Part shown: positions 1 through 64,000 of the stretch, piece by piece
Position numbering within the stretch: position 1 is the stretch's first letter
Layout: the number at the start of each line of letters is the position of its first letter
Notes under the pieces: model-generated
Database searches by the model: none
Told to the model about the DNA's origin: nothing
The model's input: only the letters and a program-made list of their open reading frames with translations
From: Chitinophaga sp. MM2321
GTDB taxonomy: Bacteria; Bacteroidota; Bacteroidia; Chitinophagales; Chitinophagaceae
Reading direction: 5' to 3'
Length of the DNA stretch: 64,000 nt
NCBI RefSeq assembly: GCF_964033635.1
Contig: NZ_OZ035533.1
Coordinates: 2,170,001-2,234,000, forward strand
Program-made: the position numbers and the translations under genes

Positions 1-144
1 GTACAGAAAAATCAGCTCTCGGATCTTCCGGCTCTTTTACCGTTTATCCATTTTACCTGTTATCCATGAATGCTGATTGCTAAAATTCTGCGGTTAATTA
101 TTACATTTGTTTTTAACTTAATCAAGACAACTTTGTTCGGGGAT

Positions 145-714
145 GTGCCAGCATATGAGGAGCGGCTATTAGTTGAGATGGTCCGTAAGGGAGACCAGGC
201 TGCGTTTGCGGAGATTTATCATAAATATGCAGCAGAACTTTTTCAATACGCAGGTAAAGTATTAAAAGACAGTACCGCGGCGGAAGATATTGTGCAGGAA
301 TTATTTGCAGGATTATGGAAATCACGGGAACAGTTACATATTCATACTTCTTTGCGCGCATATATTTATGCGGCCAACCGTAACCTGTTATTAAAAGTTA
401 TCCGCAAGCGGGAAAAGGAATCCCACTTATTTAACCAACTCGAATACAGGGTCACTTATGCTCCGGACCCCGAAAACCTGCTACACAACAAAGAACTAGG
501 TATACGCATATCCTTACTTGCTGCTGGTCTGCCAGATAAATGCAGGGAGATATACCGGTTGAGCAGAGAGCAACATCTTTCCAACAAAGAAATTTCAGCC
601 AGGTTAGGCATCACAGAAAAAACGGTGGAGAACCAGCTCACCATTGCATTGCGTAAACTCCGCAAGGGCATGGGATACGTGTTGGTTGTTTTTCTCCATC
701 TCCTGCCGGTATAA
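145..714 (+). CDS. ECF sigma-70 factor, Bacteroidota FecR-linked type
   Basis: RNA polymerase sigma factor expected to transcribe the downstream fecR/SusCD locus when released by its anti-sigma factor. Region 2 is seen in AEIYHKYAAELF and in DIVQELFAGLW; region 4 (helix-turn-helix) is in LSNKEISARLGITEKTVENQL. The frame is open from an ATG at 70, but I prefer the GTG at 145: the resulting N-terminus (PAYEERLLVEM then KGDQAAFAEIY) aligns with the second sigma factor at 15.1 kb, while the extra 25 residues are hydrophobic and atypical. An ATG at 178 is also possible. The hydrophobic C-terminal tail (VLVVFLHLLPV) recurs in the second sigma factor. FecR follows 164 bp later. Family assignment is secure; start uncertain. 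Confidence 0.9.
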   Translation: MPAYEERLLVEMVRKGDQAAFAEIYHKYAAELFQYAGKVLKDSTAAEDIVQELFAGLWKSREQLHIHTSLRAYIYAANRNLLLKVIRKREKESHLFNQLEYRVTYAPDPENLLHNKELGIRISLLAAGLPDKCREIYRLSREQHLSNKEISARLGITEKTVENQLTIALRKLRKGMGYVLVVFLHLLPV

Positions 715-802
715 ATCACCATTCATCAACATATTGCTGCCAGGGAAATACAGCTAACCCGTTTAAAATAACATTATTAATTAAAATATATGAAAGATGT
801 TT

Positions 803-811
803 GGGGGATAC
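803..811 (+). promoter_or_regulatory. GGGGGATAC motif upstream of fecR, candidate sigma-specific promoter element
   Basis: GGGGGATAC lies 68 bp before the fecR start. An identical 9-mer occurs at 2074-2082 between fecR and the SusC gene of the same locus. Both are followed by a pyrimidine-rich stretch. A shared element upstream of two transcription units controlled by one sigma factor could be its promoter box, but two copies are weak evidence. Confidence 0.25.
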
Positions 812-878
812 GACCCTAACGCAGCTCTATATCATGGTGAAGCATGGATGGATTAATCGACTACTTTAATTATCATGA

Positions 879-2036
879 GTGGAAAAACAGGCATTTCTAC
901 ATTTAATAGATAAATATCTCGCAGGGGAAGCATCTGCTGCTGAACAGCAGCTATTAGAGAATTATCTGGCTAGTTTCCAGCAGGAGGAAGGATTGGATGA
1001 AAGTGATCAAGCCGGCAGGTTGCAGCTGATATTGGAAAAGGTGATGGCGGGAGAAGAAAAAGTAATGTCGGCAGCACCGGTTCGTGGCCGTATCGTGATG
1101 ATGAAAATGCTGCGGTATGCAGCTATGGTAATAGTGCTGGCAGGCGCTGTGTTGTGGTATTTTACAACGCGGGAGCATAAGCCGGCAGTAGTAGTTGCCG
1201 GGCAGACCTTGATCCAGCCTGGTAGTGACGGCGCCACGCTTACATTGGAAGATGGCAGCACAGTGCAACTGGATAGTGCCGTCAATAAAGGGTTACAGGT
1301 TATACAGGCCGGTAGTAACGTAGTGGCTAAAAATGGAATGCTGCTATATGAGCATCATGATAAGATAACCGAAACCAGGATAAGCTTTAATACGTTGCGT
1401 ACAACAAAAGGTAAGCAATTCAAGTTGCAGCTGCCGGATGGCTCGGTGGTGAAATTAAATGCGGCTTCGTCTATCCGCTTCCCCACCAGCTTTGAAGCAA
1501 ATGAAAGGAGCGTAACGGTAGAAGGAGAGGCTTATTTCGAGGTAGCCCCCGATGCATCAAAACCTTTTATAGTAGTTACCCGCAACCATCACGAGATAAA
1601 GGTGCTCGGTACCGAATTTAACCTGAACGCATATGATGACGAACCATTTGTGCGTACAACCTTGGTGAAAGGAAAAGTACTTGTATACAACAATACGCCG
1701 GGAAGCGCGGCGCCGGTGGTGTTATTGCCCGGGCAGGAAACACGTGCTACCGATGGGAAAATTGTCATTTACGAAGCCGGGGAAATGAATGAGGCAACGG
1801 CCTGGTTAAATAATAAATTTAGTTTTAGTAAAGCAGATATTAAAACAGTGATGCGCCAGGTGGCCCGCTGGTACGATATAGAGGTGGCCTATGACGGAGA
1901 TGTAGCCGCTACTTTTTCAGGTAGTTTTTACCGGGCAGATAATATCGACGACTTGTTAAAGATCATTGCCTATTCTTCCAATGTAGCTTTTAAATGGGAG
2001 GGCAGAACATTGCATATAATGCCGCTAACGAAGTAA
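879..2036 (+). CDS. FecR family anti-sigma factor
   Basis: Inner-membrane anti-sigma regulator that holds the ECF sigma factor until a TonB-linked receptor signals through its STN domain. The N-terminal cytoplasmic segment (about 1-75) has the usual DKYLAGEAS...EQQLLENYL pattern. One membrane segment lies at about residues 79-96. The periplasmic FecR domain (about 165-265) contains RTTKGKQFKLQLPDGSVVKLNA and the GEAYFEV motif. A DUF4974-like C-terminal domain (about 310-385) contains FSFSKADIKTVMRQVARWYDIEV. The start is a GTG; the nearby ATG at 875 is out of frame. It sits between its sigma factor and the STN-containing SusC, the classic cell-surface signalling order. Confidence 0.93.
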   Translation: MEKQAFLHLIDKYLAGEASAAEQQLLENYLASFQQEEGLDESDQAGRLQLILEKVMAGEEKVMSAAPVRGRIVMMKMLRYAAMVIVLAGAVLWYFTTREHKPAVVVAGQTLIQPGSDGATLTLEDGSTVQLDSAVNKGLQVIQAGSNVVAKNGMLLYEHHDKITETRISFNTLRTTKGKQFKLQLPDGSVVKLNAASSIRFPTSFEANERSVTVEGEAYFEVAPDASKPFIVVTRNHHEIKVLGTEFNLNAYDDEPFVRTTLVKGKVLVYNNTPGSAAPVVLLPGQETRATDGKIVIYEAGEMNEATAWLNNKFSFSKADIKTVMRQVARWYDIEVAYDGDVAATFSGSFYRADNIDDLLKIIAYSSNVAFKWEGRTLHIMPLTK

Positions 2037-2073
2037 ATATTTTATAACGAATTAAATCAGCAACAATGAAAAA

Positions 2074-2082
2074 GGGGGATAC
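2074..2082 (+). promoter_or_regulatory. GGGGGATAC motif upstream of SusC
   Basis: Second copy of the 9-mer at 803-811. It is placed 77 bp before the conserved leader hairpin and 171 bp before the SusC start, where the promoter of the SusCD transcript would be expected. The functional assignment is inference. Confidence 0.25.
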
Positions 2083-2141
2083 ACCTCATCTGATCATGTA
2101 AATACAACTGCCGTTTGAACCACTTACGGTTCCCTTTTCTC

Positions 2142-2244
2142 AAAAAAAAAGCGGAGATGCTTGGAACATCACCGCCGGAATGATTGAGAAGAGGTAAAAA
2201 CCTGAATCCGATTTTTTGATCTGTCAACCAAACTAATTAAAAGT
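2142..2244 (+). promoter_or_regulatory. Structured 5' leader of SusC (A-tract plus hairpin), copy 1
   Basis: An A9 tract (2142-2150) is followed by a hairpin at 2151-2175. The outer stem is GCGG/CCGC, then an A-A mismatch, then an inner stem GATG/CATC. Next come CGGAATG, a small AGGT-aaaa-ACCT hairpin, AATCCG and a T-run. The same layout, with compensatory changes, precedes the other STN-SusC gene at 17053-17161. Hairpin end to start codon is about 70 nt in both copies. I infer a conserved cis-acting RNA (attenuator, translation control or sRNA target); the mechanism is unknown. Confidence 0.6.
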
Positions 2245-5200
2245 ATGACTTTACTTTTAAAGGGCCAACTATTGTCTGCATTATCAACCAAAACCAGGCT
2301 TGATAAAGCTGTCCGCCTTACACGGTATACCCGTTCAGGCATTTTAAAGCGATTAATGATGAAGGTGAAACTGATAATGGTTTTACTACTGGCGCTACTC
2401 ATGGATGTCAATGCCATGGCACAGAAGGTAACCATTCACGCGAAGAACGCAACGATTACAGCTGTTTTTGATGAAATCACCCGCCAAACCGGATACGTAT
2501 TCTTCTATAATGATGAATTAATGAAGAAACAAGGGAACATCACGATGGATGTGCGCAATGAAGCGTTAGACGTTGTGCTGAAGAAACATTTCCCGGACCG
2601 GCACCTCAACTTTTTAGTATCGGACAAAAGCATTGCCGTAAAAGTGGAACAACCGCGTGCGGATACCGTCCGTAATAATGTGCGCACGGTGCTGATGCAG
2701 GGTAAAGTGATGGATGCCACTACCGGACAACCATTAATAGGGGTGAGTATTTTTGTGAAAGGACAAAAGGGCGGCTCTGTTTCAAACGACAAAGGCGTTT
2801 TCAGCATCTTTGCCGAAAAAGGCGCTACACTGATCTTCTCTATCCTGGGATATGACCAGGTGGTGGTAGAGATTTCACCGGTAAATGATTATGTGGTGCG
2901 CATGAAACCTGCTGTTGCAAGATTGGATGAAGTAGTGATTACCACGGGGATCTATACACGAAGAAAAGATAGTTACACCGGATCGGTAGTCACCATTTCC
3001 AACCAGGAACTAAAGAAAGCGGGCAATGGCAATGTGTTCCAGTCATTACGGAATATTGCCCCGGCCATGTTTATCGATAATTTCCAACTGGGTTCTTCTC
3101 CGAATGCATTGCCCAATATGCAATTGCGCGGCACCTCTACAATGGGTGACCTTTCCGGTGCAGCAGCTTCTCTAAAAGGTAATTATATCAAAAGCCCTAA
3201 TGAACCCCTGTTTATCCTGGATGGTTTTGAAGCTACTCTGGAAAGGATCTTTGACCTTGATATGAACCGTATTGAGAGCGTTACCATCTTAAAAGATGCA
3301 GCATCAAAGGCCATTTATGGTTCCCGTGCAGCAAATGGTGTGATTGTATTGGAAACCAAGAAAACTACGTTGGGGAAGGCACTGGTAAGTTACAATGCCA
3401 GTATAGATATAGAATTGCCCGACCTGAGCAGTTATAACCTTACCAACGCATTGGAAAAACTGGAAGCAGAAAGGATCGATGGTATGTATATCGCCGGAAC
3501 CGCAACGGAAAATATCCAACTGCAACGGTTATACGAATCCCGGAGAAAACTGGCGATGGAAGGTTTGAATACGGACTGGATCGCGAAGCCGCTAAGGAAT
3601 GGAGTGGGGCAGAAGCATACTATTGGTGTGGAACTGGGTGGTAATGATCTCCGCCTGATGGCCGATATTTCTTACCGCGATGTACAGGGCGCGATGATAG
3701 GTTCCGGCCGTAAGAATATCACCGCAAATATGAATGGCTCTTATCGCGTAAAGAATTTCCTGTTCAGGAATATTATGAGCATCAATAGCAACTCCACCAA
3801 AGAGTCGCCCTACGGTAAGTTTGAAGAATATGTGAAAATGAATCCTTATTGGAGAGCTGAAAATGCGGACGGTAATATCCCATACCTCTCTGAGACGGGG
3901 CCTAATGGTGAGCACTATACGAATCCGATGTATAATGCCACCATCAATACAAATATTACGACGGACTATCTCAATTTCATAGATAACTTTTACCTGGAAT
4001 GGACCGTGTTGCCCGGATTGAAAGCGGTAGCCAGGGCTGGCGTAGATGTTAAAAGCAGTGGGGCAGATGAATTCTACCCGGCATCACATACCATGTTCGA
4101 TTCCTATTCAACGGACGAAATGATAAAACGCAAAGGGCTTTACAGAATCAATAATGGTAAAAGCACATTTCTCTCCGGTGATTTCAATATGAATTATTCA
4201 AAGAATGTAGATAGACATACTTTCTTCGCAAACGTAGGGTTCAATGCCAGTGAAAAGAAGTATTCGGAAGTCATGCATTCGGCAGAAGGTTTTTCGAGTG
4301 ACAAGATGGACAATATCCTCTTCGCCCGGGCATACTTGCTGGATAGCAAGCCAACGGGTATTGACGGACTGTCAAGAGAAATGGGCTTCCTGGGCGCTTT
4401 CTCCTACATGTATGATAGCCGGTTCATGACCGATCTTACTTACCGCCGTAGTGCCAGTTCACTCTTTGGATCAGAAAACAAATGGGGTGATTTCTGGAGT
4501 TTGGGTGTTGGCTGGAATCTGCATCACGAACAATTCATGCAGGCGTTCAATTGGTTTGACCAATTTAAAATACGGGCCTCTGTTGGTGCTACCGGTAACC
4601 CCAACTTCCGGATGAACGCAGCGGTACCTACCTATGCCTACTTCCTGGAATCCTTCTACCAGGGCTTCCCCGGTTCATATTTAACGAACCTGGCCAACAA
4701 TACATTGCAATGGGAAACAAAACTGGATTATAACGTCGGCGCCGATATCAGGATAAAACGCCTGAACCTCCGCTTCGATTACTACCAGGGCTTTACTGAA
4801 AACCTGGTTACCAATATTACCATGCCAACATCAACCGGTTTTAATACCCTTGTTGAAAACCTCGGTAAGGTAAAGAACGAAGGGGTGGAGCTGAATGCCA
4901 ACTACCTCCTGTATCAGAAAGGCCGTGATTTTGTGAGTGTTAATTTCGGTATCGAGACAAATAAAAACCGCATTATCAGGTTATCGAATGCGATGAAGGC
5001 CTATAACGATAATATGGATAAACTCGCCGCTGATCGTGCTAACGGAACACCTGTGAAGAAGTATGTGGATGGAATGTCGATGAATGCTATATGGGCGGTG
5101 CCTTCTCTTGGCATTGATCCGGCTACCGGGAATGAAATTTATCTGAAGAAAGATGGTTCCACCACTTATACCTGGGACCCTGCGGATATGATAGTAGCAG

Positions 5201-5700
5201 GAAATTCATTGCCTGCATACCAGGGTACTTTTGGGGTAAGTGCTGAATACAAACGGATTGGCGCATCCTTTACCGGCCGTTATTTAGGGGGTGGTGATCT
5301 GTATAATTATACACTGGTAAACCGGGTGGAAAATGTAGATATGAACTACAACGTAGACCGCAGGGTACTTACCGGCAGGTGGTTATATCCCGGCCAGGTA
5401 GTGCAGTTCAAACGGCTTGGTAATTTCGACCGCCCTAATGAAAACGGCTCTACCACCCCGGAACATGAAATCACCAGGGCTACCACCAGGTTTGTACAGC
5501 GAAGAGAGGAATTGCAAATCGGTGCGGTAAACGTTTATTACTATTTAAGCGAAAAAACAGCCAGGAGAATCGGTATGCAACAATTTAAGGTGGCGGTTAA
5601 CATGAACGAACTCGGTACATTTTCTACCATCCGCTTAGAGCGGGGTACAGATTATCCGTTTTCAAAAACCTTTTCATTCTCCCTTTCTGCCACACTTTAA
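2245..5700 (+). CDS. SusC/RagA-type TonB-dependent receptor with STN domain
   Basis: Outer-membrane receptor that imports substrate with SusD using TonB energy and, through its STN domain, signals to FecR. Order: long N-terminal extension and signal sequence (about 1-60, ending NAMAQ); STN domain (about 61-130, TITAVFDEITRQTGYVFFYND); carboxypeptidase-regulatory-like domain (about 150-225, GKVMDATTGQPLIGVSIFVKG); plug (about 230-375, with the LKDAASKAIYGSRAANGVI signature); beta-barrel to the C-terminus, ending in a hydrophobic FSLSATL strand. ATGs at 2356 and 2359 are alternative starts. I keep 2245 because its distance from the leader hairpin matches the second SusC. SusD follows after 10 bp. 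Confidence 0.93.
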   Translation: MTLLLKGQLLSALSTKTRLDKAVRLTRYTRSGILKRLMMKVKLIMVLLLALLMDVNAMAQKVTIHAKNATITAVFDEITRQTGYVFFYNDELMKKQGNITMDVRNEALDVVLKKHFPDRHLNFLVSDKSIAVKVEQPRADTVRNNVRTVLMQGKVMDATTGQPLIGVSIFVKGQKGGSVSNDKGVFSIFAEKGATLIFSILGYDQVVVEISPVNDYVVRMKPAVARLDEVVITTGIYTRRKDSYTGSVVTISNQELKKAGNGNVFQSLRNIAPAMFIDNFQLGSSPNALPNMQLRGTSTMGDLSGAAASLKGNYIKSPNEPLFILDGFEATLERIFDLDMNRIESVTILKDAASKAIYGSRAANGVIVLETKKTTLGKALVSYNASIDIELPDLSSYNLTNALEKLEAERIDGMYIAGTATENIQLQRLYESRRKLAMEGLNTDWIAKPLRNGVGQKHTIGVELGGNDLRLMADISYRDVQGAMIGSGRKNITANMNGSYRVKNFLFRNIMSINSNSTKESPYGKFEEYVKMNPYWRAENADGNIPYLSETGPNGEHYTNPMYNATINTNITTDYLNFIDNFYLEWTVLPGLKAVARAGVDVKSSGADEFYPASHTMFDSYSTDEMIKRKGLYRINNGKSTFLSGDFNMNYSKNVDRHTFFANVGFNASEKKYSEVMHSAEGFSSDKMDNILFARAYLLDSKPTGIDGLSREMGFLGAFSYMYDSRFMTDLTYRRSASSLFGSENKWGDFWSLGVGWNLHHEQFMQAFNWFDQFKIRASVGATGNPNFRMNAAVPTYAYFLESFYQGFPGSYLTNLANNTLQWETKLDYNVGADIRIKRLNLRFDYYQGFTENLVTNITMPTSTGFNTLVENLGKVKNEGVELNANYLLYQKGRDFVSVNFGIETNKNRIIRLSNAMKAYNDNMDKLAADRANGTPVKKYVDGMSMNAIWAVPSLGIDPATGNEIYLKKDGSTTYTWDPADMIVAGNSLPAYQGTFGVSAEYKRIGASFTGRYLGGGDLYNYTLVNRVENVDMNYNVDRRVLTGRWLYPGQVVQFKRLGNFDRPNENGSTTPEHEITRATTRFVQRREELQIGAVNVYYYLSEKTARRIGMQQFKVAVNMNELGTFSTIRLERGTDYPFSKTFSFSLSATL

Positions 5701-5710
5701 ACGTTAAGAC

Positions 5711-7198
5711 ATGTTTATCAGATCAATATATTTTTTCAGGCAATTATTAACACTATGTGGTATCATAGTATTGTTTGCTTCCTGCAAAAAGGGATGGCTG
5801 AATGAAACGCCTTCTTCCCAGATTCCCTCCGAAGTACAATTTTCCACTGAAGGAGGATTCCGTGACGCGCTCATGGGCGTATACATTGGAATGAGTAAAC
5901 CTTCAGGTTATGCTAAAGATATGAGCTGGCATCTCATGGATCGCCTGGCCATATTGTACGCGCCATATACCAGTACAACGCCGTACATAGATTTTCAGGA
6001 CTTCAATTATACCTCCGTACGTTCAAGGCCGATTGTAGATGGTATGTGGGATGTGTGTTACAATAATATCGCCAACATCAACAATGCGCTGACGAATATT
6101 GAGATAAAGAAAAGTATACTGGACCCTATTAACTACAATATCATCAAAGGTGAGCTACTGGCATTACGTGCCTATATTCACTTTGATCTGATACGGATTT
6201 ATGGGCATGGTAATTTTTCCGGCAGACCGGAACTGGCATCGCGCCTGGCTATCCCATACGCGACCGTTTATGGAAAAGATGATCCGCCGCAACTTACTTA
6301 CACGGCCACTTTTCAGTTGATGGAAGCCGATATTGATATGGCCATTGATTTGCTGCGCAAAGATGATCCTGTTTATACAGCGGCACAGCATCCCGCTGGT
6401 TATTACGACAGGGTGAATATAAATGGGTTCTATAATAACCGCACCCTCCGGATGAACTACTACGCTGCGCTGGCATTAAAAGCCAGGGTATTATCCTGGG
6501 AAGGTGCGAGTGCCCGGAAAGTGGTTGCCCGTGATATTGCCAATGAAATTATCAGTAACGCACCTGCACACCTCATTACTGCTGCTTCTTCCACTAACAA
6601 GGTGTTGATGGGCGAAGACCTGTTCTCACTCAATATACAGGGCTTTTCATTGATCACGGATCTTCTCCTGAATGCTTCCAATGCCACCAACTACAACGCG
6701 GTGTTTTTGGCGCAGGCGGCTGCCGAAGAGTTGTATGAAACGGATAACCCGGATATTGGCCTGGCCGATTTCCGCTATAACACCCTTACTGAATTGCAGG
6801 TCAGGGGTAGAGTGCCTGTAAAATTACGCCAGGAGGGCAACGATTACATATCAAAAAACAGGATGCCACTCATACGTATACCTGAATTGTATTACATCGC
6901 TGCAGAAGATTATATCGATACGGATCTGGCAAAGGCCATTCAATATTTAAATATTGTAAGGCAGGCCCGTGGAATCTTACAGGACATCAGTGCAGGAAGC
7001 GATAAGCAAACAGTAAAAGACGAACTGACCAAAGAATACAGGAAAGAATTCCTTTCTGAAGGACAGCTGTTTTTCTACTATAAACGTCTCGGCTTTACCA
7101 CCTATCCGGGATTAGCGGCCGACAGGGTAGCCAACGACGCCTTATATGTGTTGCCGTATCCGGCAAATGAAATTGAATTTGGTGGCCGTATTCAATAA
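5711..7198 (+). CDS. SusD/RagB family outer-membrane lipoprotein
   Basis: Surface-exposed substrate-binding lipoprotein that caps the SusC channel. The signal peptide ends in the lipobox LFASC with the acylated Cys at residue 25, followed by KKGWLNETPSS, the usual start of mature SusD proteins. The N-terminal region has the W-x-x-x-Y-x-x-I-x-x-x-N pattern (MWDVCYNNIANINNAL), and LRAYIHFDLIRIYG is the family TPR-like signature. The C-terminal RagB part is recognisable in RKEFLSEGQLFFYYKRLG. Length 495 aa is normal. It lies 10 bp after SusC and 24 bp before a DUF4843 lipoprotein, so it is co-transcribed. Confidence 0.93.
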   Translation: MFIRSIYFFRQLLTLCGIIVLFASCKKGWLNETPSSQIPSEVQFSTEGGFRDALMGVYIGMSKPSGYAKDMSWHLMDRLAILYAPYTSTTPYIDFQDFNYTSVRSRPIVDGMWDVCYNNIANINNALTNIEIKKSILDPINYNIIKGELLALRAYIHFDLIRIYGHGNFSGRPELASRLAIPYATVYGKDDPPQLTYTATFQLMEADIDMAIDLLRKDDPVYTAAQHPAGYYDRVNINGFYNNRTLRMNYYAALALKARVLSWEGASARKVVARDIANEIISNAPAHLITAASSTNKVLMGEDLFSLNIQGFSLITDLLLNASNATNYNAVFLAQAAAEELYETDNPDIGLADFRYNTLTELQVRGRVPVKLRQEGNDYISKNRMPLIRIPELYYIAAEDYIDTDLAKAIQYLNIVRQARGILQDISAGSDKQTVKDELTKEYRKEFLSEGQLFFYYKRLGFTTYPGLAADRVANDALYVLPYPANEIEFGGRIQ

Positions 7199-7222
7199 AA
7201 TATATCTATTAAGCAATCTGAC

Positions 7223-7951
7223 ATGAAAAAATATTTTGCATTTATATTACTGGCAGCTGGCAGCATTGTGTTGCAAAGCGGCTGCAAACGGGCCGAGTTG
7301 CTCACTTACAGTGCACCGCCAGCTGTAAATTTTACCGGCAAGACTGTAGAATACAGCTTCCTGGGTAACGCCAGCGGTGAATATATCCAGGAGATCCCCG
7401 TAGGCATCAGCGGAACTGCGGCCAGTCATGACCGTTCCTTCACCGCTGTGGTGATTGATTCTTCCACCACGGCTTCTCTCGCATTGTTTGAAATGATGGG
7501 AGGCACAGTGCCGGCGGGTTCTTTCACGGGTACTTATAAAGTAAAGCTGAGAAACGACAGCAGTTTGCGTAACCAACGTGTAGCCATCAAAATAAAACTG
7601 GCGGATGACACTGATTTTGCAGCCGGCAATATTGAAACAAGTGAGTATACCGTGCAATGGTCGGATCAGATAGTTGTTCCCGCATGGACCTATTTCAAAT
7701 ACTTTTTCACCGCTCAGCCAAGTACAAAGGCTTATCAGTTGATTGTGCAAACCACCGGACTCAAAACCCTCACTGCTGCTGAATACAGATTACTTACACC
7801 GATTGGGGGTGAAGCCATGGGCCGTATTTTCGGTGATTACGTGATGCAATGGAATAAAGCGCATCCCCGTGATATACTGAAACACGACGATGGCAAACTA
7901 GCCGGACAACCCATAGTACCATTGTACTATACACAGTCAATATTTGAATAG
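7223..7951 (+). CDS. DUF4843 family lipoprotein
   Basis: Small (242 aa) lipoprotein of the DUF4843 family, commonly found next to SusC/SusD pairs in Bacteroidota and often with a PKD-like protein and a metalloprotease. The signal peptide ends in LQSGC (Cys21). The mature part begins with the family-like RAELLTYSAPPAVNF and continues as beta-rich sequence (EIPVGISGTAASHDRSFTAVV, TYKVKLRNDSSLRNQRVAIKIKL). The C-terminal half contains WTYFKYFFTAQPSTKAYQLI. Its role is not established; as a surface lipoprotein in a SusCD operon it probably helps bind substrate. Tight spacing on both sides supports an operon. Confidence 0.82.
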   Translation: MKKYFAFILLAAGSIVLQSGCKRAELLTYSAPPAVNFTGKTVEYSFLGNASGEYIQEIPVGISGTAASHDRSFTAVVIDSSTTASLALFEMMGGTVPAGSFTGTYKVKLRNDSSLRNQRVAIKIKLADDTDFAAGNIETSEYTVQWSDQIVVPAWTYFKYFFTAQPSTKAYQLIVQTTGLKTLTAAEYRLLTPIGGEAMGRIFGDYVMQWNKAHPRDILKHDDGKLAGQPIVPLYYTQSIFE

Positions 7952-7969
7952 CCAGCAAAGACCATTTAC

Positions 7970-9508
7970 ATGAAAAAGAACAGATCATTATACTTATTTG
8001 GCAGCCTGCTCCTGTTGGCGGCCATTTATTCCTGCCGCAAAGATTCCAGCACCCTGGATGTACATAAAATCAACGGGGTAGTAGTAGATACCACCGGCAA
8101 AAGTAAACTGGGTGTGTACCAGTTTGATACGCTTAAATTACAGCCGGGCATCAACCTGAATGGGGCCGATGAAGCCTCCTTCACTTACGAATGGAAAATA
8201 AATATGGAGCCTGACGATACCGTGTACCAGGTACTTTCAACAGAGAAATACCTGGCCGCTGAAATCAGGTTCCGACCCAATGTTACCGGGAAATATCATC
8301 AACTGGTGTATACTGTCACCGATAAGCAAAACGGCTTGCGTTATATTACGCCCTTCCAGATAACTGTACTCAATAACATTGGAGAAGGGTTGGTCATTGC
8401 GGATAGTAAAGACGGCATACAATCCGATATCAATCACCTGATGATGCCATGGGTTACGACAGATGCGACAAAAGAAAGCCTGAAATATAATGTCTTCTCT
8501 TCCATCAATGGTAAGAAAATAGATGGCATTGTAAAGCAAATGCGTTTCTATAAAATCTACGGGGTGGATATGGTTACTGGTATCACCAGTAATTCCGTTT
8601 TCAATATCAAAACACTGGATTATACCCTGGCAGGTGAAAACAGCAGCCTGTTTTATATACCGCGTCCGGTACTGAAACCACAGGCGCTGGGAGGTATTTA
8701 CCTGGGAGATATTTATATAGGAGAAGGAAAATTTACCGCCGCCAATATGGGTGCTACTCCCAAGTATCCGGCGCCATACGATAACAATTTTGTGATACCC
8801 ACACAGGTGGCCTTAAATCCTTATAATTATTCCGGTATCATCATTCGTGTAAGCTTCTATGATGAGGTACATGGGCATTTTGTTTATCTTTCTACGGTAC
8901 AGTCTTTTGGCGACAACGTTATGCGTAAATACCCTCCTGTTAGCGGTGGTGCGTTTGATCCAAGTAATGTGCCCGGTAAACAAAACCTGGCGGCAGGACT
9001 GAGTATGAACAAAGATTTTCTGCACCTTTTGAAAGATAAGGCAACGGGTAAAATATCCTTATTTGTACTTGATCAGGGAATAGATGATTATCCGGATATT
9101 ATACCACCTGCACCAAAAGCACAGTTTGATCTCTCCAATGCGCCGGGTATAGCCGATGCACATCATTTTGTATTTGCCGATGATCAAAACGTCCTGTACT
9201 ATACATCCGGGAATAAAGTGTATGCCGTTTTATACGGAACATCCACTCCTTCCTACCAGGAGCGTTATACATTGCCCGCCGGGGAAGAGGTAACCGTACT
9301 TCAGATTTATCAACAGGGTAATTATCCGAATGTGGACGCCACTTTAAATACAAATAAAAAGATACTGATCATGGCTACCTACGACGGCAATCAAGGTAAA
9401 TTGTTGTTGCTGCCCATGATAAACCCCGGTCTTGGAAACCTGGATATTGCTAACGGTAAGGTGTATGATGGATTTGGAAAAATATCCAGCGTAACCGCAC
9501 AAAAATAA
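7970..9508 (+). CDS. PKD-like family lipoprotein
   Basis: 512-aa lipoprotein whose lipobox ends at Cys22 (YSCRKD). The N-terminal third resembles the Bacteroidota PKD-like family (ASFTYEWKINMEPDDTVYQVLSTEK, then FRPNVTGKYHQLVYTVTDKQNGLRY), an Ig-like fold. The rest is predicted beta-rich, propeller-like sequence with no catalytic motif I recognise. Genes of this type repeatedly accompany SusC/SusD/DUF4843 and zinc metalloproteases, so a surface-binding role in peptide or protein capture is likely but inferred. It begins 18 bp after DUF4843. Confidence 0.8.
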   Translation: MKKNRSLYLFGSLLLLAAIYSCRKDSSTLDVHKINGVVVDTTGKSKLGVYQFDTLKLQPGINLNGADEASFTYEWKINMEPDDTVYQVLSTEKYLAAEIRFRPNVTGKYHQLVYTVTDKQNGLRYITPFQITVLNNIGEGLVIADSKDGIQSDINHLMMPWVTTDATKESLKYNVFSSINGKKIDGIVKQMRFYKIYGVDMVTGITSNSVFNIKTLDYTLAGENSSLFYIPRPVLKPQALGGIYLGDIYIGEGKFTAANMGATPKYPAPYDNNFVIPTQVALNPYNYSGIIIRVSFYDEVHGHFVYLSTVQSFGDNVMRKYPPVSGGAFDPSNVPGKQNLAAGLSMNKDFLHLLKDKATGKISLFVLDQGIDDYPDIIPPAPKAQFDLSNAPGIADAHHFVFADDQNVLYYTSGNKVYAVLYGTSTPSYQERYTLPAGEEVTVLQIYQQGNYPNVDATLNTNKKILIMATYDGNQGKLLLLPMINPGLGNLDIANGKVYDGFGKISSVTAQK

Positions 9509-9539
9509 ATGTAATACCCGCCATTCTAATACCTGTATT

Positions 9540-9563
9540 GTCTGCAGCAATTTTGCTGCAGAC
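9540..9563. repeat. Perfect 11-bp inverted repeat in the operon
   Basis: Arms GTCTGCAGCAA and TTGCTGCAGAC are separated by TT, immediately after the PKD-like gene and 34 bp before the first metalloprotease ATG. There is no T-run after it, so it is not a standard terminator. It could be an mRNA-stabilising or processing hairpin that sets different levels for the lipoproteins and proteases, or a protein-binding site. Confidence 0.6.
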
Positions 9564-9597
9564 CAGCAGGGAAAGTATAGCTGCTAATAAAGGAATT

Positions 9598-12234
9598 ATG
9601 AAGCACCAATTGTTTAGAAATTTATCCCTGGTAATGCTGTTAGCTTTAGGCACAGTCGCCATAGCACAATCAGGCGACAGCTCAGAGAAGGGTCACCGGA
9701 AAAGTAAGCGCAAAGGAAAAGCAATGGAGAAAGTTGTAGCCCCCGCAGAGAAAAAAGGCTATACTACTTTTACCAGTGGCATGCAACGGCAGTCGCAGGG
9801 TATGATGAATCTTTACTACAAGAATCAGAAATTATACCTGGAAATTCCACTGCAACTGATGCAGCACGACATGTTAATTGCCTCCACCATTTCTGAAATC
9901 AGCGATAACATGGATGGTCTTGTTGGGTCAAAACCGCAAACGCCCCTGCATGTAAGGTGGGTACACGCTGATTCGGCACTACTGCTCTGCAAAATGGAAA
10001 GCAGCAATATTGCCCCGGCGGATGATCCCAATATTCAACAGGCACTGGTGAAAAACAACATGGGTGCCATCCTGAAAATATTCCCGGTACAGGCATACAA
10101 CCCCGCTAAAACAACAGCGGTTATTGATGTTACCGACTATTTCCTGAATGATATAAAAGAACTATCTCCCTTTGGCGATTTTAGTATCTATAAAATGGCG
10201 GGATACAAAATAGCAGAGAGTTTCAAACGTGACCGCTCTTTTATCGGTGAGTTTAAATCATTCAATGATAACCTGCTTGTTAAAAGTCATCTCACTTATG
10301 AAAATACCCTGAGTAATGACAAGCGGACGCTTGTTAAAGATAAACCTGTAACGGTAGTGCTTACACGTACTTTACTCCTTTTGCCGGAAGTGGCGGTTCG
10401 CCCAAGAAAAGCGGATTCACGCATCGGGGTATTTACCACACGCAAAACAATGTTTACGGCAGCAGCCAATAAAACGGAACACGTTTACTATGCCAACCGC
10501 TGGAATCTTGTACCAAAGGATACATCGGCTTACCGTGCAGGAAGTCTTAGTGAACCTGTAAAACCAATCGTGTTTTATATTGACAGCGATTTCCCCGAAT
10601 CATGGAAACCTGCTATCAGGGCTGCTGTAAACAGCTGGCAGCAACCATTTGAAAAAATGGGTTTTAAAAACGCCATTGTGGCAAAAGACTTCCCGGTGGG
10701 GGATACTACCTTTGATCCGGATAACCTGAAGTATAACTGTATCCGCTATCAACCGGTTGCTATTGCAAATGCTATCGGGCCCTCCTGGGTGGATCCGCGT
10801 TCCGGTGAAATCATCAATGCTTCGGTATATGCCTTCCATGATATTGTGAAGTTGTTGAACAACTGGATGTTTGTGCAAACGGCGCAAACCGATTCCCGGG
10901 TTCGTAATAAACAACTCCCGGCTGATCTGCTGATGAAGGGTATCCAGTATGTGATCCGTCATGAAGTGGGGCATTGTCTTGGTTTCATGCACAATATGGG
11001 TGCATCATCTGCTATCCCGGTTGATTCATTGCGTTCAGCCTCTTTCACGGCAAAATATGGTACTACTTATTCCATCATGGATTATGCACGCTTCAATTAC
11101 GTAGCGCAACCCGGTGATGTGGAAAAGGGTGTTCAGCTTACGCCACCGGAATTTGGTTTGTACGACGATTACATTGTTGACTGGAGTTATAGTTACTATG
11201 CTCCGGGTATTTCACAGGAAAAAGAGGACCAGCTACAAGCAGAAAAAATTAAAGCCAAAGCAGCGGATCGCCGTTACCGTTACGGTGCTCAACAGGGTAT
11301 TCCGTTTGATCCTTCCGCACAAACAGAAGACCTGGGAGATGATGCTGTAAAGGCATCTGTATATGGGGTAAAGAATTTAAAATACATCCTGGCGCATCTG
11401 CATGAATGGGTAGGCAAGTACGATAAAGACTATACGTATCGCAAGGAGTTGTGGAACAATATCCTCTCGCAATATGTGCGTTATATCAATCATGTACATG
11501 CGAATCTGGGTGGGATGTACATCAATGAAAAGTATGAAGGAGACCCGGTGTTGATGTATGAATCTGTATCCCGTGCTAAGCAAAAAGCAGCCCTGGACTG
11601 GCTGATAGTACAGCTCCGCGATCTGGACTGGCTGGAGAATAAGGAAGTGTTGCAGGAGATGGCACTGGTAGGTACGCCTTCCATGATATTGAGAAAGCAA
11701 CTTATTGAAGCGTTATTGAACGCACCGTTAAAAGTTAATTTAAGTGCTGCTAAATCTACCGAGAAAAATCCTCTTACCAGCGAAGAGGTAATGAAAAACC
11801 TGTACAGCGAAGTATGGAGTTCCACCACAAAAGGCAGAAAGCCGGACGTAACGGATCGTGAGATGCAGAAAGCCTATGTAGCAGGACTGATAAAGCAATC
11901 TAAGTTATCGCCTGCAAACAGCGGTAAGCCAAACGGGATTCAATTGCAGGAAAATGAAGGCGGATTCCAGGGAACGTTTACTATTCCAGGTATTACAGAT
12001 ATGGAACCTACGTGTAGCCATTCGGGTGATAATATCCCCGAAACGGCGCCTTATCAGGCATTTGGTGGTGGTAGTGTGCAATTCTCCCTGGCGCCTTCTA
12101 TGGAAGCCGCCTATTATGCACAGCTAAAAAGTTGTCAGTCATTGTTGAAAGCAACCGTGGCAAAAACAACCGATACCACAACCCGCATGCATTACAGGTT
12201 GCTGTTGGAACAAATTGAAAAATCATTAAAATAA
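9598..12234 (+). CDS. Secreted zinc-dependent metalloprotease (DUF5117/DUF5118 type, metzincin motif), paralogue 1
   Basis: Large secreted zinc protease. The reading frame is open from a TTG at 9538, but the ATG at 9598 starts a clear signal peptide (MKHQLFRNLSLVML...AIAQ) and is preceded by AAAGGA. A basic linker is followed by DUF5118/DUF5117-like N-terminal domains. The catalytic motif HEVGHCLGFMH starts at about residue 455 and fits HExxHxxGxxH. The downstream SIMDYAR matches the metzincin Met-turn. WVDPRSGEIINASVY precedes the active site, as in this family. It presumably degrades proteins or peptides in the periplasm or at the surface to feed the upstream SusCD. A paralogue follows 7 bp later. 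Confidence 0.88.
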   Translation: MKHQLFRNLSLVMLLALGTVAIAQSGDSSEKGHRKSKRKGKAMEKVVAPAEKKGYTTFTSGMQRQSQGMMNLYYKNQKLYLEIPLQLMQHDMLIASTISEISDNMDGLVGSKPQTPLHVRWVHADSALLLCKMESSNIAPADDPNIQQALVKNNMGAILKIFPVQAYNPAKTTAVIDVTDYFLNDIKELSPFGDFSIYKMAGYKIAESFKRDRSFIGEFKSFNDNLLVKSHLTYENTLSNDKRTLVKDKPVTVVLTRTLLLLPEVAVRPRKADSRIGVFTTRKTMFTAAANKTEHVYYANRWNLVPKDTSAYRAGSLSEPVKPIVFYIDSDFPESWKPAIRAAVNSWQQPFEKMGFKNAIVAKDFPVGDTTFDPDNLKYNCIRYQPVAIANAIGPSWVDPRSGEIINASVYAFHDIVKLLNNWMFVQTAQTDSRVRNKQLPADLLMKGIQYVIRHEVGHCLGFMHNMGASSAIPVDSLRSASFTAKYGTTYSIMDYARFNYVAQPGDVEKGVQLTPPEFGLYDDYIVDWSYSYYAPGISQEKEDQLQAEKIKAKAADRRYRYGAQQGIPFDPSAQTEDLGDDAVKASVYGVKNLKYILAHLHEWVGKYDKDYTYRKELWNNILSQYVRYINHVHANLGGMYINEKYEGDPVLMYESVSRAKQKAALDWLIVQLRDLDWLENKEVLQEMALVGTPSMILRKQLIEALLNAPLKVNLSAAKSTEKNPLTSEEVMKNLYSEVWSSTTKGRKPDVTDREMQKAYVAGLIKQSKLSPANSGKPNGIQLQENEGGFQGTFTIPGITDMEPTCSHSGDNIPETAPYQAFGGGSVQFSLAPSMEAAYYAQLKSCQSLLKATVAKTTDTTTRMHYRLLLEQIEKSLK

Positions 12235-12240
12235 CGGGGG

Positions 12241-14889
12241 ATGTTTATGTTGAAAAGATCAATTAATATTGATAAAAGTCGCGGTAGCACCTTTTCCTGT
12301 AGTATCCTGAAAGGCTTAACAGCCCTGGTATTCGGATGTATGGTAACACTCTGCGTAACTACCCCGGCCTTTGCGCAGAAGGCTGCTAAGAAAGACACCG
12401 TGAATAAGCAAATGGCGTATGAAAAACTGTTTAAAAATAAAACAAAGCAAACAGTTACCGGGCTTATTACCATGCACCAGTTAGGAGGGAAGTTGTATTT
12501 CGAATTCCCGGTAAAGTTATTGGGCAAACCTATGCTGATTGGCTCTGTAGCAGTGTCTGTGAGCCATTCAGAGGATGGCGCTGCCGGGGAACAGGCGCAT
12601 GATCCGCTTTGTGTGATTTTCGAAGAAAAGGATTCAGTTGTATCTATTAAGTTGATGCAGTTCGAACAACGCAAAGATGATAATGGAACAGCCGGCGTAC
12701 TTGATAAAAGCCAGATAGCGCCTGTATTGGCATCCTATAAGGTATTGGCCTATTCTCCTGATAGCAGTGCGCTGGTATTTGAACCTACCGCATTTTTTGT
12801 CAGCGGGAATGCAGCAATGGACCCTTATTCGCCGGTAGGAGGTTTGACAAGCCGTCGTACCAGCTTTAAGCAGGACCGCTCCATTTTAGCCGGGATACAA
12901 TCCTTTCCTGCCAACGTAACGATTAGCAGTTATCTCAGTTTCGGGGTTACTAAAACGTTCTTTGGGTTTACAACGGCAGAAGATCGTCCTTCCACGGTAC
13001 TCATGAAAAGGACGATCTGCTTGCTGCCCGATGTGCCGATGCGCCCCCGGATCAACGATCCACGGATTGGTGTGTTTTACACAAATTACCAGGAAACCAG
13101 TGCAACAGCAGGTATTGCACCTGTTTACTACGCCAATCGATGGAGGCTCGAACCATCTGATAAAGCTGCATTTGAAAGAGGTGAATTGGTTAGCCCGGTG
13201 AAGCCGGTCGTTTTTTATATCGACAATAAATTTCCGGTATCCTGGGTACCTTATATCCGCAAAGGAGTGGAGCAATGGAATGAAGCCTTTGAAAAGATTG
13301 GTTTCAAAAATGCGGTGATCACACGTATGTACCCCGAGAATGATACTACATTCGACCCGGATAACATCACTTATAATTGCATTAAGTATGCGCCCACAGC
13401 TACCCAGAATGCCATGGGGCCATCATGGGTAGATCCGCGTACCGGCGAAATCCTCAATGCTTCGGTATATGTATATCATGGTATCATGGACGTGCTAAAC
13501 GAATGGATCTTTATACAAACCGCTCCTGCCGATAAGCGTGCACGTAAAGTAAACCTGCCGATGGAGCTGGTAGGGCCGTCGCTGACTTACGTATTAACGC
13601 ATGAAATAGGGCATTGCCTGGGGTTAATGCACAATATGGGCGCATCGTCTGCCTTCCCGGTAGACTCGTTACGTTCGCCTTCTTTTACGCAACAATACGG
13701 CACTACACCTTCCATCATGGATTATGCCCGGTTTAACTTTGTTGCACAACCGGGTGATATGGAAAGAGGGGTGAAAATGACACCACCGCCATTGGGGGTA
13801 TATGATTACTATGTAATCAACTGGCTTTACCGCGTTATTCAAAACGCCAACAGCGCCGCCGCGGAAGTACCGGTACTGGAAGCTTTTGTAAGTGAGAAAA
13901 TCAAAGACCCGATGTTCCGTTACGGTAAACAGCAGTTTACCGGAAACCTTGATCCAAATGCATTGTCGGAAGATCTGGGCGATGACCAGGTGAAAGCAAC
14001 GCGGTATGCCATGAGCAACCTGCAATACCTGATGGAACATTTTAATGATTGGGTGAAAGAAGATGATCCTGATTATAGCTTCCGGAGAAAAGTAAATTTC
14101 TCTATCATCAATATCCAGTTTTATTGGTATTTAACACATGTACTGAGCAACCTGGGAGGTATTTATCAATATGAAAAATATGAGGGAGATCCTTTTCCTG
14201 CTTACAAAGTAGTGCCAAAAGAAAAGCAAAGGGAATCGATGGTGTTTTTATTGGAAACATTGGAAAATTCCAGCTGGTTAAACAACGCCCACCTGGAGAA
14301 AAACCTGGATGTTATCAATGGAAGTGCATCGGGATTTATGCAAACACTCTTGTTCCCGTACATCATGCGGTGGGTATCAAATATTGGTTATAGTGAAGCG
14401 AAAGGTGGCCATGATAGTTATACACAGGAAGAATGCATTACAGATGTTTTCAATTACCTGTGGAAAGAAACCTTACAGGGTAAAACGCCTACAGATTCAA
14501 AGCTCAACCTGCAAAGAAGTTTTGTCCAGGTGCTAATACGTTCAGCTGGAGTGCTGCCTGTGGTGCAAGGTAAAGAAAATGCGATGACAGCTGGTTTGAT
14601 TGATAATACCGACGAATTTGCAGGGGTTATAAAGTTGCATCACCTGGCATTGGAAAACGGATTATCACCGGTGGGTTGTACACAAACCACTGCTACCGGC
14701 CCTGTTGAGGGTTTTGGCTTTATGCCAAGGATCCCGTATCAAACGGAAGATATTACGCATTTATATTATAGTTGGCTGGTTGAAACACAAAAATCATTGG
14801 ATAAAATTGTGAAAATGCAAACAGGTAAGCCGAAAATGGAGTATGAATATCTCCAGTTGTTGGTAAAACGTGCATTAGCCGTAAAATAA
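12241..14889 (+). CDS. Secreted zinc-dependent metalloprotease (DUF5117/DUF5118 type, metzincin motif), paralogue 2
   Basis: Second member of the tandem protease pair, 882 aa. The signal peptide ends ...TTPAFAQ. The catalytic motif HEIGHCLGLMH begins at about residue 454, and the Met-turn SIMDYARFNFVAQPGD follows. Blocks such as GPSWVDPRTGEILNASVYVYH and LRSPSFTQQYGTTPSIMDYA align almost residue for residue with paralogue 1, while the C-terminal third diverges. A GGGGG run abuts the first ATG and is about 6 nt before the second in-frame ATG at 12247, which may be the real start. Gene duplication followed by specificity change is inferred. It is the last gene before a strong terminator. Confidence 0.88.
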   Translation: MFMLKRSINIDKSRGSTFSCSILKGLTALVFGCMVTLCVTTPAFAQKAAKKDTVNKQMAYEKLFKNKTKQTVTGLITMHQLGGKLYFEFPVKLLGKPMLIGSVAVSVSHSEDGAAGEQAHDPLCVIFEEKDSVVSIKLMQFEQRKDDNGTAGVLDKSQIAPVLASYKVLAYSPDSSALVFEPTAFFVSGNAAMDPYSPVGGLTSRRTSFKQDRSILAGIQSFPANVTISSYLSFGVTKTFFGFTTAEDRPSTVLMKRTICLLPDVPMRPRINDPRIGVFYTNYQETSATAGIAPVYYANRWRLEPSDKAAFERGELVSPVKPVVFYIDNKFPVSWVPYIRKGVEQWNEAFEKIGFKNAVITRMYPENDTTFDPDNITYNCIKYAPTATQNAMGPSWVDPRTGEILNASVYVYHGIMDVLNEWIFIQTAPADKRARKVNLPMELVGPSLTYVLTHEIGHCLGLMHNMGASSAFPVDSLRSPSFTQQYGTTPSIMDYARFNFVAQPGDMERGVKMTPPPLGVYDYYVINWLYRVIQNANSAAAEVPVLEAFVSEKIKDPMFRYGKQQFTGNLDPNALSEDLGDDQVKATRYAMSNLQYLMEHFNDWVKEDDPDYSFRRKVNFSIINIQFYWYLTHVLSNLGGIYQYEKYEGDPFPAYKVVPKEKQRESMVFLLETLENSSWLNNAHLEKNLDVINGSASGFMQTLLFPYIMRWVSNIGYSEAKGGHDSYTQEECITDVFNYLWKETLQGKTPTDSKLNLQRSFVQVLIRSAGVLPVVQGKENAMTAGLIDNTDEFAGVIKLHHLALENGLSPVGCTQTTATGPVEGFGFMPRIPYQTEDITHLYYSWLVETQKSLDKIVKMQTGKPKMEYEYLQLLVKRALAVK

Positions 14890-14912
14890 ATATTGCTTTT
14901 ACTGCATCTCAT

Positions 14913-14948
14913 AGAGGCCAGCCCACCCGGGTTGGCCTCTTTTTTTTC
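14913..14948 (+). terminator. Rho-independent terminator of the protease operon
   Basis: Perfect 8-bp stem AGAGGCCA/TGGCCTCT with a GC-rich loop that can extend the pairing (CCC/GGG), followed at once by T8. It lies 24 bp after the second metalloprotease and closes the first SusCD locus. Confidence 0.92.
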
Positions 14949-15077
14949 TCATCTCCGGAAAATTCTTATACTGCATATATCATCAAACAAAAGAAAGGGG
15001 AATAGATAATCATGATAAATAGATGACAGCAGATGTTTTTTTGTAAGTTTACAATTGATTTAAAAGATGTCAGGTGA

Positions 15078-15677
15078 ATGCCAATAGGTGAAGAACATGA
15101 TGATCAACCATTGCTGGCCAGGCTGACGGCGGGTAGTACGGCCGCATTCGAAGAGATCTACAACGAATATTATAACGGATTACTTTTTTTCGCACAACGC
15201 TTCTTACCGTTACACCAGGCGGAAGATATTCTGGCGGACACATTTATTAAATTATGGGAATCTTCTGCCAGCTTCGGGAGCTTGCCCCAGCTGCATCGAT
15301 GGCTGCGGGTCACGGTACGTAACGCCTGTCTGAATGTACTGATCAGGGAGAAAAGGAGTAGCGAAAAAAAAGAATGGCTGCTTTCGCAAACGGAAGAAGT
15401 GTACGAGCATCAATATTTCAGTGATAAATTACAGGCCGGTTTACAGGCACATATCCTGGGGGAAATAGAAAGACTGCCACCCCGGCAGCAACATATTGTC
15501 CGTATGTTCTTCCTGGAAGAAATGGATAATACCAGTATTGCAGCAGCTTTACAGATAAGCGTGCAGGCGGTAAAAAATCAGAAAGTGACCGCGCTGAAAA
15601 TTCTCCGCAGCCGTTTTAAGGGAGCGGACCTGTTCCCGTTAACCATCCTCTTACTCCTTTTTACTTCCCGATTCTGA
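15078..15677 (+). CDS. ECF sigma-70 factor, Bacteroidota FecR-linked type
   Basis: Second ECF sigma factor (199 aa), expected to control the SusCD-sulfatase locus that follows. Region 2 is in AAFEEIYNEYYNGLLFFAQRF and AEDILADTFIKLWE; region 4 is in LPPRQQHIVRMFFLEEMDNTSIAAALQISVQAVKNQK, a helix-turn-helix. The C-terminus is a hydrophobic tail (LFPLTILLLLFTSRF). The ATG at 15078 is preceded by CAGGTGA and gives a typical N-terminus. It lies 138 bp after the terminator of the previous locus, so it probably has its own promoter in 14950-15070. TAAGTTTA near 15045 is a 7/8 match to TAnnTTTG, not a firm call. Confidence 0.92.
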   Translation: MPIGEEHDDQPLLARLTAGSTAAFEEIYNEYYNGLLFFAQRFLPLHQAEDILADTFIKLWESSASFGSLPQLHRWLRVTVRNACLNVLIREKRSSEKKEWLLSQTEEVYEHQYFSDKLQAGLQAHILGEIERLPPRQQHIVRMFFLEEMDNTSIAAALQISVQAVKNQKVTALKILRSRFKGADLFPLTILLLLFTSRF

Positions 15678-15762
15678 CCTTTTTTTATTTTTTTTTCATT
15701 TCCACTTGTACGCTGGTCAAACCCAGTTGTTATATTATATAAAGCAAATTGCTGTCCTTTTC

Positions 15763-16965
15763 ATGATAGAGTCTACGAAGCGATTAAGTGAACTTATATT
15801 TAAGTCGATCCGCGGAGAATTAAGCCCCCCGGAGACACAGGAGCTACAGGAATGGTTGGAAAGATCGCCTGATAACAGGCGCTTGTATGAAGATATGATA
15901 CAGCCCTCCCGGATAAAGCAGGGGTTGGAACAGGTATATGAAGCAACTGCTTCCAGGGAACGGGTGCTGGAAAGGGTTCGTGCGGCTGTAGGTACCACAT
16001 CGTTGTCTGAAGAAGTTCCCGCTGAAGCATCGTCTTTTTCTATCCGCAGGTGGTTGCCTTATGCTGCCGCCATTTTGTTGCTGGCAGGCGGTGCAGGGCT
16101 TTGGTGGTTCAAACCAAAGGTTGACCCGGCTCCACGGGTTGTAGCCGCCAAACAACAGGATGTTAGTCCCGGTGGCACCGGTGCCATACTCACACTGGCA
16201 GATGGTTCAACAGTTAAGCTGGACAGCCTGGAAAACGGAGAAATTGCCTCCCAGGGTGGATCAAAGGTAATGATCAGAAACGGCTACCTGGCCTATCAGG
16301 AAGAGGATGCACGCACACAAACAGCAGCAGGAACGGCCCGCAATATGATCAGTACGCCCCGTGGCAGACAATTCCAATTGCTGTTGCCTGATGGCACAAA
16401 AGTATGGCTGAATGCCGGTTCTTCTCTCTCGTATCCTGTTGTATTCAGTGGTAAAGAAAGAAGTGTAGACATTACAGGAGAAGCATATTTTGAAGTAGCG
16501 CCCGATCCGCAGCGGCCATTTAAAGTGAAAATGGGCATAGACGCAGAGATAGAAGTATTAGGAACTCATTTTAATGTAAATGCCTATCCGGATGAACCAC
16601 AAATAAATACCACTCTGCTGGAAGGCTCCATCAGGATCTCTGCTGCGTCGGAAGGTAAAATATTGAAACCGGGATACCAGGCAAGCATGAAAAATGGTGA
16701 AATACGGGTGAAGCAGGTAGATGTAGAGGAAGCAATGGCCTGGAAGAACGGCCTGTTCATCTTTGCAGATACTGATATAGAAACCGTTATGCGGCAATTG
16801 AGCCGGTGGTATGATATAGAAGTTGTTATAGAAGGAACTGTAAAGAAACGGCAATTGACCGGAGAAGTGTACAGGAGCTACACATTGCAGCAGGCATTAT
16901 CCGTACTACAGGCCACCGATCTGCATTTCAGCATTAACGGACGTCAACTGAAAGTGATGCCATGA
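15763..16965 (+). CDS. FecR family anti-sigma factor
   Basis: Inner-membrane anti-sigma factor paired with the preceding sigma gene. The frame is open from a TTG at 15706, but the ATG at 15763 gives the normal N-terminus (MIESTKRLSELIFKSIRGEL). One membrane segment is at about residues 98-113 (LPYAAAILLLAGGAGLWWF). The periplasmic FecR domain has STPRGRQFQLLLPDGTKVWLNAGSS and GEAYFEVAPDPQRPF, then a DUF4974-like C-terminal domain with FADTDIETVMRQLSRWYDIEV. The 85 bp between sigma and fecR are T-rich. SusC, its expected signalling partner, follows. Confidence 0.93.
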   Translation: MIESTKRLSELIFKSIRGELSPPETQELQEWLERSPDNRRLYEDMIQPSRIKQGLEQVYEATASRERVLERVRAAVGTTSLSEEVPAEASSFSIRRWLPYAAAILLLAGGAGLWWFKPKVDPAPRVVAAKQQDVSPGGTGAILTLADGSTVKLDSLENGEIASQGGSKVMIRNGYLAYQEEDARTQTAAGTARNMISTPRGRQFQLLLPDGTKVWLNAGSSLSYPVVFSGKERSVDITGEAYFEVAPDPQRPFKVKMGIDAEIEVLGTHFNVNAYPDEPQINTTLLEGSIRISAASEGKILKPGYQASMKNGEIRVKQVDVEEAMAWKNGLFIFADTDIETVMRQLSRWYDIEVVIEGTVKKRQLTGEVYRSYTLQQALSVLQATDLHFSINGRQLKVMP

Positions 16966-17052
16966 TAAAATAAAAGAGCAATATTTATCAACCAAAGTAA
17001 AAAAATCAACCACGCATGGAGACATAATAAATGATGCAAACAAGTGGTGACT

Positions 17053-17161
17053 GAAAAAAAAGCCGGAGGTGTTCGAAGCACCACCGGCGGGATGTTCGGG
17101 CACCCGGAAAATTAATCCGTTTCAAAGACTGTTTTACGTTTTACCCAAACAATGTAAATGT
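17053..17161 (+). promoter_or_regulatory. Structured 5' leader of SusC (A-tract plus hairpin), copy 2
   Basis: An A8 tract is followed by a hairpin at 17062-17088. The outer stem is GCCGG/CCGGC, with an A-A mismatch at the same place as in copy 1, and the inner stem is GGTG/CACC. Compared with copy 1 (2151-2175), pairs change on both sides of the stem (GATG/CATC to GGTG/CACC), so the structure rather than the sequence is kept. Downstream elements GGGATG, a GGG/CCC mini-hairpin and AATCCG are also shared. The end of the hairpin is 73 nt before the ATG at 17162. Function is inferred to be regulatory. Confidence 0.6.
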
Positions 17162-20100
17162 ATGTATTTAAACTTTATCGGAAAAGCTCCGTATAAGAAG
17201 GGGCTTGCTTTATCCAAACTGATCCTGGTTATGAAAATGACCGCATTGCTTTTAGTAATCGGCTTTTTACATGTGAATGGGAAAGCCTTTTCTCAAAAGA
17301 TTACACTGGCTGCCAACAATATGCCGCTCGAAAAAGTGCTGGGAAGTATTAAAAACCAGACTGGATACCTGTTTCTATATGATAACCAGCAGCTCAACAG
17401 GAAGCAGATTGTAAATGTGCATGTAAAGGACGCATCGCTACAGGAAGCATTGGATGCCTGCTTGAATGGCCTGCATATGTCTTACGAAATTGTGGAGCGC
17501 AACATTATTATCAAACAGTTGAAAGACACCAAATCCACTTTGGTGGACGTGCAGCAGCCTGTAAAGGGAAAGGTGACCAGCGACGGACAACCTTTACCCG
17601 GGGTAACCATAAAGGTAAAAGGTAAAGCCACCGGTGCAGTCACGGCTGCTGATGGTACCTTTTCTGTACAGGCGGAGGAAGGTGAAGTGCTACAGTTTTC
17701 CTACATGGGGTATGAACCCCGGGAGATGACTGTTGCAGGCAGTGCCTTCCTGAATGTGCAGCTGCAATCGCAGGAGCAGGCGCTGAAAGATATCGTGGTA
17801 GTAGGTTATGGTGTGCAGAAAAAAGTGAGCCTGACCAGTTCTATATCGCAGCTGACTGGTGAGGACCTGACCCGCAGACCAGTATCCAATATCCAGCAGG
17901 CATTGCAGGGCGCAGCACCGGGTGTTACGGTCCTGGACAACGGCGGTGCACCGGGCAAGTCCAGTGCTTCCATCCGGGTACGAGGTATTACTACGTTCAA
18001 TGCTACTTTAGCTTCCGGTACTACCGGTTATGACCTGAGCAAAAATGATCCACTGGTCATTGTAGATGGAATAGAACAGCGGTTAACAGATATTAACCCG
18101 GATGATATTGAATCCATTTCATTGCTGAAAGATGCTTCTTCCAGTGCGATCTATGGTTCCAGGGCTACGAACGGTGTGATCATGGTGACCACCAAAAGGG
18201 CCAGGGCAGGTAAACTGACCGTCAACTATAACTTCTTTTACGCCCTTCAGAAAAGCATCAACAACCCTGAAATGATGGACCTGGAGAGTTATATGCGCGA
18301 ACAGGTGGCTGCTTATACCAACGCTGGTGCGGCCATACCGGCACGCTATAAAGAAGAATCCATCCAGGCATGGGTGAATGCTACCGACCGCGAAAAATAC
18401 CCGCTGCCCAATGTGTGGTACCAGGAAATGCTGCGCACAGCACCACAAATGAACCATAGCCTGGCAGTAGCCGGGGGAAGCGAAAATTTCAGGGCGCGCA
18501 TGAGTGTACGGTACAGTGACCAGGAAGGGATCATCACCAATTTTAATAATAAACTGAAAGAGGTGCGTGTAAGCACGGATTTCAATGCACCTCACCGCAT
18601 GAAATTCAGTGCAGATGCCAACTACCGTAATAATGCGTCTCTCACACCTGCCAACGAACTTTCTATTTATCAGTATATGCTGCACGGCTCACTCTGGGCG
18701 GTACCTAAATACGCAGATGGTTCCTATGGTCTTAGTCCGCAAGGCGCTAACCCGCTCATGTTCGCAGAAATCGGCGGTACCTCCCGGCAGACAATCGATT
18801 ATTTTACCGGTAACCTGAAAGGCGACTGGGAAATCATCGACGGACTTAAATTTTCCGTACAATACGGCGAAAGGTTTATGCTGACGGGTGGGAAGGACTA
18901 CGCCAACGCCTATACGGTTAAAGATAAAATGACCAATATCGTTCGCACGGTTGCCAACAATACGCTGACTGAAACCCGCAATACCCTGCGGGAGTATACG
19001 CTCAATAATTTACTGAGCTACGATAAAATGATTGGAAGCCACAGCATCAAAGTATTACTGGGATATTCCCAGATCGGTAACACACAAACCAATCTGAATG
19101 CCTACCGCGAAAGGTTTTATAACAACAACCTGGGCTCCATCAGCCAGGGTGCAGACGACGGTACCAAATCCAATTCAGGCAATGATGCGGTATATGGATT
19201 GCGTTCTTATTTTTCAAGATTAAACTATAGCTACAAAGACAAATACCTGCTGGAAGCAAATGCCCGTTATGATGGATCATCAAGATTTACCGGCGATAAA
19301 CGGTATGGTTTTTATCCTTCTTTTTCTGCAGGATGGAGATTGTCTGAAGAAGGATTCTGGGCTGCAATCAAGCCGGTAGTGGGTGATTTTAAGGTAAGAG
19401 GTTCGTGGGGTATTACCGGTAATCAGTCTGTAGGACTGTACAGCTTTTATGAATCATTATATCTCAGCTCTTATACTTTCGGTGGTGCACCCGCAAGTGG
19501 CTACCGGCAGTTAACACTGTCTAACAGTGACCTGGGCTGGGAAAGCACCAGGCAAACAGATATTGGTTTTGATGCATCGCTGCTGAAAGACAGGTTATCC
19601 GTTACTTTTGATTATTATAAAAAGGTGACCAACGATATCTTGCTTAACCTCCCTATCCCTGCAACGGTGGGGTTGATTGCACCGCCGCAGAATGCCGGCG
19701 CTGTGGAAAATAAAGGAATGGAGTTGTCGCTCAACTACCGTAATAATAGTGGCGCATTGCATTATGGTTTTGGTGGTAACTTTAATATCAACAACAATAA
19801 AGTGACGGACCTGAAAGGTACCGGCCCGTATATTACCGGTTCGGATACTGATCCGCGTTATATCGTAAAGGTGGGATTACCCATCAATACCCTGTGGGGA
19901 TACAAGTCTGGCGGCATTTTCCAGACACAGGAAGAAGTGGATAAATACCCGCACTATGCTGCCAACACCAAACCAGGTGATGTTAAATATCTTGATCTTA
20001 ACAATGATGGTAAAATAGATGGCAACGATATGACCGCCATCGGTAATTCTTTCCCGAAATACACCTTTGCTTTCAATGCCAATCTTTCCTACAAAGGACT

Positions 20101-20527
20101 GGAATTAAATGCGCTGTTCCAGGGAGCGGCAGATGTAGATACCCGCTTATCCGGTGCATTGGCTGAAATGGGCGTGCAGGAAGGCTTTGTGTCCAACATC
20201 TTTACAAATAATTACTGGACACCGGAACATACGGATGCAAAATATCCCCGGCCGGTTAAAAGTGATCTGCGTAATGTGATGACCTCCGACCGCCTGGTAA
20301 TAGATGGGTCTTATTTCCGGCTGAAAAATATACAACTGTTGTACAACCTTCCCCAGGAGTGGACGCGCAATGTGTTTAACAGTGTAAAAGTGTATGTATC
20401 GGCTACCAATGTTTTCACTATCTCGAAGCTGAACGAGTGGAACCTGGACCCGGAAGTGGGATCGGGCCGTTTGCAATATTATCCGCAGACTGCTTTGTAC
20501 ACCATCGGTTGTAATATCCAGTTCTAA
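17162..20527 (+). CDS. SusC/RagA-type TonB-dependent receptor with STN domain
   Basis: Outer-membrane import receptor and signal transducer for the second locus. The frame is open from a GTG at 17069 inside the leader hairpin; I place the start at the ATG 17162 (MYLNFIGKAPYKKG...), which matches the leader spacing of the first SusC. ATGs at 17231 and 17237 are alternatives. Order from 17162: signal anchor ending KAFSQ; STN domain (PLEKVLGSIKNQTGYLFLYDN); regulatory-like domain (GKVTSDGQPLPGVTIKVKG); plug with VVVGYGVQKKVSLTSSIS and LKDASSSAIYGSRATNGVI; 22-strand-type barrel. The final residues CNIQF are typical of SusC C-termini. SusD follows after 33 bp. Confidence 0.93.
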   Translation: MYLNFIGKAPYKKGLALSKLILVMKMTALLLVIGFLHVNGKAFSQKITLAANNMPLEKVLGSIKNQTGYLFLYDNQQLNRKQIVNVHVKDASLQEALDACLNGLHMSYEIVERNIIIKQLKDTKSTLVDVQQPVKGKVTSDGQPLPGVTIKVKGKATGAVTAADGTFSVQAEEGEVLQFSYMGYEPREMTVAGSAFLNVQLQSQEQALKDIVVVGYGVQKKVSLTSSISQLTGEDLTRRPVSNIQQALQGAAPGVTVLDNGGAPGKSSASIRVRGITTFNATLASGTTGYDLSKNDPLVIVDGIEQRLTDINPDDIESISLLKDASSSAIYGSRATNGVIMVTTKRARAGKLTVNYNFFYALQKSINNPEMMDLESYMREQVAAYTNAGAAIPARYKEESIQAWVNATDREKYPLPNVWYQEMLRTAPQMNHSLAVAGGSENFRARMSVRYSDQEGIITNFNNKLKEVRVSTDFNAPHRMKFSADANYRNNASLTPANELSIYQYMLHGSLWAVPKYADGSYGLSPQGANPLMFAEIGGTSRQTIDYFTGNLKGDWEIIDGLKFSVQYGERFMLTGGKDYANAYTVKDKMTNIVRTVANNTLTETRNTLREYTLNNLLSYDKMIGSHSIKVLLGYSQIGNTQTNLNAYRERFYNNNLGSISQGADDGTKSNSGNDAVYGLRSYFSRLNYSYKDKYLLEANARYDGSSRFTGDKRYGFYPSFSAGWRLSEEGFWAAIKPVVGDFKVRGSWGITGNQSVGLYSFYESLYLSSYTFGGAPASGYRQLTLSNSDLGWESTRQTDIGFDASLLKDRLSVTFDYYKKVTNDILLNLPIPATVGLIAPPQNAGAVENKGMELSLNYRNNSGALHYGFGGNFNINNNKVTDLKGTGPYITGSDTDPRYIVKVGLPINTLWGYKSGGIFQTQEEVDKYPHYAANTKPGDVKYLDLNNDGKIDGNDMTAIGNSFPKYTFAFNANLSYKGLELNALFQGAADVDTRLSGALAEMGVQEGFVSNIFTNNYWTPEHTDAKYPRPVKSDLRNVMTSDRLVIDGSYFRLKNIQLLYNLPQEWTRNVFNSVKVYVSATNVFTISKLNEWNLDPEVGSGRLQYYPQTALYTIGCNIQF

Positions 20528-20560
20528 TCGTTTCACCATCAACCATCAAAAAGAAATCGC

Positions 20561-22144
20561 ATGAACCGCTATAAATCATCTTCCATATTTCTCCTGTTGT
20601 CGGCACTCTTTTTTACAGCCTGCGACAACAGTCTGCTGGACACCGTGCCCAACGACCGCCTGTCTTCCGGCGTATTCTGGAAAACAGATAATGACGCCAA
20701 GATGGCCACAAATTCATTGTATACCTTTCTCGATAGTACCAATATTTTTACCTGGGATGCACTTACGGATATTGCACATGTGAATCAGAATATTGCTGCT
20801 GAAGCAACCATAGACAGAGGCAATTACGATGCACTGAACGGAACGGTCTGGGATGAATGGAAACGCACTTACACGGGCATCCGCGCGGTCAATTATTTTA
20901 TGGAGAACGTGGATAAAATCACCGTAACTGATACGGCGCTGATCAACCGGCTGAAAGGGGAAGCCAGAACATTGCGCGCTTACCAGTACATCAAACTGGC
21001 AGCACTGTACGGTGATGTACCATTGATCACCGGTACCATCAGTATTGCAGAAGCCAGCAAGATAAAACGTACACCAGTAAAAGAGATATGGGATTTTGTT
21101 GATGCAGAACTCACTGCAGTTGCGCCGGCGCTACCAGTTTCTTATGGCGCAGCTGATAAAGGACGCATCACCAAAGGCGCTGCACTGGCCCTCAAAGCAA
21201 GAGCCGACCTGTATGCAGGAAGATACCAGCTGGCTGCGGATGCAGCAGAACAGGTAATGGGACTGGGTTATACTTTGTATGGTTCCTATCAGCAGTTATT
21301 TTCCTATGCTGCTGAAAATAATACAGAAGTAATACTGGACAAACAATTTGTAAAGGATCTTTACCCGAATAATGTTTTCAACAGACTGGCGCCTTACAGT
21401 CAGAAAAGCGCCACCAGTTATTATGTGCCAACCAAGGCACTCACGGATGCCTACGAAATGAGTAATGGCAAAGCAATTGATGCAGCAGGGAGCGGGTACG
21501 ATCCGTTTCATCCGAATGACAACAGGGACCCGCGTTTGAGATATTCTATTTTTGTTCAGGGCGACCAGTTACCTTCCGGCATCACCTATAACCCGGTACC
21601 CGGCAGTGGTACACCGGATGCTATCGGGAATACCTATCTCGCTACCAGCACCGGTTATAACATCAGGAAATATGTTAATCCGGAAGATTATGCCAATCCC
21701 ACAAATTGCGGGATTAATATTATTCTGCTGCGTTATGCAGAAGTATTGCTTACTTATGCCGAAGCAAAAATAGAATTGAATACGATTGATGCCAGTGTAT
21801 ACAAAGCCATCAATGATGTGCGGCAGCGTGCCGATGTAAATATGCCCCAACTGGCCACTGATCTTGGTCAAAACGAGTTACGCCAGGCAGTACGGCATGA
21901 GCGCATGGTAGAACTGGCACTGGAAGGTTTGCGACTGTTTGATATCAGGCGCTGGAAAACTGCGGCTACATTGATGACCGGGCCGGTATATGGCATGACT
22001 TATACAGATGGCGGTGTTGTGAAAACAATTACTGTCAGCGCCTTTACCCGTAATTTCGAAGCGCCTAAACATTATCTCTGGCCGGTACCACAACCGGAAA
22101 CAGACCTGAACCCGAATTTGATGCCGCAAAATCCAGGATGGTAA
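20561..22144 (+). CDS. SusD/RagB family outer-membrane lipoprotein
   Basis: Substrate-binding lipoprotein partner of the preceding SusC. The signal peptide ends FFTAC (Cys21), followed by DNSLLDTVPNDRLSSGVFWKT, the canonical SusD start. The family signatures GIRAVNYFMENVDKI and LRAYQYIKLAALYGDVPLI are in the N-terminal half, LLRYAEVLLTYAEAKIEL in the RagB/SusD part, and VRHERMVELALEGLRLFDIRRWKTA near the C-terminus. The protein ends with LWPVPQPETDLNPNLMPQNPGW, the commonest SusD ending. Length 527 aa is normal. It is 22 bp before the sulfatase. Confidence 0.95.
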   Translation: MNRYKSSSIFLLLSALFFTACDNSLLDTVPNDRLSSGVFWKTDNDAKMATNSLYTFLDSTNIFTWDALTDIAHVNQNIAAEATIDRGNYDALNGTVWDEWKRTYTGIRAVNYFMENVDKITVTDTALINRLKGEARTLRAYQYIKLAALYGDVPLITGTISIAEASKIKRTPVKEIWDFVDAELTAVAPALPVSYGAADKGRITKGAALALKARADLYAGRYQLAADAAEQVMGLGYTLYGSYQQLFSYAAENNTEVILDKQFVKDLYPNNVFNRLAPYSQKSATSYYVPTKALTDAYEMSNGKAIDAAGSGYDPFHPNDNRDPRLRYSIFVQGDQLPSGITYNPVPGSGTPDAIGNTYLATSTGYNIRKYVNPEDYANPTNCGINIILLRYAEVLLTYAEAKIELNTIDASVYKAINDVRQRADVNMPQLATDLGQNELRQAVRHERMVELALEGLRLFDIRRWKTAATLMTGPVYGMTYTDGGVVKTITVSAFTRNFEAPKHYLWPVPQPETDLNPNLMPQNPGW

Positions 22145-22166
22145 CAATTATTTTAGATAATAAACA

Positions 22167-23516
22167 ATGACTGATATGTTGATAAAAAAACTATGCTGGT
22201 TGTCTTGCATCTGCCTGTTGCCATTCACCACCATCAATGCACAGCAGAAAGCAAAAAAAACGGCTAAACCCAATGTGATCTTTATCCTGGCTGATGATAT
22301 GGGGTATGGAGATCTGAGCTGTTACGGGAATCCGCTGATTAAAACACCTTACCTGGACAAAATGGCCGCGGAAGGATTTAAAAGCGGGTCCTTCATGGTG
22401 CCTTCACCTGCATGCACTCCTGCAAGGGCTGCATTGCTGACGGGGCGTTATCCTGATAAGGTCCGCATGGGACATGTAGTAGGACCCGGAAGTAAAGATG
22501 GCCTGGCTGACAGCATTTTTACACTTGGAAAAATGTTCCGGAGCAATGGCTATCAAACCATGATGATTGGTAAATGGCATCTGGGTGACAAGCCGGATAC
22601 CAGGCCGCTTTCTCATGGCTTTGACCATTATTTTGGTATGATGTACAGCCATGACTACCAGGACCCTTTTGTAAAGACTGATACCACACTGGCTGTATTT
22701 TACGACAACACACGCGTGATAGAAAAGCCGGATTACAGCAAGCTGCTACAACTTTATACAGATACCGCGGTTGCTTACATCGCGCGCACAAACCGTAGCA
22801 AGCAACCATTTTTCCTGTACCTCCCGTATCCGATGCCGCATGCACCTGTAGCTGCAAACGAGGCGTGGAAAGGACATTCCGTTGCAGGTGTATATGGAGA
22901 TGTGATCGAAGAACTGGACAACTGCGTGGGCAGGGTGATGCAGCAACTGAAGCAGCTCCACCTGGATGAAAATACAATCGTAGTATTTACGAGTGATAAT
23001 GGTCCATGGAATAATATGCCGGAGCGTATGTTTGGCCGGGATATCGTAAAGCCATGGGACCATGGATCTACCGGACCTTTCCGGGGAGGAAAAGCAAATA
23101 CCTATGAAGGTGGTCACCGCGAGCCTTTCCTGGTATGGTGGCCGGGGCATGTTCCAGCCGGACAATTATCCACTGCACCCTGCATTATGAATGATATGAT
23201 GCCTACACTGGCCGCTGCTACCGGTTATACAGCGCCACTTCCGGCTAATCTCAATGGTATCAGTATGTGGGCGCATATCAGCGGTAAAGAGGCAAAGATG
23301 CCGGAAAGAGTGCTGTATTACCTGAATGCCAGCGGGCAGCTGGAAGCCGTTCGCCAGGGCGACTGGAAGCTAAGGATTGCAAAAGCAGCCACTCCGGAAA
23401 CCGAGCTGTTTAACCTCGCATGGGACATCTCTGAAAAACACAATGTGGCAGAAAGATTCCCTGATAAGGTAAAAACATTACAGCTTTTGCTGGAAGATTA
23501 TAAATCATTGCAATAG
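22167..23516 (+). CDS. Formylglycine-dependent sulfatase
   Basis: Secreted sulfatase that would remove sulfate esters from a carbohydrate or related substrate. A signal peptide (ending TTINAQQ) is followed by the sulfatase fold starting NVIFILADDMGYGDLSCYG, which carries the metal-binding Asp pair. The motif CTPARAALLTGRYP has the Cys (residue 83) that is converted to formylglycine in the C-x-P-x-R signature. GKWHLG and TSDNGPW are further conserved active-site blocks. An ATG at 22176 is an alternative start. Substrate class cannot be read from the sequence. No maturation enzyme (anSME) is in the window, so it must be encoded elsewhere. It is the only enzyme of the second SusCD locus. Confidence 0.92.
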   Translation: MTDMLIKKLCWLSCICLLPFTTINAQQKAKKTAKPNVIFILADDMGYGDLSCYGNPLIKTPYLDKMAAEGFKSGSFMVPSPACTPARAALLTGRYPDKVRMGHVVGPGSKDGLADSIFTLGKMFRSNGYQTMMIGKWHLGDKPDTRPLSHGFDHYFGMMYSHDYQDPFVKTDTTLAVFYDNTRVIEKPDYSKLLQLYTDTAVAYIARTNRSKQPFFLYLPYPMPHAPVAANEAWKGHSVAGVYGDVIEELDNCVGRVMQQLKQLHLDENTIVVFTSDNGPWNNMPERMFGRDIVKPWDHGSTGPFRGGKANTYEGGHREPFLVWWPGHVPAGQLSTAPCIMNDMMPTLAAATGYTAPLPANLNGISMWAHISGKEAKMPERVLYYLNASGQLEAVRQGDWKLRIAKAATPETELFNLAWDISEKHNVAERFPDKVKTLQLLLEDYKSLQ

Positions 23517-23543
23517 GGATTATTTTTCATTTTGAAATTTGAT

Positions 23544-23605
23544 ATGCAGCGAAGGTCGGAGTTGATCGTTTTAAACAATCACTCGGGTCTTCGCTGCATT
23601 TTTAA
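23544..23605 (+). terminator. Terminator-like hairpin after the sulfatase operon
   Basis: Arms ATGCAGCGAAG (23544-23554) and CTTCGCTGCAT (23589-23599) pair over 11 bp with a 34-base loop, followed by TTTTAAAT. It lies 28 bp after the sulfatase stop. The stem is strong and the T-tract short, so termination is likely but not certain. A short open frame (23532-23714) across it is not considered a gene. Confidence 0.7.
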
Positions 23606-23706
23606 ATGCTGCCCTGACTGGACCCATATCTTCCTAAAACCTAACTACGCCATTTTTGTTATATTACTATTGAAAGCTTTATCTCTTCATTATTCAATAG
23701 TTAGCT

Positions 23707-24672
23707 ATGCATGATACTGTTTTAAAACAGGGACAATGGCCTGTACTTAAGTTTGATGATTGGAAAGACACCCTGGCCACTGTACACCTATGGACGCAGA
23801 TTGTAGGAAAGATCCGCCTCCGGAAGATGCCCTGGTTAAATCATTCCTGGCATGTTACGCTATATGTGTGCCCTTACGGATTAAGTACTGGAAGCGTGCC
23901 GTACCAGCATGGTATTTTTCAGATAGACTTTGATTTTATGCAGCATCAGCTACTGATTATTACCAGTACGGGTAAAAAAGAAACACTGGAACTGCGGCCA
24001 AGAACGGTAGCCGATTTCTATAAAGTGCTATTTGAAAAACTGAAAATATTAGATATTGATGTAGCTATTTACCCGGTGCCTAATGAGCTGGAAGTAACGA
24101 TTCCTTTTCCGGATGATCATCTTCATCAGTCATACGATCAGCATAAAATGGCAGCTTTCTGGCAGGCGCTTGTAAAAATCCACAACGTGTTTACCCGTTT
24201 CAGGGCCCGCTTTACGGGAAAATGTAGCCCTGTCCATTTCTTTTGGGGCGCCTTTGACCTGGCGGTGACGAGGTTTTCAGGGAGAGATGCACCCCAACAC
24301 CAAGGAGTAGCTCCCAATATGCCAGCTATTGTGATGCAGGAGGCTTATTCCAAAGAGGTGAGCTCCTGCGGTTTTTGGCCCGGTAATGAACAATATCCGC
24401 ATGCCTCTTTTTATGCTTATTGTTATCCTGCTACGCCAGCTTTCGGCGAACAGGCAGTGAAGCCTGAAGAGGCCTTCTATAGCCCGGAAATGGGGGAGTT
24501 CCTGTTGTCTTATGACGTGGTACAGCAAGCAGCTGACCCGGAGGAAACGCTCCTCGCATTTATGCAATCTACCTATGAAGCAGCCGCCAATACAGGCAAC
24601 TGGGATCGCCAGGCACTGGAATGTGATCTGTCGCACCTGGAAACGGAATATGGCTGCTTCAAACAGGGATGA
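23707..24672 (+). CDS. DUF5996 family protein
   Basis: Cytoplasmic protein of 321 aa matching DUF5996, a family of unknown function. The beginning (WPVLKFDDWKDTLATVHLWTQIVGKIRLRKMPWLNHSWHVTLYV) is characteristic, as is the central segment FSGRDAPQHQGVAPNMPAIVMQEAYSKEVSSCGFWPGN, which contains conserved His, Glu and Cys residues that could bind a metal. There is no signal peptide or membrane segment. It is separated from the sulfatase operon by a terminator-like hairpin and from the next gene by 142 bp, so it is probably monocistronic. No function is proposed. Confidence 0.8.
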   Translation: MHDTVLKQGQWPVLKFDDWKDTLATVHLWTQIVGKIRLRKMPWLNHSWHVTLYVCPYGLSTGSVPYQHGIFQIDFDFMQHQLLIITSTGKKETLELRPRTVADFYKVLFEKLKILDIDVAIYPVPNELEVTIPFPDDHLHQSYDQHKMAAFWQALVKIHNVFTRFRARFTGKCSPVHFFWGAFDLAVTRFSGRDAPQHQGVAPNMPAIVMQEAYSKEVSSCGFWPGNEQYPHASFYAYCYPATPAFGEQAVKPEEAFYSPEMGEFLLSYDVVQQAADPEETLLAFMQSTYEAAANTGNWDRQALECDLSHLETEYGCFKQG

Positions 24673-24814
24673 CCTACGCTGTACGGATACGGACAATCAT
24701 CTACATAAAAGCGAACATGTTATAATAGATATTATATATAAATACGTGGAAATAAAATTTATGCTTTGATGGCATACAAATCGTGCTTTACTGCGTATTA
24801 CCATCAACGTTACT

Positions 24815-27196
24815 ATGTTCAGAAACTACCTCCGGATTGCTGTAAGAACCCTACTGAAGAATAAAGTCTTTTCAGTAATAAATATTGCAGGCTTGTCTGC
24901 AGGAATGGCGGTAGCATTACTGATAGGTTTATGGACATGGGATGAATGGTCTTTTGGTAAGGTACTCCCGCATTATGACCGCATGGCGCAGGTGATGCAA
25001 AGTAAAACTTTCAGCGGTGAAGTCGCTACCTTTTCCGCTTTACCCGCTGTTTTACGCGGGGCCATGCAATCAGCTTATGGCAGCGACTTTAAACACATCG
25101 TTCTCGTCTCCTGGCCAAATGCGCATGTACTGGCGGCTGGCGACAAAAAGATATCACAGACAGGTTCGTATATGAATACGGATGGGCCGGAAATGTTTTC
25201 CCTGAAAATGCTGTATGGTACGCGCAACAGCCTTGCTGATCCACACACTATCTTACTCTCAGCCAGCACTGCCCGTGCCTTGTTTGGCGACATAGATCCA
25301 ACAAACAAGATCCTGAAAATGGATAATCAGTCAGTGGTAAAGGTAACGGGTGTGTATGAAGACTTCGCCGCCAATAGCCTGTTCAGGGAATTTACCTTCA
25401 TCGCGCCCTGGGAACTATATGGCATAGCAGAACCCTGGGTAAAGAAAACGGAAGATCTCTGGGATAACAATTCCTTCATGATGTATGTACAGCTGGCAGA
25501 TCATGCTGACATGGCGACGACAGCTGCGAAGATCAGGAATATCAAAATGGACCATGTTGCAGCAGAAGATCGAACTTTTAATCCTGTGATCCAGTTACAG
25601 CCGTTGAGTCGCATACACCTGTACGGCGAATTTAATAACGGTGTAAGTACGGGCGGACTTATACGTTATGTTTGGCTGTTTGCCTTAATCGGCATTTTTG
25701 TGCTGCTATTGGCTTGTATCAATTTTATGAACCTGAGTACCGCCCGTTCAGAAAAAAGGGCCCAGGAGGTGGGCATCCGCAAGGCTATAGGTTCTATGCG
25801 TATACAACTCATCATACAGTTTCTGGGCGAATCTATGTTAATGGTGCTGATGGCATTTGTAACCGCCTTACTGCTGGTCCAGTTATCTCTTCCATTTTTC
25901 AACAGGATCGTGGATAAAGAGATGTCTATCCTCTGGACCAACGGAATTTTCTGGCTGATATGCCTGGGTTTGTGTTTGGTAACAGGATTTATAGCAGGCA
26001 GTTATCCGGCATTTTACCTGTCGTCCTTTCGGCCGGTGAAGATACTCAAAGGTACCTTCAGTGTAGGGCGCAACGCAGCTATCCCACGCAAGGCGCTGAT
26101 CGTATTACAGTTTAGTGTATCGGTGATACTGATCATTGGTACCATCGTAGTTTTCAGGCAGATACAGTTTGCACAGGACCGGCCGCTGGGATATAATAGC
26201 AACGGCCTTATTTCAATAGAACAGGTTACGCCGGATCTGCATAACCACTTTGCCGCCATACGTAACGATCTGCTAAAAGAAGGCGCCATAACAGAAATGG
26301 CAGAAACAGGTAGCACCACCACCCTGGTGAAAGTTACCAGCGGCGGTTTTGAATGGCAAGGCAAGCAACCTGGAATGGCCGATGATTTTGCCCTGATAGA
26401 TGTAAGCCCCGGGTTTGGAAAAACAGTAGGCATGCAAATCAGTTCCGGCAGGGATTTTTCAGCAGCTTTCCCTGCTGACAGTACTGCTATGATATTAAAC
26501 GAGGCCGCCGTGAAGTATATGGGACTGAAGGATCCGGTAGGACAGCTTATCCGCTGGGGTAAAACCTATACCGTGATTGGCGTATCGCGGGATATGGTTA
26601 TGAATTCACCGTATGAACAGGCTAAGCCCACTATTTTCTACAGCAGGAAAGAAGGAGGGAACTATATTATGATGAAGTTGAATCCTGCCATAAGCACCAG
26701 GGTGGCGCTGGATAAAATTGCTGCCGTGTGTAAAGCCTATTCACCCGCTGTGCCATTTGATTATAGATTTACAGATCAGGATTATCAGAAAAAATTTAAT
26801 GAAGAGAGAAAAACCGGTAAACTGGCTACCATCTTTTCCCTGCTTGCCATTTTTATCAGTTGCCTGGGCTTGTTTGGTATGGCCTCCTTCATGACTGAAC
26901 AGCGAACAAAAGAAATAGGTATCCGGAAAATACTGGGCGCATCCGCCATCAACCTGTGGGTCATGCTATCAAAAGATTTTTTATTGCTGGTTTCCATTGC
27001 TATATTGCTGGGGTTTCCGCTGGCTTATTATATCATGTACCAGTGGTTATCCGGATACTATTATCACGTAGAGATCTCCTGGTGGATATTTATAGCTACC
27101 GGAGGGGGAGCTTTGCTGATCACTATGCTGACGGTAAGTTTACAGTCAGTGAAAACAGCCCTGGCCAACCCGGTAAAAAGTTTAAGATCCGAGTAG
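24815..27196 (+). CDS. FtsX/MacB-type ABC transporter permease
   Basis: Inner-membrane permease of the MacB/FtsX superfamily, 793 aa. The first membrane helix (about 20-42, VFSVINIAGLSAGMAVALLIGLW) is followed by a periplasmic MacB_PCD domain, then membrane helices near 290, 340 and 385 with the FtsX signature FMNLSTARSEKRAQEVGIRKAIGS. The second half repeats this architecture and ends TEQRTKEIGIRKILGAS...ALANPVKSLRSE. This double-unit form without a linked ATPase gene is common in Bacteroidota. The partner ATPase and substrate are unknown. Another member lies at 47.4 kb. The AT-rich island begins just after it. Confidence 0.9.
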   Translation: MFRNYLRIAVRTLLKNKVFSVINIAGLSAGMAVALLIGLWTWDEWSFGKVLPHYDRMAQVMQSKTFSGEVATFSALPAVLRGAMQSAYGSDFKHIVLVSWPNAHVLAAGDKKISQTGSYMNTDGPEMFSLKMLYGTRNSLADPHTILLSASTARALFGDIDPTNKILKMDNQSVVKVTGVYEDFAANSLFREFTFIAPWELYGIAEPWVKKTEDLWDNNSFMMYVQLADHADMATTAAKIRNIKMDHVAAEDRTFNPVIQLQPLSRIHLYGEFNNGVSTGGLIRYVWLFALIGIFVLLLACINFMNLSTARSEKRAQEVGIRKAIGSMRIQLIIQFLGESMLMVLMAFVTALLLVQLSLPFFNRIVDKEMSILWTNGIFWLICLGLCLVTGFIAGSYPAFYLSSFRPVKILKGTFSVGRNAAIPRKALIVLQFSVSVILIIGTIVVFRQIQFAQDRPLGYNSNGLISIEQVTPDLHNHFAAIRNDLLKEGAITEMAETGSTTTLVKVTSGGFEWQGKQPGMADDFALIDVSPGFGKTVGMQISSGRDFSAAFPADSTAMILNEAAVKYMGLKDPVGQLIRWGKTYTVIGVSRDMVMNSPYEQAKPTIFYSRKEGGNYIMMKLNPAISTRVALDKIAAVCKAYSPAVPFDYRFTDQDYQKKFNEERKTGKLATIFSLLAIFISCLGLFGMASFMTEQRTKEIGIRKILGASAINLWVMLSKDFLLLVSIAILLGFPLAYYIMYQWLSGYYYHVEISWWIFIATGGGALLITMLTVSLQSVKTALANPVKSLRSE

Positions 27197-27460
27197 GGCG
27201 TTTTTTTAAATGGGCCATGTTGGAAATATTTTTGGATTTTGAAATTTGGAGATCTACTTAATTGTTATATATTAACTTTGCCATTGTTTATGTATTATGC
27301 TGTTTTTATATTTATTGTTATGATGTGTTTTTCATGACAAAAACTTATATTACGCCTACTTTCCAAATCATTTAATTGTTTTAACATCTTATCTTAGTGG
27401 ATGTGAACTAATTTATATAATCCTCATTGAGTAGCAAGTCACATCAATATTTGTTATGTC
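27197..27460 (+). promoter_or_regulatory. AT-rich upstream region of the Shango-like operon
   Basis: 264 bp without a gene. It contains a perfect TAnnTTTG box (TAACTTTG, 27273-27280) about 180 bp before the first gene. A TTTG at 27245-27248 is 24 nt upstream of it, longer than the usual 19-21 nt, so the promoter call is tentative. The sharp drop in GC relative to the preceding permease gene starts here. No attachment-site repeat or tRNA was recognised. Confidence 0.4.
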
Positions 27461-29686
27461 ATGAAAATTTTTTTTATCCTTATACGTTGGATCATTGGTA
27501 TTTTCCTGTGTTTAACTGCCTTAGGAGGTTTTTTAAGTGGAGAAGTAGGAACTGCGTTTTTTATTCTAGTTTTTGGTTTGGTGTTTTTGCCTCCTATATC
27601 AAAGGCCTTATTCTCCAAATTGCCTCAGAATAAGACTGGCGGAAGTAGCCAACCTCCAACGACAGGAGAAAAAATGGATGGTACCTCATCAGTTGAAGCT
27701 TCCGTATCGCTGCCATTAAATTTACCCCCCGAGCTACAAAAGGAGCATATAAGCATAAGGAATTATTCAACCCCAAAAGCCGATAATGCAAAAGATAAAC
27801 TGATTCAAATAGATCCATCTAATCTGGCGGCCCTTCCCTCAATCACTATGATCAAGGAAAGCCAGCAAGAAAAGCCAAGTATAATGGGGGATACAATGTG
27901 CCAAACAGATAATTCAATAATTGATATAACTGGAGAATCTGTTCAAATAAAGCATCTCAATCCCCTACCAGACCCAATCAATAAAACTATTATTGTTCCA
28001 TATTGGAGCCATCGGTACATATATTCCTATGACGATATAAATACTGCCACTAAAGAACAGTTTAACTTCTATCAGAATTTTAAAGAGCAGTTTTTGAAGG
28101 GAACCTATATCGACATACAAGAGAATAATAATTATGCTTTCATTCTGCTATTTGATCTCCTAAAGCAATTCGATAGAGATACTGATTTTCACGGTTTGGA
28201 GAGTGGATTGAATATTTTGGGAAGTCACTATCCTAAAACGCTACCCTATACACGATCCTTTCTCCTACAGAAAATGACCGCAATTGGAGATAATAATAAT
28301 GTGAATAGGGTCCATCAGGAAATGATGGAAGGAAACCAGCAGGAGAATAATTATAATTATTGGGGGCTTGGTTCAAAGCATAAGAAAACACTCAATCTGG
28401 ATAAGGCATCAGAAAAATTGCTGAATAGAATTTGGTATCAAGGCAATAACTTTTATGATTTAGAATTTTGCCAATTGGAGATAATTAAGCTATTTCTGGC
28501 AGTGCTTAAAGGATTACAACTAAGATATAACTCAGAACAACAAACAGTAGAACAACAATTTCAGATCGTTGCTGATGTAATAGCCAGGAAACAATACAAG
28601 TATAGGCTGAACAGTAATAACTACAAATATTGCATTCAATCTACAATAAATGAGCTATATATTTTCATTTTTAAACATTGCGAGAATGCCATCAGAGAGC
28701 TTTATGGACACAAAAGAAAACTCTCTATCGATAATTATAGCATTTTGGAAGTAAACTTGCAGTTAGAAGAAAGAATACTTTCTAAGATAAGGGAAATAAT
28801 TCCTAAAGAAATACTGCATACAAAAATACCTGACGAGCAAACCGAAATAGAATTAAACACGAAAAATACTACTCGCTGGAAATCGAAATTAAGTGAATTG
28901 GAAGGAATGCTTGGAAGTAAAAACAGTGTATGGTTTCTGGAAGAAGTGGCATGCCTGGGCAAACTAAATAAGAATAACCCTTCTATCGAAAATATATTCT
29001 TTGAAGCTTCAAAGATCCTTTCAAAAAGAGATCGTGCCGTTTCTCTTATTTTATATACTCATTACATATTTCACGATCTGAACTCCAAGACTTTTGATAA
29101 TAAGCCAATTGCTAAAACAATTCAAAGGAATTTATTTGATAATGATGAGCAAGCATTAGAATTTGAATCTATCATTAATAACCTCATTAAAACAAAGAAT
29201 CTCAAAGTTGCAATTGATAATGCCTCTAGGCTCTATTTACCCAAACGGAAAAGAATTCAATTAGATATTGGTACGATCAAAGATGTAAATCGTAAATATA
29301 AAGGTACAGTTGAGTTGTTAAATGAATTACTGCAAGATGAAAGCGCAATAGATGAATCACTTGCAGATAGCTATTCCATAGAGCCGATTGAATTTCCTTC
29401 GTCCAATCACACAGTGCATAGCGCCGAAGATGAAATAGTGCCTGTTCATAAAGTTGAGCTGAATGCAGCACAATCAGGTTTGTTGCAAATATTTTTGAAG
29501 AATAGTTGGTCTGTTGCGCAAGTTGATATAAACACTTATGCTAAGTCAATCGGAATGTTCTCCAACCAATTAATAGAGAGTGTCAATGATGTATGTTTTG
29601 AATTAATTGATGATTTATTGATTGAGGAAGATGACGATTTTTATGTTATTAATGAAAATTACTATCAAAATATATTCTCAAAATGA
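27461..29686 (+). CDS. sngA: TerB-N/TerB-C domain protein, SngA-like component of a Shango defence system
   Basis: 741 aa. The N-terminus has two membrane helices (about 3-23 and 28-48). A Ser/Thr/Asn-rich linker runs to about residue 175. A TerB-N-like domain begins at about 178 (PYWSHRYIYSYDDI, then FYQNFKEQFLKGTYIDIQENNNYAFILLFDLL). A TerB-C-like domain occupies about 600-741 (VELNAAQSGLLQIFLKNSW... ELIDDLLIEEDDDFYVINENYY). Known Shango systems pair a TerB-domain protein with an ATPase and a helicase and protect against phages; that order is seen here. The stop codon overlaps the next start (ATGA). Low GC supports horizontal transfer. The role of the TerB protein is not established, and the membrane hairpin suggests an inner-membrane location. 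Confidence 0.75.
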   Translation: MKIFFILIRWIIGIFLCLTALGGFLSGEVGTAFFILVFGLVFLPPISKALFSKLPQNKTGGSSQPPTTGEKMDGTSSVEASVSLPLNLPPELQKEHISIRNYSTPKADNAKDKLIQIDPSNLAALPSITMIKESQQEKPSIMGDTMCQTDNSIIDITGESVQIKHLNPLPDPINKTIIVPYWSHRYIYSYDDINTATKEQFNFYQNFKEQFLKGTYIDIQENNNYAFILLFDLLKQFDRDTDFHGLESGLNILGSHYPKTLPYTRSFLLQKMTAIGDNNNVNRVHQEMMEGNQQENNYNYWGLGSKHKKTLNLDKASEKLLNRIWYQGNNFYDLEFCQLEIIKLFLAVLKGLQLRYNSEQQTVEQQFQIVADVIARKQYKYRLNSNNYKYCIQSTINELYIFIFKHCENAIRELYGHKRKLSIDNYSILEVNLQLEERILSKIREIIPKEILHTKIPDEQTEIELNTKNTTRWKSKLSELEGMLGSKNSVWFLEEVACLGKLNKNNPSIENIFFEASKILSKRDRAVSLILYTHYIFHDLNSKTFDNKPIAKTIQRNLFDNDEQALEFESIINNLIKTKNLKVAIDNASRLYLPKRKRIQLDIGTIKDVNRKYKGTVELLNELLQDESAIDESLADSYSIEPIEFPSSNHTVHSAEDEIVPVHKVELNAAQSGLLQIFLKNSWSVAQVDINTYAKSIGMFSNQLIESVNDVCFELIDDLLIEEDDDFYVINENYYQNIFSK

Positions 29687-30996
29687 TTGCAAATGTAAAG
29701 CCCAAGGAAGCTACAGCTATTATAAATTCTTTAATTGCAGGCGTAGTGCCAAAAATAGGAATTCAACATATCACTGTTGGCAGATCTGAAGAAACTAATG
29801 CCTTTATTATGGCTTTAGAAGATGTTAAGAATGGACATAGTATGGTCAAATTCTGGATAGGAGACTTTGGTTCGGGGAAATCATTTATGCTTCACTTGAT
29901 GAATACGGTGGCACTTCGGCAAAAATTTGTTGTAACCAATGCTGACTTTACACCAGATAACCGGTTGTATGCGAATGATGGGAAGGCGGTGTCATTATAT
30001 ACCTCTTTAATGGACAATATCGCTATTCAAACAAAACCTGAAGGGGGTGCATTGTCAACACTTATGGAGAAATGGATTGAACAGATTATTTCGAAAACAG
30101 CATTGGAAAATAATATTCTTCTGACGGAAATTCGCAAGAAGGAACAATTTCCGCTTATCCAAGCTAATATTTTGAAAACCATAAATGAAATTACTGAGGT
30201 TGGTGGTTTTGATTTTGGAATGGTTGTAATGAAATACTATGAAGGATACGTTAAGGATGATGAGGCTTTAAGGAAAAATGCTTTAAAATGGTTGAAAGGA
30301 GAATACAGAACGAAAACAGAGGCAAAGCACGATTTAGGTGTTAGGGAAATTATTAATGATATAAATTATTATGACATGCTGAAAAACTTCTGCAAATTGT
30401 TTGTCAGCATGGGATATAGTGGCTTTCTCATTAATCTTGATGAAGTAATTAACTTATACAAAATATCGACTTCCGTAATGCGTGAGAAGAATTACGAAAA
30501 GATACTGGCTATCTATAATGATTGCTTTCAAGGTAAAGTATCACACCTTTTCTTCAATTTCGCCGGTACAAAAGAAACGTTAGAAAATGAGCGACGAGGC
30601 TTATTTAGCTACGATGCCTTAAAAACAAGACTGGAGACGAATAAATTTGAAACAGCAGAGATTAGAGATTTTGCGCAGCCGGTAATAAGAATATTACCAC
30701 TGGATCATAATGAAATATTTGTTTTATTGAAGAAGCTGAAAGCTGTTTTTGATTTCAATTATTCTTCTAGTATTGATATTACTGATGTTGATATACAAAC
30801 CTTCATGGAGGAAATGTTTAATAAACCAGGTGCGCATGAATTCTTAACACCCAGGGAGGTAATTAGGGACTTCTTGAATATATTAAACATCCTTCGGCAA
30901 AATCCTTCCTTGGAGAAAAGTAAGTTATTTGGTGAAATGGAAGTGGTAGACGAAAGGCCTGATATACTTTCCTTGGATGAAATAGATGAGTTGTAA
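29683..30996 (+). CDS. sngB: P-loop ATPase of DUF2791/BREX type, SngB-like component
   Basis: 437 aa cytoplasmic ATPase. Walker A is GDFGSGKS at residues 60-67 (Lys66). The Walker B-like strand GFLINLDE places the acidic pair at about 253-254. The N-terminal KEATAIINSLIAGVVPKIGIQHITVGRSEE segment is typical of DUF2791 proteins (BrxC/BrxD-like ATP-binding proteins), which bind the target name in BREX and Shango. An internal insert, from about 110 to 230, is Lys/Glu rich. The start overlaps sngA by 4 bp and the stop shares one base with the start of the helicase, so translation is coupled. A role as motor or sensor with the helicase is inferred. Confidence 0.8.
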   Translation: MIANVKPKEATAIINSLIAGVVPKIGIQHITVGRSEETNAFIMALEDVKNGHSMVKFWIGDFGSGKSFMLHLMNTVALRQKFVVTNADFTPDNRLYANDGKAVSLYTSLMDNIAIQTKPEGGALSTLMEKWIEQIISKTALENNILLTEIRKKEQFPLIQANILKTINEITEVGGFDFGMVVMKYYEGYVKDDEALRKNALKWLKGEYRTKTEAKHDLGVREIINDINYYDMLKNFCKLFVSMGYSGFLINLDEVINLYKISTSVMREKNYEKILAIYNDCFQGKVSHLFFNFAGTKETLENERRGLFSYDALKTRLETNKFETAEIRDFAQPVIRILPLDHNEIFVLLKKLKAVFDFNYSSSIDITDVDIQTFMEEMFNKPGAHEFLTPREVIRDFLNILNILRQNPSLEKSKLFGEMEVVDERPDILSLDEIDEL

Positions 30997-33125
30997 TGCC
31001 TATCAACTTGCTCTCTGAGCCAATCCGCAGGTATATTAGAGATAAACGCTGGGAAGAACTCCGACCAATTCAGGCAGCGGCCATCAAGAAAATTATTTCT
31101 ACTGACCAGAATTTTATTCTAGCATCAAGAACAGCCTCTGGTAAAACAGAGGCTGCATTTCTCCCTATTCTTTCTAAATTAAATTTTAGAGAGCATGGGG
31201 TGCAGGTTCTATATATTTCACCCCTAATAGCACTAATTAATGATCAATTTTACCGGGTAGAGGAACTGTGTAAACACCTCGATATCTCCGTTACAAAGTG
31301 GCACGGGGAAGCTAGTAAAGCAGCAAAAGAGGCTGTGGTAAAGCAACCCAATGGCATTGTATTGATAACGCCTGAATCCATTGAGGCGATGTTTGTAAAT
31401 AAACCATTTAATATCTTACATCTTTTCTCCAATTTGAGATATGTTGTTATTGATGAGATACATTCTTTTATTGGTACGGAGAGAGGGATACAACTCAAAT
31501 CCTTACTGGCAAGGATACAATCAACCATACCTGTTCCATTCAGTATAATTGGTTTATCTGCTACTATTGGTGACTATCGGGAAGCAAAACGATTTACAGG
31601 TAATGAAGCAAATACAATAGTCCTGTTGGACAGAACGAAAAAGGAAATAAACGCAAAGTTCAAATACTTTGAAGCCGAAGGAGAGGAGTTACCGTTGGCT
31701 TTACTGAAAGATTTATACGTAGAAACGAAGGATGACAAAGTTCTTATATTTCCCAATAATAGAGGGCGTGCGGAGGAAATAGCGGTTAAACTCAGGAAGA
31801 TTTCGGATAAAGTGGGAGGGCATTCCAATTATTTCTCACATCACTCATCTGTTGATAAAGAAGTAAGAGAGCATGTTGAGTATTTTGCGAAAAATAATGA
31901 AAGACGGAGTTTTTGTATTGCATGCACTTCCACATTGGAGCTTGGAATTGATATCGGTGGTGTGGATGAAGTAGTGCAGATTGATGCGGCGAATAGTATC
32001 GCTTCTCTTATTCAAAGAGTAGGTAGAAGTGGGCGAAAAAATGGTATGCCAAGCAATCTGTTTCTGTATGCCACTAATCAATGGAGCCTTTTGCAATCTA
32101 TCGCTTGTTGGGAACTCTATCAGGAAGAATTCATAGAACCACCGGAGATAACTGAGAAACCTTATGATATTTTGGTACATCAAATATTATCCATCCTCAA
32201 AGGGGGAAATGGTATTACGCATGAACGGTTATTGAGAGAACTATCAACAAACTTTGCTTTTTCTCAGATTGATACCATCGAGAAGGAAGAAGTGATAAGC
32301 CACCTACTATCCATAGATTTTATAGAAAAGACAGGACTTGAATTGATTATTGGAGTAGAAGGAGAAAAGATAGTTAATAATAAAGATTTTTATAGCGTTT
32401 TTATTTCGGAGCCTAATTTTAAAGTCCTACATGCAGGTAATAGAATAGGTGAAATTCCATTCTCTCCACAAATAAAGGAGGACGAGAATATCTTACTCGC
32501 GGCAAAAATTTGGAAGATAAAATTTGTAGATTTTAAAGCAAAGAAAATTGAAGTTGTGAGAGCCGCAGATGGGCGAAAACCCGTATTCTTTAGTGGACAT
32601 CTCACCGTGCATACCAAGATAAGAGAAAAGATGCTGGAAATAATTTACTCCACTAAACAATTTTCCTACTTGGATGAGGCGTGTCAGCAACAGATATTAG
32701 AGATTCGACAAGAATTTATGAGCTGTAAGATTAGGAATGTTGAGGGAGAAAGACCTTTGCTGGTGACCGATAAAAAAGTTAAATTTTATTCATTTACAGG
32801 TACAAAAACTAATCAATCGCTTGGATTACTATTTACCGTAAATGGTATTATAAATAATTTGGATGTATATGTTAGCTCATTTGAAATGTCAATTTCTGTG
32901 GAAGAATTACAAAAGAAGTGGCTCAATCTACTTTTATCATTGAATAATATTGATGAACATATTGAATCCTTACTGAAGCAGAATCCTAGTTTGATCGACT
33001 TTTCCAAGTGGGCTATTTATTTGCCTTTAAAGTTACAGATCGGGTTACTAAAACAGCAATATTATGATTTTAATGCAGCAGCGCAGCTGGTAAATTTTAT
33101 TAAGCTTGTACCAAATAGTGAATAA
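30996..33125 (+). CDS. sngC: Lhr-like DEAD/DEAH-box helicase, SngC-like component
   Basis: 709 aa superfamily 2 helicase. Motif Q-like RPIQAAAIKKI is near residue 25. Walker A ASRTASGKT is at 43-51. Motif II is DEIH at 153-156, a DExH box. SAT occurs in IIGLSATIGD. The second RecA lobe carries CTSTLELGIDIGGVDEVVQ and motif VI QRVGRSGR at 340-347. The family resemblance is to Lhr-type ATP-dependent helicases. The C-terminal 350 residues lack a motif I recognise and may bind nucleic acid or the partner proteins. It completes the three-gene Shango order (TerB, ATPase, helicase). Codon use is AT-rich like its two neighbours and unlike the flanking genes. Confidence 0.85.
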   Translation: MPINLLSEPIRRYIRDKRWEELRPIQAAAIKKIISTDQNFILASRTASGKTEAAFLPILSKLNFREHGVQVLYISPLIALINDQFYRVEELCKHLDISVTKWHGEASKAAKEAVVKQPNGIVLITPESIEAMFVNKPFNILHLFSNLRYVVIDEIHSFIGTERGIQLKSLLARIQSTIPVPFSIIGLSATIGDYREAKRFTGNEANTIVLLDRTKKEINAKFKYFEAEGEELPLALLKDLYVETKDDKVLIFPNNRGRAEEIAVKLRKISDKVGGHSNYFSHHSSVDKEVREHVEYFAKNNERRSFCIACTSTLELGIDIGGVDEVVQIDAANSIASLIQRVGRSGRKNGMPSNLFLYATNQWSLLQSIACWELYQEEFIEPPEITEKPYDILVHQILSILKGGNGITHERLLRELSTNFAFSQIDTIEKEEVISHLLSIDFIEKTGLELIIGVEGEKIVNNKDFYSVFISEPNFKVLHAGNRIGEIPFSPQIKEDENILLAAKIWKIKFVDFKAKKIEVVRAADGRKPVFFSGHLTVHTKIREKMLEIIYSTKQFSYLDEACQQQILEIRQEFMSCKIRNVEGERPLLVTDKKVKFYSFTGTKTNQSLGLLFTVNGIINNLDVYVSSFEMSISVEELQKKWLNLLLSLNNIDEHIESLLKQNPSLIDFSKWAIYLPLKLQIGLLKQQYYDFNAAAQLVNFIKLVPNSE

Positions 33126-33305
33126 CCATCCTGGAAGTTGGGAATGTAAAATAGGTTATACCTGATTAATAGTTCGAATTTCAGTATTAAATTATGTTAT
33201 AGCTTTCGATAGAGCTAGATCAGGGAGTCAATGCTGTAAATGGTATCTGATAAGAAATGAGATAAATGATTGCACATTGGTTTTACCCCGATCGCAGCTT
33301 TTGGT

Positions 33306-34493
33306 CTACCTTTGCTGAAAGTCACCAACCATTTCATTTTTCACGGACAACTTCTTTCTTCTACGTTCCAGTATACGTTGTCTGAGCCGCAGGAAAGGCG
33401 CTTCTACCGTTTTATTTAATAAAAGGGCACCCAGGATGCCGGCTGTAAGACAGAGCAGGAACATCAGGTTGCCTTTGGGCGCAATACCGGCTTTCTCCAG
33501 CAGGGGATGTACCAGGTGTATCACTCCTTTATGCGATAGATATAATACAAAAGATAACCTGGCAATGAGTGCCGTGACGCGGCTATTGTACCGGTACAAC
33601 ACGCAGGACGGACTTACAGCAGCCATGACCAGCAAGCCATAACCGGCTGCTACCAACGGATACCCGGATATGGAAGCGTGGAAACTTTGTTGTGCCTTAC
33701 ACAAAAACCAGGCGCCGGTTAAAACGATAAGGCCAGCTAACAAAATGATATTCCCATGTTTTGTCAGCCGTTCTTTTACAGCGGGCCTGAAGGCAAATAG
33801 CGCAGCAATGGCAACACCCGCCAGTAATCCATCGAGCCGGTTGTAGGTGGGGTAGTACATATACCGGTACCAGGTAATACCAAAGTTGTTTTGTCCTGCT
33901 TCGGGCGCAATTAAGAAATGCCAGCTGTATAGCCTTACAACAAAGCCAAAGAGCAACACTGCCAACAATATCAGTCCTCCTTTTTTCATGGTTTTGAAAT
34001 GTAACAGCAGGATCAGTACAAGCGGGAAGAGCAAATAAAAATGTTCTTCTACACATAATGACCAGACATGCGAAAAAGTACCGAAGTTTTTAATATCGAA
34101 GTTGAAATTTTGTGTAAACGTTAAAAATTTCCATAGTGGCGGCAATGCTTCTCTTTCCCGGAAAGCAGGTATTAAAAAATAGATAGCCAATAGCAGGAGG
34201 TAAGCCGGAATGATCCTGAAAAAACGTTTAATAAAAAATTCCGGCAGGGATATTTCTTTTCCGGCGGCTATGTTTACAAACAACTGGGAGGAGATCAGGT
34301 AGCCACTCAATACAAAGAAAAGGTCTACGCCCGTCCATCCGAAGCCCATTATATTGTCCAGCCAATGCGGGTGCGGAAACATCCGGTAATGATAAAACAA
34401 GACCATGATAATAGCCAGTGCTCTCAAATGATCCAGCCCGTAAAGCTTTTTATTTTGTGCTGTTGTAGTAACTGTTGCCGTTGGATATGTCAT
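33306..34493 (-). CDS. Acyltransferase 3 family (OafA/YrhL-like) membrane protein
   Basis: 395 aa polytopic membrane protein that would transfer acyl groups, typically acetyl, to cell-envelope carbohydrates. The N-terminal GLDHLRALAIIMVLFYHYRMFPHPHW and GWTGVDLFFVLSGYLISSQLF blocks are the family hallmark, with the His-rich first helix. About ten hydrophobic helices follow. SHVWSLCVEEHFYLLFPLVLILL is a further signature. The C-terminus is basic (LRQRILERRRKK). The acceptor is unknown. It is transcribed towards the AT-rich island, and its base composition resembles the rest of the chromosome. Confidence 0.9.
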   Translation of the reverse strand: MTYPTATVTTTAQNKKLYGLDHLRALAIIMVLFYHYRMFPHPHWLDNIMGFGWTGVDLFFVLSGYLISSQLFVNIAAGKEISLPEFFIKRFFRIIPAYLLLLAIYFLIPAFREREALPPLWKFLTFTQNFNFDIKNFGTFSHVWSLCVEEHFYLLFPLVLILLLHFKTMKKGGLILLAVLLFGFVVRLYSWHFLIAPEAGQNNFGITWYRYMYYPTYNRLDGLLAGVAIAALFAFRPAVKERLTKHGNIILLAGLIVLTGAWFLCKAQQSFHASISGYPLVAAGYGLLVMAAVSPSCVLYRYNSRVTALIARLSFVLYLSHKGVIHLVHPLLEKAGIAPKGNLMFLLCLTAGILGALLLNKTVEAPFLRLRQRILERRRKKLSVKNEMVGDFQQR

Positions 34494-34634
34494 AAAATAG
34501 CTGCCACCTGTTGACAGGGGCTAAAAATACCCTTTCAATTTATAAGGAAGATTCCCGTGCGTTCAATATAATAAATGTTTATTGCCCTGTTGGATTTTCG
34601 TTATAAACGGTTTATAGATTGTATAGACGATTAT

Positions 34635-37034
34635 TTATTGTTTACTGTAATTTGTTTCTATCTTTTTATGTTGAATTTCTTTACCATTGGCACGCCCAAA
34701 CCGGTAATTAACATTGATCTTGAATACCCGCGTAGTGTATTTCTGTAGAAAGTCCTGTTGAAAGGTGCCCGGTAGTGCTGTTATTCTTCTGTAGCGGTCG
34801 GTATTGAAAATGTCTGTACAACTCAATGTGAGGGCCAGGTTCTTTTCTTTCAGAAAATCTTTTTTCAGCGCCAGGTCTATACTGCTGGTGCTACTGGTTT
34901 TACCTTGTGGTATTATCTGTGGGGCTTCATACGATGCTGATAATTGCAGCGTCATATCCTGTGGCAGCTTTGCATCTGAACTGAGCTTCGCAAACCAGCT
35001 AAATCCACTGTTGTCGAGTACAGATCCTATATGGGTATCCGTGATCCGGGTATCAAAAAAGTTCAGGTTGGTTGTCAGGTTCCACCACGTGGTAATGGGA
35101 TTTTTAAAGATCAGTTCTGCGCCATAGGTGTTGCTGTGATCGGCATTGATATAGGTGGTCAGCAGGGTATCAGGTGCAATGGGATAGGTGTAGGTTGTGA
35201 TGGGATGCTGAATATTGCGCAGGTAAGCGGTGGCAATGAGTGTGGATTTACCAAACGATTTATTATAAGAGAATTCCAGCAGATTAGTAAATGCTGATTG
35301 CAATGCAGTATTGCCTTTGAACAGATTTTGTGGATTGGAGTAATCAATTCTTGGCGTGATTTCATCAAAGGCCGGCCTGGTGACCCGCCTGGAATAATTG
35401 AGATGCAATTCCTGTTCGGCTCCCAATTGCCGGGTAAGAAAGAAGCTTGGAAAGAGGCCGGGATTATGGTACGCTATCCTGATGCCGCTGTCTGGCATCA
35501 TACCGGTATAATCATACTGTTCAAAACGTAATCCGGCTATATAACTGAACTTGCCATAGCTATCGCTGAAATTACCATAGGCGCTGTATGTTGGATCTTT
35601 ATAGTTGAAATCATAGGTACCTTGCTTATTCACCAGGTAGTCGCTGGTGTGATGGTCATAATCCTGCAGGAGGCTTTGATTACGATCTTTGTGCCAGGTG
35701 ATCTTTACACCGGTTTCCAGTTTAGCTTTATTCTCTTTGAACGTATTGGTATAATCTGATTGCAGTATAACGGTATGCCCCTTAAACCCGCCACTGGATT
35801 GTTGTAACACGGGATTGCCCAGGGAGGCGCCTTGCGGATCCTGGTACTGCATATGATAGCTCCCATCTACCGGTCCCTTATATTTTTCTACACTGAAATC
35901 AGCGGTTAACTTTTCTCCCTGTTTACGGAATTGATATGCATAGCTGAGAGCAGCCTGCCCGAAACGGAAATTTTCTGTATTGCCGGTATGACGGATCGCA
36001 CCTGAATCTGCCAACGCTGCTTTGTTGAGGTAATAGCTCTGCTGGTTGTTATAGGTCCTGAAATCACCGCCGCCATACGTGCCGGTCAGCGAAAAGGTAT
36101 GTTGTTTATTGGGTTCGTAATCGAGGGTAAACTTCCCTTTCCTGAATGGGCCTTTGGTGACACTTTCAGCTTGCTGCTGTAAAGCCGTACCATCTGAAAG
36201 ATTGTTCCTGTAAAGCGTTTCACGGTGTTTGCCCTGGTGACCATGTTCCAGGAAATTGACATTGAACCGGAAGTCTCCTTTTGAAATATTGAAGTCCCCA
36301 TAAAGGTTATGCTCCGGTATGGTTGTCCAGTTGGCATTCACGGAACCGTACATACCAGCTTTGCTATTTTTTTTGGAAATAATATTAATAATACCGCCGC
36401 TGCCATCTGCATCATATTTAGCAGAAGGGTTCGTAATGATCTCAATGGAGGCCACCTGGTCTGCCGGTATTTGTTCAAGGGTGAGATTCGTCCGCTTGCC
36501 GTCCAGCAGCAGGGTGGGAGTGCTGTTACGCAAGGTTATCTTTCCGGAATTGATTGTTACGCCGGGTATCTGCCGGAACACCTCTGACACGGTACCTCCT
36601 TTTGCATTCAGGTTGCTGGCAACGTTGAATACCTTTTTATCCGGCATTACCTGGTAGGACTCTTTTTGCGCGGTGACGGTAATGCCCTGCAGGTCTGTAA
36701 AGGCCGGTGCAATACTAACAGAACCGATATCTGTTGTTGCTTGTTTCTTTACCTCAAACACCAGCTGCTTTGTCCTGTAGCCAATGAAGCTGATGGATAA
36801 TGTATTTTCCCGGCCAGGTAAGGTGGTACATTTTATATGGAACGCTCCCTTGTCTGATGTGGTACCGATCCCTATAACGCTATCTTTTTCGTTTCTCCAT
36901 TGCAGTGTAACACCTGGAACAGGATCACCGGAAACGGAATCTACAACGCTCCCATGTATATAGTTTGCCCCGCTTTGAGCGAGGCTTTGAAAGGAAAGGA
37001 TGAGGATGAATATCTGTGCTACAATAAATTTCAT
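34635..37034 (-). CDS. Outer-membrane beta-barrel TonB-dependent receptor-like protein
   Basis: 799 aa outer-membrane protein. A signal peptide (ending FQSLAQ) is followed by a carboxypeptidase-regulatory-like domain (YIHGSVVDSVSGDPVPGVTLQW). A plug-like region contains VSEVFRQIPGVTINSGKITLRNSTPTLLLDGKRT and IEIITNPSAKYDADGSGGIINIISKK. A beta-barrel of the Bacteroidota outer-membrane family (OMP_b-brl_3 type) follows. It has no STN domain and no SusD partner, so it differs from the SusC proteins in this window. Such receptors may take up metals, peptides or siderophores; the substrate is not readable. A putative 36-residue peptide gene lies 97 bp upstream on the same strand. Confidence 0.88.
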   Translation of the reverse strand: MKFIVAQIFILILSFQSLAQSGANYIHGSVVDSVSGDPVPGVTLQWRNEKDSVIGIGTTSDKGAFHIKCTTLPGRENTLSISFIGYRTKQLVFEVKKQATTDIGSVSIAPAFTDLQGITVTAQKESYQVMPDKKVFNVASNLNAKGGTVSEVFRQIPGVTINSGKITLRNSTPTLLLDGKRTNLTLEQIPADQVASIEIITNPSAKYDADGSGGIINIISKKNSKAGMYGSVNANWTTIPEHNLYGDFNISKGDFRFNVNFLEHGHQGKHRETLYRNNLSDGTALQQQAESVTKGPFRKGKFTLDYEPNKQHTFSLTGTYGGGDFRTYNNQQSYYLNKAALADSGAIRHTGNTENFRFGQAALSYAYQFRKQGEKLTADFSVEKYKGPVDGSYHMQYQDPQGASLGNPVLQQSSGGFKGHTVILQSDYTNTFKENKAKLETGVKITWHKDRNQSLLQDYDHHTSDYLVNKQGTYDFNYKDPTYSAYGNFSDSYGKFSYIAGLRFEQYDYTGMMPDSGIRIAYHNPGLFPSFFLTRQLGAEQELHLNYSRRVTRPAFDEITPRIDYSNPQNLFKGNTALQSAFTNLLEFSYNKSFGKSTLIATAYLRNIQHPITTYTYPIAPDTLLTTYINADHSNTYGAELIFKNPITTWWNLTTNLNFFDTRITDTHIGSVLDNSGFSWFAKLSSDAKLPQDMTLQLSASYEAPQIIPQGKTSSTSSIDLALKKDFLKEKNLALTLSCTDIFNTDRYRRITALPGTFQQDFLQKYTTRVFKINVNYRFGRANGKEIQHKKIETNYSKQ

Positions 37035-37131
37035 GGCTTATATATTATAGAATGTCGCAGAGAGCGGCCCTGTCAGGGATCTCCTAACGTAAAAGTGTTA
37101 ATCAAATCAGTAAATTAGTTTTCTAAACAGG

Positions 37132-37242
37132 TTAGCATTTAAAGGAGATATGGCCGGCAAGCTGGCGTAACAGCTGTGGTTTGGCAGCAAATGAGCTGGC
37201 ACTGGTGGTGCGTGTAGCCGTAGTAGTAAGTCTTATTTTCAT
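37132..37242 (-). CDS. Possible 36-residue peptide (small ORF, unknown)
   Basis: Open frame of 36 codons starting MKIRLTTTATRTT and ending GHISFKC, too short for usual gene finders. It is rich in Thr, Ser, Ala, Arg and Leu, with one terminal Cys, and has no hydrophobic signal. It is preceded by AT-rich DNA with a promoter-like pair and followed 97 bp later by the outer-membrane receptor gene on the same strand. It could be a leader peptide controlling that receptor, a small secreted or modified peptide, or a chance frame. No maturation enzyme lies nearby. The ordered composition is why it is listed. Confidence 0.3.
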   Translation of the reverse strand: MKIRLTTTATRTTSASSFAAKPQLLRQLAGHISFKC

Positions 37243-37379
37243 CGAATGAATAATTTGGTAAGATGTATAGGTTAATTTACAGCTGCAAATTTCATCCAAA
37301 CATTTGGCTTGATTTTGTCGGATACGGAATTTGATTTGTAGAAAAGGGAATTTCTAAAGATGCGATAGTGCGTGCAGGC

Positions 37380-37427
37380 CCGGGATTAAATAAAACAGCC
37401 TTCAAACCAGGTGGCTTGAAGGCTGTT
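37380..37427 (-). terminator. Rho-independent terminator of the SH3 gene
   Basis: Arms AACAGCCTTCAA (37394-37405) and TTGAAGGCTGTT (37416-37427) form a perfect 12-bp stem with a 10-base loop. Read on the minus strand the stem is followed by TTTATTTAATCC. It is 22 bp beyond the SH3-domain gene stop. Confidence 0.88.
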
Positions 37428-37449
37428 CTATGTTATATGCTATGACTGT

Positions 37450-37872
37450 TTATTCCACAGGTTTCAGATACTGTGAGTAGGAGTATCCTTCCGCGCCGCC
37501 ATTGGTACGGATGAGCCACCACTGGTCATTTGTTTTATTGATCAATGTTACGGTCTCACCATGTGCTGCTTTACCTACAACGGGTTGGTCGGTACCAGGT
37601 CCTTTACGGATGTTGAGATTGGTAGAGTCGGTAATGACTTCCAGCTTGGCGCCTTCTACTGCGGTGGCTACATTGATGTTCATCACCACATCGCCGGTAA
37701 GGAAATTCGGATCAATTTTTCCGTAGATATCCCAGAGCTTATCCTTTACTGCGCCGGTAGGTGCCACACCATCTATATGGAGTACACCGTCCAGCTCACT
37801 AACTTTCAGGTTCGTTGTACCGGATGACTGAGCTGCATCTATCAGCTCTTTGTATTTATCCTGTAATGCCAT
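37450..37872 (-). CDS. SH3 domain-containing protein with BON-like N-terminus
   Basis: 140 aa protein with no obvious signal peptide. Residues about 1-70 resemble a BON-type fold (KYKELIDAAQSSGTTNLKVSELDGVLHIDGVAPTGAVKDKLWDI). Residues about 78-140 are a bacterial SH3 domain (LNIRKGPGTDQPVVGKAAHGETVTLINKTNDQWWLIRTNGGAEGYSYSQYL), with the usual N-I-R-x-G-P and W-W patterns. SH3b domains commonly bind peptidoglycan or other envelope ligands. It starts 24 bp after a double-BON lipoprotein, so the two are one operon and probably act together in the envelope, perhaps in stress response. The lack of an export signal is odd for that role. Confidence 0.82.
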   Translation of the reverse strand: MALQDKYKELIDAAQSSGTTNLKVSELDGVLHIDGVAPTGAVKDKLWDIYGKIDPNFLTGDVVMNINVATAVEGAKLEVITDSTNLNIRKGPGTDQPVVGKAAHGETVTLINKTNDQWWLIRTNGGAEGYSYSQYLKPVE

Positions 37873-37896
37873 GATTATGGTTTTAAGCGTAAGGAA

Positions 37897-38382
37897 TTAT
37901 TTTACTTTCAGCCCTGAAGCGTCTACTTTTTTAGGCTTTAATGCGTCCAAAGCCATTTTGAGTTTTTTCCATTTGGCAGCAGTTTCCTGGCCAGTGATGG
38001 TGATGATACCGTCCTGGACATTGGCAACAATACCCGGATAGTCTTTAACAACAGCATCCACAGCAGTTTTAAGCGCATCGTCTGCGGTTACTTCCGGGGC
38101 TGGGGGTGGCGGTGGTGGTGCAACTGTAATATCATTGGTTACACTGGCTACTCCTTTTACAGCTTTAGCAGCATCTTCAGCGGATGATTTTGCTGCGTCA
38201 TCCGTTACGGTACCGGAAAGGGTAACTACACCATCTTTTACATCCGCAGTAACGCCAGGAATCGTACTCAGCGATGCATTTACGGTAGCGAGGATGTCTG
38301 CATCTTTAGGTTTTCCTTTACAGGCCATCATTACAGAGAGGCCCATCACGAGGATAATGGCGGTGAGTTGTTTAAGTCTCAT
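37897..38382 (-). CDS. Double-BON-domain lipoprotein
   Basis: 161 aa lipoprotein with lipobox MMAC (Cys21). The first BON domain (about 28-85) reads ILATVNASLSTIPGVTADVKDGVVTLSGTV. A proline-rich linker (PPPPPPAPE) separates it from a second BON domain (about 98-150) with AVVKDYPGIVANVQDGIITITGQE. BON domains bind phospholipid and stabilise the periplasmic face of the membrane in proteins such as OsmY and DolP. The upstream promoter-like pair at 38428-38459 fits the Bacteroidota consensus. The SH3 gene is downstream in the same operon. Confidence 0.88.
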   Translation of the reverse strand: MRLKQLTAIILVMGLSVMMACKGKPKDADILATVNASLSTIPGVTADVKDGVVTLSGTVTDDAAKSSAEDAAKAVKGVASVTNDITVAPPPPPPAPEVTADDALKTAVDAVVKDYPGIVANVQDGIITITGQETAAKWKKLKMALDALKPKKVDASGLKVK

Positions 38383-38427
38383 AGTTTGTGGAGTTGTTTA
38401 GAGTGATGAAATCATTGCTATTATTTT

Positions 38428-38459
38428 ATAAGTTAAGGAACTTTTTGTAATTCATCAAA
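38428..38459 (-). promoter_or_regulatory. Candidate promoter of the BON-SH3 operon
   Basis: On the minus strand a TTTG (38456-38459) is followed after 20 nt by TAACTTAT (38428-38435), a 6/8 match to the TAnnTTTG box with good spacing. It is about 46 bp before the BON gene start. Assignment is by consensus only. Confidence 0.45.
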
Positions 38460-38561
38460 TCGTTGTCAGCCCGGTAACGATGATTTAACAGGAAGGCAGC
38501 ATGTCGTGATACCACCCCTTGATTGCCGTATTCACCCCCCGGGGCACTTATTAAATGGTCG

Positions 38562-38569
38562 TAGATTTG
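38562..38569 (+). promoter_or_regulatory. Candidate -7 box (TAGATTTG) of the VOC gene
   Basis: Perfect TAnnTTTG match 52 bp before the VOC start codon. No TTTG is found at the expected upstream distance, so only the -7 element is supported. Confidence 0.4.
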
Positions 38570-38621
38570 TAGTACACCAATCGGCTATTAGCCTATTCTT
38601 CACTACTAAATCATCAGCATT

Positions 38622-39002
38622 ATGTTTAAACAAACTAAAGCATTCAGCACATTTTCTGTAAATGATGTGCAGAAAGCAAAAGCGTTTTATCAGCAAACAT
38701 TGGGACTCGAAGTTGTGGAAGAAAATGGAATGTTGCAGTTGCATATTAATGGCGGCAACAGTATCATGATTTATCCTAAACCCAATCATACACCCGCTAC
38801 TTTTACCGTCCTTAACTTTCCGGTGCCGGATGTTGAGAAAGCTGTAGACCAGCTTCATCAGCAGGGCGTAAAATTTCTACAGTACGAAGGTGATCTGAAG
38901 ACGGATGAAAAAGGGATCTTCCGCGGCGGAGGCCCGGTCATAGCATGGTTTACAGACCCCGCAGGAAATATTCTGTCTGTTGTAGAAACCGGTCAGCATT
39001 AA
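38622..39002 (+). CDS. VOC (glyoxalase/bleomycin-resistance) superfamily protein
   Basis: 126 aa single VOC module pair. [41 protein letters not shown] is the first beta-alpha-beta unit, and [26 protein letters not shown] the second, ending in [16 protein letters not shown] proteins are small metal-dependent dioxygenases, isomerases or antibiotic-binding proteins. The usual metal ligands (His/Glu at strand positions) are only partly obvious, so the reaction cannot be named. The gene stands alone, bounded by a candidate promoter and a long inverted repeat downstream. Confidence 0.85.
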
Positions 39003-39312
39003 GTGATGTTGGAATTTATTTATTTGAAATTTTGAAATGTTGTTTTTAATCCTAACTATAAACAAAATTTCAAAATTTCAAAATAAATAAATTCCAAAAT
39101 CATTTTGTACTTTGTACATGATATGTTTGTTCCAACCCATGAAAACGGAACAATCCACGTTAAGTATTTACTAAATCTAAAAAAAAACTGAAGCACGCTG
39201 CTATGTAGAAACGATATCTCGTCGTATGTATTTCCACGTCCTTATTGATAGTTGAACCTGTAGCAGAATCGTTACCATATGCGATTTTTGAAAACCTAAA
39301 ACATATAGCATA
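39003..39312. other. 310-bp intergenic region upstream of the third SusC
   Basis: It contains a long imperfect inverted repeat next to the VOC gene (39011-39095), then a tandem 7-bp repeat TTTGTAC-TTTGTAC (39104-39117), then a 7-bp dyad TTGTTCC/GGAACAA (39127-39153). These may be regulatory sites for SusC. The leader hairpin found before the other two SusC genes is absent. A 22-codon frame at 39124 looks like chance. Confidence 0.5.
39011..39095. terminator. Long AT-rich inverted repeat, probable terminator of the VOC gene
   Basis: The left arm, 39011-39038, pairs with the right arm ending at 39095 (GGAATTTATTTATTT ... AAATAAATAAATTCC). The pairing covers about 28 bp with one extra A in the right arm and a loop of about 27 bases. 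It starts 8 bp after the VOC stop. A bidirectional transcription stop is likely, although GC in the stem is low. Confidence 0.6.
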
Positions 39313-42276
39313 ATGAGAAAAACCAAATCCTGCAATGGGCTACCCATTGTGTGGCTGGTGCTGCTTTGCTGTTTCCTCCCATGGAAGCTGGCAGCACAGG
39401 ATCAGCCATTTATTAATGGTACCGTTACCGATTCCCTCAGCGGAGATCCATTACCCGGCGTAACGGTCATGATTAAAAGCACGACCAAAGGAACGGTCAC
39501 CAACAACCAGGGCCAGTTCAAATTACCAGCAGACCATGCTGCCGTACTTGTTTTTTCTTCCGTCGGTTATGTCAGAAAGGAAATGCCTGCCGGCAGCGGT
39601 TCACTCAGTGTGATGCTCACTCCCAATAACGCTACGCTCAAAGATGTGGTGGTAGTGGGTTACGGAACCATGGAAAAAAGAGAACTGACCAGCTCTATCA
39701 CTTCTCTCAAAAGTAAAGACATCATACCGGGTATGATGGCCAATCCGCTGATGGCCGTACAAGGCAAGGTAACGGGACTGAATACGGTGTCCAGCAACGG
39801 TACCGATCCTAACGCCAGTGTATCGGTTCAACTGCGCGGCGCCAACTCCGTAAAGGCTTCCATGGGGCCGCTCATCGTGATCGATGGGGTGCCCGGTGGC
39901 GATATCAATACGGTAGCGAGGGAAGACATCCAGTCTATTGATGTGCTGAAAGACGCTTCTGCTGCGGCGATATACGGCACCCGCGCTTCCGGTGGCGTTG
40001 TCCTCATCACCACCAAAAGCGCGAAAGCAGGTGCGGTGAGCCTTTCCTATTCCGGCGAACTCTCCACTGAAACCGTACGCCGCCGCGCGGAAGTACTCAG
40101 CCCGGAAGAATTTGTAGCCGCCGGACTGGGAGAAGATCTCGGGCATAAAACCGACTGGTTTAAAACCATCACAAGAAGTACACCCATCAGCCAACGGCAT
40201 GTGGTAAACATCTCCGGCGGTAGTGAATCAGCCAAAGTATATGCGACCCTTTTCAGCCGTAACTCGGAAGGGATCGCTATCGGCGCCAACAAGAAAGAAA
40301 TTGGCGGCCGTCTCAACGTACACTTCAAAACACTCGATGATAAACTGGAAATAATAGGCCATAGCAGCTACTCCAGTGTAGATGCGGATGTGACCAATAT
40401 TTATGACCGCGACAACAACAACAATTCCGGCATCTTTAACATGGCGCTGAAACTGAATCCCACCCAAACACCGTACGACCCGGAAGATGTAACCGGCTAC
40501 AATGTGTGGACAGGAGGCTACGATTACTGGAACCCGCTGGCAGACGTAAAACTGCGCAGTAATAAAACCCAGTATAAATATATGCTGGCAGATGTGACGT
40601 TGAAACTGAATCTCACCAAAGACCTCTTTACTTCTGTGATGGTGGCCACCAATAATTCTACCGAGCAACCTATTTCATGGCGCTCCGCACAGCATAAGAC
40701 CTCACGGGAAACCGGCGTATATGGGTATGCTAAACAGGAGTATAAAAAATGGTGGGATAAAACCCTGGAGTGGTTGGTGTCTTACAACAAACAGTTTGGT
40801 CAGCACAGCATTAAAGCCGTTGCTGGTTATAGCTTCCAGGAGTTCAATGGACAGGGTTTCTGGGCAGAGAACCAGGACTTCCCGATAGACGGCCTGAAAG
40901 AAAATGATATGGGCTCCGGCAACTTCCTCTCGGATGGCCGCGCAGGACTTGGTTCGTGGAGGAACTCACGGGAACGCCTCATCGCTTTTTTCGGCAGGGC
41001 TAACTATTCCTATAAAGACCGTTACCTGCTTTCTGCCAGCGCCCGGCAGGAAGGGTCGTCGAAATTTGCACCGGCCAAACGCTGGGGTACTTTCCCCGCT
41101 ATCTCTGCCGGCTGGCGTATTTCAGCGGAACCATTTATGCGCCCTGTTACTTTCGTCAATGAACTGAAACTGCGCGCGGGTTACGGTATTACCGGCAATG
41201 CCGGATTTGATCCAGGCACTGCCATGCGCATGTATGGACGCGATACCTGGTGGCTTGTAGATGGCCGCTGGGTGTCTACCTACGGACTGGCACACAACCA
41301 GAATGTAAACCTGGAATGGGAAAAAAAGAAGGAAATTAATATAGGCGTTGACTTTAGCCTGTTCGATAACCGGTTAAGCGGTAAAGTAGATGTTTATCAA
41401 CGTACCAGCGATGATATGATCTATGATATATCTGTATCACAGCCACCGGCTATCCACGACAAAACCACCATGAATGTGGGCAGTCTGCGCAACAGGGGCA
41501 TCGAAGCAGAACTTACCTGGAATGCCATACAACGCAATAACTGGAGTTATTCATCCACGCTGCGTGGCGCACATAATAAAAATACACTGGTAACCTTATG
41601 GGGTAGTCAAACCTGGTGGGATAGAAAATCTTTCCCGGCACCCGGCTCTCCCGGCTCCGCCGTACGACTAGCGCCAGGAGAAGATATCGGACAGTTCTAC
41701 CTGTGGAAGTCTGCCGGTTTCTCTAAAGAAGGCAACTGGTTGCTATACGATAAGGACGGTAAGGTATTCGATGTATCACAGCAGTCGAAATCGTTACAGG
41801 ATAAAAGATTTGTCGGCAATGCCATTCCCAAGGTTATCCTTAGCTGGGATCATGCTTTCTCTTACAAAAACTTTGACCTGAACCTGTATATGCGCGGTTG
41901 GTTTGGCTATGATGTGTTCAATATGATCAACATGTACTACAGCTTACCAAATGTGAAAGAGCAGAATGTGTTGAAGTCTGCCTTCGAAGAACACAAGAAT
42001 ATTAAAGGGGAAAAAGAGCTGACCGACTACTGGCTGGAAAAAGGAAATTTTGTGAAGATAGACGTCATCACGCTGGGGTACCGGTTTGATACAGAACGCC
42101 TGAAGTACATCAAAAACCTGCGCCTGTACCTGAGTGGCCGCGACCTGTTTACCATCACCAGGTATTCCGGTCTTGATCCTGAAGTGGACATCAATGGTCT
42201 TGAACCGGGTTTTGAAGGATTGAATGTCTATCCCAAAACACGCAGCTTCACCTTTGGCGTGCAAGCTAATTTCTAA
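39313..42276 (+). CDS. SusC/RagA-type TonB-dependent receptor without STN domain
   Basis: 987 aa outer-membrane importer. A signal peptide (ending WKLAAQ) is followed directly by the carboxypeptidase-regulatory-like domain (INGTVTDSLSGDPLPGVTVMIKS). The plug contains VVVGYGTMEKRELTSSITSL and LKDASAAAIYGTRASGGVV, and a long barrel ends TFGVQANF. Absence of STN means it cannot use FecR-type signalling, and no sigma/FecR pair lies next to it. SusD follows after 17 bp. No glycosidase or protease is adjacent, so the imported substrate is unknown; the GH43 gene 11 kb away is too distant to link. Confidence 0.94.
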   Translation: MRKTKSCNGLPIVWLVLLCCFLPWKLAAQDQPFINGTVTDSLSGDPLPGVTVMIKSTTKGTVTNNQGQFKLPADHAAVLVFSSVGYVRKEMPAGSGSLSVMLTPNNATLKDVVVVGYGTMEKRELTSSITSLKSKDIIPGMMANPLMAVQGKVTGLNTVSSNGTDPNASVSVQLRGANSVKASMGPLIVIDGVPGGDINTVAREDIQSIDVLKDASAAAIYGTRASGGVVLITTKSAKAGAVSLSYSGELSTETVRRRAEVLSPEEFVAAGLGEDLGHKTDWFKTITRSTPISQRHVVNISGGSESAKVYATLFSRNSEGIAIGANKKEIGGRLNVHFKTLDDKLEIIGHSSYSSVDADVTNIYDRDNNNNSGIFNMALKLNPTQTPYDPEDVTGYNVWTGGYDYWNPLADVKLRSNKTQYKYMLADVTLKLNLTKDLFTSVMVATNNSTEQPISWRSAQHKTSRETGVYGYAKQEYKKWWDKTLEWLVSYNKQFGQHSIKAVAGYSFQEFNGQGFWAENQDFPIDGLKENDMGSGNFLSDGRAGLGSWRNSRERLIAFFGRANYSYKDRYLLSASARQEGSSKFAPAKRWGTFPAISAGWRISAEPFMRPVTFVNELKLRAGYGITGNAGFDPGTAMRMYGRDTWWLVDGRWVSTYGLAHNQNVNLEWEKKKEINIGVDFSLFDNRLSGKVDVYQRTSDDMIYDISVSQPPAIHDKTTMNVGSLRNRGIEAELTWNAIQRNNWSYSSTLRGAHNKNTLVTLWGSQTWWDRKSFPAPGSPGSAVRLAPGEDIGQFYLWKSAGFSKEGNWLLYDKDGKVFDVSQQSKSLQDKRFVGNAIPKVILSWDHAFSYKNFDLNLYMRGWFGYDVFNMINMYYSLPNVKEQNVLKSAFEEHKNIKGEKELTDYWLEKGNFVKIDVITLGYRFDTERLKYIKNLRLYLSGRDLFTITRYSGLDPEVDINGLEPGFEGLNVYPKTRSFTFGVQANF

Positions 42277-42293
42277 CAACAAAACTGTAAGCC

Positions 42294-43982
42294 ATGAAAG
42301 CATTCATTAATTATATATTACTAGTGGTCTGTATCACTACCTTCCAGGCCTGTACGAACCTCGATGAGGTATGGTACGATAAAGTAGTGCCGGAAACTTT
42401 TTTTAAGAGTGAAGCCGATATCAAAGCGGCTTTGTATCGTCCGTTTACCCATGCCCGTTGGTATGTGGTCAATGACCGCTGGCGGGCGCAGGAGCTTACT
42501 GCCGACCAGTTTGCTGTTACTACCAAAGGACCGCATTGGTATGATGGCGGCGCCTTCGAACGTTATCACTATCATAAATGGACCATGGAAGATGGATGGA
42601 TCTGGGAAACATGGAGAGGTACACTCATGGGAATAGCCTTGGCACTGGATACGAAGCAGGACCTGAATAAGCTGGACTATGGCCAGTTTAAGCTCACACA
42701 GGCCGACAAGGATGCGCATGTAAACCAGTTGAATACGCTCATCGGCTATTTTTATATGCGGGGACTTGATTTCTTTGGTGGACTACCGGTGTTTGATTCA
42801 CTGAATGAAGAAAACCTTCCCCGTAATACGGATGTGGAAACCTTTGATCATGTGGAACAGCTGTTTAAAGGGGCTATAGATAAACTGCCCGTTAAAGCAG
42901 CCGGAGAGGCGGAAGAAGGCGCTATCAGGCAGGCGGCGGCCGTGGCCATGCTGGCGGAGCTGTATTTTAATGCGGAGGCTTATATCCGCAAACCGATGTA
43001 TGCCGAATGTGCAAAGCTGTGTGAAGAGATCATTGCCGGAAAGTATGGCAGCTATCAACTGGATGCCAGCTGGAACGGCGCCTTTAATTTCACAAACGAC
43101 AAATCACCTGAGATCATCTGGTCCATGCCCTCCCAGTTCAATAAACTGCAATACGACTGGTTCTACGGCGATTTTTATCACTATAATTCGAGGGTCTATT
43201 TCGGGGTAGATATGGGCGCCAGCAATGGCATTCATTTGCAGCCTTCCCGGAGGCCGGATAGCACGTTGTATAAAACGGCTTTTAAACTGGGATCTCCCTA
43301 TGAAAAATTTAATGATAAAGATCTGCGCAAACATCCTTACGTATACACTGGTAGCGGCAATTATACAGGTATGTTCCTCACAGGCAAACAGATTTCGCCG
43401 GTTACAGGAGATAATTGTGTAGGCACACAGGAGTACAAAGACAAGCTACTCGTGCTGGATGACAGGGTAGGGCGGTTTTCGGAAGTAGGCCCCGGCAAAA
43501 AATATGCATCTGTTTCACAACTACCATCAAAAATATCTGAGGGAGAAGAAAATACAGGTGTGCGCCTGGTAAAGGTTCCTATCCCGCCGGATAGCGAAAA
43601 ATCATTGCGCTGGGGTGCTGACCAGCCCGTAATCAGGCTCACAGAAATATACTATATGCTGGCTGAATGTAAATGGCGTAGCGGTGATCATAACGGTGCG
43701 GCTAACCTGATCAACCAGGTGCGCAAACGTAACTTTGAAAACGGCCTGGACCCCGATCCCGCTACGGCTGCTAACCTCGATGAATACAGGATGCTGGACG
43801 AATGGGGCATCGAATTCCTGGGAGAAGGCAGGCGGCGCACTGACCTTATCCGGTGGAATAAATTTGTAACCGAACCCTGGTGGGATCATCAACCCGGTAA
43901 CAATAAATTTCTGAATCGTTTCCCGGTACCCTTGCAAGCTATCTCCGGTAATAATAATTTACAACAGAATGAAGGCTATTAA
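42294..43982 (+). CDS. SusD/RagB family outer-membrane lipoprotein
   Basis: 562 aa partner of the preceding SusC. Lipobox FQAC places the acylated Cys at residue 20, followed by TNLDEVWYDKVVPETFFKSEADIKAAL. SusD signatures include NTLIGYFYMRGLDFFGGLPVF in the N-terminal half and IRLTEIYYMLAECKWRSGDHNGAANLINQVRKRNF in the second. DEWGIEFLGEGRRRTDLIRWNKF and the ending FPVPLQAISGNNNLQQNEGY are typical. It is larger than average because of inserts around 200-400. It ends the SusCD unit; a small GATCTT/AAGATC hairpin follows 10 bp later without a T-run. Confidence 0.94.
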   Translation: MKAFINYILLVVCITTFQACTNLDEVWYDKVVPETFFKSEADIKAALYRPFTHARWYVVNDRWRAQELTADQFAVTTKGPHWYDGGAFERYHYHKWTMEDGWIWETWRGTLMGIALALDTKQDLNKLDYGQFKLTQADKDAHVNQLNTLIGYFYMRGLDFFGGLPVFDSLNEENLPRNTDVETFDHVEQLFKGAIDKLPVKAAGEAEEGAIRQAAAVAMLAELYFNAEAYIRKPMYAECAKLCEEIIAGKYGSYQLDASWNGAFNFTNDKSPEIIWSMPSQFNKLQYDWFYGDFYHYNSRVYFGVDMGASNGIHLQPSRRPDSTLYKTAFKLGSPYEKFNDKDLRKHPYVYTGSGNYTGMFLTGKQISPVTGDNCVGTQEYKDKLLVLDDRVGRFSEVGPGKKYASVSQLPSKISEGEENTGVRLVKVPIPPDSEKSLRWGADQPVIRLTEIYYMLAECKWRSGDHNGAANLINQVRKRNFENGLDPDPATAANLDEYRMLDEWGIEFLGEGRRRTDLIRWNKFVTEPWWDHQPGNNKFLNRFPVPLQAISGNNNLQQNEGY

Positions 43983-44039
43983 TAAAAGTGTAGATCTTTG
44001 TAAGATCATTGCATTATTTTACAGCTAATTTAGGATACT

Positions 44040-44330
44040 ATGGATTTTACCGGATTTACAACTTCGCTGAAAGAAAACGAGTGCCCATCGCATCTTTCTG
44101 TTTACCTCGAGGCGCTCTGGTACGCAGGAAAAGGCGATTGGCAAAAAGCGCATACGCTGATCGAGGACCTGCCCGACCGTAAAGCAGCCCGCATCCATGC
44201 TTACCTGCACCGGATGGAAGGAGATATCGGGAATGCAGATTACTGGTATAGCAGGGCCGGAGAAAAACGGCCGCCGGAATCATTGGAAAAAGAATGGGCA
44301 TCGCTCGTTCAGCGTTATTTGTCCAGTTAA
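44040..44330 (+). CDS. Small helical protein of unknown function (TPR-like)
   Basis: 96 aa cytoplasmic protein. Helical pattern with a TPR-like repeat: YLEALWYAGKGDWQKAHTLIEDLPDRKAARIHAYLHRMEGDIGNADYWYSRAG. The alternation G-D-W/G-N-A-x-x-W-Y is what one sees in single TPR-type hairpins. I do not recognise a characterised relative. It has its own clear terminator downstream (44345-44382), which argues that it is a real, independently ended gene. Confidence 0.75.
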   Translation: MDFTGFTTSLKENECPSHLSVYLEALWYAGKGDWQKAHTLIEDLPDRKAARIHAYLHRMEGDIGNADYWYSRAGEKRPPESLEKEWASLVQRYLSS

Positions 44331-44344
44331 AATATGATAATACA

Positions 44345-44382
44345 GAAAACCCGCTATACTTTTGTAGCGGGTTTTCTTTTTA
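44345..44382 (+). terminator. Rho-independent terminator after the small helical protein
   Basis: Arms AAAACCCGCTA (44346-44356) and TAGCGGGTTTT (44365-44375) form a perfect 11-bp stem with an 8-base loop, followed by CTTTTTT. Its position inside the longest open frame of the next gene shows that the next gene starts further downstream, at 44400. Confidence 0.92.
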
Positions 44383-44399
44383 CAGATAATCAGTACAGC

Positions 44400-44969
44400 A
44401 TGAATGACTTTTTTGATGCTATCAAAACGTTGAGTCCTCTTTCAACAGAAAGCAGGGCGTTGTTTGCCGGTATCCTGGAACGAAAGGAGGGAAAGAAAGG
44501 AGATGTATTGATCAAGGCAGGGTCAGTTTGTAATTACGTATACTTCATAGAGAAAGGGCTTGCCAGAACCTATTACCTGAAAGACGGTAAAGAGGTGACC
44601 GACTGGATCAGTATGGAGAAAACATTTTCTACTTCTATCGTTAGCTTTATTACCCGGCAGCCGGATCGCCGTACGATAGAGCTGCTGGAAGATGCCATTT
44701 TATGGGCCATCAATTATGATGACCTGGAAAAACTGTATAAAGAGAATCATGAAATTGAACGTTTCGGCCGGCTGTTAGTCAGCCAGGGACTTGTGCTCAT
44801 GCAACAACGTTTTGATGACCTGCATTTTGCTTCTGCGCACGACCGCTATAAAAAATTAATGGAGCTTACCCCATCCATTATTCAACGGGTACCTTTGGGC
44901 ATGATTGCTTCCTACCTGGGTATTACACCCGAAACATTAAGCCGCATCCGCGCCAGTTTTACTTTTTGA
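44400..44969 (+). CDS. Crp/Fnr family transcriptional regulator
   Basis: 189 aa regulator with an N-terminal cyclic-nucleotide-binding-like domain (LIKAGSVCNYVYFIEKGLARTYYLKDGKEVTDWISMEKTF) and a C-terminal helix-turn-helix (IQRVPLGMIASYLGITPETLSRIRASF). It lacks the N-terminal Cys cluster of Fnr, so it is not an iron-sulfur oxygen sensor. The frame opens at 44334, but the first 22 codons cross a terminator, so I choose the ATG at 44400 (MNDFFDAIKTLSPLS). The DoxX gene follows 54 bp later on the same strand; in Bacteroidota such short Crp-like regulators often sit next to DoxX or reductase genes. Confidence 0.9.
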   Translation: MNDFFDAIKTLSPLSTESRALFAGILERKEGKKGDVLIKAGSVCNYVYFIEKGLARTYYLKDGKEVTDWISMEKTFSTSIVSFITRQPDRRTIELLEDAILWAINYDDLEKLYKENHEIERFGRLLVSQGLVLMQQRFDDLHFASAHDRYKKLMELTPSIIQRVPLGMIASYLGITPETLSRIRASFTF

Positions 44970-45023
44970 TAAATGTCAAAGGAAAATGTGTAGCGTGTTC
45001 CCAACTTTGTAAAAATAAAAGTT

Positions 45024-45392
45024 ATGAACACAATACTTTGGAGCATCCAGGCAGTCCTTGCCTTTACTTTCGCCTACTCCGGCATGATGAAATCCACCCA
45101 ACAACGCGAAAAGCTGGTTAGCATCGGGCAGACCGGTGTAGCAGACTTATCCTACCCGCTGATAAGGTTTATCGGCGTAGCTGAAATATTGGGCGCCATA
45201 GGCATTATTATGCCGTGGGGTGTGCAGCTCCTTCCTTTCCTGACACCGGTGGCAGCTATTTGTTTTGCGTGTATCATGGTGCCGGCATCTGTTATTCACT
45301 ATAAAAGAAAAGAGTTTAAGAGTGTTGCTTTGAATGCGCTCTTGTTTGTTTGCAGTGTATTTGTGGCCTTTGAACGCTTCCGACAGTTATAA
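45024..45392 (+). CDS. DoxX family integral membrane protein
   Basis: 122 aa with four hydrophobic helices (about 5-22, 44-62, 68-88, 98-115). The family pattern LAFTFAYSGMMKSTQQREKL and the later PLIRFIGVAEILGAIGIIMPW are seen. DoxX-like proteins are linked to oxidoreductase or redox-stress complexes, but the biochemical role is unclear. CAACTTTG, a near match to a -7 box (7/8), lies about 20 bp upstream, so it may have its own promoter, possibly controlled by the adjacent Crp-type regulator. Confidence 0.85.
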   Translation: MNTILWSIQAVLAFTFAYSGMMKSTQQREKLVSIGQTGVADLSYPLIRFIGVAEILGAIGIIMPWGVQLLPFLTPVAAICFACIMVPASVIHYKRKEFKSVALNALLFVCSVFVAFERFRQL

Positions 45393-45557
45393 AACGGGTT
45401 ATTTAGCTGATAAGTGAGCAGATTCGTTTTTCTCCGAGAACGTTTGCGTAAATAAACAGACACGGTTACACCGCTTTTCGTGAAATGTTCTGTAGTCTTG
45501 CATTACAGGACCTCCCGAAAATAACCATATCTCAGCTATTTATTTAACAAGCGTAAC

Positions 45558-47213
45558 ATGAAACAAAGTATTTTAAAAGTACATCCGCAGGATAATGTAG
45601 TGGTAGCATTGCGTGACCTGAAAAAGATGGAAACGGTACAGGAGAGAGACAACACTTATATTATACAGGAAGATATTCCCACCAAGCATAAATTTACCGC
45701 AACAGCCCTGGCAGCAGGAGAGGCCATTATCATGTATGGTGTGCTGGCTGGCCGTGCGCAGGAAAATATTCCTGCCGGTTACAGGATCTCTGTTGAAAAT
45801 GTGCGCCATGCTGCAGGCAGTTATGAACTGGCTGCGCAACGGAAAACCAGCTGGCATATACCGGATATTGCCGCATGGCAGCAGAAAACTTTCTCAGGAT
45901 ACCACCGGGAAGATGGGAGTGTAGGCACCGCCAATTACTGGCTGGTAATACCGCTGGTATTTTGTGAAAACAGGAATGTGGACGTACTGCGGGAAGCACT
46001 CATGGATGAACTGGGTTATGGTCGCCCAGCCGCTTATACAACCTTTACACGGTCATTGGTAACGGCATATCAGTCGGGTAGCAGCGCCGCAAAGATCCTG
46101 GAAACGATTTATACCGAAGATCCGGGCAGTATTGCCGCACCGCGGATATTTGAAAACGTGGATGGCATCAAATTCCTCACGCATGATGGTGGCTGCGGCG
46201 GTATCCGGCAGGATGCACAAACGCTGTGCGGCTTGTTGGCAGGCTATATCACACATCCGAATGTAGCCGGCGCCACAGTGCTGAGCCTGGGCTGTCAGAA
46301 TGCGCAGATCACCATGTTGCAGGACGAAATAAAGAAACGCGATGCGCACTTCTCCAAACCATTATACATCCTTGATCAACAGCAAACCGGCGCAGAAAAT
46401 GTGTTGATTACAAATGCGATCAGGCAAACTTTTGCAGGGCTGATGCAAGCCAACCAGTGTACCCGGCAACCGGCGCCCCTGAGCAAACTGTGTATAGGAC
46501 TGGAATGTGGCGGGTCTGATGGCTTCTCCGGTATTTCTGCAAACCCCGCTATCGGCTATACCTCGGATCTGCTGGTGGCTTTAGGTGGCTCCGTGATCCT
46601 GGCAGAATTTCCTGAATTATGCGGCGTGGAACAGGAGATGAGCGACCGTTGCGCCACTACGGAAGACGCCACCCGTTTTATTCAGTTGATGCGCACGTAT
46701 CAGCAACGTGCAGAAGAAGCCGGTTCAGGATTTGACATGAATCCATCTCCCGGAAATATCAAAGACGGATTAATTACAGATGCCATCAAATCCGCCGGGG
46801 CAGCCAAAAAAGGAGGAACGTCCCCCGTAGCGGCAGTACTGGATTATCCGGAGAAAGTGCAGCGCCCCGGTTTGAACCTGCTATGCACACCCGGCAACGA
46901 TGTGGAATCCACTACGGCGGAAGTGGGCAGCGGCGCCAACATTGTACTGTTTACTACCGGCCTGGGTACACCCACCGGCAACCCCATCACACCGGTCATT
47001 AAACTGTCCAGCAATACAAAGCTATACAACCGCATGCGGGATATTATCGACATCAACACCGGAACCATCATAGATGGTGATGAAACTATTTCCGCTGCAG
47101 GAGAACGTATACTCGACTACGTTATACAGGTGGCCAGCGGTATCGTTACTGCAAAATCAGTGTTGAACGGACAGGATGATTTTATTCCGTGGAAGAGGGG
47201 TGTATCTTTGTAG
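45558..47213 (+). CDS. uxaA: Altronate dehydratase family (UxaA) hydrolyase
   Basis: 551 aa. The N-terminal SAF-type domain (about 1-95) includes HKFTATALAAGEAIIMYGVLAGRAQENIPAG. The large C-terminal domain includes SGYHREDGSVGTANYWLVIPLVFCENRNVDVL, THDGGCGGI, LSLGCQNAQ and GLECGGSDGFSGISANPAIGY, with conserved Cys and His that bind the catalytic metal. UxaA converts D-altronate to 2-keto-3-deoxygluconate in galacturonate breakdown. No other hexuronate gene (uxaB, uxaC, kdgK) is adjacent, so the substrate could be a different aldonate. The size, about 550 aa, matches the long UxaA form with fused SAF domain. Confidence 0.87.
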   Translation: MKQSILKVHPQDNVVVALRDLKKMETVQERDNTYIIQEDIPTKHKFTATALAAGEAIIMYGVLAGRAQENIPAGYRISVENVRHAAGSYELAAQRKTSWHIPDIAAWQQKTFSGYHREDGSVGTANYWLVIPLVFCENRNVDVLREALMDELGYGRPAAYTTFTRSLVTAYQSGSSAAKILETIYTEDPGSIAAPRIFENVDGIKFLTHDGGCGGIRQDAQTLCGLLAGYITHPNVAGATVLSLGCQNAQITMLQDEIKKRDAHFSKPLYILDQQQTGAENVLITNAIRQTFAGLMQANQCTRQPAPLSKLCIGLECGGSDGFSGISANPAIGYTSDLLVALGGSVILAEFPELCGVEQEMSDRCATTEDATRFIQLMRTYQQRAEEAGSGFDMNPSPGNIKDGLITDAIKSAGAAKKGGTSPVAAVLDYPEKVQRPGLNLLCTPGNDVESTTAEVGSGANIVLFTTGLGTPTGNPITPVIKLSSNTKLYNRMRDIIDINTGTIIDGDETISAAGERILDYVIQVASGIVTAKSVLNGQDDFIPWKRGVSL

Positions 47214-47374
47214 TGTTCAGAATCGAACAATTACCAGGTTGAAATCGTACAATTTAAATATTATACTAATTATTAAATGGGTGATTATCAATTAATAAAT
47301 ACATGGCACTGTCTTGTTGTAATGGAAAGCAGGAACGGCAAACAGGTCATTCAATAATTGTATAAATCTCCGGA

Positions 47375-49789
47375 ATGTTTAAGAATTATTTCAAAATTGC
47401 ATTAAGGAACCTTTGGCGGAACAAAGGTTTTTCTGCTATTAATATCTTCGGACTGGCATTAGGTTTAGCTACCTGTCTGCTGATCACTTTATTTGTGGCG
47501 GATGAACTGAGCTACGACCGGCACAATGAAAAAGCCGACCGTATCTTCCGGATTGATGCGGACTTCCTGGTAAACGGAAATGCTTTTCATGAACGCTACT
47601 CACCTGCGCAGTTTGGCGCTGTTTTGCAAAAAGATTACCCACAGATAGAAAACAGTGTGCGCTTACGCAGTTATGGCGACAGGCAAATACTGGTGAAGAA
47701 GGATAATCAAACTTTTATGGAACGCGATGCTTTTTATGCAGACTCCACGTTGTTTGATATTTTTACCATACCCATGATAGCCGGTAATCCTAAAACGGCT
47801 TTAACACAACCCAACACCATTGTTATTTCAGAAAGTATCGCCAGGAAATATTTCAACAGCACGGATGTTATAGGTAAAACATTACTGACAGAAAATACCA
47901 CCACCTGCCAGATTTCAGGCGTGATCAAAGACATGCCCGCTACTTCGCATGTTCATTTTAACTTCATAAAAGCGATGGCCGGACTGGATGACAGCCGTAA
48001 GACGCAATGGATGAGTGATAATTACGACACGTATATCCTGGTTCGCCCCGGTACAGATAAACAAACAATTGATAAATACCTGGATGAAGCCACAAAGACT
48101 TATATGAACAGTGCGCTGAAAGCAATGACCGGTAGCAGCATTGAAGATCTGGAGAAAAGCGGCGGCCACTTCAGGTATAGTGCTATACCACTCACTAAAA
48201 TTCATTTGCATTCTACCCTCACCAATGAAATGGAACCTTCGGGGAATGTGCAGTACGTGTACATCTTCATCATCATTGCTTTTTTTATCCTGCTGATCGC
48301 CTGTGTAAATTTTATGAATCTCTCTACAGCCCGTTCAGCGGGCCGTTCCAGGGAAGTGGGGGTGAGAAAAGTATTAGGCTCGCAACGCCGTGACCTGATC
48401 CTGCAATTCCTTACTGAATCGGTATTAACCAGTTTTATCGCATTACTTGTAGCGGTTGTAATCGCCATTTTGTTACTGCCGTTTCTCAATCAGTTGGCAG
48501 GCAAACAAATAAGTGTTGCGCTGCTGCTCAACAGGTGGTTACTGCCTGCTATCCTGCTTACAATTATAACAGTAGGTTTACTGGCAGGAAGTTATCCTGC
48601 GTTCTTCCTTTCTTCCTTTGAACCTGTACAGGTGTTGAAAGGTAAGCTGGCTACCGGTTTCAAAGGTGGCTGGCTAAGAAATAGCCTGGTGGTTTTCCAG
48701 TTTTCGACCGCTATTATTCTCATCGTTGGTACACTGGTCATATATAGCCAGCTGAGTTTTATCAGGAACAAAAAACTAGGCTATAACCGTAATCAGGTGC
48801 TGGTATTACAAAACATAGGCTCGCTCTGGATTCATGCCACTGCCTTCAAAAATGAAGTGTTACAGATCCCGGGTGTGGAAGCCGGAACAATGACCGACGC
48901 ACTCCCTGCCTCTACCATGATGAATACCGGTATCTATTCGAAGGATGCCGCCGCCAGTGCGGGCAATGTCATGGGATTATTTGAAAACAGCATAGATCCG
49001 GATTATATACCGACCCTCGGCATGACGATGGCCAGTGGCCGCAATTTTTCAGCGCAAATGCTTTCCGATAGCTCGGCTATTATCATTAACGAAACAGCCG
49101 CCCGTCTCCTGGGATTTAATGACATCAATAATAAATATCTCTATTCCAATGGTGGCGCCATGGCGCGTAATGTGGTAGGGATTGTACGGGATTTTAATGC
49201 GGGTTCTCTGCGTAATAAAATTCCTCCCATGGTATTCAGATTAGATGGATATAAGGACAAGATGGCGTTTCGCGTCAGCACAAAAAATTTGCCTGCACTC
49301 ATAGCACAGATTGAAAAGAAATATCATGCGGTAGATAAAATGGAAGGACAACCCTTTCTGTATTCTTTTTTAGATGATGATTTCAACAGGCTTTATCAAT
49401 CCGAACAACGCACCGGGAAAATATTTATATCCTTTGCCTTTTTTGCCATCCTCATTTCCTGCCTGGGGCTCTTTGGGCTGGTTACATATGCAGCAGAACA
49501 ACGTACCCGCGAAATCAGTATCCGCAAGGTATTAGGGGCAAGCATCACAGGCATCGTTACGCTTTTATCAAAAGACTTTCTGAAACTTGTATTCATTGCC
49601 ATCCTGGTGGCTTCACCTGTCGCCTGGGTTATCATGGACAGGTGGTTGCAGGACTTCGCTTACCGCATTTATATCAGTTGGTGGGTATTTGTGCTGACGG
49701 CCTTTGTTGCCATCATTATAACGGTAACTACGGTTAGTATCCAGGCGGTGAAAGCTGCGCTGGCAAATCCGGTAAAAAGTTTGAAATAG
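47375..49789 (+). CDS. FtsX/MacB-type ABC transporter permease
   Basis: 804 aa paralogue of the permease at 24.8 kb. It has the same double-unit design: first helix GFSAINIFGLALGLATCLLITLFV, periplasmic MacB_PCD domain, FtsX block FMNLSTARSAGRSREVGVRKVLGSQRRDLILQF, second unit with AEQRTREISIRKVLGASITGIV, and ending ALANPVKSLK. No ATPase gene is linked. It is followed 16 bp later by the convergent DUF1415 gene with no recognisable terminator between. Confidence 0.9.
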   Translation: MFKNYFKIALRNLWRNKGFSAINIFGLALGLATCLLITLFVADELSYDRHNEKADRIFRIDADFLVNGNAFHERYSPAQFGAVLQKDYPQIENSVRLRSYGDRQILVKKDNQTFMERDAFYADSTLFDIFTIPMIAGNPKTALTQPNTIVISESIARKYFNSTDVIGKTLLTENTTTCQISGVIKDMPATSHVHFNFIKAMAGLDDSRKTQWMSDNYDTYILVRPGTDKQTIDKYLDEATKTYMNSALKAMTGSSIEDLEKSGGHFRYSAIPLTKIHLHSTLTNEMEPSGNVQYVYIFIIIAFFILLIACVNFMNLSTARSAGRSREVGVRKVLGSQRRDLILQFLTESVLTSFIALLVAVVIAILLLPFLNQLAGKQISVALLLNRWLLPAILLTIITVGLLAGSYPAFFLSSFEPVQVLKGKLATGFKGGWLRNSLVVFQFSTAIILIVGTLVIYSQLSFIRNKKLGYNRNQVLVLQNIGSLWIHATAFKNEVLQIPGVEAGTMTDALPASTMMNTGIYSKDAAASAGNVMGLFENSIDPDYIPTLGMTMASGRNFSAQMLSDSSAIIINETAARLLGFNDINNKYLYSNGGAMARNVVGIVRDFNAGSLRNKIPPMVFRLDGYKDKMAFRVSTKNLPALIAQIEKKYHAVDKMEGQPFLYSFLDDDFNRLYQSEQRTGKIFISFAFFAILISCLGLFGLVTYAAEQRTREISIRKVLGASITGIVTLLSKDFLKLVFIAILVASPVAWVIMDRWLQDFAYRIYISWWVFVLTAFVAIIITVTTVSIQAVKAALANPVKSLK

Positions 49790-49805
49790 CGAACCAAACC
49801 CACAC

Positions 49806-50369
49806 TTACAAACAACTATCTCTGAGCATCTTCATATATGCTGCTCCTTTTTCCTGCGCGAATTTTATATTCCGCGCAGGGATGCCTTCGGCATCGGTAT
49901 GGTGCGCAATCGCTTTACGCACCTGTGTTTCGCGCAACAGGTGCAGCATGGGGTATATAGAGCGGTTGGTGTAATTGGCTGCATCATTCAGCGCCGTACC
50001 GGCAAACTGATACAACGGATGGAAGCTGGCCACCTGGTAGATGCCGGTATATTTCTTCCGTTTTAATAATTGTTCTGCTGCCGACAACAGGTCGAGATAA
50101 TCATCAAATTTTTCAAAGGCATAGGGGAAGATCAGCAAGGTTGTTTCAATGGTTTTGTCTTTATCCAGCCGTATACACTCCTTTAAAAACGCAGCTTTCC
50201 CATCGGCCAGTGTTGTGGTATTTTCTACCTGGTAGTGTACCGTGTTCCGCTTCATTTCCCGCGCGGCAAACGGGCAGAAATTGCAACCCACCACCACGTC
50301 AGTGATCCATTTTTTTGTTTGTGTAATAACGGCTGTCGTCTGATCCATACTTTCAATTGATGTCTCCAA
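49806..50369 (-). CDS. DUF1415 family protein
   Basis: 187 aa cytoplasmic protein of the DUF1415 family, function unknown. The start region TKKWITDVVVGCNFCPFAAREMKRNTVHY holds the conserved CNFCPFA motif, with a possible metal- or redox-active Cys pair. VASFHPLYQFAGTALNDAANYTNRSIYPMLHLLRE is the second conserved block. An internal ATG 21 bp after the first is an alternative start. It is 21 bp downstream of the AsmA gene, probably in the same transcript, though no functional link is known. Confidence 0.85.
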   Translation of the reverse strand: METSIESMDQTTAVITQTKKWITDVVVGCNFCPFAAREMKRNTVHYQVENTTTLADGKAAFLKECIRLDKDKTIETTLLIFPYAFEKFDDYLDLLSAAEQLLKRKKYTGIYQVASFHPLYQFAGTALNDAANYTNRSIYPMLHLLRETQVRKAIAHHTDAEGIPARNIKFAQEKGAAYMKMLRDSCL

Positions 50370-50390
50370 AGGTAAGCCGGTAGTTTTACT

Positions 50391-53300
50391 TTATCCTTTT
50401 TTTGCCTTACCCAACCCGATTTTATACTTATCCGGTGTACCGGAGATGGTAAGGTTCATGAAGCGGCCCTTTTTATCTTTATCATGACTTTCTATGGCAT
50501 CTACCTGGCTGGCATCCACTTCTTCCTGTTTCCTGCCAAATAATGTCTGGAAACCCACCTGGGTGACCATTTTCATGGGTACGCGCAGGGAATAGCTCAT
50601 ATGCATATCCAGCGATTGATTGCCGGAAACCTCTATATAACCCAGGGAAGAGTTGATATTCATTTTTGGAATTTCCAGTACGCCGTTTTTGAATACCAGT
50701 TTATTGCGTAAGGTGTCGAAACGCACCATGCGCAGATTTTTATCTTTGAAATAAGCGGAAAGCGCCTGCATGGGGCCAAAGTCAAGGAGTGTGCCATTCA
50801 ATATTTCAACATCCATTTGTGCAGCGGTTTCACTCAGCACCGGTGTAAGGTCGGGATGCAACCGTACATTGCTTTTGATAAGCCCGCTCAACATACCTTT
50901 GAGGTTGTTGTTCAATACGAAGTCCTGTCCGAAATTATCAAATTTGATCAGCAACTTCGATATGTCAACAGTATCCAGCTTGACCTTACTCCTGAAATAA
51001 AGTTTCTTCGGGTCAGTAGCGTTAAACATGCCGCGCATCCCGATATGACCGCCGGCAATGCGCAATGCGATGGTGTCAATTTTTATGCGCTGGTCTGCCT
51101 GCATATGAACATCTGCAATAATATCCTTCAACCATAACCGGTGATATTTTACTTTCCCGATATTCACCTGTGCATCAAAATCAGCAAAAGGAATGCGGAA
51201 AACATTAAATCCGGTTGCATGCAGGGAATCATTTTCGCGTACGGTGGTAGGGCGTGCCGGGGCTTCTTTCGCAGGCGTTTTCGCGCTGAAATCGTAGTTC
51301 ATCAGTTCATCTACATTCAGGAAGGCAGACTTAAAACTGAAAGCGTTTGCACGCTTTTTCAACTGTTTGTTGCGTCCGGCAAACAGCCGCAGATTCATAT
51401 CAAAATCACTGCTGCCTATTTTCCCGGTAAGGGTATCCACTACCAGGTAACGGCTGCTGCCATAGCGGATCCGGCCCTTGATATTTTCCAGTTTGATAGG
51501 ATGCCGCTTCAGTGTACCGGAGATATTGGCAATACGCGCATCCATCCTTTTAAAGGCGGTGTCGTATTTCATATTCATTTTAGCCCGTATCCACAACCCG
51601 TTGGCCTCTTCATACCAATAACCTTCAGGGATGAACTTCCTGCCGCGCTGCCCGATAAGGTCCTGCATGGCAAGGCGGTCTGACTTGAAATCAAAGGCAA
51701 ATTCTGTATTGCCTTTCTTCATCTGCGTAAACCACAGCGGATAGTTTTTTAAAAGTCCTTTGAAAACAAAACCGCTGCTATCAATATTCCCGGAAAAATT
51801 GCGCAGTAATAAAGTAGTATCATTGATGGCTACATCGGTCTTGAAATTATGCAGGGTGTGCGGATACTCCTGGAAGTTGGCGTTGAGGCGATGTACGTGG
51901 AAATTGCCTCTGGGCAAAGGATTGGGGTGCAGCAGTTCTTTTACGGATGTTTCAAATGCCAGTCCTATATGAAACCCGCTCATCACTTCTTTCTCCAATA
52001 ATTTATGGGTGGAATCGAGTTGAAATAATTCGCCGATACGGATACGGTTGCTCGACGCCTGGAACCTGACAGATACCGGTTTTTCCTGTTTATGAAAGAT
52101 AGCCGGCAAGTCACTGATCGATCCTTTGGCCAGTATATCGGAACTGCCTATACGAAAAGCCACGGAATCCAGTTGCAGGTTGCCCTGCGTTACCTGCGCA
52201 TGCAGGTTTATTTTGCGTACCGGTAATGGATAGCCGGGAATGCGGAATTCAAGATCTTTTACCGTAAGTTCACTTTGCACGCCATCTTTTAATTTGGCGA
52301 GGCTTTGTTCCGGCACCTGCATATCCACCAGCTCCTTGAAATTCATATTCAATGCGATCTGTCCTTTTACCTGTTCCAGGTCTTTGATTCCCAGGAACTC
52401 ACCCACAAATTGCAGGTCCAGCTCAGAATACACCTGCATAATGATATGCGGGTCTGTAAAATCTTTCATGACGAAATTGCCCCGGAATACGCCTTTACCC
52501 GGTTTGGCGCTCACGTTGAGCAGGTGCAGCTCAGATGTTTTCAGCGAGTGCCCGCTGCCATTGGTATAATAGCCTTTGAAGCCCAGCGAATCCAGTTTTC
52601 TGTCAACTGTTTTATTCTGAAACCACACATTTTCGCAACCAAATGAGATGTTCATCGCCGGCATCTGATCTTTACCCAGTTTGCCTTTGATGCTGCCATC
52701 AAAAAATATCCGGCCATCGCGGCGGTATTTTCCCAGCATAACCGCAATATCATTCGGCACCAGCGCCATCAACAGGTTGAGGTCAGGGCGGTCGCCTTTT
52801 ACTTTGAGATCCAGGTAAGTTTCCTTATCCAGTTGTGCCTGTCCGGCTAATTGTAAAGTGGCATTTTCCAGTTTGATGCTACTGCGGGAAAGCGTGAGTT
52901 GTTTTTTGGCTTCTTCATAATCGCCTTTCAGGTCGATAGACAGTTGCCGGTTACGGAAAAGAGTGGTATCTGTTTTACCCGTAATATCCAGTCGCAGCTT
53001 ACTGTTCAGCTCTATGGCCATGTGCCCGGCCTGCATGCTGAAAGAGGTCCTTACATTTTCTATGTGTGAAGCTACCTGCCATCCTGAAACGGCGTCCTGG
53101 TAGGTAACGTCAATATTTTTCAGAATAACCCGTTTCAGGTCCAGGCTCATGGCATCGGCAGAATCAGGTTGCGCCGGAAGGGTATCTGTTTTGAAAGCAT
53201 GTGCCTTCAGTAAGTCCACTTCTCCGTTGGCATACCGCGCCATATGCAGGCGCCCGTTGGCCAGCATCAGCACCCGCACCTGGTAATGCTGCCTGAAAAT

Positions 53301-53606
53301 ATCGGGTAAACTGAATCCCGCATATAATCGCTCCACTTCATAAAGCGGGCGCCCATCCATTTTTTTATTGGCAAAAAATTGCACCTGGTGCAACGCAATG
53401 GATACATAAGGGAAGTTACTGAAAGGGGAGATGCTGCTGCTACCGATAACCAGTTCTCCCGCAAATTGTTTGTTCAGCTCTTTGACGGCCAGCTGTGTAA
53501 GCCGCTGTTGTTGGCTGTATAGGATACTCCCGGCTATTGCAATTAACAACACCAGCACACCTGCACTGATCAACACCACCCGCGTAATTTTTTTTCCCAC
53601 TTTCAT
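50391..53606 (-). CDS. AsmA family envelope protein
   Basis: 1071 aa protein anchored by an N-terminal helix (about 7-30, RVVLISAGVLVLLIAIAGSIL) with a long periplasmic part. The N-terminal AsmA-like module is seen in LAVKELNKQFAGELVIGSSSISPFSNFPYVSIALHQV. Repeated short beta-strand blocks (GSSDFDMNLRLFAGR, LDTVDISKLLIKFDNF, NNNLKGMLSGLIKSNVRL) and the C-terminal AsmA_2-like region (MQALSAYFKDKNLRMVRFDTLRNKLVFKNGVLEIPKMNINSSLGYIEVSGNQ) indicate a lipid-bridge-like protein. AsmA and TamB relatives move phospholipids between membranes; the same role here is inferred. Confidence 0.88.
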   Translation of the reverse strand: MKVGKKITRVVLISAGVLVLLIAIAGSILYSQQQRLTQLAVKELNKQFAGELVIGSSSISPFSNFPYVSIALHQVQFFANKKMDGRPLYEVERLYAGFSLPDIFRQHYQVRVLMLANGRLHMARYANGEVDLLKAHAFKTDTLPAQPDSADAMSLDLKRVILKNIDVTYQDAVSGWQVASHIENVRTSFSMQAGHMAIELNSKLRLDITGKTDTTLFRNRQLSIDLKGDYEEAKKQLTLSRSSIKLENATLQLAGQAQLDKETYLDLKVKGDRPDLNLLMALVPNDIAVMLGKYRRDGRIFFDGSIKGKLGKDQMPAMNISFGCENVWFQNKTVDRKLDSLGFKGYYTNGSGHSLKTSELHLLNVSAKPGKGVFRGNFVMKDFTDPHIIMQVYSELDLQFVGEFLGIKDLEQVKGQIALNMNFKELVDMQVPEQSLAKLKDGVQSELTVKDLEFRIPGYPLPVRKINLHAQVTQGNLQLDSVAFRIGSSDILAKGSISDLPAIFHKQEKPVSVRFQASSNRIRIGELFQLDSTHKLLEKEVMSGFHIGLAFETSVKELLHPNPLPRGNFHVHRLNANFQEYPHTLHNFKTDVAINDTTLLLRNFSGNIDSSGFVFKGLLKNYPLWFTQMKKGNTEFAFDFKSDRLAMQDLIGQRGRKFIPEGYWYEEANGLWIRAKMNMKYDTAFKRMDARIANISGTLKRHPIKLENIKGRIRYGSSRYLVVDTLTGKIGSSDFDMNLRLFAGRNKQLKKRANAFSFKSAFLNVDELMNYDFSAKTPAKEAPARPTTVRENDSLHATGFNVFRIPFADFDAQVNIGKVKYHRLWLKDIIADVHMQADQRIKIDTIALRIAGGHIGMRGMFNATDPKKLYFRSKVKLDTVDISKLLIKFDNFGQDFVLNNNLKGMLSGLIKSNVRLHPDLTPVLSETAAQMDVEILNGTLLDFGPMQALSAYFKDKNLRMVRFDTLRNKLVFKNGVLEIPKMNINSSLGYIEVSGNQSLDMHMSYSLRVPMKMVTQVGFQTLFGRKQEEVDASQVDAIESHDKDKKGRFMNLTISGTPDKYKIGLGKAKKG

Positions 53607-53745
53607 GATAATGCCATTCTGATCTGTAAAAGTATTAAAAATCTGAATGTGTATATTTTATGATCATCATAGAATGTGTTAAAGTTTTTGTGAGATAAAT
53701 ATCACCGCTTTACTATTTTTAGCTGTTGAATACAATTATCGCCAT

Positions 53746-54696
53746 ATGAGAAAACTATTAGGACTATTGCTGATAGCGGGTTTGGTGCACAGTGCATCCG
53801 CGCAGAAGAAAAAGACCCATGCCGGAAACCCGGTATTTCCAGGTTGGTATGCCGATCCCGAAGGCGTTGTATTTGGAAAGGAAATATGGATTTATCCTAC
53901 GTTTTCTGCTCCTTATGAAAAACAGGTTTACTTTGATGCTTTTTCTTCTACTGACCTGGTTACCTGGAAGAAACATCCGCGTATCCTGGATACGGCGGCT
54001 GTAAAGTGGGCCCGGCGTGCGATGTGGGCGCCTTCTGTTATTCAGAAAAATAATAAGTACTTCTTTTTCTTCGGTGCCAACGATATTCAGAGCGATCAGG
54101 AAGAAGGCGGTATCGGAGTAGCCGTGGCAGACCGTCCAGGCGGCCCTTTCAAGGATTATCTCGGAAAGCCGTTGATAGATAAATTTCACAATAAGGCGCA
54201 ACCCATTGACCAGTTTGCCTTTAAAGACAAGGACGGTACCTGTTACCTGATCTACGGCGGCTGGAAACATTGCAACATCGCCCGGTTAAATGACGACTTC
54301 ACCGGTTTTGTACCCTTCGCAGATGGCACCACCTTCAAGGAAATTACACCGGAGAAATACGTGGAAGGCCCGTGTATGTTTGTGAAGGATGGTAAATACT
54401 ATTTTATGTGGTCAGAAGGCGGCTGGACAGGCCCCGACTACAGTGTAGCCTATGCTATCGCAGATTCTCCTATGGGGCCATTTAAACGTATCGGCAGGAT
54501 CCTGCAACAGGACCCTGCTATCGCCACCGGCGCAGGACATCACTCTGTGATACACCTGCCCAAACAGAATAAATGGTATATCGTTTACCACCGCAGACCA
54601 CTCACAGAAACAGACAGGAATGCAAGAGAAACCTGCATAGAAGAAATGCATTTTGAGAAAGATGGTACGATAAAACCAGTAACACTCACCAAGTGA
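53746..54696 (+). CDS. Glycoside hydrolase family 43 enzyme
   Basis: 316 aa secreted five-bladed propeller glycosidase. The signal peptide ends SASAQ. The catalytic base is Asp37 in FPGWYADPEG; the pKa-modulating Asp is Asp155 (PIDQFAF); the catalytic acid is Glu207 (YVEGPCMF). MWAPSVIQKNNKYFFFFGANDI is another GH43 block. GH43 enzymes cleave arabinans, xylans or related pentosyl linkages; exact specificity cannot be assigned. Upstream, TTTG at about 53688 and TACTATTTTTA about 20 nt later form a plausible promoter. The stop codon sits inside a long inverted repeat shared with the next, convergent gene. Confidence 0.9.
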   Translation: MRKLLGLLLIAGLVHSASAQKKKTHAGNPVFPGWYADPEGVVFGKEIWIYPTFSAPYEKQVYFDAFSSTDLVTWKKHPRILDTAAVKWARRAMWAPSVIQKNNKYFFFFGANDIQSDQEEGGIGVAVADRPGGPFKDYLGKPLIDKFHNKAQPIDQFAFKDKDGTCYLIYGGWKHCNIARLNDDFTGFVPFADGTTFKEITPEKYVEGPCMFVKDGKYYFMWSEGGWTGPDYSVAYAIADSPMGPFKRIGRILQQDPAIATGAGHHSVIHLPKQNKWYIVYHRRPLTETDRNARETCIEEMHFEKDGTIKPVTLTK

Positions 54697-54865
54697 CCAA
54701 GATTGTAAGGATTAACAGGATTACCCAGATGGGTGTTTTGGTGTTTAAAAAAAATTAGCGTAAGATATTAGCGTAAAATCCGCCCATCTTTATTAATATT
54801 TTTTAAATTATTTCAACAACAAAACACCCATCTGGGTAATCCTGTTAATCCTTATAATCCTGGTC
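54695..54865. repeat. 46-bp near-perfect inverted repeat between convergent genes
   Basis: Arm 54695-54740 and arm 54820-54865 are reverse complements at 44 of 46 positions (cores AAGGATTAACAGGATTACCC and GATGGGTGTTTTG). The 79-base spacer is AT-rich. The left arm starts at the GH43 stop, and the right arm covers the last codons and stop of the minus-strand gene. AGGATTAACAGGATT-type palindromes recur in Bacteroidota genomes. It may be a bidirectional terminator or a REP/MITE-like element. Confidence 0.85.
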
Positions 54866-56029
54866 TATGGGAATAAACACCAGCGGTGTAGGCAAACAGG
54901 AAGCGCCCGGTGGTGAATAGGTAAAGCGGATCGTTTGTTCTTCACCGTTAGCTGCCGGCTGGAATAGCTGTATGAGAATAGCTTCAGGATCTTTTTTGGT
55001 AATGAGCCTGTCGCTGGGTAACTGAATGATCCCTTCCTTAAATTTCCCTTTGCTTACTACCATGGTGTTGGCCATGCCGCCGCACCACTGACTGTTGTCA
55101 CCGTTGGGGTTCCAGGTTACCAGGGCGAGTGCTTTGCCATCGGTGCTTTTCCATTTCATCTCAAAGTAGTACATCACACCGTAGTTGCCATCCAGTTTTG
55201 CGATGCCTTCCTGCGTGTTTTCTTTACCCAGTACCCAGGGATCACGTTCTCCGTCGGCCACCACTATTTGTTGGGGGCCGTTTTTAGTATCGTAAACGCC
55301 GTTGGTGATAACGCGGTAGTTGCTTACACCAAATACACCACGACCAGCGCCGCTATGGCCTTTGGTGGGCAGTACTGTCTTAATGCGGGCCAGGGCTGCA
55401 GGACCGGGTGTAGCAGGATCCGTTTGCAGGATCGTGATCTGCCCGGGTTGATCAATAACAAATTCGTAGATGCCGTGTACCAGTTCATCGTATTTCACAA
55501 CCTGTTTTTCCAGCCTGGGGTCTATTGGTATTACGGCTCCGGGTGCAATCACCTGTATAGTTGCGGAAGGTGTGGATGCAAAATAATCAGCCAGTCCTTG
55601 TTTACCGATCTGGTAATAGTTGGTGCTGGCAGGCTGTGGGGCATACTTCAGCATACGCAGGTGCATGGGGGCGGTACCGGTATTTTTGATGAGCGCCGTT
55701 ATTTTTCGGTCAATTTTTGCCGGTTCCTGCACGCCGTTTACATTGTACACATAAAGCCGTACGGAACCCGCCTGCACCGGTTCCTGGAGCGCAATGGCTT
55801 CAGGGATACGGATATATTCAGGATCATCAGAGATGACATGCTGCGGGCCGGGAAGTACAATTTTGTGATAATCCAGGTGGGGGATCTGTTTGGATAAGAA
55901 GCCCGGCAGCTCTACAATGCTTCCTTGTGGTGTGTTGAGAATAGCCCTGTTAAATTCAGGCTTAAATACCTGCGCGGTTGTAGCAAAGTAAGTGATAACA
56001 AGTGCATAGGTCAGGAAGAGTGACTTCAT
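54845..56029 (-). CDS. Secreted protein of unknown function
   Basis: About 394 aa. The frame opens at 56044; I prefer the ATG at 56029 because MKSLFLTYALVITYFATTAQ is then a standard signal peptide. The mature sequence is beta-rich: RAILNTPQGSIVELPGFLSKQIPHLDYHKIVLPGPQHVISDDPEYIRIPEAI, then a region mentioning GTAPMHLRMLKY and DPRLEKQVVKYDELVHGIYEF that resembles an adhesion or matrix-binding module. The C-terminal half contains GVFGVSNYRVITNGVYDTKNGPQQIVVADGERDPW. I recognise no family or catalytic motif. Its final codons are made of the 46-bp inverted repeat. It may be co-transcribed after the MFS gene upstream. Confidence 0.7.
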   Translation of the reverse strand: MKSLFLTYALVITYFATTAQVFKPEFNRAILNTPQGSIVELPGFLSKQIPHLDYHKIVLPGPQHVISDDPEYIRIPEAIALQEPVQAGSVRLYVYNVNGVQEPAKIDRKITALIKNTGTAPMHLRMLKYAPQPASTNYYQIGKQGLADYFASTPSATIQVIAPGAVIPIDPRLEKQVVKYDELVHGIYEFVIDQPGQITILQTDPATPGPAALARIKTVLPTKGHSGAGRGVFGVSNYRVITNGVYDTKNGPQQIVVADGERDPWVLGKENTQEGIAKLDGNYGVMYYFEMKWKSTDGKALALVTWNPNGDNSQWCGGMANTMVVSKGKFKEGIIQLPSDRLITKKDPEAILIQLFQPAANGEEQTIRFTYSPPGASCLPTPLVFIPIDQDYKD

Positions 56030-56121
56030 AAACGGTATAGACATTTGGTTATTTGGTGATTTGTTTATTTTGTTTCAATGGAAATCTATTCCTTAAACAA
56101 AATCTCAAAATAACAAAATAT

Positions 56122-57339
56122 TTATGCCATTTGTAATGCATGATGTTTTTTTCTCCGGTAGGCTACAAAAACTACAGTGGCTGCAATACCTGTCAAACCG
56201 GCCACGCATACGGTAAGGCGCGGTCCTATCACCTGTGCCAGCAAACCGGTGAGGAGGCTACCTACGGGGATCATACCCTGGTAAGCCATGATGTAATAAC
56301 TGATAGCCCTTGCACGCATGGCGGGAATAGCGTGTGTCTGTATATAGGTGTTGATGGCAGATGTTTGTGCCATCATACCTACACCGGAAAACATCATGAA
56401 CAATAATGCCAGCGGCAGCCAGCCTGCATAGGAAAGCAGGATGAGACTGAGCGCAAACACCAGGCTGGAGGTGATCATGATCTTCACCATATCTTTTCCG
56501 CCCTTCAGTTGCGCCATATAAATGGCGGATATAATAGAACCCAGACCGGCAGCACTTTCAAACCAGCTAAACGTTTTGGCGTTACCATGAAAAAGATCTT
56601 TCGCAAAAATGGGCATCAGCGTATTGAAGGGGATTACAAACAAACTGCTCACCGCCAGCATCAGGATTAATGATGACAGATCTTTATCTCCCGAAATATA
56701 ATGAAAGCCTTCCCGCAACTCTTTCCATATGCTGCTTTCTGATTTTATGATGACGGGTATATTCATCTTCATCATAAATAAAGAAATTAATACAGGTATA
56801 TAACTGAGGAAGTTACTGAGAAAACAGAAATCTTCCCCGAAAGTACTCAGTATAATACCTGCCAGCGCGGGTCCTGCTATGCGTGCAAAGTTGGCCATGG
56901 TAGAATTCAATGCAATGGCATTGGGCAGGTCATCTTTGCTTTCTACCATCTCCACCATGAGCGACTGCCGGCAGGTAACGTCAAAAGCATTGATGATGCC
57001 CTGGATCAGCGATAGCAGAATGATTCCCGGGATATTATAAAAACGGAAAAGGATCATCATGGCCAGCGCACCTGCCTGGATCATCGAGATGATCTGCGTG
57101 ATCACCAGGATGCGGTAACGGTTATGCCGATCAATATAACTACCCGCGTAGGGAGATAAAAGCAGGGAAGGGATCAGGCTTGCAAAACTAACAACACCCA
57201 GTAGCAGGGCGGAATTGGTTAACCGGTAAATGAGCCAGCATACAGCTGTTTTTTGCATCCAGGTGCCGATGAGGGAAACTGATTGTCCGTAGAAGAAAAG
57301 CCGGAAGTTCCGGGATTTTAAAGAGCGAAAAACATCCAT
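56122..57339 (-). CDS. MFS transporter (EntS/MFS_3-type exporter)
   Basis: 405 aa with 12 predicted membrane helices. The start MDVFRSLKSRNFRLFFYGQSVSLIGTWMQKTAVCWLIYRLT is typical of the MFS_3/EntS-like family, whose members export enterobactin and other small molecules. PYAGSYIDRHNRYRILVITQ is the loop 2-3 motif A equivalent, and DVTCRQSLMVEMVESKDDLPNAIALNSTMANFARIAGPALAGI is the family signature in helices 4-6. Substrate unknown. A divergent LysR gene starts 132 bp away and may control it. Confidence 0.92.
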   Translation of the reverse strand: MDVFRSLKSRNFRLFFYGQSVSLIGTWMQKTAVCWLIYRLTNSALLLGVVSFASLIPSLLLSPYAGSYIDRHNRYRILVITQIISMIQAGALAMMILFRFYNIPGIILLSLIQGIINAFDVTCRQSLMVEMVESKDDLPNAIALNSTMANFARIAGPALAGIILSTFGEDFCFLSNFLSYIPVLISLFMMKMNIPVIIKSESSIWKELREGFHYISGDKDLSSLILMLAVSSLFVIPFNTLMPIFAKDLFHGNAKTFSWFESAAGLGSIISAIYMAQLKGGKDMVKIMITSSLVFALSLILLSYAGWLPLALLFMMFSGVGMMAQTSAINTYIQTHAIPAMRARAISYYIMAYQGMIPVGSLLTGLLAQVIGPRLTVCVAGLTGIAATVVFVAYRRKKHHALQMA

Positions 57340-57416
57340 TCAAAAATTTTATTTTATGCAGCGGGAATGCAGGCATTCCTTTTATTAATCTATGCTGCAA
57401 ATTTCGGAAGGATTGA

Positions 57417-57424
57417 TATATTTG
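57417..57424 (+). promoter_or_regulatory. Candidate -7 box (TATATTTG) of the LysR gene
   Basis: Perfect TAnnTTTG match 47 bp before the LysR start in the region divergent from the MFS gene. No TTTG at the expected -33 position. Confidence 0.4.
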
Positions 57425-57471
57425 TAAAATAGATTGTTTTAATGATATCCATTAGTAAAAACGATTAGTGT

Positions 57472-58353
57472 ATGGAGCTCCGTCAACTGACCTATTTCGT
57501 GAAAGCCGCTGAAACAGCTCATTTCACTGAATCTGCGGCAGCATTATATGTTACGCAGTCAACATTATCGCAACAGATTAAGCAACTGGAAAATGAACTG
57601 GGCATGCTCCTGTTTGACCGTATCGGAAAACATGTACGCCTTACGGAAGCCGGACAGGTTTTTCTACTGCATGCCCGGCAGATCCTGTTGGATGTAGAGA
57701 AAGGTAAACAGGCCATGGAGGACTTACAGAACATGCTGACCGGCGATCTGCGTATAGGTGCTACGTATGCATTCACTTCTTTACTGCTGCCTGCACTCAA
57801 CACTTTCTCCGGTAAATATCCAGGTATCAGAATATACATTGAATACGGCAATACCGATGATCTGGAAAGAAAATTACGTTCTTCTGAGCTGGACTTTATG
57901 CTGGTTTTTCGCCGGGATGGCGAGCGTAAAGACCTGGAGAAACAGGAATTATTTACTTCCAAAGTAGTGATGGCCGTATCAAAAAAAAGTAAGCTGGCCC
58001 ATCTCACAAAGATCAACCTGAAAAGTCTCAACGGTATGAACCTGATCCTGGCTACCAAAGGTTTCAGCTCCCGCGACTTTCTCAACGAAGTACTGGAAAA
58101 ACATAAAGTGTATCCCGCTGTAAAAATAGAACTGAATGACGTACATGCGCTGCTTTCCATGCTGGAAAACGGCCACTGGACCACATTGCTGAACGAGCGG
58201 GCACTGATAGGGTGGAAGAACCTGGTGGCTATTCCTATTGAAGGGAAAGAATTATTGCGTCGCGCTTACATCTTCTGGCAAAAAGGAACTTACCGCAAAA
58301 AGGCGACAGACCTGTTTGTGCAGGAGCTGCTGAAAGGCGTTCCCATGGTGTAA
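57472..58353 (+). CDS. LysR family transcriptional regulator (CynR-like)
   Basis: 293 aa. The N-terminal winged helix-turn-helix is MELRQLTYFVKAAETAHFTESAAALYVTQSTLSQQIKQLENELGMLLFDRIGKHVRLTEAG. The effector domain starts at about 90 (GDLRIGATYAFTSLLLPALNTFSGKYPGIRIYIEYG). LysR regulators usually control a divergent gene, here the MFS exporter, in response to a small molecule. The stop codon directly abuts the stop of the convergent AraC gene (58353/58354), leaving no room for a terminator between them. Confidence 0.93.
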   Translation: MELRQLTYFVKAAETAHFTESAAALYVTQSTLSQQIKQLENELGMLLFDRIGKHVRLTEAGQVFLLHARQILLDVEKGKQAMEDLQNMLTGDLRIGATYAFTSLLLPALNTFSGKYPGIRIYIEYGNTDDLERKLRSSELDFMLVFRRDGERKDLEKQELFTSKVVMAVSKKSKLAHLTKINLKSLNGMNLILATKGFSSRDFLNEVLEKHKVYPAVKIELNDVHALLSMLENGHWTTLLNERALIGWKNLVAIPIEGKELLRRAYIFWQKGTYRKKATDLFVQELLKGVPMV

Positions 58354-59331
58354 CTACTGGGCGTTTCGTAATTGAATGGGATCACATTTATAATACTTTT
58401 CAAAGTCAGCCATGAACGGTTCCTGTGCCACATAGCCTGTTGCCTGCATGATTCCGGAAATGGATATATCGGTGTTGGCCAGCTTATCAAAAGCCAGCGC
58501 CATTTTCTCCTGGTGTATCAGCTCCGCAAGGGGCATATGAAATTCCTGTTCAAATGGTTGTTGCAGTATGGCTTTATTTACCGGAAATTTTTCGCATAGT
58601 TCCTGTATTGTGTGCGCCTGGTGCAGGTTGTTTACGATGTAGGTAAATACATCATCCAGTAACCTGAGTTGTACCTGGTTCATCATGATAGGGGCGGGTG
58701 CCGACAAGTGACGGGCAAAGTTGCAGAAGTAATCGGCAGCATTCCGTCTGAAAAAGAGCTCTGCGGTTTTGCCGATATGTTTGCTGTTGAGGATTCTGTC
58801 TTTGATCAGGCTGCCGACAGCATTTAACCGGAGCGGGACCTTGTTGAGCGCCTCCGTAACCATACAAAGCGGCATCGCTGCCAGTGGCTGAAGTACGGGG
58901 AACTCCCTGGCAAGACGGGGTAGTGCAGCGGGTTCCACATTAATATGAAAGCTGATAGCGTGATCTTCTGCCAGGATAGCGGAGTGTTCTACCGGCATCA
59001 CGTTAAACATATTCACTTCCTTGTGCCGAAGCATCACGTGGCCACCTTCACTAAGGGTGACCGGAATATCGTCAGATACATGCAGGGCAATAACCTGGTA
59101 TTGAGCAAAGGGATGTAACTCGGCGCCCTGTTGCATGTTTATAGTATGCAGCCACAGGGAAAAGCCGTCTGTTTTGATGTTCTGGTCCAGTATGGTGCCT
59201 TCTGCATCGCTATAAAAATAACAATGGGCATAAGGGATCAGCTCATCTTTAAAGGAGGCGGGGATTTCTCCGAATGGGGTATAGGCATGATCATCCCTTT
59301 CTATATACAGTGCTTTGGTCAGTGATTTCAT
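58354..59331 (-). CDS. AraC family transcriptional regulator
   Basis: 325 aa. The N-terminal part is cupin-like (HPFAQYQVIALHVSDDIPVTLSEGGHVMLRHKEVNMFNVMPVEHS). The C-terminal HTH_18 domain (about 225-325) has two helix-turn-helix units, HTIQELCEKFPVNKAILQQPFEQEFHMPLAELI and ISISGIMQATGYVAQEPFMADFEKYYKCDPIQLR. The first recognition helix is divergent from the usual S-x-x-x-L-x-R-x-F form (NKAILQQPF). It begins 23 bp after a FecR gene on the same strand, so a sigma-fecR-araC operon is likely; a TonB receptor gene that would normally occupy this place is missing. Confidence 0.87.
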   Translation of the reverse strand: MKSLTKALYIERDDHAYTPFGEIPASFKDELIPYAHCYFYSDAEGTILDQNIKTDGFSLWLHTINMQQGAELHPFAQYQVIALHVSDDIPVTLSEGGHVMLRHKEVNMFNVMPVEHSAILAEDHAISFHINVEPAALPRLAREFPVLQPLAAMPLCMVTEALNKVPLRLNAVGSLIKDRILNSKHIGKTAELFFRRNAADYFCNFARHLSAPAPIMMNQVQLRLLDDVFTYIVNNLHQAHTIQELCEKFPVNKAILQQPFEQEFHMPLAELIHQEKMALAFDKLANTDISISGIMQATGYVAQEPFMADFEKYYKCDPIQLRNAQ

Positions 59332-59354
59332 AAGTGCATCACGTTTATGATATA

Positions 59355-60479
59355 TTATTTGAAATGTAGGGTACTGTCTTTACTGAAGTAATATTCAACA
59401 GAAGTAGTTGCACTCAGTGCATGTAAGAAATCTGTTATCGGGTCGCGTCTGTTAACCCTGCCGGAGAAATTCTTTTTCCCCAGGAGGCTGTTATCAATAA
59501 CTACGGGTACGCCAAACCAACGCGGTATAACGCTGCTCACCTCGTCCAGGGTGGCATTGGAGAAGATATAGGTACCAGCGAGCCAGCTAAGTTCCTGTCC
59601 TTCGTCGAATGGTTTCACATGTAGTGCGCCGGTTTTTTCCCTGAATACACCTTGCTGTCCTGGCTTCAACACAACAGCTTGTTTACTGGCATTCATTTTT
59701 ACGGCACCGGCTACCAGCGATACTTTTATTTTGCTGCTATCATAGGAATTGACATTAAAAGTGGTGCCCATTACTTCTACCGTACTATTGGGCAGGTATA
59801 CGATAAATGGCCTGGATGCATCTTCGGCTATTTTAAAATAGGCTTCACCGTTCACCGCTATTTCCCTTTTGTCTTTGCTGAATGTAAAGGGGAATCTCAG
59901 GGTGGTGGCGGAGTTGATCCATACCTCGGTACCATCGGACAGGTTGATCTTATAATCCATACCGATAGGTACGGTGATAGCGTTGATGCCTGCCGGCAGG
60001 TTATTGGTAGCGGCGTAAGTGAGCGTTTTTTGTGAATTACTGAGCTGGTCTGCATCTACAAATATCCGCTGGGAGGCTTTCGACAGGTTAATTTTGCTGC
60101 CGCTGGCCAGTTGTAGCTGAATACCATTTTTCTTGTTCTGTATTTCGGGCATGGCGTAGGGGGCTACCGCCAGCTGAGTCTTTGGAGGTTTCACTGTTTT
60201 GTTGAATTTCATCCAGCCTGCTACGCCTATACAGATCATAATAGCCGCTGCTGCTGCCCATTGTACCGGGAAACGACGCGGTTGATGCTGCTCATAAAAA
60301 CTGGTCACCTCCAGCCAGGGTTTTTGTTGCACAGGCAGACTGCCTTCCTGCATCTCCATCCATATTCCCCGAACCTGTTCGTCTTCCTCGATGAGTTCAT
60401 CCAACAGCTGTTCATCAGCTGCTGAAATAATCCCAGCCAGTTTTTCTGTCATTAGTTGATATGTATATTCCAGATTCAT
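59355..60479 (-). CDS. FecR family anti-sigma factor (no adjacent receptor)
   Basis: 374 aa. The short N-terminal cytoplasmic part (ELTYQLMTEKLAGIISAADEQLLDELI pattern) precedes a membrane helix at about 72-88 (FPVQWAAAAAIMICIGVAGW). The FecR domain has ITVPIGMDYKINLSDGTEVWINSATTLRFPFTF and GEAYFKIAEDASRPFIVYLP. The DUF4974-like part contains IFSNATLDEVSSVIPRWFGVPVVID. It follows its sigma gene by 42 bp on the minus strand. The next gene in the operon is an AraC regulator, not SusC, so its signalling partner must be encoded elsewhere. Confidence 0.92.
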   Translation of the reverse strand: MNLEYTYQLMTEKLAGIISAADEQLLDELIEEDEQVRGIWMEMQEGSLPVQQKPWLEVTSFYEQHQPRRFPVQWAAAAAIMICIGVAGWMKFNKTVKPPKTQLAVAPYAMPEIQNKKNGIQLQLASGSKINLSKASQRIFVDADQLSNSQKTLTYAATNNLPAGINAITVPIGMDYKINLSDGTEVWINSATTLRFPFTFSKDKREIAVNGEAYFKIAEDASRPFIVYLPNSTVEVMGTTFNVNSYDSSKIKVSLVAGAVKMNASKQAVVLKPGQQGVFREKTGALHVKPFDEGQELSWLAGTYIFSNATLDEVSSVIPRWFGVPVVIDNSLLGKKNFSGRVNRRDPITDFLHALSATTSVEYYFSKDSTLHFK

Positions 60480-60521
60480 CTCTCTCTATTCTAATAACCG
60501 GATTTATAATTAGGCGGGGTA

Positions 60522-61079
60522 TTAAGACACTATTTTTTTTAAGTTTTCACGCAGCGTTTTCAGCGCGTTGGCCACCTGTTTCTTGACTGTTTCCTCACTG
60601 ATTTCCATGGCGGCGGCTATCTCTTTCCGTGTTTTGTGTTCCTGGTATGCCAGCCGGAAAACCTGTGACTGCCGTTCCGGCAACTGGTTGATAGCCCCTT
60701 CCAGCTGCTGTCCCAGCTCAAAGTTCTCCAGTTTCTCACCAGGTATGGCATATGTCACCGCCGAAAATATCTGCGTCATCCTTTTTCTACGTGTATCGTC
60801 CTTCGATATCTTATTCAGACAACGATTCTTAATACTCACAAATAGGAAATTTTTTAAGGAAGATATGCTGGTAAGATCAATCCGCTGGTAAAGTGCATGC
60901 TGCCAGAAGTCGATAAAGAACTCCTGCACCAGCTCCTGTGTTTCTTCCTCCTCCTTTAAGATGGACATAGCAGTGATGAGCAGCCACTGTCGGTAAGAAG
61001 TATAAAAGTGCTCAAAAGCATGGATACTTCCAGTCTTCAGCTGCGCAAGCAATTCAATATCGTTGTTAATTGCACTCAT
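60522..61079 (-). CDS. ECF sigma-70 factor, Bacteroidota FecR-linked type
   Basis: 185 aa sigma factor. Region 2: AFEHFYTSYRQWLLITAMSILKEEEETQELVQEFFIDFWQ. Region 4: LPERQSQVFRLAYQEHKTRKEIAAAMEISEETVKKQVANALKTLRENLKKI. It lacks the hydrophobic C-terminal tail of the other two sigma factors in the window. The start ATG at 61079 gives a standard length. The 366-bp region upstream contains several dyads that may be its control sites. Confidence 0.93.
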   Translation of the reverse strand: MSAINNDIELLAQLKTGSIHAFEHFYTSYRQWLLITAMSILKEEEETQELVQEFFIDFWQHALYQRIDLTSISSLKNFLFVSIKNRCLNKISKDDTRRKRMTQIFSAVTYAIPGEKLENFELGQQLEGAINQLPERQSQVFRLAYQEHKTRKEIAAAMEISEETVKKQVANALKTLRENLKKIVS

Positions 61080-61445
61080 GCACGATAATGGTTGATTTCA
61101 ACAGAGTGGTGTTGCCCTGTCAGGAATCCTTTCTTTTTCCACTTCCCAGGTGGAACGATTTTAATGATAACAGCTGTGCATTCAAACCAACTGAACATAC
61201 AGGAGGTATATTCGATTGTTTGGAAGGGATGGATTTTGTAAATGAAGATTTAATTGTTAACCAATGGTTAATCTGTTCCGAAAATCAATACAGGCAATAG
61301 ATAGCGGGGATTATCTATCGAAAATTTCTCACAAAAAAAGTGTTTTGAACAAGCAGGAATTCATTTTTGATTTACAGGTAACGTGATTTCGTTTCAGTGA
61401 TCTTTCTCATCAAAATAAAATTATGCTACCTGTAAATCAAAGGGA
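61080..61445. other. 366-bp intergenic region with four inverted repeats
   Basis: No gene is supported here. Dyads: TTCCAC/GTGGAA (61137-61155), TTAACC-AAT-GGTTAA (61257-61271), ATAGATA/TATCTAT (61297-61318) and TTTGATTTACAGGTA/TACCTGTAAATCAAA (61366-61441). The first three lie upstream of the sigma gene and could bind regulators. The last lies just beyond the helicase stop and may shape its mRNA end. An open frame at 61070-61300 crosses two dyads and lacks coding character. Confidence 0.55.
61366..61441. repeat. Perfect 15-bp inverted repeat downstream of the helicase
   Basis: Arms TTTGATTTACAGGTA and TACCTGTAAATCAAA match completely, separated by 46 bases that contain A/T runs. It ends 4 bp from the helicase stop codon. 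There is no T-run after it on the helicase strand, so a simple intrinsic terminator is unlikely; transcript stabilisation or a mobile-element trace are options. Confidence 0.65.
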
Positions 61446-62777
61446 CTATTTCTTCTTTGCCCCTCTCTTCTTCGGTTTGCCGTATTTCAGCATCATCTTA
61501 TCTTTATGGCTTACTTTCTTGTTGGACTTCATATTCTTCGCCAGTTTCTGATGAAAGGCGGGCCCAACATTTTCCCGTTTAGGTGTTTTTACCAGCACAT
61601 TCCGCATGTGTACCTTGGGTATTTCATCTTCTGTGAGTACATCGGAAATCTCCAGGTCGTCTGGTAGTGGTACTACCGGAACGCTGTAGTTCATCAGGCT
61701 TTCGATGAGTGCCAGTTGTTCCATTTCCTGTTCTTTGGTAAAGAGGATGGAGATACCTTTTTTATCGGCTCTACCGGTTCTGCCTATACGATGAATATAG
61801 TTCTCCGGTACTTCGGGTGTATCAAAGTTGATTACGTGCGTCACCTCGGCTATATCGAGCCCGCGTGCAATAATGTCTGTTGCAATCAGGAAACGGTAAG
61901 CGCCTGAGTGGAATTGCTGCACGGTATTAAAACGGTGGTTCTGCTCTTTATTGGAATGGATTACGCCTACTTTTTCCGGAAACTGTGCCTGCAACTGTTC
62001 AAACAGGTCATCTGCCAGTTGTTTGGTGGCCGCGAAGATGAGCGTCTTGGTCATGCTTTCATCCTTTGTGATCAGCAGTTTCAGCAGGTTCACCTTTGTG
62101 TTGAAGTTAGGCACATGGTACACGATCTGGTCAATATTTTCCAGCGGTGTGCCGGTAGGTGCTGCTTCTATTCTTACCGGGTTGTAAAAGTGCGTGTGGA
62201 TCATTTTCTCTACATCTTCCGTAATAGTGGCGGAAAACATAAGATTCTGCCTTTTGGGTGGCAGGAGGTCCAGGATGTTGCGCAGCTGCGTACGGAAGCC
62301 CAGGTTCAGCATTTCATCTACTTCATCAATCACCAGCCGGTTAATGGATTTCACTTTGAGGGCGCCGCTCAGGATCACGTCATAGAGCCTGCCGGGGGTG
62401 GCCACCAGTACATCCAGTTTGTTCTGCACTGCTGCCATCTGCGGGTTCATGTTCACACCGCCATAGATGCCCATCACTTCCACACTCATATAGGTGGTCA
62501 GCTTTTTCACCGCTTCTACCACCTGTACTACCAGCTCCCTGGTAGGAACGATGATCAGCAACTGTGGGTATTTCTCTTTTGAAAATTTAAATTGTCGCAG
62601 CGCCGGCAACAGGTAGGCGAATGTTTTACCGGTACCGGTTTGTGCGATCCCGCACACATCCTGCCCGGACATTATCACCGAGAATGCCCGCTGCTGTATA
62701 GTAGTAGGCTGTTTATAGCCTAATTCATCCAGCGCGTTTAAAAGAGGGGTATTCAGATTTAAATCACGAAATGTCAT
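61446..62777 (-). CDS. DEAD-box RNA helicase, RhlE-like
   Basis: 443 aa cytoplasmic RNA helicase. Q motif GYKQPTTIQQRAF at about 20-32; Walker A AQTGTGKT at 45-52 (Lys51); motif II reads DEVD at 150-153 instead of DEAD; SAT at 181-183; second RecA lobe with FAATKQLADDL, LIATDIIARGLDI and HRIGRTGRADKKG. The C-terminal tail is basic (KNMKSNKKVSHKDKMMLKYGKPKKRGAKKK) and likely binds RNA. It would remodel rRNA or mRNA structure. It stands alone on the minus strand, divergent from the next gene. Confidence 0.92.
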   Translation of the reverse strand: MTFRDLNLNTPLLNALDELGYKQPTTIQQRAFSVIMSGQDVCGIAQTGTGKTFAYLLPALRQFKFSKEKYPQLLIIVPTRELVVQVVEAVKKLTTYMSVEVMGIYGGVNMNPQMAAVQNKLDVLVATPGRLYDVILSGALKVKSINRLVIDEVDEMLNLGFRTQLRNILDLLPPKRQNLMFSATITEDVEKMIHTHFYNPVRIEAAPTGTPLENIDQIVYHVPNFNTKVNLLKLLITKDESMTKTLIFAATKQLADDLFEQLQAQFPEKVGVIHSNKEQNHRFNTVQQFHSGAYRFLIATDIIARGLDIAEVTHVINFDTPEVPENYIHRIGRTGRADKKGISILFTKEQEMEQLALIESLMNYSVPVVPLPDDLEISDVLTEDEIPKVHMRNVLVKTPKRENVGPAFHQKLAKNMKSNKKVSHKDKMMLKYGKPKKRGAKKK

Positions 62778-62893
62778 GTTACGTCAAAATATGAACGGCG
62801 AAGGTAACTAATATTTTTGGGGTACGTTTGCGAAGGCTGTCCTGTAACAATCTTGCGGCTTTTCTCTACATTTAACTACACAAAAAAAAACAA

Positions 62894-63817
62894 ATGCGCG
62901 ATATTCATATTCCTGTTATACGTGTGCATGCTTACGGTGCATCCTCACAACTCACCCTGGAAGAGATACCTTCCCCGGTACCAGGGCCGGGAGAAGTGCT
63001 CATCAACATCGTTGCCAGTGGGGTAAATCCTATCGACTGGAAACTAAGGGAAGGCTTCCAGCAGAAGCCGCTGCCTTTTATTCCCGGCGTGGAAGCTGCC
63101 GGTGTGGTCATTGCTGTTGGCGAAGGGGTAACCGATAAGAAGCCGGGCCAGGAAGTATATGGTGCGGTAGATGGCTCCTATGCAGCGTGTGCGGTGGCGC
63201 CGGCTGCACAGCTTTTTCCGAAACCTGCTCATCTTTCCTTTGAGGAAGCTGCTGCTGCCGGTGGCGGCAAAACAGCCTGGGGCGCGCTCTTTGAAGTTGG
63301 GCAGCTGGTAAAGGGGCAGCGTGTGCTCATCCATGCAGGCGCCGGTGGCGTAGGATCGTTTGCGGTGCAATTAGCATTTAATGCAGGCGCTTATGTAATC
63401 GCTACTGCTTCCGCTGAAAACATAGATTTCGTTACTTCACTGGGCGCCGCAGAAGTAATTGACTATAAGGTGGCGCCTTTTGAAACGCAGATAGCCCTTG
63501 TTGATCTTGTGCTGGACACCGTAGGCGGTGATACCCTGGAACGTTCCTATCAGTTGGTAAAGCCAGGCGGTGTATTGGTATGCCTGGTAGGGATGCCCTC
63601 CGCTGAAAAGGCCGCTGCTGCGGGCATCCGGGCAGTATGGGGTGGTACCAAAACCATCCACGCTATGCGGGAAGTGGCCAAACTCCTGGAAAAAGGATTG
63701 ATAACGCCGTTTGTCAGAAAAGTATTTGCGCCTTTATCACAGGCTGCCGCAGCCCAGAACTACAGCCAGCAAGGCGGAAAAGGGAGGGGGAAAATAGTAC
63801 TGAGAATAGAAGAATAA
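62894..63817 (+). CDS. NADP-dependent quinone-oxidoreductase-like enzyme (MDR family)
   Basis: 307 aa medium-chain reductase of the zinc-free quinone oxidoreductase type. The GroES-like N-terminal domain has LEEIPSPVPGPGEVLINIVASGVNPIDWKLREG; PFIPGVEAAGVVIAVGEGV is the next family block. The Rossmann nucleotide-binding motif AGAGGVGSFA is at 148-157, with VIATASAENIDFVTSLGAAEVIDY after it. The structural zinc Cys cluster is missing. The ATG is preceded by an A-rich stretch. It is convergent with the HxlR-type regulator at the window end, which may respond to the same electrophiles. Confidence 0.92.
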   Translation: MRDIHIPVIRVHAYGASSQLTLEEIPSPVPGPGEVLINIVASGVNPIDWKLREGFQQKPLPFIPGVEAAGVVIAVGEGVTDKKPGQEVYGAVDGSYAACAVAPAAQLFPKPAHLSFEEAAAAGGGKTAWGALFEVGQLVKGQRVLIHAGAGGVGSFAVQLAFNAGAYVIATASAENIDFVTSLGAAEVIDYKVAPFETQIALVDLVLDTVGGDTLERSYQLVKPGGVLVCLVGMPSAEKAAAAGIRAVWGGTKTIHAMREVAKLLEKGLITPFVRKVFAPLSQAAAAQNYSQQGGKGRGKIVLRIEE

Positions 63818-63829
63818 ATAAGAAAATGG

Positions 63830-64000
63830 TTATTTGCCCAATATCGTTTTCCGGTGCTGTAATCCCCAGGTATGCAGGGCATCTATAACCGGGTTCAACG
63901 TGGCGGCATAAGGGGTTAAAGTGTATTCCACGGATACCGGCTGACTGTCATACACGCTACGTTTCAGCAGTTTGTGGGCTTCCAGGTCTTTCAGTTCCTT
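63830..64000 (-). CDS. HxlR family transcriptional regulator, C-terminal part (cut by window edge)
   Basis: The last 56 codons read KELKDLEAHKLLKRSVYDSQ and then PVSVEYTLTPYAATLNPVID, ending LGK and a TAA stop on the minus strand. L-x-x-L-x-x-x-x-L-x-x-R-x-x-Y and V-E-Y-x-L-T-x-x-G/A are the wing and dimer parts of HxlR winged-helix regulators. The N-terminal half lies beyond the window. Members often control nearby reductases such as the preceding gene. Confidence 0.88.
   Translation of the reverse strand, partial: KELKDLEAHKLLKRSVYDSQPVSVEYTLTPYAATLNPVIDALHTWGLQHRKTILGK

Follow-up and report, generated by a model that had tools for sequence, protein, structure and literature searches.

Shango, the closest described relative of the locus reported here, comprises in Pseudomonas aeruginosa PA14 three genes in the order TerB-like protein, ATPase and DEAD/DEAH box helicase, and it protected P. 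aeruginosa PAO1 against several phages in a study whose consulted sections report activity in E. coli as already known (PMC10250203). In the corresponding excerpts of a published helicase tree, SngC, BrxHI, DruE and DpdJ stand together as a possible clade of defence helicases (PMC12278908), and the mechanism of Shango is listed as unknown in the consulted part of a 2026 review (PMC12926258). The window, a 64,000-nucleotide stretch of Chitinophaga sp. MM2321 (contig NZ_OZ035533.1, 2170001-2234000), likewise carries genes for a TerB-like protein, an ATPase and a helicase, which are co-directional and adjacent and match the PADLOC models of that system.

According to the ORF calls, sngA, sngB and sngC form a single overlapping operon (window 27461-33125, all on the plus strand; Table 1), in which sngA and sngB share the 4 bp ATGA and sngB and sngC share 1 bp, the A of TAATG, in agreement with the tight overlaps described in the first-pass annotation. 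The gene order SngA, SngB, SngC is that of Shango and the best PADLOC model for each of the three proteins is the Shango one, the match of SngA covering positions 101-523 of a 528-position profile, so that the Shango identity proposed earlier was borne out by the HMM search. The proposed P-loop ATPase was confirmed by Pfam PF10923 together with a Walker A motif in which every position but S64 is invariant among seven aligned sequences, the window's among them, and the proposed DExH helicase of Lhr type by the Pfam DEAD and Helicase_C domains and the DEIH of motif II. The operon is complete and without visible damage, and its ATPase and helicase motifs are intact. Searches with Pfam and NCBIfam-type models found no nuclease domain in the three products. 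A 14-nt inverted repeat (93%; 27329-27342 and 27454-27467, 111 nt apart), the second arm of which lies over the sngA start codon, could be a chance occurrence.

Table 1. Features of the Shango operon and its flanks in the window
Feature	Position	Strand	Description and evidence
Left flank, MacB/FtsX-type ABC permease	24815..27196	+	Pfam; also borders the Shango-free site in two relatives
sngA	27461..29686	+	741 aa, predicted membrane-anchored, C-terminal TerB_C; PADLOC SngA 7.5e-39; Pfam TerB_C 9e-24
SngA predicted membrane helix 1 (residues 2-26)	27464..27538	+	hydropathy peak 2.55 at 3-21; AF2 helix 2-26
SngA predicted membrane helix 2 (residues 29-42)	27545..27586	+	hydropathy peak 2.13 at 29-47; AF2 helix 29-42
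SngA predicted disordered linker (residues 52-174)	27614..27982	+	pLDDT <50 at 52-156 and 162-174
SngA predicted all-helical core (residues 190-594)	28028..29242	+	AF2 model; Pfam; fold searches with whole model
SngA TerB_C domain (residues 593-738)	29237..29674	+	Pfam 9e-24
sngB	29683..30996	+	437 aa, BrxC/BrxD-type P-loop ATPase; PADLOC SngB 2e-162; Pfam PF10923 2.2e-141
SngB Walker A GDFGSGKS (residues 60-67)	29860..29883	+	sequence reading
sngC	30996..33125	+	709 aa, SF2 DExH helicase, BrxHI/Lhr-like group; PADLOC SngC 3.4e-208; Pfam DEAD, Helicase_C
SngC motif I GKT	31140..31148	+	sequence reading
SngC motif II DEIH	31452..31463	+	sequence reading
SngC motif VI QRVGRSGR	32013..32036	+	sequence reading
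Right flank, Acyl_transf_3 acyltransferase	33306..34493	-	Pfam; also borders the Shango-free site in two relatives

Because SngB belongs to the Pfam family BrxC_BrxD and matches BrxD, and SngC matches BrxHI models, the locus might be read as a reduced or unusual BREX, whose BrxD and BrxHI are a related ATPase and SF2 helicase. However, the Shango models score much higher for both window proteins (539 bits for PADLOC SngB versus 136 for BrxD; 692 bits for SngC versus 430 for BrxHI), and the 137.9 bits of SngB against the NCBIfam BrxD model lie below its cut-off of 350. Furthermore, the only PglZ match of the genome (G000:C1:5452407-5452982, in a 523-aa frame) is 3.2 Mb from the window and falls in a protein that we take to be PorX-like, and no BREX gene was recognised among the neighbouring ORFs, judged by eye from their translations and, for three neighbours, by Pfam. 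A BREX locus is on these grounds barely credible. We also disfavour, as very improbable, a housekeeping operon for DNA repair or with an Lhr-type helicase that has no part in defence: SngC does match the model of the ligase-associated DEXH helicase (TIGR04121), but its 257.6 bits are far below the cut-off of 850 and compare with 692 for PADLOC SngC, and both the patchy distribution in the genus and the foreign GC content described below speak against such a role. A match of the three proteins to an unrelated housekeeping system, the possibility that the first-pass annotation had set against its own proposal, was looked for and not obtained.

The impression of a compositionally foreign block holds because the GC content of the operon is 35.4% (0.354), compared with a mean of 45.7% (0.457) across 931 sliding stretches of the window, whose sd is 0.009 and whose lowest value is 0.432; the stretches are 5665 bp long, were taken at a step of 50 and so are not independent, and none overlaps the island. 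The hand counts from which this impression arose were exact (18 G/C in 28441-28500, 33 in 26041-26100), and the 264 bp ahead of the sngA start have a GC content of 26%. With respect to the borders, the earlier description stood as far as tRNAs and repeats are concerned: no tRNA was found at the locus, Rfam gave no match at gathering scores, and no direct repeat pair frames the block among 20 of 25 repeat families.

The expectation of an empty site between the FtsX permease and acyltransferase genes of relatives proved half right. Two genomes of the genus (G002 and G004) have the same neighbours and lack Shango, with 57% and 56% identity to the window for the permease, each the best match of its genome, and 74% and 78% for the acyltransferase. 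Between them, however, lies msrA (163 codons, MsrA by Pfam; L067 7478-7969 and L068 9142-9633). Because these two relatives hold msrA in place of Shango, the slot is variable and not a clean empty site, and the difference may reflect replacement or independent insertion. Close msrA genes occur in 39 of 79 genus genomes, flanked by the FtsX permease and acyltransferase only in G002 and G004 among the matches listed; the sole MsrA of the window genome is encoded elsewhere and is 46% identical. In another genome (G021), a two-gene relative (L070 1938-4799 and 4810-6984) lies one gene beyond the far side of the corresponding acyltransferase. Its first gene encodes a 953-aa fusion of a SAP-domain protein with a BrxD-type ATPase, its second a BrxHI-type helicase.

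SngA matches were obtained in 19 of the 79 genus genomes, one of them (G067) over 95 residues only; in all of the remaining 18, SngB and the start of SngC adjoin SngA, the SngB match being in two pieces in G068. Presence of the same genes in all relatives with normal composition, which had been raised as an argument against a foreign origin, is not what was found, with 18 of 79 genomes positive and a GC content of 35.4%. The same adjacency of SngA and SngB with the start of SngC holds in most of 80 loci from genome contigs, and 690 plasmid records have a SngB- or BrxD-like match. Based on the foreign GC content, this patchiness, the Shango-free sites with the same flanks in G002 and G004 and the plasmid records, the operon was probably acquired horizontally. 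Close spacing of SngB and SngC is usual, and gaps of about 2.0 kb (L094 7556-9591) and 0.6 kb (L166 8311-8879) were seen; the first of these loci is labelled Limnohabitans and carries a Shango of the Bacteroidota type, possibly through a binning error.

SngA had been described as a TerB-N/TerB-C protein that starts with two unusual membrane helices and a long Ser/Thr/Asn linker, a description that survived in part. TerB_C is present, its last part (from about residue 666) having a winged-helix-like fold in the AF2 model, whereas TerB_N is not supported: Pfam at E up to 1 reported TerB_C alone, and the similarity of the window SngA to the TerB_N profile is weak and non-significant (E 0.069, probability 0.8%, 82 columns). 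Both membrane helices are predicted by hydropathy and modelled with high pLDDT, and they would form a hairpin head without an extracytoplasmic domain. The linker is predicted to be disordered, and its enrichment in Ser, Thr and Asn is only mild (26.7% in residues 52-167 versus 20.4% in the whole protein). For the helical core, Pfam and fold searches with the whole AF2 model gave no significant Pfam or PDB match.

Across the family, SngA divides into two lineages. Pfam (E up to 0.001) detected TerB_N or TerB in none of 60 SngA proteins of the window's lineage, whereas in the other lineage it detected TerB_N in 22 of 22 and TerB in 18 of 22. By profile comparison, the window SngA has only the TerB_C stretch in common with this other lineage, a comparison outside which the PA14 protein itself stands, and the window SngB is approximately 36-38% identical to SngB of proteobacterial plasmids. 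The window operon is, from its sequence, best read as the Shango of a divergent Bacteroidota lineage. Because the lineages differ in the core of SngA, results obtained with the Shango of Pseudomonas or E. coli need not transfer to Bacteroidota. The sources on Shango, in the portions examined, do not separate the two, nor do they give TerB_N or TerB as a defining domain of the system.

The membrane helices are evidently not unusual for SngA, in which a predicted anchor is widespread. Defined as a 19-residue hydropathy peak >1.6 near the N-terminus, a hydrophobic segment was scored in 77 of 124 SngA proteins (48/76 genome loci, 4/13 genus copies and 25/35 others), or 73 of 119 when only distinct sequences are counted. 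The first 150 residues of SngB (0/66) and SngC (0/68) from the genome loci never passed this test; a stretch of the SngA core passed it in 16 of 124, and 2 of 68 SngC passed once the test was relaxed to 15 residues, so some of the membrane calls may be false. Of the 120 database proteins nearest to the window SngA (its own entry included), 118 have an N-terminal segment, and among 120 relatives of a Pseudoalteromonas SngA 106 pass with a 15-residue and 63 with a 19-residue window. No segment was scored in 47 of the 124, to which most of the Chryseobacterium rows and 9 of 13 genus copies belong (13 of the 18 were examined), so not every Shango can depend on the anchor. Mapped onto the SngB tree, the segment is clustered yet repeatedly changed: it needs 17 changes, of which starred branches force at least 12, and each of 500 shuffles needed more.

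The heads themselves are varied. Hairpins are predicted in the window SngA, in G063 and G022 and in several Hymenobacter proteins, other SngA having a single TM; TM2 heads occur in L099, L118 and P0009 (3/60 by Pfam in the window's lineage) and a DUF805 head in 1 of 22 SngA of the other lineage. SH3_3 precedes the TM in L093, L105, L112, L113, L117, L122, L126 and L139, that is at a minimum of 8 of 80 loci (at least 8, since 40 of the 80 SngA were scanned with Pfam, ten of these chosen for their heads). A hydrophobic segment follows the SH3 domain in 8/8 of these and also precedes it in 6/8, the start of L113 being signal-like by eye and L105 being cut at its start. PG_binding_1 lies before a TM in SngA of a Mesorhizobium plasmid. 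Because an SH3 or peptidoglycan-binding domain is followed by a TM, part of some SngA proteins should lie outside the cytoplasm. A predicted anchor in most of the SngA examined, with heads that vary and are in some cases extracytoplasmic, leads to a testable idea of where Shango acts and what it may sense.

We propose, with somewhat better than even confidence, that the operon encodes a membrane-tethered, horizontally acquired Bacteroidota Shango in which SngA serves as sensor or scaffold and SngB and SngC attack phage DNA. The gene set, the intact motifs, the predicted head, the foreign GC content and the patchy distribution stand behind this reading; counted against it are the 47 of 124 SngA without a segment, the possible miscalls, a window head that is a hairpin only, three genes in which Pfam and NCBIfam-type models recognise no nuclease to destroy the DNA, and the lack of a BRCT companion (see below) at the window and at 12 genus loci. 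The anti-phage activity of the window copy, the topology of its SngA, the formation of a complex, the sequence of steps and sensing at the entry site are what we infer from the whole, as follows. The N-terminal hairpin would hold SngA in the inner membrane, and a flexible linker of approximately 120 residues would carry the helical core and the winged-helix-like TerB_C into the cytoplasm, where SngA may recruit the P-loop ATPase SngB. Close to where phage DNA enters the cell, SngB in turn would load the SF2 helicase SngC onto this DNA or drive it there. In Zorya and Kiwa, an inner-membrane component is coupled to a cytoplasmic component that acts on DNA. A comparable layout may apply to SngA with SngB and SngC, a likeness of layout for which no sequence relation is claimed.

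The same operon could instead use SngA as the killer, with its helices assembling after SngB and SngC have sensed the phage and damaging the inner membrane in an abortive infection. Such a function, which we regard as unlikely, is consistent with 77 of 124 SngA being cytoplasmic proteins but for an N-terminal hairpin or single TM and with the failure of Pfam and NCBIfam-type models to find a nuclease domain in the operon, but the segment is missing in the other 47, and unrelated heads (TM2, DUF805, SH3-TM and PG-binding-TM) accord less well with a single pore than with an anchor or an input module. To the same degree unlikely, in our estimation, is a purely cytoplasmic targeting of DNA in which the membrane segment is incidental or merely fixes location. 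The 47 SngA without a segment, its changes on the SngB tree (17, at least 12 forced) and the similarity of SngB and SngC to BrxD and BrxHI favour this alternative, whereas the frequency of the segment in both deep lineages (21/29 and 56/95 rows) argues against it.

At 22 of 76 genome loci, the gene for a protein of approximately 300 codons, all of one cluster, overlaps sngA or ends upstream within 112 bp of its start, and a BRCT domain was found in all seven members scanned with Pfam. An ORF matching a BRCT profile is present at 31 of 80 Shango loci (flanks of at most 7 kb), in many cases immediately ahead of sngA (e.g. L089 4146-5048, L140 4606-5496, L112 3674-4591), at 0 of 12 genus loci, at 1 of 16 plasmid loci (from Hymenobacter, with a Pfam BRCT match no better than E 0.067) and at 0 of 37 control loci without Shango (293 kb), counts that ignore kinship, draw on a profile into which 13 of the 31 positives and the plasmid case went, and set positives mainly from Flavobacterium, Chryseobacterium and Hymenobacter against controls all from the window's genus. 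Some companions contain a DEDDh exonuclease (L112 by Pfam; L112, L117 and L118 by PADLOC), and in others the repeats resemble TerB on visual inspection, for which the best Pfam TerB match is not significant (E 0.026). BRCT companions of Bacteroidota Shango match the PADLOC defence candidate PDC-S48, several only weakly; this candidate has no counterpart at the window locus, where a BRCT companion is absent, and the window genome gives only a 50-residue match (E 0.009).

The companions at 31 of 80 loci and the grouping of SngC with BrxHI, DruE and DpdJ in the consulted part of the helicase tree (PMC12278908) link Shango to DNA. In the tethered system proposed here, phage replication might be blocked directly, or the DNA might be passed to nucleases of the host or of the companions, the latter helping where they are present. 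More tentatively, and as something we hold possible at well short of even chances, Shango may be a trans-envelope sensor in which SngA is a receptor with exchanged heads (hairpin, TM2, DUF805, SH3 or peptidoglycan-binding) that relays perturbation of the envelope, e.g. by DNA injection, to a DNA-attacking ATPase-helicase, with a second, Bacteroidota lineage whose SngA lacks TerB and often has a BRCT companion of the TerB-like-BRCT or DEDDh exonuclease-BRCT type. Three features appear to be new, namely the division of Shango into two lineages that differ in the SngA core, the widespread and changeable membrane head, and the BRCT companion; among the Shango papers listed, no title or opening of an abstract states any of the three, which is weak evidence of absence. 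Other genes adjoin Shango elsewhere: zorA of Zorya on a Polymorphobacter plasmid (L203 42-2006), and an exonuclease gene matching PADLOC RTasSbcB next to the Mesorhizobium Shango with the peptidoglycan-binding SngA (L171 8894-10300).
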